A DNA stretch of 36,626 nt, from the IMG/VR virus record IMGVR_UViG_3300042892_005955, positions 1 through 36,626 of that record, one strand, 5' to 3'. The translations under genes were made by a program, and so were the position numbers. This DNA comes from a virus. Positions within the stretch are counted from its first letter, which is position 1. Every line of letters starts with the position of its first letter. The notes below the pieces were generated by a model. It worked only from the letters and a program-made list of their open reading frames with translations, was not told where the DNA came from and ran no database searches. This document shows positions 1-36,626 of this stretch, in pieces.

Positions 1-792
1 TCAAGATGAGGAATTTTTGTTAGTAGGTAAAACATCATTTTTAATTAAGAAATATTTTATGAAAAGACCCGGAACATCCCACTCCCACCATTTTACTTTA
101 TAGTAAGGACTTGAACTATTTGCATGATGATTGTTATGTAGGCCACTACCCAACATTAGTATATTCATCCAAGTATTATTTCTACTGTTGTCAGGTGTGT
201 CAAAATTTCGATAACCCCATTTATGACCTACAATGTCTACAAGTATACTACTAGTGTGAAAAGTCCAAACGGCACTTGCACTTATTAAGAACAACGCTAT
301 TTTGTAATCAAATAAAGCAATAATACCGTAAACAACAAACACAAACTCAAGATAGTGTTTATGTAAAAGCACATGCAATCGATCTTTAGTTAAGTCCGAT
401 ACTAACTTAGGAGAGAACTTAACTTTTGGCCAGTTAACTAACCAAACATCATACCATTTATTATGAACAGGTGATTGAGGATCTTTGGTTGTATCAGAAT
501 ATCGATGATGTATTCTATGACCACCTACCCATCCGTAACTACTACCAAGACAAGTCATGGCACCAAGAAGTATTAAGATTATTTCTTTCCAACGAGCAGT
601 TTCAAAACTTCTATGAGCAGTTAGTCTATGATATCCAATCTCACCGCCAATCTTTCCAAAGAGAATCCATCCTGCAAGAGTAAACCAAAGATAAGATAAA
701 TCCCATTGAATGAAAAATAATGTAAGTAGAACAAGATGATGGAAAACAATCAATATCTTGAATTGTATGTCCATGTTAGGTTTTTTAATCAT
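1..792 (-). CDS. Membrane fatty acid desaturase-like protein (copy 1)
   Basis: A membrane di-iron desaturase of the acyl-CoA/acyl-lipid delta-9 type (PF00487 family). Enzymes of this family use O2 and an electron donor to put a double bond into an acyl chain. All three histidine boxes are visible: HRLTAH at 55-60, HRIHH at 92-96 and HNNHH at 219-223. Hydrophobic segments lie around residues 15-50, 70-90 and 150-185. At 263 residues it matches short bacterial members, and no cytochrome b5 or other redox domain is fused. Its ATG overlaps the stop of the upstream hydroxylase-like gene by 4 nt, so the two are probably translationally coupled. It is most like copy 2 (shared GKIGGE..G..HR and HKWGYRNF segments). 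The substrate cannot be read from sequence; hydroxylase activity on a non-lipid substrate is possible in this superfamily. The stop codon is at the very start of the window. Confidence 0.9.
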   Translation of the reverse strand: MIKKPNMDIQFKILIVFHHLVLLTLFFIQWDLSYLWFTLAGWILFGKIGGEIGYHRLTAHRSFETARWKEIILILLGAMTCLGSSYGWVGGHRIHHRYSDTTKDPQSPVHNKWYDVWLVNWPKVKFSPKLVSDLTKDRLHVLLHKHYLEFVFVVYGIIALFDYKIALFLISASAVWTFHTSSILVDIVGHKWGYRNFDTPDNSRNNTWMNILMLGSGLHNNHHANSSSPYYKVKWWEWDVPGLFIKYFLIKNDVLPTNKNSSS

Positions 793-1610
793 AGTCTCTC
801 CTTAATCCGTGGCCCGTTGTATTTACTGATAGACCTTTCTATCAACTCCTCTAATTTTTTGTTCGTAGTCGTGTCGCTATATAATGCAATATCTAATCTA
901 TCTTGGTCACTATAATTTTTCATGGCATGTGGATATAAACTATTGAAGTAGTATGCTTTTCCAGGAACAAAACTTCCTACATATGAATCAGGGTCGTTCT
1001 TATAAAAATCCAATGATTCAAATTTACTACGATTAGAAGGCATATTTTTACTAACCAAGAAAGCAACATCTTTATGTTGTCTAATAGGTATATGTATTAT
1101 GCACTGTTCAGGTTTGTTATACTGTTTAATCACTGGATCGGCTTGATGACTATGCCATCCTAACCAGTTACCGGGTTTAGCTTTAATCAACTTACACAAA
1201 CTAGGATGATCTGTTATCTCGCTAACTAATTTCATTAAATATGGGTACTTTAGTGATTCGGATGTGTAGTGCCATGCTCTATCTTTTATATCCACATCAT
1301 AATAATGTGTAATTTTTGACATGTCGCCGTTATCGCTCCAGGCAAAAGTTTCAGATACAATGGACGGGTGATTTTTTGGATGGTATGTAATTAAAGTGCA
1401 GTGTTCATAGTTATCATATATTTTTTTAGAATCAGAATGATTTTCTATACCAAGCAGTTGCAGATTTGTCGGAGTCATAAACGGGGCAACATAATTATAC
1501 CAATTATTGTTTGCCGAGTCCGCTTCTTGTAATAAGCATTCTATATCTATTTCGATGTCCAATTCCATATATGGAATCTCTCTAAGAGAATCAATTAGGT
1601 GCTGTTTCAT
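789..1610 (-). CDS. Aspartyl/asparaginyl beta-hydroxylase-like oxygenase
   Basis: Probable 2-oxoglutarate/Fe(II)-dependent oxygenase of 273 residues. The C-terminal half has the cupin-type pattern: WHSHQ at 152-156, a beta strand IIHIPI at 171-176, then a distal His (H228 in YPHAM) and an Arg (R238) ten residues later that would bind 2-oxoglutarate. No clear HxD carboxylate ligand is present, which fits the aspartyl/asparaginyl beta-hydroxylase group, where AspH binds iron with two histidines. The N-terminal 120 residues match nothing I recognise. The gene sits between two desaturases, overlapping the upstream one by 20 nt and the downstream one by 4 nt, so the three are very likely one transcript. 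The substrate is unknown; a desaturate-then-hydroxylate pair is an inference from context. Confidence 0.7.
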   Translation of the reverse strand: MKQHLIDSLREIPYMELDIEIDIECLLQEADSANNNWYNYVAPFMTPTNLQLLGIENHSDSKKIYDNYEHCTLITYHPKNHPSIVSETFAWSDNGDMSKITHYYDVDIKDRAWHYTSESLKYPYLMKLVSEITDHPSLCKLIKAKPGNWLGWHSHQADPVIKQYNKPEQCIIHIPIRQHKDVAFLVSKNMPSNRSKFESLDFYKNDPDSYVGSFVPGKAYYFNSLYPHAMKNYSDQDRLDIALYSDTTTNKKLEELIERSISKYNGPRIKERL

Positions 1611-2367
1611 GTTTAATTAAGAAATATTTAATAAAAAGTCCCCATATGTCCCATTCACCGGGTTTCTGTACATATGTGTAATCTCCCGGGTTACCATGAT
1701 GATTATTATGCAATCCACTGCCACCAGTAAAAATGTTTACCCATATATTGTTTCTACTTTGATCAGTTGTTTCAAAATTTCTATATCCCCACTTATGACA
1801 AACAATGTCTATCAATAACGAACCCACATGAAATTGTGTGAACGCGGGTAATACTATCATAAAAATTAACAAGGTGAAATCAATAGCACCTATTGACAAT
1901 AAGACTAACAGACACAACTCAAAATACCAACGATGTATAAACATGTGCCATGGATCTCTAACTAAATCCGATACGTATCTAGGCTTAATGATAAAGGGCT
2001 TCCAATCAAGTGCCCAAATTTTAATCCAGTGTTGTTGATACGGGCTGTGTGGGTCTTCTGGTTGATCCGCATTAACATGATGAGTTCGATGTGTTCCGAC
2101 CCAGGACAATGTACTACCGACCATGTTTAGGCTACCTAGTATTAACAACACTCTTTCTTTCCATTTTTCTGTTTTAAAGCTTTTGTGAGAAAAATATCTA
2201 TGGAAGCCAACCTCCCCGCCTATTTTACCAATCAATATCAGTGATACAATAAAAATTATCCAATGGTACCATGCTGGTGAGGCAAAAAAGAACGCAAGAA
2301 ACAACAGTATGTGATTGGTAATCAATACAATTCGTAATTTGGTTATAATCGATAGAAAGTTAAACAT
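1591..2367 (-). CDS. Membrane fatty acid desaturase-like protein (copy 2)
   Basis: A 258-residue membrane di-iron desaturase-like protein with complete histidine boxes: HRYFSH at 56-61, HRTHH at 93-97 and HNNHH at 220-224. Hydrophobic spans around 12-50, 72-90 and 150-185 fit the usual four-helix membrane topology. It is clearly a relative of copy 1 but not a recent duplicate, as many positions differ. It is the first gene of a three-gene minus-strand unit (desaturase, hydroxylase-like, desaturase). A GATAAATAC motif about 30 nt upstream of the ATG could be its promoter. No strong Shine-Dalgarno sequence precedes the ATG. No electron donor such as ferredoxin or rubredoxin is encoded beside it, so host redox proteins would be needed. 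Confidence 0.9.
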   Translation of the reverse strand: MFNFLSIITKLRIVLITNHILLFLAFFFASPAWYHWIIFIVSLILIGKIGGEVGFHRYFSHKSFKTEKWKERVLLILGSLNMVGSTLSWVGTHRTHHVNADQPEDPHSPYQQHWIKIWALDWKPFIIKPRYVSDLVRDPWHMFIHRWYFELCLLVLLSIGAIDFTLLIFMIVLPAFTQFHVGSLLIDIVCHKWGYRNFETTDQSRNNIWVNIFTGGSGLHNNHHGNPGDYTYVQKPGEWDIWGLFIKYFLIKHETAPN

Positions 2368-2396
2368 GCTGAATAATAGGAACTAAATATGTGAAT

Positions 2397-2405
2397 GTAT
2401 TTATC
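2397..2405 (-). promoter_or_regulatory. T4-late-like promoter motif GATAAATAC
   Basis: GATAAATAC on the minus strand lies about 30 nt upstream of the ATG of the minus-strand desaturase (copy 2), in a 61-nt divergent intergenic region. It resembles the T4 late consensus TATAAATA. Similar motifs occur in the other two divergent gaps of this block. Assignment as a late promoter is inference. Confidence 0.45.
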
Positions 2406-2428
2406 ACCCCCTTATATCACAAAATAAT

Positions 2429-3973
2429 ATGCACGGTTTAATGTTAACAGGATTTATGTCAACTTTTGGTAAGTCTGGTTATCGGCGCACCGCCGGCGCA
2501 CATAGAATTGCAACTCACTTGAGACAACTAGGTTGGGATATTGAGGTTTTAGATTTTGTTATGGGCTGGTCATTAGAACAACTCAAAGAATTCACGGTTT
2601 CTAGAGTTACATCATCAACAAAATTTATCGGATTCGGGGGTACATTTCCTATATGGAGTCCGGTACTAGACTCATATTTCACATGGGTCAAAGAAAAATA
2701 TCCAACCGTTAAAATAATTGCCGGCGGTCAAATTAGCAATCTATACAAGATAAAAGCAGATTGGTATATTGATGGTTTTGGTGAAAGAGCGATTGTAGCA
2801 TTATTGAAACACCTGACAGGCAACAGCTCAGAAAAACTAAAATATCAAATATTTTCAAACGGTAGAAAAATAATAAAAGGAAACTTAGATTACCCTTCGT
2901 TCCCCATGAAGTCACTGTCAATTAAATATCAGGACAGAGACTTTATAAATCAACATGAAACTTTGGTCACTGAACTGGGTAGGGGATGTGTGTTCAACTG
3001 TAAGTTTTGTAATTTTCCAATACTAGGAGTTAAAGAAGATCACTCCCGAGACGCTGAAGATTTGTACATAGAACTACAAGACACATATGATAGATACGGC
3101 GTAACGTCATATCATTTGGCGGACGAAACAGTCAATGACTACACTGAGAAATTAGAAAAGTTTGCCGGGGCCGTACGGAGATTAAATTTTAAACCATCAA
3201 TGGTTGGATTCGCTAGAGCCGACCTATTTGCTTCCAGGAAGCAAGACTGGGACATCATGATGGAGATGGGCTTTGTGGGGCATCATTATGGAATTGAGTC
3301 TACCAACATTGATTCTCTAAAAGAAGTAGGCAAGGGGATGCATCCAGATAAATTGCTATCGGGATTACTTGAGGGGCGTGAGTACTTTAAAAAACACGGA
3401 GCATACAAAGGACAAGTGAGTTTGATTGCCGGATTACCGCATGAAACATCAGCGAGTTTGGAAAAATCATTGACTTGGTTCAACAACAACTGGAAAACAG
3501 AAAGTATAATGTTATTTCCGTTGTACATTCCAAAGAATGATGGCAAAGATACTGCATCAAAATTGACATTAGAATGGGAAGAACAGGGATATAGAGAAAC
3601 GCCAACAGACTTATTTCCTAGTATACTTAGGAAATATTCTAAGCTACCATCTCAGTATGGTGTAGGTGATAGCTTATTAGAGCATACCGGGTTGAGTTGG
3701 GAAAATGATATTTGGAACATAGAAGAAGTATATAAAAGAATTTTTGATTTTTATATGTCACCAAATTACAGCACTGTGTACGGACCAGTAGTGTGGAGTG
3801 TTTCAGAATGGATGTTAGCTTTTGAAAAGCCATTTGAATATTTCATTGACAAAACTATTGCTGATATCAAATCCGAACAACAAGTTTCAGGAATCATGTT
3901 AGAATCTGTTATCAGGAAACAACAACACTTGATACAAAGTTACATCACAAAGAAATTAAATTGGAAAGCATAG
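2429..3973 (+). CDS. Radical SAM protein with B12-binding-like N-terminal domain
   Basis: A 514-residue radical SAM enzyme. The [4Fe-4S] cluster motif CX3CX2C is at C187, C191 and C194 (GCVFNCKFC). The first 150 residues have the layout of a cobalamin-binding Rossmann domain seen in B12-dependent radical SAM methyltransferases and related enzymes, including a KIIAGG strand end near 95-100 and DGFGE at 115-119, but the classical DxHxxG cobalamin motif is not visible. Enzymes of this class often methylate unreactive carbons or rearrange carbon skeletons; the substrate here is unknown. The gene stands alone on the plus strand, divergent from the desaturase unit, and ends inside a strong inverted repeat that probably terminates transcription. 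No clear ribosome binding site precedes the ATG. The IscU and MetK genes elsewhere in the window could support its cluster and SAM supply. Confidence 0.85.
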   Translation: MHGLMLTGFMSTFGKSGYRRTAGAHRIATHLRQLGWDIEVLDFVMGWSLEQLKEFTVSRVTSSTKFIGFGGTFPIWSPVLDSYFTWVKEKYPTVKIIAGGQISNLYKIKADWYIDGFGERAIVALLKHLTGNSSEKLKYQIFSNGRKIIKGNLDYPSFPMKSLSIKYQDRDFINQHETLVTELGRGCVFNCKFCNFPILGVKEDHSRDAEDLYIELQDTYDRYGVTSYHLADETVNDYTEKLEKFAGAVRRLNFKPSMVGFARADLFASRKQDWDIMMEMGFVGHHYGIESTNIDSLKEVGKGMHPDKLLSGLLEGREYFKKHGAYKGQVSLIAGLPHETSASLEKSLTWFNNNWKTESIMLFPLYIPKNDGKDTASKLTLEWEEQGYRETPTDLFPSILRKYSKLPSQYGVGDSLLEHTGLSWENDIWNIEEVYKRIFDFYMSPNYSTVYGPVVWSVSEWMLAFEKPFEYFIDKTIADIKSEQQVSGIMLESVIRKQQHLIQSYITKKLNWKA

Positions 3974-3991
3974 ACTGTGTACAGTCTATGC
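3968..3991. terminator. Bidirectional terminator-like hairpin
   Basis: A perfect 10-bp inverted repeat (arms GCATAGACTG and CAGTCTATGC, loop TGTA) sits between two convergent genes. The TAG stop of the radical SAM gene is inside the left arm. On the plus strand it is followed after about nine bases by a run of six T, as in an intrinsic terminator. On the minus strand it is followed by TTTCC, so it may serve both directions. Confidence 0.75.
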
Positions 3992-3997
3992 AGTTAA

Positions 3998-4885
3998 TTA
4001 TTTTTTGTTAAAAAATGATGATCTTTCTGATAGTGTCAATCTCTTATAATCAGAACCTGTCAAATTTTTGTTCGCTATAAAAATTCCTTGCTCACTGAAT
4101 TTATTTTTCAATACAGCGGAATCCATCACTTTAGACAATAGCATTGTTTGGTTTCTAACAGATTGTTGATCCATCGACGGACTCACTACAAATCCAAATC
4201 TACCTGCCGGCGTCGTAAACATCGGAATAGCAGGAACATTGTCAATGCGTATATTATCGTCTAGATTAGCAACTAATCTTACTGCCCCACTGTCTATTTG
4301 CTTTTTTACGGCTGTGTAGGGTACTATCACGTAATCAATATGTTTCCCCATTAAATCTACTATTGCAGGGCCCACTCCCTTATAAGGTACGTCTATTGCC
4401 GCTTTTGCCTGCATGTGGGCAATTAAGTTTTTTGTTACAAATGCGTTTCCTAACGCTCCGCTACCAAATGTCACTTTATCATTTTTAATGTTATCTAGAA
4501 CACCTGACAACGATCTGGTATTTTCTACATGCGTCAATAGAACTAGAGGACTTTCCCCTATCATTTTTATGTATATCAAATTCTCCGGATCATATTTTAC
4601 TACGTTTTGATCTAGCATATTAGTATGTACCAACTGTGATTGTGATGCCAAACATAATACTCTAGGGTCTGCATTTTTAATGCATTCATTCATAGCTACT
4701 ACGCCGCCGGCGCCGGGCTTGCTAATTATAACTGCGGTGTGACCTAACTCAGTTATAGCCTCTTCGACTAACATCCCTACGATATGTTGTCCACCGCCCG
4801 GCGGGAATCCTACTAGTATATTATATTGTTGCGCATGTGCAATGCTATTAAAAGCAAGCAAAACCATTAAAAAAATTTTCTTCAT
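3998..4885 (-). CDS. TctC/Bug-family periplasmic solute-binding protein
   Basis: A 295-residue protein of the tripartite tricarboxylate transporter substrate-binding family (TctC, or Bug receptors). In bacteria these bind carboxylates or other small solutes in the periplasm and deliver them to the TctAB membrane proteins. Residues 1-18 are a typical Sec signal peptide (MKK, hydrophobic core, AHA just before QQ). The family hallmarks follow: GFPPGGGQ at 26-33, SKPGAGG at 55-61 and a VPYKG segment in the middle. Length is slightly below the usual 310-330. No TctA or TctB is present, so it is an orphan receptor. It has its own GAGG-type ribosome binding site and follows the first PP-loop gene by 59 nt. 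The family is hugely expanded in Burkholderiales, hinting at the host from which it was taken. Its role in infection is unknown. Confidence 0.88.
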   Translation of the reverse strand: MKKIFLMVLLAFNSIAHAQQYNILVGFPPGGGQHIVGMLVEEAITELGHTAVIISKPGAGGVVAMNECIKNADPRVLCLASQSQLVHTNMLDQNVVKYDPENLIYIKMIGESPLVLLTHVENTRSLSGVLDNIKNDKVTFGSGALGNAFVTKNLIAHMQAKAAIDVPYKGVGPAIVDLMGKHIDYVIVPYTAVKKQIDSGAVRLVANLDDNIRIDNVPAIPMFTTPAGRFGFVVSPSMDQQSVRNQTMLLSKVMDSAVLKNKFSEQGIFIANKNLTGSDYKRLTLSERSSFFNKK

Positions 4886-4944
4886 TTAGTGTACCTCATT
4901 AGTGTTTTTCTCTGTATATAATTTATCTGTGAATAGTAGTACCA

Positions 4945-6057
4945 TTAAATATTCCCAACTTTATATCTTCGAGATAGAAGGCCTTGCATTTCATTTTTAG
5001 CGGCGGATATCCATTCTTTATGCAGGCCTCGCCAGTTATCTATGTAGCTTTTAAACTCAGGTCTAGTTAATAAGTATAGGTCTCTGGATCTACCAGCATC
5101 GTTAACCGCGACGGGTTTATTCGCTTGAAACTTAGTTTGATCCCAAGTTGTGTATATTAAAGGTATCGTTAATCTACGCATTTGTTCGAGTCGATCATCA
5201 TCGTTTCTTTTAAATATTTTAATATCATGCAAGTGTCTCAGTTCAGGATGTAATTTAAAGTATTCCAATAATCTATAAGACTGTTCAAATACAATGTCGG
5301 GCATGTCAGGAGTCCAATAGAAAAATTCAGCTACGTTGTTCATACACAGTCTCTCTTTTGTATCTTTAGCCACTACGTTTGCTGCTCTATCGTGAAAAAA
5401 CAAATAAAACTGATTGTCTTCTGAAAACACCTCAGGCTTATCTACACCATATATCTCGCATACTTTTCCTGTTTGTATAAGTAAGCTGTCTGAAAAGGTA
5501 CGTTGTCTCATAATCTCAAATGCACCTAAGTAATGACCAGTAACAAAAAAAGTATCATCGTTGAGTTTTGATTTAGGATCATTTTTAAAAATATCATCTA
5601 TTTTTATCTTAATGTTCGGGTGTTCTTTAGCTAACCAGTCTAACGTTGGTTTGATACAAAAGTCCCATTCAGAAAATATATTTTCTGCACCTGTAATAGT
5701 TGTGTTTGGTGTGTACAGTTTACTTTCAACTGAGTGACTGTATTTCACATATACTTCATCCAAATGAATATTGTTGTTGATAAATGTCATTAAAATGTTA
5801 TGACTGTCTGGGCCACCACTGTAATTTAAAATTAAATAGTCATACGTGTCTCTAAGCTGTTGGGCACGTTCTTTATAAAGTGTATCCAGTGGCCTCTTAC
5901 CTAAGGTATGTAATCTATTTTTAGAAAAGTTTTCCCACACTTCGTTGTTAAAAGACCATTCTATTTTTTTACCACTGATGCTAGAGTCATAAAGTGCATG
6001 TGATTTATTATAATAGAATTTACCATCTACAACGTAGTGACCTAAATTTTGTTCCAT
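4945..6057 (-). CDS. PP-loop ATPase superfamily protein (first copy)
   Basis: A 370-residue protein with the PP-loop signature SGGPDS at 80-85, preceded by a hydrophobic strand (YLILNY). This is the ATP-pyrophosphatase fold of asparagine synthetase, GMP synthetase, QueC and thiolation enzymes, which activate a substrate by adenylation. The rest of the protein does not match a specific family I can name, so the acceptor is unknown. The start chosen is the ATG at 6057; a longer reading frame begins at 6108 but would extend into the start of the divergent Rieske gene, and the shorter start sits just behind a GATAAATA motif. A second PP-loop gene lies 0.9 kb away across the Rieske gene. A role in amide or thio-group formation together with the neighbouring oxygenases is speculative. 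Confidence 0.7.
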   Translation of the reverse strand: MEQNLGHYVVDGKFYYNKSHALYDSSISGKKIEWSFNNEVWENFSKNRLHTLGKRPLDTLYKERAQQLRDTYDYLILNYSGGPDSHNILMTFINNNIHLDEVYVKYSHSVESKLYTPNTTITGAENIFSEWDFCIKPTLDWLAKEHPNIKIKIDDIFKNDPKSKLNDDTFFVTGHYLGAFEIMRQRTFSDSLLIQTGKVCEIYGVDKPEVFSEDNQFYLFFHDRAANVVAKDTKERLCMNNVAEFFYWTPDMPDIVFEQSYRLLEYFKLHPELRHLHDIKIFKRNDDDRLEQMRRLTIPLIYTTWDQTKFQANKPVAVNDAGRSRDLYLLTRPEFKSYIDNWRGLHKEWISAAKNEMQGLLSRRYKVGNI

Positions 6058-6060
6058 GTT

Positions 6061-6070
6061 GATATTTATC
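6061..6070 (-). promoter_or_regulatory. T4-late-like promoter motif next to a start codon
   Basis: GATAAATATC on the minus strand ends 3 nt before the ATG of the PP-loop gene. If it works like the T4 late element (TATAAATA at -13 to -6), transcription would begin at about the A of the ATG, giving a leaderless mRNA. This is inference from spacing only. Confidence 0.4.
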
Positions 6071-6087
6071 GAGAGATACATACACAA

Positions 6088-6096
6088 ACTAAATAT
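6088..6096 (+). promoter_or_regulatory. Possible late-type promoter for the Rieske gene
   Basis: ACTAAATAT on the plus strand lies 4 nt before the ATG at 6101 and is a weaker match to TATAAATA. With T4 late spacing the predicted transcription start is again at the ATG. Weak on its own, it is recorded because the same arrangement occurs on the facing gene. Confidence 0.3.
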
Positions 6097-6100
6097 TCGT

Positions 6101-6952
6101 ATGTTCAAGCACCCACCTAAAATCTTAGCGCATCGATCGGCAGTTAAAAATGGTAATTTTGTAACTCCTAAGTATATCTTAGGAAATGATTCAGAATACT
6201 TATTTAATAGATATTGCCCACATAGACGTTATCCAATGAATGAAGTGGGCGATGTATTGAAAGAATCGATGCTATGCAACTTTCACGGGTTTGAATGGGA
6301 CTTGAAGGGTGTACCTATCAATAACGATAGGCACATTAACTGTGGCAAAATGTCTACTGGGAAATCCGGATTACTATTCAAAGACTTTGTAGAGCCTGAA
6401 CATAAATGGGTTGATGATCTAGCCGGTGAAACATCACTAGAATACAGCCATGTACGTACCGGAACTAGTAAGGGCAGTTGGTTATGGATGATGGAAATAC
6501 AAGCTGACCTGTTGCATATACGACAGGGTAAAGATGCAGTACATCCCAACCTCAGTGAAGTAACCAATCTAGATAGCACTATACTGAATCAAGGAGATGG
6601 TTGGGCGTTACAAATTTGTAGTACTGGATGGTGGTTGTGTATCTATCCCTTTACGTTTGTAGAGTACAGTCAAGGATGTTTAGCTATAAATTGCACAACT
6701 CCACATGATATGAATAACGAATTTGGATTCGACTGGCACACTCAATACTATTTCAGACCAGAAATATCAACAGAACGTAGGGATGAATTTGAGTTTTATG
6801 TTGAACCAGTGTTCAAAGAAGATGTGGTAGCTATTGAAAAGCAAAAAGGGCCCTGGTTCCCAATTACAATTCCCTATAATAGACTAGAGGAACATTGTGT
6901 TCATTACGGGAAGTGGATCATGGCAAACAAAGTGCGTCAACAATCTCAGTAG
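6101..6952 (+). CDS. Rieske [2Fe-2S] non-haem iron oxygenase
   Basis: A 283-residue Rieske-type oxygenase. The Rieske cluster motif is complete: C39-P-H41, 17 residues, then C59-N-F-H62. The C-terminal part looks like a mononuclear iron catalytic domain, with a D..H pattern (ADLLH) and a second His nine residues on, and a later EDVVAIEKQKG segment typical of Rieske oxygenase alpha subunits, which supplies the Asp ligand. Such enzymes hydroxylate, demethylate or desaturate using electrons from a reductase that is not seen here. I chose the ATG at 6101 because an upstream in-frame ATG at 6056 would overlap the divergent PP-loop start. The last 35 nt overlap the convergent second PP-loop gene. 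The substrate is unknown. Length is short compared with the usual 330-450. Confidence 0.8.
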   Translation: MFKHPPKILAHRSAVKNGNFVTPKYILGNDSEYLFNRYCPHRRYPMNEVGDVLKESMLCNFHGFEWDLKGVPINNDRHINCGKMSTGKSGLLFKDFVEPEHKWVDDLAGETSLEYSHVRTGTSKGSWLWMMEIQADLLHIRQGKDAVHPNLSEVTNLDSTILNQGDGWALQICSTGWWLCIYPFTFVEYSQGCLAINCTTPHDMNNEFGFDWHTQYYFRPEISTERRDEFEFYVEPVFKEDVVAIEKQKGPWFPITIPYNRLEEHCVHYGKWIMANKVRQQSQ

Positions 6953-7793
6953 GAGTATATTTTTGAATGACACTGTTGATGGTACTACAGTAGTGTTTGT
7001 CAAACTCTAACATATATTCTGGTTTGGATTCTTTTGATGGAGTTAAATCTTTCTCAAACCCTACCATTTTAGCTCGTATGATAATATCATCCCACTTGGC
7101 TTGATGTATCAAAGCTTTGCTACTAACTGTTGACGTTTTACCCGGGACTTGATTGTTTATCAGTTGCTGTACTCTAGGTAGTTGCATGTAACTTAATATA
7201 ACTTCAGGTCTGTATTCATACCAGTCTGTTATTGCTGTTCTACCTATTGTTTTATGATAGATTGTCCAAAATTTAGCATCTTCTTCTAGTTCAAATACCC
7301 AATTTTCGTCATCTTGTTTTTTCCAGTATGGCTCTCCACTAGCTATAATAGGAGTATTGTCTAAGTATTCAGTTAATTTCATGTGCGGCAACCAACTGCT
7401 ACTAGTAGTCTTACACATAGACCAAATGTCATACGCATCATTCTCAAAGAATCGTTTCACATTAAAATCAATGACTGTATGTTTAACATTTAAATCCGTA
7501 CACACTTTAATAGCATGGTCAAATTCACGATAATTGAGCATGTCCTCATACTTAAATATGAAAACATTTATAGGTATCTTTAATTCTCTATATGTTCTTA
7601 AAACAACTTCGCTATCGATGCCACCGGAAAACATCAAATCTAATGGACCAGATATAATGTCTCTAATGTTACGTGCGTTTTCAAATAATTCATCATGGTA
7701 ATTCATGAGCGGTTGAGTTACTGTTTGCTTTAATACAAATTTAAAATCATCACCTTTACCTTGCCAAGCCAACCAATTGTTTTTATAAAACAT
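6918..7793 (-). CDS. PP-loop ATPase / asparagine synthase-like protein (second copy)
   Basis: A 291-residue protein carrying the PP-loop motif SGGIDS at 56-61 after a hydrophobic strand (LDLMF). The following strand-helix pattern (INVFIFKYED, then a helix and VKHTVIDF) is typical of the asparagine synthase C-terminal domain and related adenylating enzymes. No glutaminase domain is present, so free ammonia or another amine would be the nucleophile if it forms amides. It follows the desaturase copies 3 and 4 by only 4 nt and probably shares their transcript. Its 3' end overlaps the Rieske gene by 35 nt on the opposite strand. It is not a close copy of the other PP-loop protein. The exact reaction cannot be named from sequence. 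Confidence 0.72.
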   Translation of the reverse strand: MFYKNNWLAWQGKGDDFKFVLKQTVTQPLMNYHDELFENARNIRDIISGPLDLMFSGGIDSEVVLRTYRELKIPINVFIFKYEDMLNYREFDHAIKVCTDLNVKHTVIDFNVKRFFENDAYDIWSMCKTTSSSWLPHMKLTEYLDNTPIIASGEPYWKKQDDENWVFELEEDAKFWTIYHKTIGRTAITDWYEYRPEVILSYMQLPRVQQLINNQVPGKTSTVSSKALIHQAKWDDIIIRAKMVGFEKDLTPSKESKPEYMLEFDKHYCSTINSVIQKYTPTEIVDALCLP

Positions 7794-7797
7794 TAAG

Positions 7798-8568
7798 TTA
7801 TTTCCGTATTAGTTGTATAATCAAACCAGAGATGTCAAATTCCCACCATTGTTTTTTAAAGGTATAGTCTTTGGGAAATCTATGATGATTGTTATGCCAG
7901 GATTCTCCCCAACTTAGAATAGCCCATAACCAATTATTTGTGCTTTGGTCGTTTAGATTATAACTACGATACCCACCTAACCAACTAGGTTTATGACCAA
8001 CGTAATTGACTACATTACTCATCAATCCTGTTACTAATGCAGGAGTCCAATGCAAAAATAGCATTAAATAAAATCCACCAATAATAAACAATAATACGCT
8101 GTAAGCAATATTAATTGCAAAGTAATATCTATGCAGGAACTGTTGGAACTTGTCTGTAACTAAACCACGCATACGCCACTTGGTATCAATGTTTACTTGA
8201 TCCACGTAGTCTAATTTAAATATCTTAATGCCCTTGTGCAAAGGACTGTGAGGGTCATCGGGTTTGTCAGATTTTAGATGATGATTAATATGGATAGCGA
8301 CCCAAGCCAATGGACTACCGGTGCCTGCAAAACATCCCAATACACTAAAAATCTTTACTAATAAAGGTCTTGCTTGATAGCTATTGTGAGTAAGGTGTCT
8401 ATGATAAGTTATTACAATACCCAAACACCCGTATACGAAATAACCCAACAATATCAATAATAGATTGTTAACCGTCACTCCATACGTAGCAAATGCAAAC
8501 ACAGTACCCAATAATGCTATTATCTGAAAAAGTTGGGCTCCTCTTGTGCTACTTGCAAAAAGATTCAT
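7798..8568 (-). CDS. Membrane fatty acid desaturase-like protein (copy 3)
   Basis: A 256-residue membrane di-iron desaturase-like protein. The histidine boxes are HRHLTH at 56-61, HINHH at 93-97 and HNNHH at 225-229. Hydrophobic spans at about 12-55, 70-90 and 150-190 fit the family. It follows copy 4 with no spacer, its ATG touching that gene's stop region, and precedes a PP-loop gene by 4 nt. Copies 3 and 4 share SPL.WV before the second box and STNN before the third, and form a pair distinct from copies 1 and 2. Compared with copy 4 it has HKPSWLGGYRSY in place of the HMNGYRNF type segment, suggesting a different substrate pocket. The substrate is unknown. Confidence 0.9.
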   Translation of the reverse strand: MNLFASSTRGAQLFQIIALLGTVFAFATYGVTVNNLLLILLGYFVYGCLGIVITYHRHLTHNSYQARPLLVKIFSVLGCFAGTGSPLAWVAIHINHHLKSDKPDDPHSPLHKGIKIFKLDYVDQVNIDTKWRMRGLVTDKFQQFLHRYYFAINIAYSVLLFIIGGFYLMLFLHWTPALVTGLMSNVVNYVGHKPSWLGGYRSYNLNDQSTNNWLWAILSWGESWHNNHHRFPKDYTFKKQWWEFDISGLIIQLIRK

Positions 8569-9321
8569 TTATTTGTCACTCCTTATAACGTTGATTAACC
8601 TACAGACAGGATCAAATTCATTGTTCTTTACTGTTGTACAGACCTTTTCAGCATGGGCATGATGATTATTATGCCATGCATCACCTAATATAAAAGGCCA
8701 TAGATATACATTATTTGTACTACGATCCTTTGTGACAAAGTTTCTGTACCCATTCATGTGGCAGAAGTAGTTGAACATCGTCTGAGATATACTTACTATG
8801 AATACAGGTATAGCCCACATGTAAATAACCAAGCTATAGTTTACGATACTCAATACCAGTAAAAATGCTAGTATTATCAATAGATAGTACTTGTCTATTT
8901 TTAAATGTACAGGTGTCAATAATTCTTTAACTACAAAAGGGTTAAATTTAGTGTCTGTAGGTTTGAAACCCACAATGCTAAAGTCTTTATTGTGAGGACT
9001 ATGAGGATCTTTTTCTGTATCTGAGGTAGCGTGATGTATTCTATGAATATATACCCAACCTAATGGGCTGCCTCGTCCGGCTAATACAGCAAATATAGTG
9101 AAGAACCATTTAGATAAAGTGTCTAACTTAAAACTCTTATGACTATAATAACGGTGTAACATCATACTGATACCCAAAATACTATAAGAGTAAAACATGA
9201 TTATTGCTAACAGAACATATTGCCAACTAAACGCCGCAACAAAGGGGCTTGCCAACAATATTACCAATGATAATAATTGTATTATTCGTAGGGAGTTAGG
9301 GGACGATGAAAATATATTCAT
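8569..9321 (-). CDS. Membrane fatty acid desaturase-like protein (copy 4)
   Basis: A 250-residue member of the membrane di-iron desaturase family with HRYYSH at 56-61, HRIHH at 93-97 and HNNHH at 217-221. Two long hydrophobic regions (about 15-55 and 145-185) fit a four-helix membrane protein. It is the first gene of a minus-strand unit: desaturase 4, desaturase 3, PP-loop ATPase. A palindromic GATAAATACC element ends 2 nt before the ATG, so the mRNA may have no leader; no Shine-Dalgarno sequence can fit there. The C-terminus ends shortly after the third histidine box, as in the other three copies, so none carries a fused electron donor. Confidence 0.9.
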   Translation of the reverse strand: MNIFSSSPNSLRIIQLLSLVILLASPFVAAFSWQYVLLAIIMFYSYSILGISMMLHRYYSHKSFKLDTLSKWFFTIFAVLAGRGSPLGWVYIHRIHHATSDTEKDPHSPHNKDFSIVGFKPTDTKFNPFVVKELLTPVHLKIDKYYLLIILAFLLVLSIVNYSLVIYMWAIPVFIVSISQTMFNYFCHMNGYRNFVTKDRSTNNVYLWPFILGDAWHNNHHAHAEKVCTTVKNNEFDPVCRLINVIRSDK

Positions 9322-9323
9322 CA

Positions 9324-9342
9324 GGTATTTATCATAAATACC
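9324..9342. promoter_or_regulatory. Palindromic back-to-back late-promoter-like element
   Basis: GGTATTTAT-C-ATAAATACC is a perfect 9-bp inverted repeat around one central base, in the 35-nt gap between divergent genes. Each half reads as a T4-late-like ATAAATACC element for the gene on its own side. It could be a divergent promoter pair or an operator for a dimeric regulator. The minus-strand copy is 2 nt from its ATG, the plus-strand copy 14 nt from its ATG. Confidence 0.5.
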
Positions 9343-9356
9343 GTTGGGAACAATAA

Positions 9357-9866
9357 ATGCAAGATGAATTATTTTTTAACACTGAATTTTCACCTACCGG
9401 TATATTAGATAAATTATACCAAGAAGCCAGCGTAGAGGAAAATTATTATTGGAGTCCGGCTCAGCCCCCAGTTATGAGATGTGATGTAAGTGATGAGATA
9501 AGAGATTATTTTAAAAGATTAATAAATGTCCCATTCAATGATTGCGGGTTATTGAAAACTTACCCAAATACTATCTATCCAATACACAAAGATTCATTTA
9601 GAATCACAGCATTAAACATGACATTGATGGATGATAATCCAGACTTTGTGACTCAAGTAATAGGGGTAAAATTTGGTAAAGTACATAAGTATCCAGTTAC
9701 TTATGTAAGAAATGAATTTACTATTCTAAACGTATCTCAATTGCACCATGTCACTAATAAAAGTCAGACATTGACTAGAACCATACTTAGTATGGGATTT
9801 AAAGAATGTGATTATTCAACCTTGTTGCGCCTTCAATTAGAGGGAAAATTGTTCAATGATATATAA
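9357..9866 (+). CDS. 2OG-Fe(II) oxygenase-like protein (first of tandem pair)
   Basis: A 169-residue protein with the facial-triad layout of 2-oxoglutarate/Fe(II) oxygenases. The HxD motif is H77-K-D79 (YPIHKD), the distal His is H130 or H131 (QLHHVTN), and R141 follows at the expected distance for 2-oxoglutarate binding. The double-stranded beta-helix core appears complete though the protein is small. It begins a plus-strand run of four overlapping genes; its 3' end overlaps the next oxygenase gene by 11 nt. Such small oxygenases are common in T4-like phages, usually with unknown substrates. Proteins, lipids or nucleobases are all possible targets. Confidence 0.68.
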   Translation: MQDELFFNTEFSPTGILDKLYQEASVEENYYWSPAQPPVMRCDVSDEIRDYFKRLINVPFNDCGLLKTYPNTIYPIHKDSFRITALNMTLMDDNPDFVTQVIGVKFGKVHKYPVTYVRNEFTILNVSQLHHVTNKSQTLTRTILSMGFKECDYSTLLRLQLEGKLFNDI

Positions 9867-10401
9867 AAAGATAGATGTACCAAATTTAGAGGTAATGATC
9901 AGTGAGATAATGACAATGGTCAGTCCGCAAATATCACAAAATCTCAGATACTGGGATCTTCCAATAACAGATTTTTATAAATTAACCCCTACCTTTTTTA
10001 AGTATATTACAGGAAAAACTTTTTGTAGTATACCTAAACAGTTTAGATTCTATAATACTCCACCGTACGGCACATTAGGCCCGCACATTGATAATCTTGC
10101 GACTGCACCAAATAAGATTGGTTTCAATATACCACTGAGTGGTACTAAAAATACTCACATGAATTATTATACGACACCCGAGGATAACGTATCTATTAGT
10201 TTAGCCGGCGGGTTTGGCTCTGTGCCGGCGCAAATAATTAAAGACAATACTAGATTAGTGTTGATAGATAGTATAGAAATTGACAAGCCTACAGTTCTTA
10301 GAACGGATTTGATACATGAAGTAGTAAATCCAAATAATTCGTACAGGTTAGTATTAGGAATGAAATACATTGGTAAACAAGTTGAGGATATACTAGCCTA
10401 A
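9856..10401 (+). CDS. 2OG-Fe(II) oxygenase-like protein (second of tandem pair)
   Basis: A 181-residue protein with a likely facial triad: H77-I-D79 in the GPHIDN segment, the distal His H154 (DLIHEVVN) and R164 ten residues later. It shares the layout of the preceding gene, with HxD at the same residue numbers, but the rest of the sequence is very different, so they are not recent duplicates. It overlaps the preceding gene by 11 nt, and its TAA shares one base with the ATG of the next gene. An iron-dependent hydroxylase is the most likely function; the substrate is unknown. Confidence 0.68.
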   Translation: MIYKKIDVPNLEVMISEIMTMVSPQISQNLRYWDLPITDFYKLTPTFFKYITGKTFCSIPKQFRFYNTPPYGTLGPHIDNLATAPNKIGFNIPLSGTKNTHMNYYTTPEDNVSISLAGGFGSVPAQIIKDNTRLVLIDSIEIDKPTVLRTDLIHEVVNPNNSYRLVLGMKYIGKQVEDILA

Positions 10402-11015
10402 TGATTTCATTAAAATTATATTCGGCTTTATCTATAGAAGAAATTAAAAACTTCTATGACTTTCTTGCATCTATTCAATCTGAAGGCTTGCCCGCAGGTA
10501 CTAATATGTGGGATAATAATTGGGAATCAAACAACGAAACTCTGCCTTTTATTTTAGAAAAAACTGATAGATTTAATAGGATCAAAGGTGATTACCATAT
10601 AATATATGATGGATCAACAATCATAGCATGCGGTGGCGTGTACATTAGTGATTTTTCAAATAGAATAGCAATCGGAGGCGTGAGAACCTGGGTAACTAAA
10701 GAGTATCGCAATAATAGCATACTTAGAGAATATCTATTACCAGCACACAAACTATGGTGCCAAGAAAGAAACATAGATATACTTGCACTTACCTTTAATG
10801 AATATAATAAAAATCTTCCCCAAGTGTTTAAAAGAAGAAGATTAGGTGAGTCTATCGAAAGAATCACAACAAGAGAACCAAAGCATTTGTTTTACTCGGG
10901 CTTAATCGAGGTTCCGTTTGCAATGTCTATTCAATATACAAAGCAATGGTTAATCTATGAAAGATTGTCAGATTGGGATTTCGATTGGAAAACTATTGAG
11001 TGGAAAAATGATTGA
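10401..11015 (+). CDS. GNAT-like acetyltransferase
   Basis: A 204-residue protein resembling GNAT N-acetyltransferases. A central strand (HIIYDGSTIIACGGVYI, around 70-85) is followed by GGVRTWVTKEYRNNSILREYLL, which has the shape of the V-x-x-x-x-R-x-x-x acetyl-CoA-binding segment, then a helix and a beta strand (ILALTFNEYNKNLPQVFKR) with the asparagine-rich turn typical of the fold. The classical RxxGxG loop is degenerate, so an acyl donor other than acetyl-CoA, or loss of catalysis, is possible. It starts on the stop codon of the oxygenase gene and overlaps the next gene by 8 nt, which points to co-translation of the four-gene plus-strand unit. Confidence 0.5.
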   Translation: MISLKLYSALSIEEIKNFYDFLASIQSEGLPAGTNMWDNNWESNNETLPFILEKTDRFNRIKGDYHIIYDGSTIIACGGVYISDFSNRIAIGGVRTWVTKEYRNNSILREYLLPAHKLWCQERNIDILALTFNEYNKNLPQVFKRRRLGESIERITTREPKHLFYSGLIEVPFAMSIQYTKQWLIYERLSDWDFDWKTIEWKND

Positions 11016-11553
11016 TAGCTTTAGTCACGGGCAAATAGGTAGCAAATTGTGGTTATGTGAGCAATTAGAACCTCACATTAAAAACAATGCTACTGTTGCC
11101 ATATTAGGTAGTTGGATAAATGTATTAGGGTTTATGTTGTTGACTAGACAACCCTACAAGTATTCACATATTAAGGGCATAGACCTAGACATTGAAGCTG
11201 TCAATACTGCTAATCAAATTTGCAATTACTGGTATATTAATGGTATACAACACTCAATACAAGACAATGCAAACACAGTATCGCTTCAAGGATTTGATGT
11301 TGTGATTAATTGTAGCAGTGAGCATATGGAAGGATCAGATTGGTTTGATAACATTAGCTCGGGTACGCTTGTATGCATACAGTCTAGCAACGTCACAGAC
11401 ACAACTGATCCATGGTTTGTTAAAAACCCCAGTCATAATATCGATGAATTTCTTTCAAAATACCCACTACGTGAGATAATATTTTCAGAAACTCTACCGA
11501 TAACCTATGAGAACTGGGGTTATGATAGATATATGGTAATCGGTATCAAATAG
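11008..11553 (+). CDS. Putative SAM-dependent methyltransferase-like protein
   Basis: A 181-residue protein with a Rossmann-like core: a strand and glycine turn (VAILGSW), an acidic strand end (GIDLDIEAV) where a methyltransferase would hold the SAM ribose, and a later strand FDVVINCSSEHM. The pattern fits a class I methyltransferase but the glycine-rich motif I is weak, so this is tentative. I use the ATG at 11008 rather than an in-frame ATG at 10957, because the longer form would overlap the GNAT-like gene by 59 nt and add residues unlike the rest. The 3' end overlaps the convergent ahpD-like gene by 8 nt. Confidence 0.45.
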   Translation: MIDSFSHGQIGSKLWLCEQLEPHIKNNATVAILGSWINVLGFMLLTRQPYKYSHIKGIDLDIEAVNTANQICNYWYINGIQHSIQDNANTVSLQGFDVVINCSSEHMEGSDWFDNISSGTLVCIQSSNVTDTTDPWFVKNPSHNIDEFLSKYPLREIIFSETLPITYENWGYDRYMVIGIK

Positions 11554-12103
11554 ACACTTTGCCAATTGCGTGAATTGTTGCCGCAATCTTGCCGATATGA
11601 TGCAACTGTTGAACAGTTACTCCTTCTTTCTTTAATGTGTCATAGTGTGACTTAACACAGAAATGGCACTTGCCGATTATGCTAGCGGCTAGTGAGTACA
11701 TCTCAAACTTTACTTTAGTTGTACCACCGTGTGTTGCATATGCATTCATGCGCAAACCTGCAGGCAAACCCTTAAGGTCAGGGTCGCCGGACATCTCTAC
11801 GAATGGATACCAAATGTTGTTTTGACCCATAAGTGCGGCTGCTGTTTTTGCCGCTTCACGTTCTTTTTCTGCGGTGAACAACGGGCTATTCATTTCAATT
11901 TCAAATGCTAGCCCACCGTTACCACTAGCCAATGCAGCCACATATGCAACTGCGTGTGTGTCTACTGGATCTAGTAAACTGCGATTGATGACCGCGTCTA
12001 CATTTAGACGAATATCTTTAGCGTGATCAGGGATACTATCTTTAACGCTATCTACCCAATTTCCACCGATTGTGATCGGTTGTACTGATGCCATTGCTTC
12101 CAT
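11546..12103 (-). CDS. AhpD-like alkylhydroperoxidase
   Basis: A 185-residue protein of the carboxymuconolactone decarboxylase/AhpD family. The active site matches mycobacterial AhpD in spacing: E134, then C146-HF-C149 twelve residues on, then H153. In Mycobacterium AhpD this CxxC pair carries electrons from lipoylated proteins to the peroxiredoxin AhpC, and has weak peroxidase activity itself. An AhpC homologue lies 3.6 kb away on the same strand, which makes a working AhpC-AhpD pair plausible. The ATG at 12103 has an AAGGAG ribosome binding site 6-7 nt upstream. It is the last gene of a long minus-strand operon. The phage may use it to buffer oxidative stress in the infected host. Confidence 0.88.
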   Translation of the reverse strand: MEAMASVQPITIGGNWVDSVKDSIPDHAKDIRLNVDAVINRSLLDPVDTHAVAYVAALASGNGGLAFEIEMNSPLFTAEKEREAAKTAAALMGQNNIWYPFVEMSGDPDLKGLPAGLRMNAYATHGGTTKVKFEMYSLAASIIGKCHFCVKSHYDTLKKEGVTVQQLHHIGKIAATIHAIGKVSI

Positions 12104-12104
12104 G

Positions 12105-12881
12105 TTATTCTCCTTTATGTTGCAAGCTTTCTAGTGTTTTTGACATGTCTGCACATGTATATGATTGATAACTGTCACGTAACTTGTCTGGCATTGGTAT
12201 GTATTCAATAGCTTCAACTGGTGCTATACTCAGTGCAACATCTAAGAAACTCTTAGGTGTTCCCGTGCCTACATTCCATACTCCAGATTCTTTTACGTCA
12301 AAGAAATCTATATGTGTCTTACACACTTGTTCTACGGGTACAAAGTCTCGTAAGTAATTCTCGCTGTTTTCAAATAACTTAATCTTACCTGTCTCTTTAT
12401 ATTGTTTAGTAAACGTATGATAAGGACTAGCTTGACCTTCTTTGTGATCTTCGTTAGAACCGTATACGTTAAAATATCTAAACCCTTGTATCCGTATACC
12501 CTTAGGGTCTAAGTTACTAACATGTCGTTCAATCAAATATTTTGTCCATGCATACGGGTTTCGAGGATCTATTGGTTGATCTTCTTTGAAGTTTTCTTTT
12601 CGCATTCCATATACGCTAGCACTGCTAGAATATTGAATATCAACTCCAAATTTTACACATTGCCTCAATAACCATATGCTAAAGTCAACGTTTTGATACA
12701 TGATCTTTTCTATATCCCGTTCTGTGGTAGAGCTATTTGCTCCCATATGAACTACCCAATCATGTCCTTCAATGCTTGGTAAACTATCACCCCATTCGAA
12801 TGTAGTAACATCATGGTCAGATAATGCATTAAGCATATGTGAGCCAATGAACCCTTTGTGTCCTGTTAGTAAAATTTTCAC
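12105..12881 (-). CDS. hldD: ADP-L-glycero-D-manno-heptose 6-epimerase-like
   Basis: A 258-residue short-chain dehydrogenase/reductase-type epimerase. The N-terminal NAD(P) motif is GHKGFIG at 7-13, and the active-site pair is SSSASVYG and YAWTK. Several stretches match HldD (RfaD) closely: SSTTE after the HMGA strand, FRYFNVYG, SENYLRDFV, and EYIPMPDKLR near the C-terminus. HldD converts ADP-D-glycero-D-manno-heptose to the L,D form used in LPS inner core. It is shorter than bacterial HldD (about 310 residues), lacking part of the C-terminal tail. It overlaps the HAD gene by 4 nt and belongs to the operon with the separate HldE kinase and adenylyltransferase, which strongly supports the assignment. 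Confidence 0.85.
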   Translation of the reverse strand: MKILLTGHKGFIGSHMLNALSDHDVTTFEWGDSLPSIEGHDWVVHMGANSSTTERDIEKIMYQNVDFSIWLLRQCVKFGVDIQYSSSASVYGMRKENFKEDQPIDPRNPYAWTKYLIERHVSNLDPKGIRIQGFRYFNVYGSNEDHKEGQASPYHTFTKQYKETGKIKLFENSENYLRDFVPVEQVCKTHIDFFDVKESGVWNVGTGTPKSFLDVALSIAPVEAIEYIPMPDKLRDSYQSYTCADMSKTLESLQHKGE

Positions 12882-13177
12882 TTGAAAAAATCCTCTGAGT
12901 TAATTGCTTTGTCATCTACCCATATATCATATACAGGCTTACCCATGCGAATTTCATCATACTTGCAACCCCAGGCTGCTAATTGACTGTATGTTTTATC
13001 TTTCCAATCAATCCCGCTATTTCCACCACGTGCTGTCCAATAGATAACTTTATGACCCTGATCGTACAGATCGTTTACTTTTTGAATTCGATCAGGCATG
13101 GGCTTACTATTAGCATAATCACTATTCTCAGATATACATATGGTATTATCTATATCAATCATATATGTCTTTATCAT
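12878..13177 (-). CDS. Small HAD-superfamily phosphatase-like protein
   Basis: A 99-residue protein with a HAD-type catalytic start, MIDIDNTIC (D8 and D10 would be the nucleophile and acid), a TARGG segment in the middle and a late DIWVDDKA acidic motif for magnesium. This is the compact cap-less HAD type often found in capsule and LPS gene clusters. In the bacterial heptose pathway the phosphatase is GmhB, which is about 190 residues; this protein is half that size, so it could replace GmhB only as an analogue. Four-nt overlaps join it to the cupin gene upstream and the epimerase gene downstream. Confidence 0.7.
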   Translation of the reverse strand: MIKTYMIDIDNTICISENSDYANSKPMPDRIQKVNDLYDQGHKVIYWTARGGNSGIDWKDKTYSQLAAWGCKYDEIRMGKPVYDIWVDDKAINSEDFFK

Positions 13178-13533
13178 TTTTGACTATCACCTTTTCTTAC
13201 TCTATAGTTGTCTTCTACACTGTCAGGCGTAGATACTTCAATTATAGCTCCCTCTTCTAAACAAATCACTTGATGCGGGAATAATGGTTTGTTTCTCCAC
13301 ACATCGTTTGTTTCTAGTATTTCTTCATGCTCAGTTGCATTGGTAGTATCAATCCAAATTACTTTAAACTTACCACTAAGAACAAACCATGTTTCATCTT
13401 TGTCCTTATGAAAGTGCATACTGAACTTTGCGTCTTTATTGAACTTGAGAACCTTGCCGCAATACAAATCGTTTGTAGCAAAAATAAACTCATGTCCCCA
13501 TCCTTTTTCTACATAACCTTCTAATCTATTCAT
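13174..13533 (-). CDS. Sugar-phosphate isomerase-like cupin
   Basis: A 119-residue single-domain cupin. It opens with KGWGHE, like the start of type II mannose-6-phosphate isomerase domains, and has the metal-binding pattern MHFHKDKDETWFVLSGKF (around 39-56), with histidines and a glutamate spaced as in cupin motif 1, then PHQV in motif 2. A sugar or sugar-phosphate isomerase or epimerase role is likely from the fold and the operon. It may stand in for GmhA, the sedoheptulose-7-phosphate isomerase missing from this cluster, but that is speculation. Its start overlaps the kinase stop by 4 nt. Confidence 0.7.
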   Translation of the reverse strand: MNRLEGYVEKGWGHEFIFATNDLYCGKVLKFNKDAKFSMHFHKDKDETWFVLSGKFKVIWIDTTNATEHEEILETNDVWRNKPLFPHQVICLEEGAIIEVSTPDSVEDNYRVRKGDSQK

Positions 13534-14297
13534 GGTACTAATTCCTCTATGCTAGGAGCGTAAACTCCTACATGCTGTACTGTGATTCCAGCGGCTTTGT
13601 TTGCAAATACAATAGATTTACGAATGTCTTTTGTGTCTAAGTATCGGTAAACAAGTGATGCTAAAAACGTATCCCCGGCACCGCATACATCTATAACATT
13701 ATCCTTAAGGTCAGGGGCAATAGTATGACCCATGTATTCAGCGCCTTTTTCACCCTTAGTAACAATCAACCATTGGTCATCGGGTAATGTTTTTGCTAGA
13801 TTTTTCTCTAATTGATTGATCTTTATAAAACATCCATTGAATCTGGCTAGGTCTGTTTTCTTTGTATCTATAAAGATAGGACCCTTGAACTCGTCTCGGA
13901 TCCATTCTATCAACGTAGGTGGTACTGTGCCCTTATTATAATCACTAATGACAACTGCGTCATACGAATTAAGTTCAGAGGTATCAATGAATGATCCTAA
14001 GATTGGAGTACACTTTGCATCATTGTCTATTCTAAGCAAATGTTGTTTACTACGCTCGTCTATCAATCGTTTCTTTTCACTGGATTCAGTATGATGAAAC
14101 TTTACTTGACAGTTTAAAGCCTCTAAGTTTCTACTTACATTCCCTGCCATACCCTCTAGTATAATTTCATTGTTGGGTTGAAATACTGGTACAGGCGCTT
14201 CAGGGCTTAGTCGAGTAACGACACCGTATATATATGTGTCTTTGCAATTATCCCCGATCAATAATATGTTGAATTTTCTTCGTGCTGGAGTACTCAT
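13530..14297 (-). CDS. HldE kinase-domain protein (heptose 7-phosphate kinase)
   Basis: A 255-residue PfkB-family sugar kinase that matches the N-terminal half of HldE (RfaE domain I). It has the hallmark N-terminus LIGD....YIYG followed by RLSPEAPVPVF, a central AVVISDYNKG and the C-terminal anion-hole and catalytic motif CGAGDTFLAS. HldE phosphorylates D-glycero-beta-D-manno-heptose 7-phosphate at C1. It is shorter than the usual domain of about 315 residues, with deletions in the middle. In most bacteria the kinase and adenylyltransferase are fused in that order; here they are separate genes in reverse order, and this gene's start overlaps the end of the adenylyltransferase gene by 50 nt in another frame. 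Confidence 0.87.
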   Translation of the reverse strand: MSTPARRKFNILLIGDNCKDTYIYGVVTRLSPEAPVPVFQPNNEIILEGMAGNVSRNLEALNCQVKFHHTESSEKKRLIDERSKQHLLRIDNDAKCTPILGSFIDTSELNSYDAVVISDYNKGTVPPTLIEWIRDEFKGPIFIDTKKTDLARFNGCFIKINQLEKNLAKTLPDDQWLIVTKGEKGAEYMGHTIAPDLKDNVIDVCGAGDTFLASLVYRYLDTKDIRKSIVFANKAAGITVQHVGVYAPSIEELVP

Positions 14298-14640
14298 CTA
14301 TTCTTTCAAATAAAACAACGGTAACATATTCTTTACCAATAATTGGTAATGTCTTATAGTCGCCGCCCTTGACCATGATATCACAGGTCTTTATTATATT
14401 AATCAAATCTTCATCGGTGTCAAAAATTTCCACTTGATCTACCGCTTTAAGATTCTCCAACATAATCTTTCGTTCATTCACATTATTAATAGGTCTACTA
14501 GAACCCTTTAATCTTTTGACACGTTCATCCGAATCAATAGCCACTACTAAATGATCACCAAGAGTCTTGGCATAGTTTAGCATAGCTAAGTGACCCAAAT
14601 GAAGCACATCAAAGGTGCCGTTCACAAACACTCTTGTCAT
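14248..14640 (-). CDS. HldE adenylyltransferase-domain protein (heptose-1-P adenylyltransferase)
   Basis: A 130-residue cytidylyltransferase-like nucleotidyltransferase corresponding to the C-terminal half of HldE. The nucleotide-binding HxGH motif is HLGH in NGTFDVLHLGHL, followed by AIDSDERVKRLKG.SRP and VKGGDYK, all typical of RfaE domain II. It would make ADP-heptose from heptose 1-phosphate and ATP. It overlaps the kinase gene by 50 nt and the upstream SGNH hydrolase gene by 4 nt. It ends with the natural helix KKIQHIIDRG, so the split does not look like a frameshift artefact. Confidence 0.88.
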   Translation of the reverse strand: MTRVFVNGTFDVLHLGHLAMLNYAKTLGDHLVVAIDSDERVKRLKGSSRPINNVNERKIMLENLKAVDQVEIFDTDEDLINIIKTCDIMVKGGDYKTLPIIGKEYVTVVLFERIDEYSSTKKIQHIIDRG

Positions 14641-15035
14641 TTAGTTTTTTCGGCTAACTCTTTGTAACCTGCCCAACTAGGATGTACGCCATCCTTTTGT
14701 AGGCGGGTAATTGGTAGTACAGTATCTCCGTACTCTTTTGCCATGGCATTGACAATTGCTTGAATCTCAGGTTTAATAGCAGGCAATATCCAAAATACTC
14801 TTGCAGTGGTTCCAACTTTCTCTCGAATTCGTTGTAACTCTGCTTTAGTTTTAACTCCTTTATGATCATTACTACCTAAACTGATGATTACAGTTTTAGC
14901 AGTTAGATCGTTCTTTAAGTAGTCACGATTCCATTGCCATGTATTCCACCCGCCCTTTGCGTAAGCAACACAATCAGGTCTAGCCTGATGTGTGCCCACT
15001 GCAATACTATCTCCTATGATTAAGCAATCAATCAT
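14637..15035 (-). CDS. SGNH/GDSL hydrolase
   Basis: A 132-residue SGNH-fold esterase. The four blocks are visible: GDSI with the nucleophile S10, KGGW with the oxyanion glycine near 28-29, SLGSND with N56, and DGVHPS with D115 and H118 of the catalytic triad. It has no signal peptide, so it would act in the cytoplasm or as part of the virion. Members of this family remove acyl groups from sugars, peptidoglycan or lipids. As first gene of the heptose operon (4-nt overlap with the adenylyltransferase) it may trim or edit the same glycan. A virion-borne esterase acting on host surface polysaccharide is another possibility. Confidence 0.82.
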   Translation of the reverse strand: MIDCLIIGDSIAVGTHQARPDCVAYAKGGWNTWQWNRDYLKNDLTAKTVIISLGSNDHKGVKTKAELQRIREKVGTTARVFWILPAIKPEIQAIVNAMAKEYGDTVLPITRLQKDGVHPSWAGYKELAEKTK

Positions 15036-15051
15036 TTAACTTCCATTCCGT

Positions 15052-15687
15052 TTATTCATTTTTTTCATCAATAGAGTAGAACCAATCATCACCTGCACTC
15101 CACTTTCGAGTGCCATCTACAGTAAATATTGTTTGTGCGGCTTTAAAGTCCGGGAACTTAACGTTACCGGAAATCAAACTTTGATCGTACCATAAACATC
15201 TGTTGTTGGGCTGACAAGCAAACTGGCCGTTTTCTAACCTGATAAAGTTAAACGATTTGTGTTCTTCGGCAACTTCTGTAAAACCAGTGTCTACATCCAT
15301 GCCATCAGCACAAAAATCTACAGTGAACAAATAGGTGCCGTGATGCCATTCTTTGTCTTTGCCTAGAAACTTTACTCCTAGATTACGCAAACCTATCTTT
15401 TCAATGATAGTAAAACGATAACCCATACAGTCCCAAAGCTGTAGAATGTCTATAGGTAACGTACCTGTATAATCTTCTTTCCATACGTAAGCATGAATGG
15501 GCAACTTGTCATACAGTGCGCCATAATTAGGTAGCAATGATTCAATACGAAACACTTGTCCCCTTAACGCTTTAAGACTTACCCATATAGCAGGTTCTAA
15601 CTCCCCATGACCTTTTTCAAAATTATAGAGAAACTCTCGTTTAACAAAGCATTTGATTGGTGGTAATGATCCTACTATATAACTCAT
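15052..15687 (-). CDS. Conserved hypothetical protein (211 aa)
   Basis: A 211-residue protein I do not recognise. It has no signal peptide, membrane segment or known catalytic motif. It is rich in aromatic residues (Trp, Tyr, Phe about one in eight), with strand-like segments such as RFTIIEKIG, YLFTVDFCADGMD and HKSFNFIRLENG, suggesting an all-beta or mixed compact fold. The reading frame is well supported by its codon structure and by tight spacing: 16 nt to the SGNH gene, 45 nt from ahpC. A virion or small regulatory protein is possible, but nothing visible supports either. Confidence 0.7.
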   Translation of the reverse strand: MSYIVGSLPPIKCFVKREFLYNFEKGHGELEPAIWVSLKALRGQVFRIESLLPNYGALYDKLPIHAYVWKEDYTGTLPIDILQLWDCMGYRFTIIEKIGLRNLGVKFLGKDKEWHHGTYLFTVDFCADGMDVDTGFTEVAEEHKSFNFIRLENGQFACQPNNRCLWYDQSLISGNVKFPDFKAAQTIFTVDGTRKWSAGDDWFYSIDEKNE

Positions 15688-15732
15688 CAGTATTTCTCTT
15701 TTCTGTTATATGGTCTGGTTGTTTTTCTAACA

Positions 15733-16308
15733 TTACAGAGTCTCACCACCGATTGGGCGTGAGCATGGGCATAGTTCACCAGTTTGCAATGCGTCTAGTA
15801 CACGTAATGTTTCTTCTGGGTTACGACCAACATCTAAGTTATTAACTGTGATGTGTTGAATAACGTTCTGTGGATCAACAATAAATGTTGCACGTAGTGC
15901 CGCACCTGCTGGAGCATAGAATACACCTAATTGTTCAATCAGGCTGAGGTTTTCATAGCGGCCGGTGTCTTCATTATACTCACTGCTACGGCGTTGTGTG
16001 TCAGCGAACTGATGATGTGTAATCTTCTTCAAGTCCGCATGTGCGTTTTGCCAAGCCACTTTACAGAACTCGTTATCTGTGCTACCTGTTAGCAATACTG
16101 CATCACGGTCAGCAAAGTCTTGTGTTAACTTGTCATATGCTACAATCTCTGTAGGACATACAAATGTAAAGTCCTTAGGGTAGTAAACAATGATTTTCCA
16201 CTTGCCTTCAAATGATTTTTCTGTGATTGTATAGAATGCATCTTCTGGTTGTCCTGGTTTGACACCAGTGATTGCAAATGCTGTTAATTTATCTCCGACT
16301 GTTTTCAT
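15733..16308 (-). CDS. ahpC: 2-Cys peroxiredoxin AhpC-like
   Basis: A 191-residue typical 2-Cys peroxiredoxin. The peroxidatic cysteine is C51 in FTFVCPTE, preceded by YYPKDF. The conserved Arg lies in the AALRATFIVDP segment, and the resolving cysteine is in ELCPCSRP near the C-terminus (C180 or C182). It reduces hydrogen peroxide, organic peroxides or peroxynitrite. No AhpF is present; the AhpD homologue at the end of this operon is the likely local reductant, as in mycobacteria, although host thioredoxin could serve. The ATG has an AAGGAG ribosome binding site. The 115-nt region upstream is the longest gap in the window, so this gene probably has its own promoter. Confidence 0.93.
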   Translation of the reverse strand: MKTVGDKLTAFAITGVKPGQPEDAFYTITEKSFEGKWKIIVYYPKDFTFVCPTEIVAYDKLTQDFADRDAVLLTGSTDNEFCKVAWQNAHADLKKITHHQFADTQRRSSEYNEDTGRYENLSLIEQLGVFYAPAGAALRATFIVDPQNVIQHITVNNLDVGRNPEETLRVLDALQTGELCPCSRPIGGETL

Positions 16309-16423
16309 AATTTTCTCCTTGTGTGTATAATGAATTATTTCTGTGACTTACTAGGGCAAGTCTCTACAGTATTATAACTGGTATTGTTGATATAGTATAG
16401 CCTATATATGATACTATATTTAC
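16309..16423 (-). promoter_or_regulatory. Intergenic leader of the ahpC operon
   Basis: The longest non-coding gap of the window (115 nt). Reading on the minus strand it holds TATACT and TATAAT hexamers, but neither has a good -35 box at 17 nt, then the AAGGAG ribosome binding site. It also holds the 9-bp inverted repeat listed separately. A promoter here is likely but cannot be placed exactly. Confidence 0.4.
16390..16419. repeat. 9-bp AT-rich inverted repeat upstream of ahpC
   Basis: Arms ATATAGTAT and ATACTATAT flank a 12-nt spacer, just downstream of the glycosyltransferase stop and about 80-110 nt upstream of the ahpC start. It may be a weak terminator or an operator for redox control. 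It has no following T-run on the minus strand, which argues against a simple terminator. Confidence 0.45.
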
Positions 16424-17173
16424 TTATTTACCCTTAAATATGCTATCGATAAAATTAGTGCAATCCGTTTCTCCGGCAGCTATGTATTCAATATGCATGT
16501 TATATAAATCATTGAAGGACAGACCATTTTTGTCAATATAATGATGATTTCCTATTCCCTTTTCTATATCAGCAGGACTGACTTTGTACTGTATTTGTAG
16601 TCTACGCTGTACCATTTCTTTTCCTACTATTGCGTTTGCATAGTGTAATATCATTACATCTTCTGTTGTAGGTGGCCAATAATGTCTACCTATATCATAT
16701 ATGATATCGTTGTAGTTATGGAGACTTCTACCCTGATGTGCTATTGGGTTATCATAGTAAGATATACCGGTATGTACTTGTTCCCATAATGGTTTAGTTC
16801 TATCTAGTGTTCCACACGGATCCCATTTAGTAAATCGTATGCCCGGTATGATATGCTGTTGTCTATCAGACTGTTGATTCATCAGACTATTGGTATTTCC
16901 TACTAAGAATTCAGCAGTCGTTAATGCAATTCTCCAACCTTGTAATTGTCTTTCGTAGAACATTACTTCTTGGTCACATGATATTGCATCAAAATGTGTG
17001 TTGTAAGATGGCATTATTTGCCAATGTGGGCATATTTCTTTACATATCTCTACTGATCTATCAGTGCTACCGTAATCAACAAGAACCCCAAAATCAAATA
17101 TCTTTTTATGATGTTCTAGCCACCATGGCAAAAGGTGTTCTTCGTTGTAAAAATGAGTGATAACTGTTTTCAT
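16424..17173 (-). CDS. Glycosyltransferase family 2/92-like protein
   Basis: A 249-residue protein with a GT-A type N-terminus: HFYNEEHLLPWWLEHH at 7-22 is the typical opening of the GT2_4/GT92 type, followed by VLVDYGSTDRS, the strand and turn that hold the nucleotide sugar. A clear DxD motif is not visible, so it may be metal-independent or degenerate. A C-terminal region with several histidines (GNHHYIDKNG) is not typical. It overlaps the C-methyltransferase gene by 4 nt and belongs with it to a sugar-modification set. Donor and acceptor are unknown. Confidence 0.7.
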   Translation of the reverse strand: MKTVITHFYNEEHLLPWWLEHHKKIFDFGVLVDYGSTDRSVEICKEICPHWQIMPSYNTHFDAISCDQEVMFYERQLQGWRIALTTAEFLVGNTNSLMNQQSDRQQHIIPGIRFTKWDPCGTLDRTKPLWEQVHTGISYYDNPIAHQGRSLHNYNDIIYDIGRHYWPPTTEDVMILHYANAIVGKEMVQRRLQIQYKVSPADIEKGIGNHHYIDKNGLSFNDLYNMHIEYIAAGETDCTNFIDSIFKGK

Positions 17174-18390
17174 TCATCTGAATCCAACGTGACTTGTATC
17201 TTAGGAAAATATTTTATGAACACAGTTGGTTCATGATATTTGTCTTTGATTCTATGTTTAATCTCTTTGAAGAAATTCCATGACAACGGTATCCAAACAA
17301 CAGAGCGACCTTTTGCAATAGTAATCATTTCATCAAGTGATACAATCTTAATTTTTCTTCCCGGAGTGTAGAGTCCCTGCTTTAACGGATTGTCATCTAC
17401 TATGTAATCTAAGTCAATCTCACCAAAGTTTAATAATGTGTTACCTTTTGCCGCGGCACCGTAACCAACAATTAAAGAACCCGAATATTTATTTAACTCA
17501 TCTTTTAAAGCTGTTACCACACTGATAGCATTATCTACAAATTTCTTTACTACATCAATTGTTTGTTTAGCTTCTTTGCCTATCAACAGTTGAGTGTTAT
17601 CACATGCAGGATCTTTAGACAACACAAACACATAACTAGTACCATGTATGTCGGTTTTGAATACTGACTCTAAATACATACCGGATCTATTTGCCAATGT
17701 TCCCATTGAACGAGTATTGAAAAATGAGATGTGCTCATGGTAGATAGTATCGAATTGACCATATTCTACCATATCAGCCTGACTTGTTTGTATGAACAAT
17801 CTACCAGTATTTGATAATCTATCTTTACAAATTCTTAAAAACTCGTCAGGATAAGTATTATGTGCAAACACGTTTTGCGCTATGATTACATCATATCGGT
17901 CGGCGCCTAGACTAGCGACTGCACTCTCATTGAAGTAATCACATATTACAGTGTGATTTAAACTACTTAATTGGTGTAGATTTTCAGCAGGGTCTATTCC
18001 GTATGTTTGATGACCGTACTTCTTAAATGCATCTAACTGGGAACCATCATTACATGCAATGTCCAGCACCTTATAAGGTCCCTTCACTGGAATGTGGCTT
18101 GTAACAGTATGAACAAATTGATCAAAATAATCACGCAATGTTTGTGTCGTGCCACTTACATATAAGTAATTTTTAAATAGTAAATCGGGATGCACTGCAT
18201 GGGTAAGCTGTAGGTGTGTACAGTCATTGCAATAATTTAATCCCAGTGGGTAAAACACTTCTGGGTCAGATTGCTCTTGTACATAAGAATTTGCTAATGG
18301 CTGATCAATCAAATCCAAGACTGTGGTTAAATTTTCTCCACCACAGCATAAGCATTTATTAAGATAAGTAATATTGAAATTTTCTATCAT
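17170..18390 (-). CDS. Sugar C-methyltransferase
   Basis: A 406-residue three-part methyltransferase. The N-terminal zinc-binding domain has C13-xx-C16 and C54-xx-C57. A SAM-binding Rossmann domain follows (VLDIACNDGSQL around 105-116, with EHISFF later). The C-terminal domain has the GYGAAAKGNTLLNF signature of sugar C-methyltransferases acting on dTDP- or CDP-keto-deoxysugars. Such enzymes make branched sugars for LPS O-antigens or antibiotics. The gene overlaps the upstream epimerase by 32 nt. The keto-sugar substrate would need a 4,6-dehydratase; the epimerase/dehydratase genes in this window are candidates. SAM could come from the phage MetK. Confidence 0.85.
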   Translation of the reverse strand: MIENFNITYLNKCLCCGGENLTTVLDLIDQPLANSYVQEQSDPEVFYPLGLNYCNDCTHLQLTHAVHPDLLFKNYLYVSGTTQTLRDYFDQFVHTVTSHIPVKGPYKVLDIACNDGSQLDAFKKYGHQTYGIDPAENLHQLSSLNHTVICDYFNESAVASLGADRYDVIIAQNVFAHNTYPDEFLRICKDRLSNTGRLFIQTSQADMVEYGQFDTIYHEHISFFNTRSMGTLANRSGMYLESVFKTDIHGTSYVFVLSKDPACDNTQLLIGKEAKQTIDVVKKFVDNAISVVTALKDELNKYSGSLIVGYGAAAKGNTLLNFGEIDLDYIVDDNPLKQGLYTPGRKIKIVSLDEMITIAKGRSVVWIPLSWNFFKEIKHRIKDKYHEPTVFIKYFPKIQVTLDSDE

Positions 18391-19258
18391 TGTCTCTCAC
18401 ATCAAAATTCATATTGTGTCTATTCTCCATTAAGCCTGATATCAATGTCTCTATTGTATCAGTGAATTCAAAACCAGTGGCTAGCTGAAATTTTTCAGTG
18501 CTTAGTTCGAAATCGTATGCTAATGGATCGTTTGGATGTTCTATTATCTTTGCATTTGTAATGTCTGCTACTACTCTTGCAATAGATCCTACATTACTGT
18601 TCAACGATGCTAAATTGTATTGACCCGGAGTAACCTGCGTATCAATCAACATGTTGATTGCTTTAGATACGTCATTGATTCCTAGGATAGCGCGGCGAAT
18701 ATTAATATTCTTTACTTGTATGGTTCCAGTCTCTATAGCAGATTTTACCATAGAGTTAATCATCAGATCGTTTCGTGTGTTGGGACTAGCACCATTAACT
18801 GTTCCAAATCTCAATCCTATAATATTTTTGCCGGCTGATATGTATTTGTTAGCTATTAGGTCTACTGTAATTTTTTGTAGGTCGTAATGATTTAGTACAT
18901 TGAAATTTATGTCAGAAGTTTCGTATGAAGTGCCGGAAGTGTTTCCATAAACACTTGCGCTAGAAGCATAAATTAATTTTTGGTGCGGCTTTAGCTTTTC
19001 ACATAGATTTCTAAAATAGTCTACATTATTTGACCAAGATCGTGAAGGACTATTTTCACACATGGGTACGCTACTGTGACCGGCTAAGCACACAATCACA
19101 TCAGACTCATCTGTATTGATTTCGTTAAAGTTCCGTAATGCTGAATAGCCCAAGTTACTATTGAATAAACAAAGGTCTATGCTACGCAATTCATGAGTAG
19201 CCTCACAATAAAACGATGACCCTATATAGCCATTACCACCCAATACTAATACCTTCAT
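18359..19258 (-). CDS. NAD-dependent epimerase/reductase-like (extended SDR)
   Basis: A 299-residue extended short-chain dehydrogenase/reductase. The NAD(P)-binding motif is GGNGYIG at 7-13. The catalytic strand is YASSASVYG and the active-site Tyr-Lys pair is in YDLQK. A helix and LRFGTVNGASP follow, as in UDP-sugar epimerases. Product class is uncertain: epimerase, dehydratase and 4-ketoreductase all share this pattern. The neighbouring C-methyltransferase suggests it acts on the same nucleotide deoxysugar. It overlaps that gene by 32 nt and the small zinc-ribbon-like gene upstream by 4 nt. Confidence 0.82.
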   Translation of the reverse strand: MKVLVLGGNGYIGSSFYCEATHELRSIDLCLFNSNLGYSALRNFNEINTDESDVIVCLAGHSSVPMCENSPSRSWSNNVDYFRNLCEKLKPHQKLIYASSASVYGNTSGTSYETSDINFNVLNHYDLQKITVDLIANKYISAGKNIIGLRFGTVNGASPNTRNDLMINSMVKSAIETGTIQVKNINIRRAILGINDVSKAINMLIDTQVTPGQYNLASLNSNVGSIARVVADITNAKIIEHPNDPLAYDFELSTEKFQLATGFEFTDTIETLISGLMENRHNMNFDVRDNDRKFQYYLS

Positions 19259-19560
19259 TCGTCTGCCTCCGGAGGAAGTCCATTACTATGTTTATCTGTA
19301 GTTTTCTCTACGTCTTGAAACAACCTTTTTTCTTGCGCTGTTAGTTTATCTTTATGTGTCTTGCGAGGATTACCGCATAAGTAGCAATCAGGATTGCCGC
19401 AATCCATTGCATGATGTTTTGCTAAACGATGTGGTTCTTTAATGGCTTTGTCTTTAGAGGTTAGCCCATGTTGTTTTGCAATTCTAAGTTGCTTTTTAAT
19501 AGCGGCCTCGTCCTTGAACCTACGGCGAGAGTTTAGATATTTTGCTAGTTCGTTACTCAT
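19255..19560 (-). CDS. Small conserved Cys-motif protein
   Basis: A 101-residue basic protein of unknown function. The centre carries H-A-M-D-C-G-N-P-D-C-Y-L-C-G-N-P-R-K, with three cysteines (at 54, 59 and 62 from this start) and nearby histidines that could bind zinc. The N-terminal 45 residues are lysine- and arginine-rich and helical. Proteins with this CGNP..C..CGNPRK core occur in bacteria and phages without a known role. I prefer the ATG at 19560 to the one at 19566, because an AGGA box lies 9 nt upstream of the former and only 3 nt from the latter. Nucleic-acid binding is a guess from its charge. Confidence 0.7.
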   Translation of the reverse strand: MSNELAKYLNSRRRFKDEAAIKKQLRIAKQHGLTSKDKAIKEPHRLAKHHAMDCGNPDCYLCGNPRKTHKDKLTAQEKRLFQDVEKTTDKHSNGLPPEADE

Positions 19561-19574
19561 TGGCATGTTTCCTA

Positions 19575-20603
19575 TTAATTACGATACTTTATCATTATAT
19601 CATCAAATATGATTTTGTCTTTTGCTTTGGGTGTACACAGTCCACACCAGCATCTTTCCTTCTTACATATAAGGAAGTCAGTTTTGTTTTTTATACTGTC
19701 ATTCAAATTAGAAATAATCAGTTCAGTATTAGCTAATGTTCCTATAGGACCGTAGTTGCCATCATATGCCATTCTACAATCTTTATTGATAAACACTTCT
19801 TTTGTTTCCTGTTTAACAAAAATAAAAAACTTATTAACGCTACAATGCCAATCTTTGAAATTATTGTTAGGTACAAAAGATATAGTAGAAGTGTAATCTT
19901 GGTTAACGTTAAACTTTTGTCCACCGCAACATGCTCTACCTAAACTCATGTTACTAAGAGTCTCGTTTCGTTTTACCAAAGTGATAGGCAATTCCTTAGT
20001 ACCTTTACCGGGCGGGGTATCCATTTTTCTAACCCAATGAGGGATGTCATTTACTTTACACCAATTAATAAAGTCAAGACAACATTTTATGTTTATCGGA
20101 TGTATCAGTATAGACACTTGAAAGTTTTTTTGTTGCTCTTTCAACTTCAATACATTACGTTTGAATAGTTCCTGATCTTCCGTAGTTGACTCAGTATGAA
20201 AGCTAACTGTTAGGTAGTCAAAATAAGTAATCAACTTATCCCAAATTTTAGGCTTGACTATTCCGTTTGTTACTGTGTTTAGACCTAATGACCAACTACG
20301 ATCTGAATTATGTGCAGTGTGAGCGTATTCAATGATTTCTACAATGTCTGGATGAAACAGACTTTCACCGCCAAATATATTAAAGCTTACGTGCTGTTGT
20401 GATTTAGGTTTTGTAGCCATTACAATATCTACATATTGATACAAAAAATCGATTGTATTTAGGCACTCATCCAATGGCGGATGAGGTACAGAATTGTCAT
20501 GAGAAGAACAATAACTACAATCTAAGTTGCATTTTAAAGTACATTCCCAAGTTATAGAAAAAAATGGATTTACCGCAACATCGGGTTCGATGCAGTTATA
20601 CAT
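19575..20603 (-). CDS. Radical SAM protein with SPASM-like C-terminus
   Basis: A 342-residue radical SAM enzyme. The cluster motif is C25-NLD-C29-SY-C32, preceded by an additional C21. NIFGGESLFHPD at about 74-85 is the GGE motif that contacts SAM. The C-terminal third has scattered cysteines (DWHCS, KDCRM, CKKERCWCGLC) in the arrangement of SPASM or twitch domains that hold auxiliary Fe-S clusters. SPASM enzymes modify peptides or proteins, as in RiPP maturation and sulfatase activation, but no precursor peptide is evident nearby. Its 5' end overlaps the iscU stop by 8 nt, so cluster scaffold and cluster user are translated from one message. Confidence 0.83.
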   Translation of the reverse strand: MYNCIEPDVAVNPFFSITWECTLKCNLDCSYCSSHDNSVPHPPLDECLNTIDFLYQYVDIVMATKPKSQQHVSFNIFGGESLFHPDIVEIIEYAHTAHNSDRSWSLGLNTVTNGIVKPKIWDKLITYFDYLTVSFHTESTTEDQELFKRNVLKLKEQQKNFQVSILIHPINIKCCLDFINWCKVNDIPHWVRKMDTPPGKGTKELPITLVKRNETLSNMSLGRACCGGQKFNVNQDYTSTISFVPNNNFKDWHCSVNKFFIFVKQETKEVFINKDCRMAYDGNYGPIGTLANTELIISNLNDSIKNKTDFLICKKERCWCGLCTPKAKDKIIFDDIMIKYRN

Positions 20604-20976
20604 GTTTCTTTTTATAATCTTCTACTGCTGCCTTTATGGCGTCTTCGGCAAGGATCGAGCAGTGGATTTTAACTGGGGGGAGGCTGAGTTCTTCTGCAAT
20701 TTGTGAGTTTCTAATTGCCGCAGCCTGGTCGAGGGTTTTTCCTTTAACCCATTCCGTGACAAGACTTGAGCTAGCAATCGCTGACCCGCACCCATACGTT
20801 TTAAATCTAGCATCTGTTATAACTCCTGTAGACTCGTCTACTCTAATTTGTAATTTCATTACGTCACCGCATGCAGGGGCACCAACCATGCCTGTTCCTA
20901 CACTATCATCAATATCAAATTTACCCACGTTACGTGGATTTTCGTAGTGATCAACTACTTGTGATGAATAAGCCAT
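20596..20976 (-). CDS. iscU: IscU Fe-S cluster assembly scaffold
   Basis: A 126-residue, full-length IscU. The three cluster-binding cysteines are C36 (ACGD), C63 (YGCGSA) and C106 (KIHCS), and the conserved aspartate is D38. The chaperone recognition motif LPPVK at 99-103, bound by HscA in bacterial ISC systems, is intact. No IscS, IscA, HscA, HscB or ferredoxin is encoded here, so it must work with host ISC partners. It has an AGGAG ribosome binding site and overlaps the SPASM radical SAM gene by 8 nt. The complete retention of functional residues argues that it is an active protein; the origin is probably a proteobacterial host. Confidence 0.95.
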   Translation of the reverse strand: MAYSSQVVDHYENPRNVGKFDIDDSVGTGMVGAPACGDVMKLQIRVDESTGVITDARFKTYGCGSAIASSSLVTEWVKGKTLDQAAAIRNSQIAEELSLPPVKIHCSILAEDAIKAAVEDYKKKHV

Positions 20977-20985
20977 TTTATACTC

Positions 20986-21903
20986 CTAGTTACTATCGTA
21001 TTTAGCACGCCAAATATCAATAGTTTTGTCTAGCCCTTCACTGAGAATAGTCTTAGGTGACCATCCTAGCATTGATGTTGCTTTATCATTGGTAGAATTT
21101 AGTACATAAATTTCACCTGGTCTTGCCGGCTTAGTATCCCAATTAATCTTACCCTTCCAGTTTAACTTAGTAGCAATGAGATTAGTTAGTTCTTCAATTG
21201 AAACTGCGTTGTTTGGACCTGCGCAGAAAATTTCACCTGTTGCCTGCTCATGTTTCTCTAATATAGTTTCATACATATCTACTAAATCTTCGATAAACAA
21301 GAAATTTCTATAAGGATCTTTATATCCTAAATTAATCTCATTAGGATTTCTCAACATCTGCGTGATAATTTGCTCAACTACAAAGAAATCATTGTCTACA
21401 CGACCATATGAATTTGTTTGGCGAATAGCACAGAACGGATAGTTATACGCCCTTTTCGCATAGTTGAAATATAGCTCACATGCCATTTTTGCAACAGCAT
21501 ACGGTGCATTTGGATTTTGCTGAGTTTCTTCATTGAATACTGGTATCTCTACATGTTTATTATCTTTAATAAGATCACTTTCAGGTTGCCAACCGTAAGT
21601 TTCCATTGTGCTACTAAAAATGCACAACTTTAAATTAGTCAAGTCTCTACTTGATTCGATTAGATTAACAGTGCCAGTATAGTTAACTTGACTGAAAGAT
21701 GTTTGCTCGTAGAAGCTTTTTTCAACTTCAGTTCTAGCCGCTAAGTGAATTATAAAGTCTGGATTGACTTCATGTAGTCTGTCTTTGACTTTATCAAACT
21801 CTAATAGATTGCAACCTAAATCATAAATTTCATATTTTGATTTTAATCTTTTGTTAAGATAACCGCCGATGAATCCGCTTAATCCTGTTATTAATATTTT
21901 CAT
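20986..21903 (-). CDS. NAD-dependent epimerase/dehydratase (nucleotide sugar)
   Basis: A 305-residue extended SDR with NAD-binding motif GLSGFIG at 7-13, the strand IIHLAARTEV, the active-site region SSTMETYG and the Tyr-Lys pair in YAVAK. The C-terminal substrate domain has YRNFLFIEDLV and FCAGPNN segments typical of UDP-glucose 4-epimerase and dTDP-glucose 4,6-dehydratase relatives. Which of these it is cannot be decided from the motifs; the acidic DE pair of a dehydratase after the Thr is not clear. It overlaps the upstream unknown gene by 4 nt and precedes iscU by 9 nt. Confidence 0.85.
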   Translation of the reverse strand: MKILITGLSGFIGGYLNKRLKSKYEIYDLGCNLLEFDKVKDRLHEVNPDFIIHLAARTEVEKSFYEQTSFSQVNYTGTVNLIESSRDLTNLKLCIFSSTMETYGWQPESDLIKDNKHVEIPVFNEETQQNPNAPYAVAKMACELYFNYAKRAYNYPFCAIRQTNSYGRVDNDFFVVEQIITQMLRNPNEINLGYKDPYRNFLFIEDLVDMYETILEKHEQATGEIFCAGPNNAVSIEELTNLIATKLNWKGKINWDTKPARPGEIYVLNSTNDKATSMLGWSPKTILSEGLDKTIDIWRAKYDSN

Positions 21904-22436
21904 TCTGTTGTTTCGCTATCAACTACTAACCAGCCTAACTTCAATAGGTCGGCACGTATTTCATCAGTGACTACACTCTCAGGTACGAACCCGTTTGGAT
22001 ACTTTACATCTAAACTTGGATCGTACCCAGTATCGTTTCGTATACCGGAACAGTACCAATCCATGTAATCGCCTTCTTCCACCATGTTAGCAACAATACC
22101 GCCGGCACTGCGCCAGCTTGCGCTCCAAGTTTTACCCTGCAATAAGGGCCATACCTCGTTCTTTGTAAAATCATTATTACAAATTGCCGCATATATGTTC
22201 TGTGCGTATGGTTCACTTGCTTTTGCTTTGTCGCATATCCACTTAGTGGATCGCAAGTCATATTCCATATTGTCTTTTTTCCATTCTTCGGTTTCTTCGA
22301 GTTCAACACGATGCTCTCTCATGGTCTTAAATAATTCCATGATAGGCTGTGCATCTTCCAAAGATTTTTCACCTTCTTCAACTTTTTTAATCAAGTTGTT
22401 AAGTTGAAAGGTTCCGCGTTCTGGACTACTGTTCAT
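21900..22436 (-). CDS. Conserved hypothetical phage protein (178 aa)
   Basis: A 178-residue acidic protein of unknown function with no membrane segment or signal peptide. The N-terminal 75 residues are helical and charged (EEGEKSLEDA, EELEETEEWKK-like runs), and the C-terminal half has SAGGIVANMVEEGDYMDWYCSG, which I associate with uncharacterised proteins of T4-like phages. It lies one base from metK and overlaps the epimerase by 4 nt. No function can be suggested. Confidence 0.7.
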   Translation of the reverse strand: MNSSPERGTFQLNNLIKKVEEGEKSLEDAQPIMELFKTMREHRVELEETEEWKKDNMEYDLRSTKWICDKAKASEPYAQNIYAAICNNDFTKNEVWPLLQGKTWSASWRSAGGIVANMVEEGDYMDWYCSGIRNDTGYDPSLDVKYPNGFVPESVVTDEIRADLLKLGWLVVDSETTE

Positions 22437-22437
22437 G

Positions 22438-23535
22438 TTAGAATAGATTTACTTTTTCCCACGGCATATCTGGTTTACCAAAATGACCATAGTTTGTTGT
22501 TTTTCCGTAGATTGGTCTGAATAGATCAAACCTATCAATGATACCCTTAGGTGTTAGGTCAACGTTTTCCTGAACCCATTTTGTAAGATCACGCCCTTGT
22601 TGTGCGTCTGCTGTTTCAATATAAAAACTCATTGGATCTGCTAAACCAATCGCATAACTGATTTGTACTGTTGCCCAATCTGCCTTGCCACTAGCTACGA
22701 TATTCTTAGCAATCCAACGTGTTAGATATGCCGCACTACGATCTACTTTGGTAGGATCCTTGCCACTGAAAGCGCCACCACCATGAGGGCTATAACCACC
22801 GTAGGTGTCCACAATAATTTTTCTTCCAGTGAGCCCAGTGTCGCCATCAGGACCACCAATAACGAAACGACCAGTAGGATTAATATAAAACTCGGTATTA
22901 GCATCTATAAACTGTTTGGGAAGGATATCAATAATAACATGTTTAACAAACTCTCTTACAAACTCAATATCTGCACTTGCATCATGTTGTGTTGAACATA
23001 CCACTTTAGCAATACGCTTTGGCGTGCCATTGTCATTGTATTCAAAAGTTACCTGACTCTTTGCATCAGGTCCTAGTACAGTTGATCCTTGCTTGCGCAC
23101 ACGAGTTAGTTCTTCAACAATACGATGTGACCAATATATTGCACTGGGCATGTGATTTTCTGTTTCGTTACATGCATAACCAAACATCAAACCTTGATCA
23201 CCTGCACCAAAAGTATCAGTACCTAGTGCAATATCTGCACTTTGCCCGTGCAATAAATTAGTAACTTTTAACTTGCGCCAATCAAATCCTTCTTGTTCAT
23301 AGCCTATTAGCTTAACAACACGACGGATTGCACTGTCAACTTGCAAATCATGTAATGTGCCTTTATACTCACCGGCTACTACTACTTGATTAGTAGTAAC
23401 CAGTGTCTCACATGCACATCGTAGTGACGAATCACAACTCTCCATGATTAAATCTAAAATAGCATCGCTGATAGCATCAGCTACTTTATCGGGATGACCT
23501 TCGCTAACACTTTCACTTGTAAATAAATAACTCAT
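22438..23535 (-). CDS. metK: S-adenosylmethionine synthetase MetK
   Basis: A 365-residue methionine adenosyltransferase, nearly the length of bacterial MetK (about 384). The family motifs are present: SEGHPDK at 11-17, GAGDQGLMFGY at 110-120, GGPDGDTGLTGRK near 228-239 and the P-loop-like GGGAFSGKD at 252-260. It makes SAM from methionine and ATP. The ATG is preceded by AAGGA and by an AGTAAATACT late-promoter-like box. In this window SAM is needed by at least two radical SAM enzymes and several methyltransferases, which gives a clear reason for a phage copy. It looks fully functional, with small deletions in surface loops. Confidence 0.95.
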   Translation of the reverse strand: MSYLFTSESVSEGHPDKVADAISDAILDLIMESCDSSLRCACETLVTTNQVVVAGEYKGTLHDLQVDSAIRRVVKLIGYEQEGFDWRKLKVTNLLHGQSADIALGTDTFGAGDQGLMFGYACNETENHMPSAIYWSHRIVEELTRVRKQGSTVLGPDAKSQVTFEYNDNGTPKRIAKVVCSTQHDASADIEFVREFVKHVIIDILPKQFIDANTEFYINPTGRFVIGGPDGDTGLTGRKIIVDTYGGYSPHGGGAFSGKDPTKVDRSAAYLTRWIAKNIVASGKADWATVQISYAIGLADPMSFYIETADAQQGRDLTKWVQENVDLTPKGIIDRFDLFRPIYGKTTNYGHFGKPDMPWEKVNLF

Positions 23536-23550
23536 TTTTTTCCTTAGTGA

Positions 23551-23560
23551 AGTATTTACT
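23551..23560 (-). promoter_or_regulatory. Late-promoter-like box upstream of metK
   Basis: AGTAAATACT on the minus strand lies in the 35-nt gap before metK and fits the ATAAATAC pattern seen elsewhere in the window. With T4 late spacing it leaves a short leader that includes the AAGGA ribosome binding site. Inference only. Confidence 0.4.
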
Positions 23561-23570
23561 AGGTATTAGG

Positions 23571-23882
23571 TCACTTGAAAAATATCAGTGCCATTGCAGT
23601 TGCTTGTAACAAGAAACCCACACCAATAGTAATAATGTTTAGCAAATCTTTAGTTAAAACTGCCTTAAAGAACAACAAACCAAGTGTAGCCCAAATCATT
23701 AATACTAAATCCACAGCCGGGGGTTTATCTGTTAAGCCAGTCATTAGTGCAAAAAATGACGGGATAGTTGCGCAATGTAGTGCAATATTAGCTAACCAAC
23801 CTAGGGTGTCAGCGGACATCTTGCCCAATTTATTAAAGAAAAAATCTTTGATATATTCCATTGTTTGAATCATGTAGTTCAT
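23571..23882 (-). CDS. Small membrane protein, possibly lysis-associated
   Basis: A 103-residue hydrophobic protein with three predicted membrane segments, about 27-48, 57-75 and 80-101. It overlaps the SleB-type endolysin gene by 4 nt and lies directly downstream of it. Its size, helices and position next to the lysin make it a holin candidate. Against this, the first 25 residues are amphipathic and the positively charged C-terminal tail of many holins is missing (it ends FFK). No sequence family is recognised, so the holin call rests on context. Confidence 0.6.
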   Translation of the reverse strand: MNYMIQTMEYIKDFFFNKLGKMSADTLGWLANIALHCATIPSFFALMTGLTDKPPAVDLVLMIWATLGLLFFKAVLTKDLLNIITIGVGFLLQATAMALIFFK

Positions 23883-24445
23883 TGCTTTACCTTTGTTTTA
23901 TAAAAAATGTGAGTTCCCACTTTAGTAATACGCTCATGCGGCCAGCGTGGGTTTACATAATCCGCATGATAAAAGAGTGCATTCTCTAAAGAATCCAATC
24001 TAAAACCTTCTAACAAAACTTTTTTGGCTACTGCATAACTGTCAGCGTATGACTCTTTGTTAACAGGACGTGATCTATGAACACTGTCACAGTACCAGCT
24101 AAACTGACACACGACCTTTTCCATAACAACGTTCTTTTGATATACTACTCCGCATACGTCTTTACCAAAGCGACCATCATCAACTCTGTTCAACGTTACT
24201 TGAGCTACTGCAACTTTACCTTCAAATGGTTCGTTGCCGGCTTCTCTGTAAATATTCAATGCTAAACATTCCAATGTTCTATCAACATTCTTAATGTCTA
24301 CGTAAGACTTGTGTTCTCGGGCGATTTCTAAAATTCCCCCGGCGTTTGTAGTACTCTGTAGCTTGTACGTAGTAATTACGTTAACTAACAACAATACAAA
24401 AAATAAACCCAAAAGCCTATTGAATGTTTTTATAGTTGTTTCCAT
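23879..24445 (-). CDS. SleB/CwlJ-type cell wall hydrolase (endolysin)
   Basis: A 188-residue peptidoglycan hydrolase of the Hydrolase_2 (SleB/CwlJ) family, lytic transglycosylase-like. An N-terminal hydrophobic segment (about 9-27) forms a signal anchor or signal peptide. The catalytic domain has NIYREAGNEPFEGKVAVAQV with the likely catalytic Glu in YREA, then CQFSWYCD and ALFYHADYVNPRW, all family hallmarks. I chose the ATG at 24445 with AAGGAA upstream; a TTG six bases earlier is less likely. As a signal-anchor lysin it would reach the periplasm by the Sec route. It is the first gene of the promoter at 24501-24529. Confidence 0.88.
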   Translation of the reverse strand: METTIKTFNRLLGLFFVLLLVNVITTYKLQSTTNAGGILEIAREHKSYVDIKNVDRTLECLALNIYREAGNEPFEGKVAVAQVTLNRVDDGRFGKDVCGVVYQKNVVMEKVVCQFSWYCDSVHRSRPVNKESYADSYAVAKKVLLEGFRLDSLENALFYHADYVNPRWPHERITKVGTHIFYKTKVKQ

Positions 24446-24491
24446 TTTCAACTTCCTTTCTTAAAAAATACCTATTAGGTAGAAATACTTA

Positions 24492-24511
24492 GATGCTACT
24501 AGTATAGCATC
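24492..24511. repeat. Inverted repeat overlapping the endolysin promoter
   Basis: Arms GATGCTA and TAGCATC with a 6-nt loop overlap the -10 box of the endolysin promoter. It could be an operator or part of the terminator of the upstream structural gene. Confidence 0.5.
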
Positions 24512-24529
24512 AAAATGTTTTTGTATCAA
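24501..24529 (-). promoter_or_regulatory. Sigma70-type promoter for the endolysin-metK unit
   Basis: On the minus strand TTGATA (24529-24524) and TATACT (24506-24501) are separated by exactly 17 bases, each one mismatch from the sigma70 consensus. Transcription would start near 24494 and run into the endolysin, membrane protein and metK genes. This is the best host-type promoter in the window and suggests expression without phage sigma factors. Confidence 0.7.
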
Positions 24530-24536
24530 CAAAAAC
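24517..24536 (-). terminator. Weak hairpin after the virion protein gene
   Basis: Arms GTTTTTGT and ACAAAAAC with a 4-nt loop lie 6 nt after the stop of the 1023-residue protein, followed on the minus strand by ATTTTG. It is AT-rich, so termination would be weak. It overlaps the -35 box of the next promoter. Confidence 0.4.
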
Positions 24537-24542
24537 GGTTAA

Positions 24543-27500
24543 TTAGTCTATCCAGCAGTCACAATTACACTCCACAACCTGAGCAATAGCGTCCTGTACG
24601 CTTAGTGTCGAAGGTAGTAATACGGAAGATGTATATGCTGTGTTCAATGTTGCGGGTAGCAAGTTTGTTTCTGGTGATCCGGCTAAACTTCCTGGAAATT
24701 CGGGGGCACCGACGTCCAGTGGACTAGCATCACCAGTTGGTATTCTTGTCCCTGTTTTGAATATACCAATTGGTTGTAGGTTGTTAGAGAACATGTCGTT
24801 TGGTGCAAAGTTCTCTGTTGTTCCTGTTTGTAGCGCAGAAGAATCGAATGCAGATGACCCAAACAATGCAGGTCCGGTTCCATTGTTATTAGAACCTAAT
24901 AAACTTGTATTGTTAGTATCTGTAGTGGATGCGTTTACTAATGTGCCAACTGCCGGAACTTCATTGATAGCAGTAGCACTTGTTGTTTTCATAAAACGGT
25001 TAGTGTTCGGATCATAATAACCTTGTGGTTTAGGTGCTATTAGATCGCCGGTAGTATAATCTTCTTGTAACAACAAACTAGGTAAAGTAAATGTTGTTGT
25101 AGGATCAGTTAAGTTACCGTTTATTCCCTCAACTGATATACCTGTTCTAGCAGTAGGAGTTGTTCCATTAGAAAGTAAGATAGGAGCAACGCTTGGATTA
25201 GGTTCTTCTGGTATAAAACTATTATTAACTATACCCAACTCTTGAAGCTTTGCTTGATTTCGTATTTGTCTACCCAAAGCAATAACACTTTGTCCACCTG
25301 CTGATGACAAATTTGCAATTGCTTCTAATGTTTGCCCATACATATGCGGATACGTATTTGTAGTAAAATTAATCATTGCATCAACAAACGTTAACTGCGA
25401 TGTTGGGCTTATAGTTAACCAAGTATCTCTTACTATGTTAACTGGTGATATACCATGATATCTAGCACGTTGTTCAACCATTAGTTGATTACCAAATGCG
25501 TTATACACTGTGTTCAAGCTAGTAGTTTGTGCCGCTTTAGTGGTGCTGATGGAAGTTATCTCATCGTTAGCTTGTGTAATATATGCACTAACTACAGTAT
25601 TCATTGTTGGCCAACCTGCAGTTCCGCTAGCTGTGTTTGTTCCACCTGTTGCAATACTTCCATCAACTGCCACTGCCAATGTTGCTGTAGGAGGGCATTG
25701 AATAGTAGCGGTGGGTATAGTACCTGTAGGTGTGCCGGGGCTTGTTAATGTAATTGTTGTTACCCTACCAAATGTACTAATTGTACTAGCATCAGTACCT
25801 ATAGTACAAGTTGCAGTAGCACCTGAGCCACCTGCAATAGTTATAGTAGGTACAGGTGCTGTACCTCTACCGTATCCTCCACCGGGGTCTGTTATAGTTA
25901 GTCCAGTTACTGTATAAGTAGGTCCTGCACCAGTACTGTATTGTACAGAAACAGTTGCACCTTCCCATGTAGTAGCAAGATATAATTGATTATAGATGTT
26001 GGCCAACTTAGTAGTCTGCGCAGATATAATATTTTTTTGTAACTCGTTCCAACTATAAGGTAATCCTGACATACAACCAAAGAAGTCGCTCATTGTGTAT
26101 GTACCTTCGGGTCCACTACCTAATGCTATCTTGTCATATGTTTGTTGCGCTAATGTTGTGTTGGTAGGAACATCAGTTCCATTAACTAAGTTTAACCCCA
26201 CTGTGCTTAATTCTATAGAAGCCGCTACTTGTGCAAACTTTTCAAAACTAATATTTTTAATATTAGGAATTTGAAGCATACTAAATGCAAATGCGCCGGC
26301 TGCTATTCCCATATCATCAGGAACAGCGTCTTGTAAATAAGAGCCAAATCCAACAGGCAATATTTGAGTGTTAGTAGTTGTTCTATTACCAATGGGCGGA
26401 GTTCCAAAAGGTGTGTTAGTTCCTACTTGACTAGTCAAGTTAGGATTGTTTAATCTAGAACTTACTCCACCTTCTTCATATATAGGATAATATGTTTTGC
26501 TGTTAGTAGGATTAGAAGTCGTGTTATACATCGGAACTGTCATCGATGGATAACTGTTTGGAAACATTTTCTTTAAGTCTAGTAAATCTGCTAACGTAGT
26601 TAGTCCCTTTGTTTTACAGTTTAAAGGTACTACTATATCTAGTAAATCTATACCTACTATAACCAAGAACGACCCGTATATTTGTTGTTCTTGTTGTTTT
26701 GATACTGAAGTGATTTCACCCGAAGCAATACCTAATGCTTCATCAGGTGTCATGCCGGCTGACAACAATGCTAATGTTAATGACTGAGTTAGTGCATTAT
26801 TTTTGTATATAGATTGCAACAACGTAGACGGCAAGCCAAATTTGTTTAATTTACTTAAGTCTATTACTTTACCTAAGGTAATACAATCTCTACCAAATTC
26901 AGGTGTTGCTAAGTTAACACCAGTAACATCACAACTAGTATAGTCGTTCATGTTACTATACGTGCCTTTTAAAAATGTAATGCTTCTTCCTGCAATTCGA
27001 ATAAAAGGATTACTAGATTCAATAAATGACTGTGCGTTCATAAAAGAACTTACAAAGTCTTTGTATTGCACACTTGAGTTATTGGGTATACCATTCCAAT
27101 TGTATTCATTCCAAGCTTGCAACGCATAATTTCTAATAAATCCCCATTGAGTTATTGAGCCATTGGGGTTTGTTAAATCATATGGTAACCAACTAGCCTC
27201 TTGACCTTGACCCTCATCATTATTAGGTGTGTCGGGATTTACATCATTGCCGTAACCTGTTGTAGCAGGAGTGCCATAAGTTGTCCATAACCCACTAGGA
27301 TCAGTTGCAGAATATGTAGGTGGTTTACTGTTACCTAATGCAGGACATACATTAGCACCTATGCTTATTAAAGTATCGTACACCGATGTTCCTGCAGGAG
27401 TAGTAGTTACTTGTCCTCTTGTGTATGCATCATTGATTGCATATGTTAATAGATTAAGACAAGTATCTTCAACAACAGAACCAACTGCGTATTCTGTATT

Positions 27501-27614
27501 GATTCTACTCGCACCCATGTAGGATGCTGCCACTGGATTTATTTGAAAACCAGTGTTGTTAAGTAGTGATCCAATTGCATTTACGCCTAAGGGAGATTGT
27601 TTAGGTGTTGTCAT
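24543..27614 (-). CDS. Virion structural protein, probably baseplate or tail
   Basis: A 1023-residue protein, the largest in the window, with low charge and many Asn, Thr, Gly and Ser residues, as in virion proteins. No enzyme motif is seen. Around residues 560-650 there is a glycine-rich beta region (TDPGGGYGRGTAPVPTITI, then GGSGATATCTI and a second TITLTSPG..TGTIPTATI unit). It resembles the GxGY-APTVTI repeats found in many environmental phage tail proteins. The C-terminus ends with a cysteine cluster, CNCDCW. The start overlaps the PAAR gene by 4 nt, so it is probably made with the spike tip and may be a central spike, baseplate or short fibre protein. Which T4 gene product it replaces is not clear. 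Confidence 0.72.
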   Translation of the reverse strand: MTTPKQSPLGVNAIGSLLNNTGFQINPVAASYMGASRINTEYAVGSVVEDTCLNLLTYAINDAYTRGQVTTTPAGTSVYDTLISIGANVCPALGNSKPPTYSATDPSGLWTTYGTPATTGYGNDVNPDTPNNDEGQGQEASWLPYDLTNPNGSITQWGFIRNYALQAWNEYNWNGIPNNSSVQYKDFVSSFMNAQSFIESSNPFIRIAGRSITFLKGTYSNMNDYTSCDVTGVNLATPEFGRDCITLGKVIDLSKLNKFGLPSTLLQSIYKNNALTQSLTLALLSAGMTPDEALGIASGEITSVSKQQEQQIYGSFLVIVGIDLLDIVVPLNCKTKGLTTLADLLDLKKMFPNSYPSMTVPMYNTTSNPTNSKTYYPIYEEGGVSSRLNNPNLTSQVGTNTPFGTPPIGNRTTTNTQILPVGFGSYLQDAVPDDMGIAAGAFAFSMLQIPNIKNISFEKFAQVAASIELSTVGLNLVNGTDVPTNTTLAQQTYDKIALGSGPEGTYTMSDFFGCMSGLPYSWNELQKNIISAQTTKLANIYNQLYLATTWEGATVSVQYSTGAGPTYTVTGLTITDPGGGYGRGTAPVPTITIAGGSGATATCTIGTDASTISTFGRVTTITLTSPGTPTGTIPTATIQCPPTATLAVAVDGSIATGGTNTASGTAGWPTMNTVVSAYITQANDEITSISTTKAAQTTSLNTVYNAFGNQLMVEQRARYHGISPVNIVRDTWLTISPTSQLTFVDAMINFTTNTYPHMYGQTLEAIANLSSAGGQSVIALGRQIRNQAKLQELGIVNNSFIPEEPNPSVAPILLSNGTTPTARTGISVEGINGNLTDPTTTFTLPSLLLQEDYTTGDLIAPKPQGYYDPNTNRFMKTTSATAINEVPAVGTLVNASTTDTNNTSLLGSNNNGTGPALFGSSAFDSSALQTGTTENFAPNDMFSNNLQPIGIFKTGTRIPTGDASPLDVGAPEFPGSLAGSPETNLLPATLNTAYTSSVLLPSTLSVQDAIAQVVECNCDCWID

Positions 27615-27892
27615 GGGCAGAATATGTCAGAGCTTCCTTGTGCGATACTATGCCCGCAGGTATTACCTGATCCAACTCTTAATACAGACTCACCCTCAGC
27701 AAATACTGTAGGGCTACCCTGAGTTGTCTTAGCAGCATTATGGGGTGGGTGGGGTCTACCAAAAGGAGCATGCGGTGTAATTTGACTCACATGTAGTCCT
27801 ACAGGAATTCCATTGGCAAATACAGTGCCGGAACCACGCATGATTGCGCCGCCTGCGTTGTTTTGATCACCTTGTCTGCTAAGTTGTGGCAT
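27611..27892 (-). CDS. PAAR-domain spike-tip protein
   Basis: A 93-residue PAAR-like protein. The sequence shows the repeated pattern of this fold: SRQGDQNNAGGAIMRGSGTVFANGIPVG, then HNAAKTTQGSPTVFAEGESVLRVGS and a final CGHSIAQGSSDIF. PAAR proteins cap the membrane-piercing spike of contractile tails and type VI secretion systems, binding a metal ion through histidines and cysteine at the tip (several His residues and C86 and C92 region are available here). In T4 the counterpart is gp5.4. The gene marks the phage as contractile-tailed. It is followed directly by the large virion protein. Confidence 0.85.
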   Translation of the reverse strand: MPQLSRQGDQNNAGGAIMRGSGTVFANGIPVGLHVSQITPHAPFGRPHPPHNAAKTTQGSPTVFAEGESVLRVGSGNTCGHSIAQGSSDIFCP

Positions 27893-27893
27893 A

Positions 27894-28199
27894 TTATCCT
27901 AATACAATTTTCTTGTCCGGTACCTTAATACCGGTAGTTGCTTCTAAATATTTCATTTTGATACTGTCATCAGTATCAGCATAGATAGCAATGCTACTAG
28001 TATTTAGTCTAAAAATACCCTTCGGTTCTGCTGTAAATACGCTAGGAATCATCTGCATACCCTGCTGTGTAGGTGCAATAGAAACAGGTTCTTCTAATTC
28101 AATAAAGTCACCTCCTGCTTGCTTTACCTTAGCGATAAGTTCTTCTCCTGAGTTGAGTTTAAACGTGTATACTGAGTTTGGTTGTAGTGCTATTTGCAT
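27894..28199 (-). CDS. Conserved small phage protein, Sm-like
   Basis: A 101-residue protein that looks like a small beta-barrel. The N-terminus (VYTFKLNSGEELIAKVKQ, then DFIELEEPVSI) has the strand order of Sm/Lsm or Hfq-like folds, as in uncharacterised proteins of T4-like phages. Its C-terminal 30 residues (KMKYLEATTGIKVPDKKIVL) are helical. No RNA-binding residues of Hfq are visible. It lies between the PAAR gene (1-nt gap) and the glutaredoxin gene (1-nt overlap). Function unknown. Confidence 0.6.
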   Translation of the reverse strand: MQIALQPNSVYTFKLNSGEELIAKVKQAGGDFIELEEPVSIAPTQQGMQMIPSVFTAEPKGIFRLNTSSIAIYADTDDSIKMKYLEATTGIKVPDKKIVLG

Positions 28200-28429
28200 T
28201 ATTTGCTTTCTGTTAATTTTTGTTTAAGTTCTGTGAATCCGCCAATCAATTGACCGTCCAAAAAGATTTGAGGAACTGTTCGTGCAGTTGGTACTGCTTC
28301 TAGTAATTCTTCTTTAGTGTATCCGTCGCCGATTTTCTTTTCTTCGAACTCAATACCTTTTTGTTTTAATAACGCCTTTGCTTGATCGCAATAAGGGCAA
28401 TGATACTTAGACCATATAACTGCTTTCAT
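28199..28429 (-). CDS. Glutaredoxin
   Basis: A 76-residue glutaredoxin of the small phage type. The redox motif is C11-PY-C14, the TVP loop is present (RTVPQIFLDG), and GGFTEL forms the glutathione-binding end. It is likely to reduce the ribonucleotide reductase encoded just upstream, as T4 NrdC does. It lies 12 nt after nrdB, and its ATG is inside the same minus-strand operon as nrdA, the SGNH gene and nrdB. Confidence 0.95.
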   Translation of the reverse strand: MKAVIWSKYHCPYCDQAKALLKQKGIEFEEKKIGDGYTKEELLEAVPTARTVPQIFLDGQLIGGFTELKQKLTESK

Positions 28430-28441
28430 AATAATTTCCTT

Positions 28442-29542
28442 TTAAATATTTGGTAAGTCATCATAGATAACGGAGTCACTCATAATCCCAATAACATAAT
28501 TTGTTGATTCGTTTTCTTGCAATGCTGTTTGTTTTTTGCTTGTGTCAGAATGTTTGTTGAACCACGGAATAGGTGTGCTCTTCGGTGAAGGATTCCAATA
28601 CTTAATACCTATTTCTTTTAATGCGCCGAATGCGGTATAGTCAACAAAATCTCTTAGGATGTTTGCGTTTAATCCAATGACAGGACCAAACTTGAATAGA
28701 TACTCAGCCCATTCTTTTTCTTCACGTATAACGTCAATGTAAATTTGATTTACTTCTGCCTTGCATTCTTCTGCTATTTTAGCAAAACGTTGATCTTCTT
28801 TGACTACTTGATTAATCAAGAAAGCTGTCCAACCCTTGTGCAATAACTCGTCTTGTAGAATCAAGCTGATGATATTGCCGTTGCCAATGAAGATTTTATT
28901 CTCTACCATAGCAAGTGACGTAGCAAAGCTAACCATAAAGCGGAATGCTTCTAGTGCATAACTTGCATGTAGTGCTAACCAAATTGCTTTGATGTGTTCA
29001 CCTTCTTTAACTTCGTTGCCAATTTCTTTTAAGCAGTTAATTTTGTGAAGTGCATCGTAATACTTGCCGATACTACTAGCCATACCTATAATTTCTTGTG
29101 TATCATGTATAGTATTGAATACATCTTTAGGCACGTTGTAGATGTTACGAATGATGTGCGAGTATGACTTACTGTGAATGTTTGTTTCGAAAAATCCCCA
29201 GTTATACATCAGTGCTTCGACTTCCGGCAATGAACAAACAGGAGTGAATACCTGCGTTGGTCCTCTACCTTGCAAACTATCAAGTGCTGTTTGACGCAAA
29301 AGATTGCTAGTGAAAATATGCTTTACTGCATCACTAGCTTCCTTAAAATCATTTGAGTCTTTGGTTAGACTTACTTCTTCTGGTTGCCAAAAGAATCCAC
29401 GGGCAGTTGCATCATAATCTGCAATCTTTTTATATTTCACTTCTTCAAAACGTTGAATAGTTACTGGTCCTGCTGGATCTAGGAACATTTTACGTGATAG
29501 ATAATCTGTTTTTGTATTTAGGTTGTATTGTTGTTTACTCAT
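28442..29542 (-). CDS. nrdB: Ribonucleotide reductase class Ia small subunit NrdB
   Basis: A 366-residue R2 subunit that generates the tyrosyl radical. Iron ligands are D88, E119, H123, E198, E232 and H235, and the radical tyrosine is Y127 (HSKSY). The tail VIYDDLPNI matches the R1-binding tail pattern. One feature stands out: E119 and H123 are separated by three residues (FETNIH) where E. coli NrdB has two (SETIH), an insertion at the iron site. The same insertion may be common in phage NrdB. It overlaps the SGNH gene upstream by 8 nt and feeds the pathway supplying deoxynucleotides for phage replication. Confidence 0.95.
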   Translation of the reverse strand: MSKQQYNLNTKTDYLSRKMFLDPAGPVTIQRFEEVKYKKIADYDATARGFFWQPEEVSLTKDSNDFKEASDAVKHIFTSNLLRQTALDSLQGRGPTQVFTPVCSLPEVEALMYNWGFFETNIHSKSYSHIIRNIYNVPKDVFNTIHDTQEIIGMASSIGKYYDALHKINCLKEIGNEVKEGEHIKAIWLALHASYALEAFRFMVSFATSLAMVENKIFIGNGNIISLILQDELLHKGWTAFLINQVVKEDQRFAKIAEECKAEVNQIYIDVIREEKEWAEYLFKFGPVIGLNANILRDFVDYTAFGALKEIGIKYWNPSPKSTPIPWFNKHSDTSKKQTALQENESTNYVIGIMSDSVIYDDLPNI

Positions 29543-30299
29543 GTTTGTAGTTGTTATAATAAATTTTTCTAGGCTCTTTAATAGTTACATCAAAAAATCC
29601 TGTATTGTCCCATTTGCCTGTTTTGATTTTTTTAAAAACCATATTGGCAAAAAACAAATTGAACTCAGGCACTAAGTGCCCGCATAACTTGTCCGTTTCT
29701 TGAGCCGAGAAATTGTTAACTTCTATGCCCATAACTTCTAGTTGTCTAACCCAAAGAGAGTGCATAAAATGAATATCTTTGTCTAGTTTATGTTTTTTAA
29801 AACGTTCCGGTGTGAATGAATCTGAAAAACAAGGATAGAGAATTGTTTTGCTACATTCTTCTATTTTACTGATCATTAAATCTGACATATCAATGAAGTA
29901 TTGATCTTCTTTTTTCGTTGCGTCAAACCAACCAATCACATTATTTAATTTAACACGGTCGCTATCTGTAAGGATGTTATCTAACGTTTCAATAGACCCT
30001 TGTACTTGTTCTTTACATGTAAATGCTTGTGTGTTGCCAGGAACAGATAGTTCAACTATATGAGGGAATCTTTGTGGTCCGCTGATCAATACAACATTTA
30101 AATCATTTTCGTAACTAGTATCTAAAAATTTTCTATATGTGTAGTATACTGAAGAAGCACCTTTGCCATGATGGTTGATTGCTACTTCTGTATTTGCATC
30201 TTTAGATAGCATATCTGCTAGTGCATTATACCAATTTGTGGGTGTGTGAAAATCTCCATGTGGTGCAGTATAACTATCACCATATATACCTATCTTCAT
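29535..30299 (-). CDS. SGNH-like protein inserted between nrdA and nrdB
   Basis: A 254-residue protein with an SGNH start, IYGDSYT with S9, and a possible C-terminal D203...H208 pair (DKLCGHL). The block III asparagine of the family (GxND) is not seen; the site reads SGPQR, so activity may be altered. It has no signal peptide. The gene sits inside the ribonucleotide reductase operon, overlapping nrdA by 4 nt and nrdB by 8 nt. Why an esterase-like protein should be coupled to reductase synthesis is unclear. It is not closely similar to the smaller SGNH protein of the heptose operon. Confidence 0.65.
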   Translation of the reverse strand: MKIGIYGDSYTAPHGDFHTPTNWYNALADMLSKDANTEVAINHHGKGASSVYYTYRKFLDTSYENDLNVVLISGPQRFPHIVELSVPGNTQAFTCKEQVQGSIETLDNILTDSDRVKLNNVIGWFDATKKEDQYFIDMSDLMISKIEECSKTILYPCFSDSFTPERFKKHKLDKDIHFMHSLWVRQLEVMGIEVNNFSAQETDKLCGHLVPEFNLFFANMVFKKIKTGKWDNTGFFDVTIKEPRKIYYNNYKHE

Positions 30300-32611
30300 A
30301 ACTTACAGCTTTCACAATCTTCCATATCATCAAAGTCAATATCTTCTAAAGGACCAGCCGGCTCCTCTTCTGCTTTACTACCGGCTTTGTTAATTAAACT
30401 GTAATAGAATGTTTTGATACCCCATACATGTGATTGCATCAAGTTTTTAGCAATTAACGTAGTTGGCACTTTTCTATCTACAAAGTGTGCTGGATTATAA
30501 AACGTGTTTGTAGATATTGATTGATCTACATATGCCTGAATAACAGCGGATGTTTTTAAATATGCTTCGCAGTCTTTTTGTTCCCACATTAGTTGATACT
30601 TGTTCTTCAACTTATGATACTCAGGAACAACTTGAACGAATGATCCTGCCTTTGATTCTTTGACACTGATTAAACTCATTGGCATTTCAATACCGTTTGT
30701 TGAGTTGATAACAACGCTACTAGACTCAACTGGTGCGACAGCCATTTGTGTAGCATTGCGTACTCCGCATGAGCGCATCATAGCACGTAGTCCTTCCCAG
30801 TTCAATTCAGGAGTAAAGTTTGCAAGTTCATTGACTCCATTTGCTCTGCGTTCCCAAGGGAAGATACCTTGACCATATAGTGTCTTATCAGAGTCTAAAC
30901 AGCGGCCGCGTTCTTTTGCAAGTTCAACACTTGACTCAGTTAGATAGTATGCTTGATGTTCCATCCAAGTTTTAACTTCTTGTAAAGAATCTTTTTCGCC
31001 ATACTTGAGGCTACGCTTGGCATGCCAATATGCTAAGTTAGTAATACCAATGCCTAAAGGGCGAATCTCATCGTTAGACAACTTAGATTGAATGCTCAAG
31101 AAATCTTGATAATCGAGAATATTGTTAAGACTGCGGTGAAGAATACGGCAAGCCCTACGCATGTCTTCTGGGTTACGGAAAGCTCCCCAGTTGATGCTAC
31201 CAAGTGTACATAAAGCGATACGACCATCGGGATCATCAAGACGTTTAAAAGACTTAGTAGGTAATAGGATTTCACAGCAAAGGTTACTCTGGTAGATTGT
31301 ATGGTACTCTGGATCGAACGGACCTTGATTCATCACGTTGTCAATGAAGACAAGATAGATACGTCCTGTATCAGTACGCTCTTTTAGTATGCCACTTTTG
31401 AATACTTCTTCAGCACTCATTGTTTTCTTACGTAGACCTTTTTGTTTTTCGTACTTGACATAGAGTTCTTCGAATCTTGCTGTGTTAGCATAGAACGCTT
31501 CATACAAGTCAGGCACTTCGTTAGGGTCAAAAAAGGTTATGTTTTCTTTGTTTTTGAATCGTCTCCAGAAGAAAGCACTAAGCACAACCCCATAATCCAT
31601 ATGACGGACTCGGGTTTCTTCTGTTCCTTGATTGTTCTTAAGGACAATAAGATCATCAAACTGATGATGCCAAATAGGATAAAAAACAGTAGCACTTGCA
31701 TTACGAATACCTCCTTGACTGCAACTTCTTAGGTCACCAAACCACTTCTTCAAGAACGGTATCATACCTGTGTGCATAATTTCACCGCCCCTAATGGGAC
31801 TACCTAATGGACGTAGTCGTCCAATCTCTAAACCAATGCCAGCACGTTTGCTAGCATACTTAGCCATCATTTCGCCAGAAGCAAAAATAGAATCTAGATC
31901 ATCATCCGAACGAATGAGTACGCAAGAGCTAAACTGTTTAGTAGGAGTACCAAGGCCAGCCAATACAGGAGTAGCAAGAGTAAAAAGTCCGTCGCTCGCG
32001 GCGTTGTAGTACTCTTTGATATAGCGCATACGAGCACTGTTAGGTTCTTCTTTGTGAAAGATAGTTGCTGACGCAACCATGTAACGAATTTGAGGGGTTT
32101 CATATGTTTGTTTAGTACTACGATTCTTAACTAGATATTTTTCAATCAGTTGTTCAATGGCGGCATAGCTATAGCTTTCATCTTTAGAATGGTCTAAAAT
32201 TTCATCCATTTTATTCCAGTCGTCTTCTGAATACCATTCTAATAGTTCCGGAGTATATAAGCCTGTAGCTACGTTAGTTTTTACAATTTCATACAATAGA
32301 GGCGGTTCATAATTTCCATAAACATCTTTGCGTAGCATACTTAGACGTTGTTTTCCTGCTACATATTGATAGTTAGTGTGACCTAAATCAGGATTTGATT
32401 CTACATCGATCAAATCTACGATAGCCCGTAGGGTGATTTCATCGATTTCTTGTGTAGTGATGCCATCGTAAAAGTGCGGTTGAGCCTTAATCTCAATCAT
32501 AGACTGACTTACATCAGCTATCCCAGTACATATTTTTGCTATTTGTGCTTGCCATTTTTCAATTGTCAGTATTTCTTTTTGTCCGGAACGTTTAATTACA
32601 TGTATCTTCAT
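30296..32611 (-). CDS. nrdA: Ribonucleotide reductase class Ia large subunit NrdA
   Basis: A 771-residue R1 subunit that reduces ribonucleoside diphosphates. An ATP-cone regulatory region lies at residues 1-95. The catalytic residues are C230 (SSCVL), N443, C445 and E447 in SNLCCEI, and C468 in LCTLGSIN. A YY pair near the C-terminus (TFYYSL) continues the radical pathway, and the tail ends CESCKL, the CxxC pair re-reduced by glutaredoxin. All parts appear intact. Its start overlaps the upstream unknown gene by 4 nt. It makes dNDPs for replication with NrdB and the phage glutaredoxin. Confidence 0.97.
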   Translation of the reverse strand: MKIHVIKRSGQKEILTIEKWQAQIAKICTGIADVSQSMIEIKAQPHFYDGITTQEIDEITLRAIVDLIDVESNPDLGHTNYQYVAGKQRLSMLRKDVYGNYEPPLLYEIVKTNVATGLYTPELLEWYSEDDWNKMDEILDHSKDESYSYAAIEQLIEKYLVKNRSTKQTYETPQIRYMVASATIFHKEEPNSARMRYIKEYYNAASDGLFTLATPVLAGLGTPTKQFSSCVLIRSDDDLDSIFASGEMMAKYASKRAGIGLEIGRLRPLGSPIRGGEIMHTGMIPFLKKWFGDLRSCSQGGIRNASATVFYPIWHHQFDDLIVLKNNQGTEETRVRHMDYGVVLSAFFWRRFKNKENITFFDPNEVPDLYEAFYANTARFEELYVKYEKQKGLRKKTMSAEEVFKSGILKERTDTGRIYLVFIDNVMNQGPFDPEYHTIYQSNLCCEILLPTKSFKRLDDPDGRIALCTLGSINWGAFRNPEDMRRACRILHRSLNNILDYQDFLSIQSKLSNDEIRPLGIGITNLAYWHAKRSLKYGEKDSLQEVKTWMEHQAYYLTESSVELAKERGRCLDSDKTLYGQGIFPWERRANGVNELANFTPELNWEGLRAMMRSCGVRNATQMAVAPVESSSVVINSTNGIEMPMSLISVKESKAGSFVQVVPEYHKLKNKYQLMWEQKDCEAYLKTSAVIQAYVDQSISTNTFYNPAHFVDRKVPTTLIAKNLMQSHVWGIKTFYYSLINKAGSKAEEEPAGPLEDIDFDDMEDCESCKL

Positions 32612-33054
32612 TTTAACCCTATTTTTTTAATTATTGGCAAGGTGTCAATTTTTTTGACAACTTTAAATTCTTGTAGATTGTTATTTACTACCGTGTTAGG
32701 CCAGTAATTAAGTATATATTTTGCGTGATCAACTAGTACTAGTGCCACATCTTCATTATTATAGTCTTTTGCTTGGACAAAATCAAGCTCTTGTACACCC
32801 AATAGATACAACGTATAAAACATACCCAATCCACGAGCAAAATGACAATAGTGATTGTCTGATATCAGTTCCCATGGGTTGGGCCATTCTTCCACTAAAT
32901 CAGGGTGCAGATAATGATTTACTAAAGGTGCAGTCTGCCACCACTTATCAACTTCTATACATTGTATTTGAATGTCTTTGTCTTCCAAAGACATTCGCAT
33001 ACGATACCATTGTTTGAATATAGTATCGTATGAATTTTGAAATAAGTTTTCCAT
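32608..33054 (-). CDS. Conserved hypothetical protein (148 aa)
   Basis: A 148-residue protein of unknown function. It is rich in Trp, Tyr and His. The middle part, NHYLHPDLVEEWPNPWELI and then DNHYCHFARGLGMFYTLYLLG, suggests a compact fold with a Cys-His pair (YCHFA), but no catalytic family can be named. It is the first gene before nrdA, sharing 4 nt with it, and overlaps the glycosyltransferase gene upstream by 1 nt. Confidence 0.65.
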   Translation of the reverse strand: MENLFQNSYDTIFKQWYRMRMSLEDKDIQIQCIEVDKWWQTAPLVNHYLHPDLVEEWPNPWELISDNHYCHFARGLGMFYTLYLLGVQELDFVQAKDYNNEDVALVLVDHAKYILNYWPNTVVNNNLQEFKVVKKIDTLPIIKKIGLK

Positions 33055-33506
33055 TATATTGTGTCTATACCAAACTTCTTTAGTGCTTCTATAACAACGT
33101 CTGGGCTGACAAATGCATCTTCAATGAACTCTGCTTGTTCCCAAATCCAAAACTGTTTCTCTCTCAAATACTTTCGATCCTGTAGTAGATTAATATTTTC
33201 AGGATGACCAAAGATGTTTGGATCAGATTGACCAAACACAACTATGCCGGGCTTACCTAAATCCCAACAGAAATGTTGAAAAAAACTATCACAACTCATC
33301 CATGTCTTAGATTCATTAACTAACTTTGCTAGTTCAGGTAAAGGTAAGTTTTGTCTAAAATCTGAGACCATTTGTGTCTCTCCTGATATTCCTACCTGTA
33401 CAACAGGTTCTTTGATATGCTTGAGTACTTCTTCCCAATGTGGATAGTTCTTTGGATGCTTTGCGCCGTTACGCATAAACTTGCTATAAGGTGAAATAAT
33501 AATCAT
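33054..33506 (-). CDS. GT9/heptosyltransferase-like C-terminal half
   Basis: A 150-residue protein that looks like the nucleotide-sugar-binding half of a GT-B glycosyltransferase, close to the heptosyltransferase family GT9. It has NYPHWEEVLKHI at 20-31, the strand VVQVGISGE at 35-43, and SCDSFFQHFCWDLGKPGIVVFGQSDP at 71-96, corresponding to the conserved D..T.H.A...GKP....FG...P segment. A whole GT9 enzyme has about 330 residues, so the N-terminal half is missing. The likely partner is the C-terminal part of the GT2-like protein two genes upstream. The gene overlaps the methyltransferase gene by 4 nt. An ADP-heptose synthesis cluster in the same window fits a heptosyltransferase role. Confidence 0.65.
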   Translation of the reverse strand: MIIISPYSKFMRNGAKHPKNYPHWEEVLKHIKEPVVQVGISGETQMVSDFRQNLPLPELAKLVNESKTWMSCDSFFQHFCWDLGKPGIVVFGQSDPNIFGHPENINLLQDRKYLREKQFWIWEQAEFIEDAFVSPDVVIEALKKFGIDTI

Positions 33507-33994
33507 TTTGTTGCTTCTAAATTTAAAAATATGTTTTTAGTGTCAGGTGTCACATACCCCGAGTTAGGTTCACAACGGTTAATGTTTTGAAATCCTGCCC
33601 ATGTCATTGTTTTTCTCAATTCGAATTCTGTATAAAGGAATTTGTGTATCAATCCAGGATTGATCCAACCAGTAGAGAAGAAATGACCATATAGATTCCA
33701 TCTACCATCTTGATCTGCTTTGATAAATTCTTTACATGATTCTAAGAAGTCAGGTGTTTCTACTACAATTTTGCCGCCGGGCTTTAGTACACGCATCCAT
33801 TCTTTCAATACATCGTGTGCATGTAGATAATCAAAGTGTTCAATTACATGATATGCTCTGATTTCATCTACTGAGTTATCCATATAGGGCAACTTAGCAA
33901 TGTCGTATCTTTCATCCGCACGTTCGGCATATAGGTCTATGTTAACAAACCCATCAATATAGTCTCCGCCGCTACCCAAATTTAACTTAATCAT
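33503..33994 (-). CDS. SAM-dependent methyltransferase (class I, type 11)
   Basis: A 163-residue class I methyltransferase. It has the SAM motif LNLGSGG at 4-10, an acidic strand end VNIDLY, and the type-11 core with IRAYHVIEHF and VLKPGGKIVVETPD. These features are typical of sugar or lipid O- and C-methyltransferases in polysaccharide clusters. It overlaps its neighbours by 4 nt on both sides and lies between the two halves of the GT9-like enzyme. Confidence 0.87.
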   Translation of the reverse strand: MIKLNLGSGGDYIDGFVNIDLYAERADERYDIAKLPYMDNSVDEIRAYHVIEHFDYLHAHDVLKEWMRVLKPGGKIVVETPDFLESCKEFIKADQDGRWNLYGHFFSTGWINPGLIHKFLYTEFELRKTMTWAGFQNINRCEPNSGYVTPDTKNIFLNLEATK

Positions 33995-34971
33995 ACAGAC
34001 ACATTATAGAACTTTTTGAAAGCATCTTCAAGTGAGCCTGTCCAATTCCAACGATCCATGTGTGCATACACATTGTATTCATTTATCTCTCCAAACAATG
34101 CTTGTGCTTCTGCAATACTTCTGCCCGGGATGATTTCAGGATAGCACGTAAAGAGTACAGGGTTTTTGATATAAGGAAGAATCTTCTTAAAAACAATATG
34201 ATCACCCATACCACAATCTAAGATAACAATTGTCTGGTCTTTGAAGTTCATTATGTTTTGAAATATACGCTCATCATGTTCGAACATTTCATGAACGCCA
34301 TCTCTAATTCCACCAACTTTGTTTTTCAAATGCCATGTTATAGCTTCAGGAACAACATAGTTCTTGTAGCCTTTTTTAACTAATTCATACGTGAACAATG
34401 TTTCTTCACGGTGTGCAATGCGTGATAAACTTAAACAATAATCCGCGACACCTGCACGGTATAAAAAAGAACAATGCAAGTGATCTACTTCTTTTTTCTG
34501 TTTTATACGACCCCATTGTAAATTAGGTTCGCTGTAAATATCTTCTATTTTACCTGTAGCATTAACTTCGCCCATACTAGGCGGCGTCAACACAGACCCA
34601 CCTACCGCGCCTACATTTTCATTTGCATTTGCATGTATGTATAGTGTTTGCAATACATTGCTATCGGCTATAGTGTCATCATCTAAGCGCCAAACCCACT
34701 TGAATCCCATGTGATTCGCTCGTTGGTGATTGTGATGTTGGCCCTTTTTTTCAGCATATAGCCATTCCCAAGAGATTCCGCATTCACTAAGCATTTGTAA
34801 CAAATAGTTATAGTGTTGTATTTCACGAATATCTTTAGGTTCATCATTATCATCTTGAATGATAATATGATCAGGCTTCAATGTCTGCGTAATTACAGAT
34901 GAAATTGCCATTGGCAATGTGGTGTCATATCTACCTTTGGTAGAAATTGAGCATAATATTTCTTTGTTCAT
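33991..34971 (-). CDS. GT2 glycosyltransferase with GT9-like C-terminal domain
   Basis: A 326-residue protein. The N-terminal domain is a family 2 glycosyltransferase: SISTKGRYDTTLPMAISSV at the start, IIIQDDND for nucleotide binding and the DDD metal site at 97-99 in WRLDDDT. From about residue 247 a second domain starts with TIVILDCGMGDHIVFKKILP, which looks like the first strand and GD motif of GT9 heptosyltransferases, followed by LFTCYPEIIP. The rest of a GT9 enzyme is missing here but matches the separate downstream gene at 33054-33506. I use the ATG at 34971, which gives a 4-nt ATGA overlap with the upstream gene, rather than a TTG at 34980. The sugars transferred are unknown. Confidence 0.75.
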   Translation of the reverse strand: MNKEILCSISTKGRYDTTLPMAISSVITQTLKPDHIIIQDDNDEPKDIREIQHYNYLLQMLSECGISWEWLYAEKKGQHHNHQRANHMGFKWVWRLDDDTIADSNVLQTLYIHANANENVGAVGGSVLTPPSMGEVNATGKIEDIYSEPNLQWGRIKQKKEVDHLHCSFLYRAGVADYCLSLSRIAHREETLFTYELVKKGYKNYVVPEAITWHLKNKVGGIRDGVHEMFEHDERIFQNIMNFKDQTIVILDCGMGDHIVFKKILPYIKNPVLFTCYPEIIPGRSIAEAQALFGEINEYNVYAHMDRWNWTGSLEDAFKKFYNVSV

Positions 34972-36626
34972 TTTTTCCAATGTTGATTAACGAAGGGAGC
35001 TTCACGATAATTGACTGGTTGTCCATTAGCGTCCCAATCCCAATAATAAATTTGTACAGAGTCTACTCTAGTAAAACCAAACTCTGTCAACTTTTTTTCT
35101 ATTATATCTTTGCCTTTATATTTAGGATGTAAGTCAGTGTGTATTTCTAACATAATTTCATTAATACGAATCATGTCGTGATTAGTAGCATTCATGATAA
35201 CATCATACTCTCCACCTTCACAATCTAATTTTAACAGGATATCATGTCCTGCAATTTGATTCATAATGTTAGAAAAAGAAGTAGTTTCAACAACTTCATA
35301 GTTTTCAGATACGTTGTACATGCTATTTGCACCTGCGTTAGGGTTTAAACTAACAGGTAAAAAGTCATTACCTTTTTCTGCTACAATTCTTTTATGTGTA
35401 GTTACATTCTTTAGACCCATTCTATGTATGTTGCGCAAGAACGTATTATAAGATGCGCTAATTGGTTCTACTGATATAACTTGTTTTGCACCCAATGCGG
35501 CAGCATACAATGAGAATGCACCAATATTTGCACCAATGTCTATTACAAGTCTATCTTTAACTTTTTCCTTAGATAAATGATACTGATTAGCTTCAATGAC
35601 TTCTCTGTACATTGCAGGGTCTTGTTCGTTTAAAAATTTAAGTGATTCTTCTATTGACATTTCTTCTTTATCCCAAATACATAACATCAAATTGATGTTT
35701 TCTTTATCACCGCGGTTGTGCGGAGTATCTCGTAAGCTACCGTCAGGCGCAATAAACTTAAACTTAAATCCCGGAAAGAACGATTCATCTAAGTTATGTA
35801 TCTTGTGATGCGGGCCCCATAGTCCCGGTGTCTCTAGCATAGGCACAGTAATCATCAATCTATTGCAATGTTTTTTAAGTTTTTCTACAATTGCTAAACC
35901 ATTGTCTAAGTGTTCAATAACTTCAAAAGCAATGATAGTATCGTATTGACCTAACTCGTATGTATTGATGTCGCCGTGTATAAATGTGGCATTGTTTCTC
36001 CAACCTTGCACACGTGCTACAGGAATGATACGTTTGTCATAATCTAAACCTGTATACTCAATGTCTTTAGGTAAGAATTGTAATCCATATCCACTAGAAC
36101 AACCTAATTCAAATACGTTAGTACCTAGAATGTTTTGTGCCGCCCATGAGTATCGTGTAATCTCTCTAGGAGCAATCTCATCTCCCTTAAAGAACACTGC
36201 ACGTTCCCAATAATTACTTAGACGCCATTGGTACCAATGTGGGTTATACTTCCTAGCTAGTGTTAGTGAATTAGTTAGGAAGATATCTTCCCATTCAGGA
36301 ACAAGTTCTTTGTCATGTACAGTGCCTTCACCTAAATGATAGATCGGGAAGTCACCGCAATACATTCCTACTTCGGGACTCCATGTCTTAGTAACACACT
36401 CTAATACTTGAAAGCCGGCTCTTTCACATTCAATAGAGAATTCAGTATCTTCTCCGCCACCTGCACCGTAATCTAGACTTAGTAAACCAATCTTATTAAA
36501 CACTCTACGATGAATCATTACGCAGAAGAAGATAGCAAAGTCATGACCGGCTGGTTCTGATTCACTCTTAATTAAACAACTAATACCTGCTTTTTCGTTA
36601 CCTATAAACACTGACTCTAATTGTGT
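34968..36626 (-). CDS. GT2-methyltransferase-FkbM fusion protein (partial)
   Basis: A multi-domain protein whose 5' end lies outside the window; the frame is open through position 36626. Visible parts are, in order, the C-terminal part of a GT2 glycosyltransferase (GGGEDTEFSIECERAGFQV, then YHLGEGTVH), a class I methyltransferase (NVFELGCSSGYGLQFLP, then FEVIEHL) and an FkbM-family methyltransferase (VIDIGANIGAFSLYAAALGA, KLDCEGGEYDVI, LEIHTDL). Such fusions are seen in surface-polysaccharide and phage glycosylation loci. It overlaps the GT2 gene downstream by 4 nt and opens this minus-strand glycan operon as far as can be seen. Confidence 0.8.
   Translation of the reverse strand, partial: TQLESVFIGNEKAGISCLIKSESEPAGHDFAIFFCVMIHRRVFNKIGLLSLDYGAGGGEDTEFSIECERAGFQVLECVTKTWSPEVGMYCGDFPIYHLGEGTVHDKELVPEWEDIFLTNSLTLARKYNPHWYQWRLSNYWERAVFFKGDEIAPREITRYSWAAQNILGTNVFELGCSSGYGLQFLPKDIEYTGLDYDKRIIPVARVQGWRNNATFIHGDINTYELGQYDTIIAFEVIEHLDNGLAIVEKLKKHCNRLMITVPMLETPGLWGPHHKIHNLDESFFPGFKFKFIAPDGSLRDTPHNRGDKENINLMLCIWDKEEMSIEESLKFLNEQDPAMYREVIEANQYHLSKEKVKDRLVIDIGANIGAFSLYAAALGAKQVISVEPISASYNTFLRNIHRMGLKNVTTHKRIVAEKGNDFLPVSLNPNAGANSMYNVSENYEVVETTSFSNIMNQIAGHDILLKLDCEGGEYDVIMNATNHDMIRINEIMLEIHTDLHPKYKGKDIIEKKLTEFGFTRVDSVQIYYWDWDANGQPVNYREAPFVNQHWKK

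Follow-up and report, generated by a model that had tools for sequence, protein, structure and literature searches.

Gene content of the locus

The DNA analysed here, called the window, is a stretch of 36,626 nucleotides (IMG/VR virus record IMGVR_UViG_3300042892_005955). A preliminary description, made from the letters alone, had reported between positions 1 and 11553 four di-iron desaturases, three 2OG-Fe(II) oxygenase-like proteins, a Rieske oxygenase, a radical SAM enzyme, two PP-loop ATPases, a GNAT-like and a methyltransferase-like protein, and had suggested that they constitute a biosynthetic cluster. All open reading frames of this block were recovered at the same positions (Table 1). 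Two genes had been overlooked, one coding for a secreted solute-binding protein of the TctC family and the other for an AhpD-like protein. Within the window the cluster is flanked by heptose, nucleotide-sugar and glycosyltransferase genes. The left end of the window coincides exactly with the stop codon of D1, so part of the left module may be missing. In contigs L074 and L144 this module goes on past D1 with genes for an oxygenase, a desaturase and a ketoacyl synthase.

Table 1. Genes of the cluster and of its right border
Feature	Position	Strand	Evidence
D1, membrane di-iron fatty acid desaturase	1..792	-	Pfam PF00487 E 1.3e-18
OX1, likely 2OG-Fe(II) oxygenase, family uncertain	789..1610	-	position, H228 and R238
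D2, membrane di-iron fatty acid desaturase	1591..2367	-	Pfam PF00487 E 3e-17; three His boxes
RS, radical SAM enzyme, B12-binding type (putative)	2429..3973	+	Pfam Radical_SAM E 7.8e-10
TctC-family solute-binding protein with signal peptide	3998..4885	-	Pfam TctC E 3.5e-19
PP1, PP-loop (ATP pyrophosphatase) enzyme, phage-wide family	4945..6063	-	SGGxDS motif
RIE, Rieske non-haem iron oxygenase	6056..6952	+	Pfam Rieske E 1.8e-6
PP2, AsnB-like PP-loop ATPase without glutaminase domain, core	6918..7793	-	Pfam Asn_synthase E 1.8e-7
D3, membrane di-iron desaturase, core	7798..8568	-	Pfam PF00487 E 3.8e-18
D4, membrane di-iron desaturase, core, virus-specific clade	8569..9321	-	Pfam PF00487 E 6.5e-14
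OX2, 2OG-Fe(II) oxygenase-like	9357..9866	+	HxD...H...R
OX3, 2OG-Fe(II) oxygenase-like	9856..10401	+	HxD...H...R
GNAT-fold acyltransferase, core, virus-specific	10401..11015	+	structure model pLDDT 90.6
Possible class I methyltransferase, accessory	10957..11553	+	Pfam MTS E 0.0048, under cut-off
AhpD-like CMD protein adjoining the cluster	11546..12103	-	Pfam CMD E 1.8e-11

The four desaturases were verified by matches to Pfam FA_desaturase (E 1e-18 to 6e-14) and by complete histidine boxes. H-x4-H, H-x2-HH and HNNHH are present in all of them (in D1 as HRLTAH, HRIHH and HNNHH), and in D4 they are invariant among 22 relatives. Contig L074 encodes a relative of D1 with 77% identity; as a bait against viral contigs D1 gave no matches. 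A tree of the desaturases, which had been proposed as a check, placed D4 in a monophyletic clade (41/41, support 0.987).

Two of the three presumed 2OG-Fe(II) oxygenases are certain. The residues H77-x-D79...H130...R141 of OX2 are kept in at least 21 of 22 relatives, and H77-x-D79...H154...R164 of OX3 are invariant in 33/33. The third, OX1, is only a likely member: it retains H228 and R238 without a clear HxD, and did not match any Pfam or PHROG family at a meaningful score. It is located between D2 and D1, as it is in contigs L074 and L144. The Rieske oxygenase has invariant C54, H56, C74, H77, D151, H154 and H163, and the closest solved relative of its family profile is carnitine monooxygenase (E 4e-16). 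In the radical SAM enzyme CxxxCxxC is invariant in 63/63 family members. Partial matches to B12-dependent radical SAM models cover part of its N-terminal region, all under the curated cut-offs, and the best NCBIfam matches, the PhpK P-methyltransferase subfamily and TIGR04072 (lipid B12-rSAM), are far under theirs. Membership in the PhpK subfamily was rejected (score 55 bits, cut-off 600).

Both PP-loop ATPases were confirmed, PP2 by Pfam matches (Asn_synthase/QueC) and PP1, which has no Pfam match, by the SGGxDS motif invariant in 19/19 relatives. PP2 consists of 291 amino acids and was matched only to the synthetase part; the N-terminal class II glutaminase domain is absent. In its AlphaFold2 model (pLDDT 90.7) the nearest folds were beta-lactam synthetase, NAD synthetase and LarE, and asparagine synthetase B was also found. 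Among 26 relatives S56, G57, G58 and S61 are invariant, and K242, G245 and E247 nearly so; as a single-sequence bait against viral contigs PP2 gave no matches. For PP1, no fewer than 535 relatives were counted in viral contigs. A solute-binding protein is adjacent in 52 of 103 PP1-family genes, and in many phages a TctC-type gene adjoins them directly. The N-terminus of the TctC protein of the window reads MKKIFLMVLLAFNSIAHA.

The GNAT-like protein was identified by its structure model (pLDDT about 91), in the absence of a Pfam match; PaiA and FeeM are among the nearest GNAT folds. The claim of a methyltransferase could be upheld only in weakened form, the single Pfam match being under cut-off; the gene was present in 7/25 loci containing D4. 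The AhpD-like protein carries CxxC-x3-H in its sequence and was found in 9/25 of these loci. Comparisons of coding sequences gave dN/dS ratios of 0.08-0.13 (GNAT 0.08, OX3 0.11, OX2 0.13 against contig L040), indicative of purifying selection on these genes.

Co-occurrence and exchange of genes among phages

D4, D3, GNAT and PP2 form the core of the cluster and are inherited together. The search with D4 as bait yielded 25 distinct viral contigs, of which 23 had D3, 24 PP2 and 22 GNAT. In the reciprocal search with GNAT, D4 was located nearby in 20/21 loci, and the other core partners in 21/21 and 19/21. D4, PP2 and GNAT were missing from all 18 control contigs, where core members overall were seen in 0 or 1. 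The preliminary description had stated that the cluster idea would fall if the genes did not co-occur in related phages; reciprocal co-occurrence with two independent baits was found instead, which strongly supports the view that the genes make up a genuine cluster of biosynthetic character and did not accumulate by chance. Conservation of gene order, also proposed there, did not extend to the whole set: only D4 followed by D3, PP1-TctC and D2-OX1-D1 were kept, and the rest was shuffled. In 40 of 49 contigs D3 came after D4 in the same orientation and no more than four genes further on, often with 4-bp overlaps.

Around the core, oxygenases, radical SAM enzymes and PP1-TctC pairs were swapped between phages. 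The number of desaturases varied from two to eleven per phage (four in the window, the maximum of eleven in one relative contig). Contig L040 was the closest in core genes, with D4, D3, GNAT, OX2 and OX3 at 77-97% identity. Beside them, its PP2, RIE and PP1 were only 23-30% identical to those of the window. Activities are thus kept while alleles are exchanged.

The preliminary description had noticed neither an acyl carrier protein (ACP) nor a fatty acyl-AMP ligase. The window indeed lacks ACP, and likewise AcpS and ketoacyl synthase, but related clusters have genes for ACP, AcpS and FabF-like synthases. ACP was found in 8/50 cluster contigs, AcpS in 4/50 (all four with ACP) and ketoacyl synthases in 5/50; among 28 controls there was no ACP and no ketoacyl synthase. 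These genes are accessory, since most cluster contigs, including some of 250-350 kb, are without them. L040 encodes both ACP and AcpS. The ACP genes are arranged in operons such as GNAT-ACP-PP2-GNAT-like-desaturase (L055), ACP-PP2 (L159) and desaturase-ACP (L040), and in L220 AcpS, an ATP-grasp ligase, ketoacyl synthase, ACP and nine desaturases lie in one run. As for the ligase, there is none in the gene list of the window, and AMP-binding proteins were not enriched in cluster contigs (6/50 against 3/28 controls), hence acyl-AMP ligases were dropped as part of the system. LuxR-type regulators, looked for as a sign of a signalling system, occurred in just 2/50 contigs.

Carrier phages and virus specificity

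The cluster is carried by dozens of uncultured phages from water, T4-like and partly giant. The T4-like assignment derives from gp23 on the contigs of relatives, the window itself being a fragment: a gp23-type major capsid protein was encoded on seven contigs from the D4 and GNAT scans, five of them 250-355 kb long. By sequence comparison, at the sensitivity used, D4 and GNAT are virus-specific. The best cellular match of D4 had 31% identity in a pattern search of 84,980 genomes, which has limited sensitivity, and the GNAT profile, run against genomes of bacteria and archaea, detected no relatives there. Isolate phages did not match the DNA of the left 8 kb, nor PP2 or GNAT; the D4 protein matched only Pelagibacter phage Mosig (26%). 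No published description of the cluster was found in the open-access literature.

Proposed pathway and alternative explanations

We consider it somewhat more probable than not that the block represents an allele of a biosynthetic cluster, modular and virus-specific, which lies in the variable region of T4-like and often giant phages and makes an unsaturated and oxidised acyl amide or aminolipid. A fatty acyl chain would be carried on the ACP of the host or, in some phages, on the phage's own. It would receive double bonds from D4 and D3 (and D1 and D2), be hydroxylated or undergo another oxidation through 2OG-Fe, Rieske or fatty-acid-hydroxylase enzymes, and then be joined by GNAT to an amine or amino acid through N-acyl transfer. 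PP2 would take part in the joining by adenylating a carboxylate and then forming the amide. The predicted product would differ from phage to phage. This acyl pathway is suggested by the reciprocal co-occurrence with two baits and its absence from controls, by the coupling of D4 to D3, the catalytic residues kept throughout and the purifying selection, by ACP, AcpS and ketoacyl synthase on cluster contigs together with ACP operons containing the same gene families, and by the similarity of the PP2 fold to beta-lactam synthetase. For individual steps other activities are conceivable: GNAT could move acetyl instead of long acyl groups, and PP2 could form an amide on protein or another substrate.

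Desaturases could serve membrane remodelling only, raising unsaturation during infection, with the other enzymes as unrelated neighbours in a gene-collecting variable region. Phage desaturases with a proposed role in membrane unsaturation have been published (PMC7300359; PMC7678222), and the cluster region resembles the variable region described for pelagimyophages (PMC7029224). However, PP2 and GNAT co-occur with D4 and D3 as tightly as the desaturases do among themselves, whereas f27ox, an unrelated oxygenase of the same regions, was not commoner near D4 (6/25) than in controls (6/18), and up to eleven desaturases per contig exceed the need of fluidity control; we regard this explanation as unlikely. 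The heptose, nucleotide-sugar and glycosyltransferase genes at the flanks would fit a modification of the acyl chains of host lipopolysaccharide or lipid A, or of another envelope lipid, leading to a superinfection block or receptor change, and 2OG oxygenases and GNATs both occur among the enzymes that tailor envelope lipids. This, too, appears improbable, because the heptose block is missing from most cluster loci, no lipid A acyltransferase-like gene was seen, and we know of no role of PP-loop or radical SAM enzymes in lipid A or LPS modification.

There is little probability that a true polyyne or polyene cluster of bacterial type was moved into phages to make an antimicrobial. The presence of several desaturases together with ACP, AcpS and ketoacyl synthase, most marked in L220 with its nine desaturases, would agree with it, but the acyl-AMP ligase is not enriched, the core adds GNAT and PP2, and close cellular homologues of the core were not found at the sensitivity used. 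PP-loop, radical SAM, 2OG-Fe(II) and GNAT enzymes also take part in pathways that modify nucleic acids. Hypermodification of DNA, RNA or protein is nevertheless very improbable here: the partners that vary least are membrane desaturases of the multi-pass kind, with histidine boxes of the stearoyl-CoA desaturase type, relatives add ACP, AcpS and ketoacyl synthase, and a nucleic-acid-binding domain was not found. A link to the phaseolotoxin/Pbo cluster, suggested by a word search, was rejected, as the gene lists share broad families only.

If the acyl pathway is what the cluster encodes, these phages would make a dedicated acyl compound. A more far-reaching proposal, which we put forward only tentatively, is that giant T4-like phages possess their own diversifying metabolite pathway with no recognisable cellular ancestor, whose product, a secreted or membrane-bound polyunsaturated acyl amide, would act on competitors, other phages or the host community and so be a natural product of viral origin. 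As neither a cellular counterpart nor a published description was found, the product may be a new viral way to reshape or attack the surroundings. The four-gene set D4, D3, GNAT and PP2 is small enough for direct expression and analysis.

Comparison with known systems

Fatty acid desaturases of phages have been described (Roitman et al. 2018, as cited in PMC11480375), as have the viral desaturases termed Arctic vFADs (PMC7300359). They are likewise of the PF00487 membrane type, come from aquatic viruses and have intact His boxes. In the accessible parts of these sources they are discussed for membrane unsaturation, whereas here there are two to eleven of them per phage, and GNAT and a PP-loop ATPase are fixed partners. 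Freshwater pelagimyophages, which are T4-like as well, combine fabF (ketoacyl synthase), stearoyl-CoA desaturase and 2OGFeDO (2OG oxygenase) in the same way (PMC7029224), and their variable region has radical SAM cassettes. The available portion of that report names them in a single sentence, as lipid biosynthesis genes, and describes no cluster, core partners, ACP or AcpS.

PP2 shares the ATP-PPase fold and SGGxDS with beta-lactam synthetase and asparagine synthetase B, but lacks their N-terminal glutaminase-type domain, and the identity in the fold matches is 12-14%. The GNAT fold is shared with the N-acyl amino acid synthase FeeM (E 7e-5, rank 46) at just 7% identity; ordinary acetyltransferases outrank FeeM, so both acetyl and long acyl groups are candidate substrates of the phage protein. 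Bacterial polyyne clusters of the caryoynencin/cepacin type contain several membrane desaturases and ACP, and are defined by a fatty acyl-AMP ligase. The window has the desaturases in common with them, and only some of its relatives the ACP; to our knowledge GNAT and an AsnB-like enzyme are outside their plan, unlike in the phage cluster. Metabolic genes of phages are commonly interpreted one by one, as genes taken over from the host in aid of replication. In the present case a set of several enzymes with virus-only core families is conserved among divergent phages, some of which bring their own carrier protein and its activating enzyme, and the tailoring enzymes are exchanged as in a natural-product cluster.

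Gene content of the window

The linear virus record of 36.6 kb carries phage genes in its right two thirds (ribonucleotide reductase, PAAR, endolysin, an IscU-like scaffold and MetK), together with heptose and nucleotide-sugar genes. All enzymes that the preliminary description had listed for the left 11.5 kb, and had read as a possible biosynthetic cluster, were found to be present; it had overlooked a solute-binding protein of the TctC family that carries a signal peptide. Pfam supported the four membrane di-iron desaturases (D1-D4), the Rieske protein (RIE), the radical SAM enzyme (RS) and the AsnB-like PP-loop ATPase PP2. The identities of PP2 and of the GNAT-fold acyltransferase (GNAT) were confirmed by AlphaFold2 models made from alignments of each protein's own relatives. 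Two 2OG-Fe(II) oxygenase-like proteins were confirmed by the HxD...H...R motif, which was found in nearly all of 22 relatives of OX2 and in 33/33 relatives of OX3. The assignments of the third (OX1) and of the methyltransferase are weak.

In two related viral contigs, L074 and L144, the order D2-OX1-D1 recurs, and the genes after it encode an oxygenase-like protein, one more desaturase, a ketoacyl synthase and an additional small protein. Because the window edge coincides with the D1 stop codon, this module is probably cut off there.

Coordinates and gene orders of features in the window and in related viral contigs
Feature	Contig	Position	Remark
TctC-family protein	window	3998-4885	signal peptide
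PP1, PP-loop ATPase	window	4945-6063	relatives in L141-L219
AhpD-like protein	window	11546-12103	
AhpC-type peroxiredoxin	window	15733-16308	
ACP-containing operon	L055		GNAT-ACP-PP2-GNAT-like-desaturase
ACP gene	L159		immediately upstream of PP2
ACP gene	L040		desaturase-ACP, AcpS close by
Nine-desaturase run	L220	1172-11999	one strand
DctP-family (TRAP) protein	L053	7598-8530	also in L143, L165, L196, L212
Cytochrome P450, TauD-type dioxygenase	L190, L206	14111-15259, 4653-5483	near PP1 genes
LuxR-type (GerE) domain	G007:C1	41097-41204	cluster contig
LuxR-type (GerE) domain	G024:C1	57389-58426	cluster contig

Four genes form a conserved core

IMG/VR contigs were searched with two independent baits, D4 and GNAT, and loci were counted after removal of near-identical contigs, with ~8.5 kb required on both sides. 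Near D4 (25 loci) we found D3 in 23/25, PP2 in 24/25 and GNAT in 22/25 cases; near GNAT (21 loci) the corresponding values were 20/21 for D4, 21/21 for D3 and 19/21 for PP2. In 18 distinct control contigs, also viral and recruited by the radical SAM gene RS, D4, PP2, GNAT and PP1 were absent and D3 occurred once, whereas an unrelated oxygenase family used as internal control (f27ox) was present in 6/25 loci near D4 and in 6/18 controls. Moreover, in 40/49 contigs D3 shares its strand with D4 and sits at most four genes downstream of it, often with a 4-bp overlap. These results define a core of four genes, D4, D3, GNAT and PP2, and the cluster idea is strongly supported. RS, RIE, PP1-TctC, OX2, OX3, a PF04116 fatty acid hydroxylase, a nitronate-monooxygenase-like protein and others are accessory and shuffled. 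Since PP1 and TctC are coupled in phages at large (adjacent in 52/103 cases, directly downstream in 31), they may represent a module apart from the cluster.

The PP1 family has at least 535 relatives in viral contigs, often translationally coupled to TctC-type proteins (periplasmic binding); in L190 and L206, cytochrome P450 and TauD-type dioxygenase genes lie close to PP1 genes. Some phages encode DctP-family solute-binding proteins which, unlike the neighbouring TctC proteins, start in the mature domain, and the missing signal peptide suggests use in the cytoplasm. Several contigs that lack the desaturase cluster carry tandem triplets of RS-family genes (L008-L013), and two cluster contigs encode LuxR-type DNA-binding domains.

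Exchange of enzymes and origin

The nearest relative in the core genes, contig L040, is 97% identical in OX2, 95% in OX3, 92% in GNAT, 86% in D4 and 77-78% in D3. Past D3 it also encodes RIE, PP2, PP1 and TctC, and its RIE, PP2 and PP1 share only 23-30% identity with their window counterparts. As judged from these identities, activities are retained while individual enzymes are swapped. Purifying selection acts on the core genes (dN/dS 0.08-0.13; synonymous sites of D3 are saturated).

All D4 sequences (41/41) fall into a single clade (support 0.987). A search of 84,980 bacterial and archaeal genomes, based on short exact patterns that distant cellular relatives may escape, yielded no GNAT relative and three D4 relatives, all of ≤31% identity. 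Isolate phages had neither PP2 nor GNAT, and for D4 a single match of 26%. Five contigs of 250-355 kb with a T4-type gp23 capsid protein were encountered in the cluster scans.

Acyl carrier proteins and the likely pathway

The preliminary description had doubted an acyl pathway for want of a carrier protein. None was seen in the window; relatives, however, do encode acyl carrier proteins (ACP), in 8/50 cluster contigs versus 0/28 controls (PP-binding E down to 2e-15), and ketoacyl synthases (5/50 versus 0/28), the contigs compared being partly non-independent and unequal in length. AcpS, screened for in the cluster contigs only, occurred in 4/50 of these, each also with ACP; 11/50 had at least one of the three. 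ACP genes lie within operons of cluster families (L055, L159, L040). In the extreme case, L220 (IMGVR_UViG_3300013006_001903, 52.6 kb), one run encodes nine desaturases, each with its histidine boxes complete, along with AcpS, ACP, a ketoacyl synthase, a RimK-like ATP-grasp protein and an aminotransferase-like protein; with D3 and D4 further along, the contig has eleven desaturases. IMG/VR classes it as viral, but no structural hallmark gene was found in the parts examined.

The conserved partnership, the intact active-site motifs, the membrane desaturases and, in a subset, ACP with an activating enzyme were observed directly. Acyl and amide chemistry is the likely pathway type: an acyl chain would be desaturated and oxidised, then joined through N-acylation by GNAT and adenylate-driven amide formation by PP2. 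Judging from family functions, MetK and IscU nearby could provide SAM and Fe-S clusters, and AhpC and the AhpD-like protein could clear peroxides. The latter two are paired near the cluster in several relatives; their targets are perhaps lipid or enzyme-made peroxides. For the phage, the product may change the membrane or envelope, exclude other phages or be a released compound.

Comparison with known systems

A description of the whole system was found nowhere in the open-access literature searched, but parts of it were known before. Single phage desaturases have been noted earlier, and a study of freshwater pelagimyophages records fabF with a desaturase (PMC7029224).
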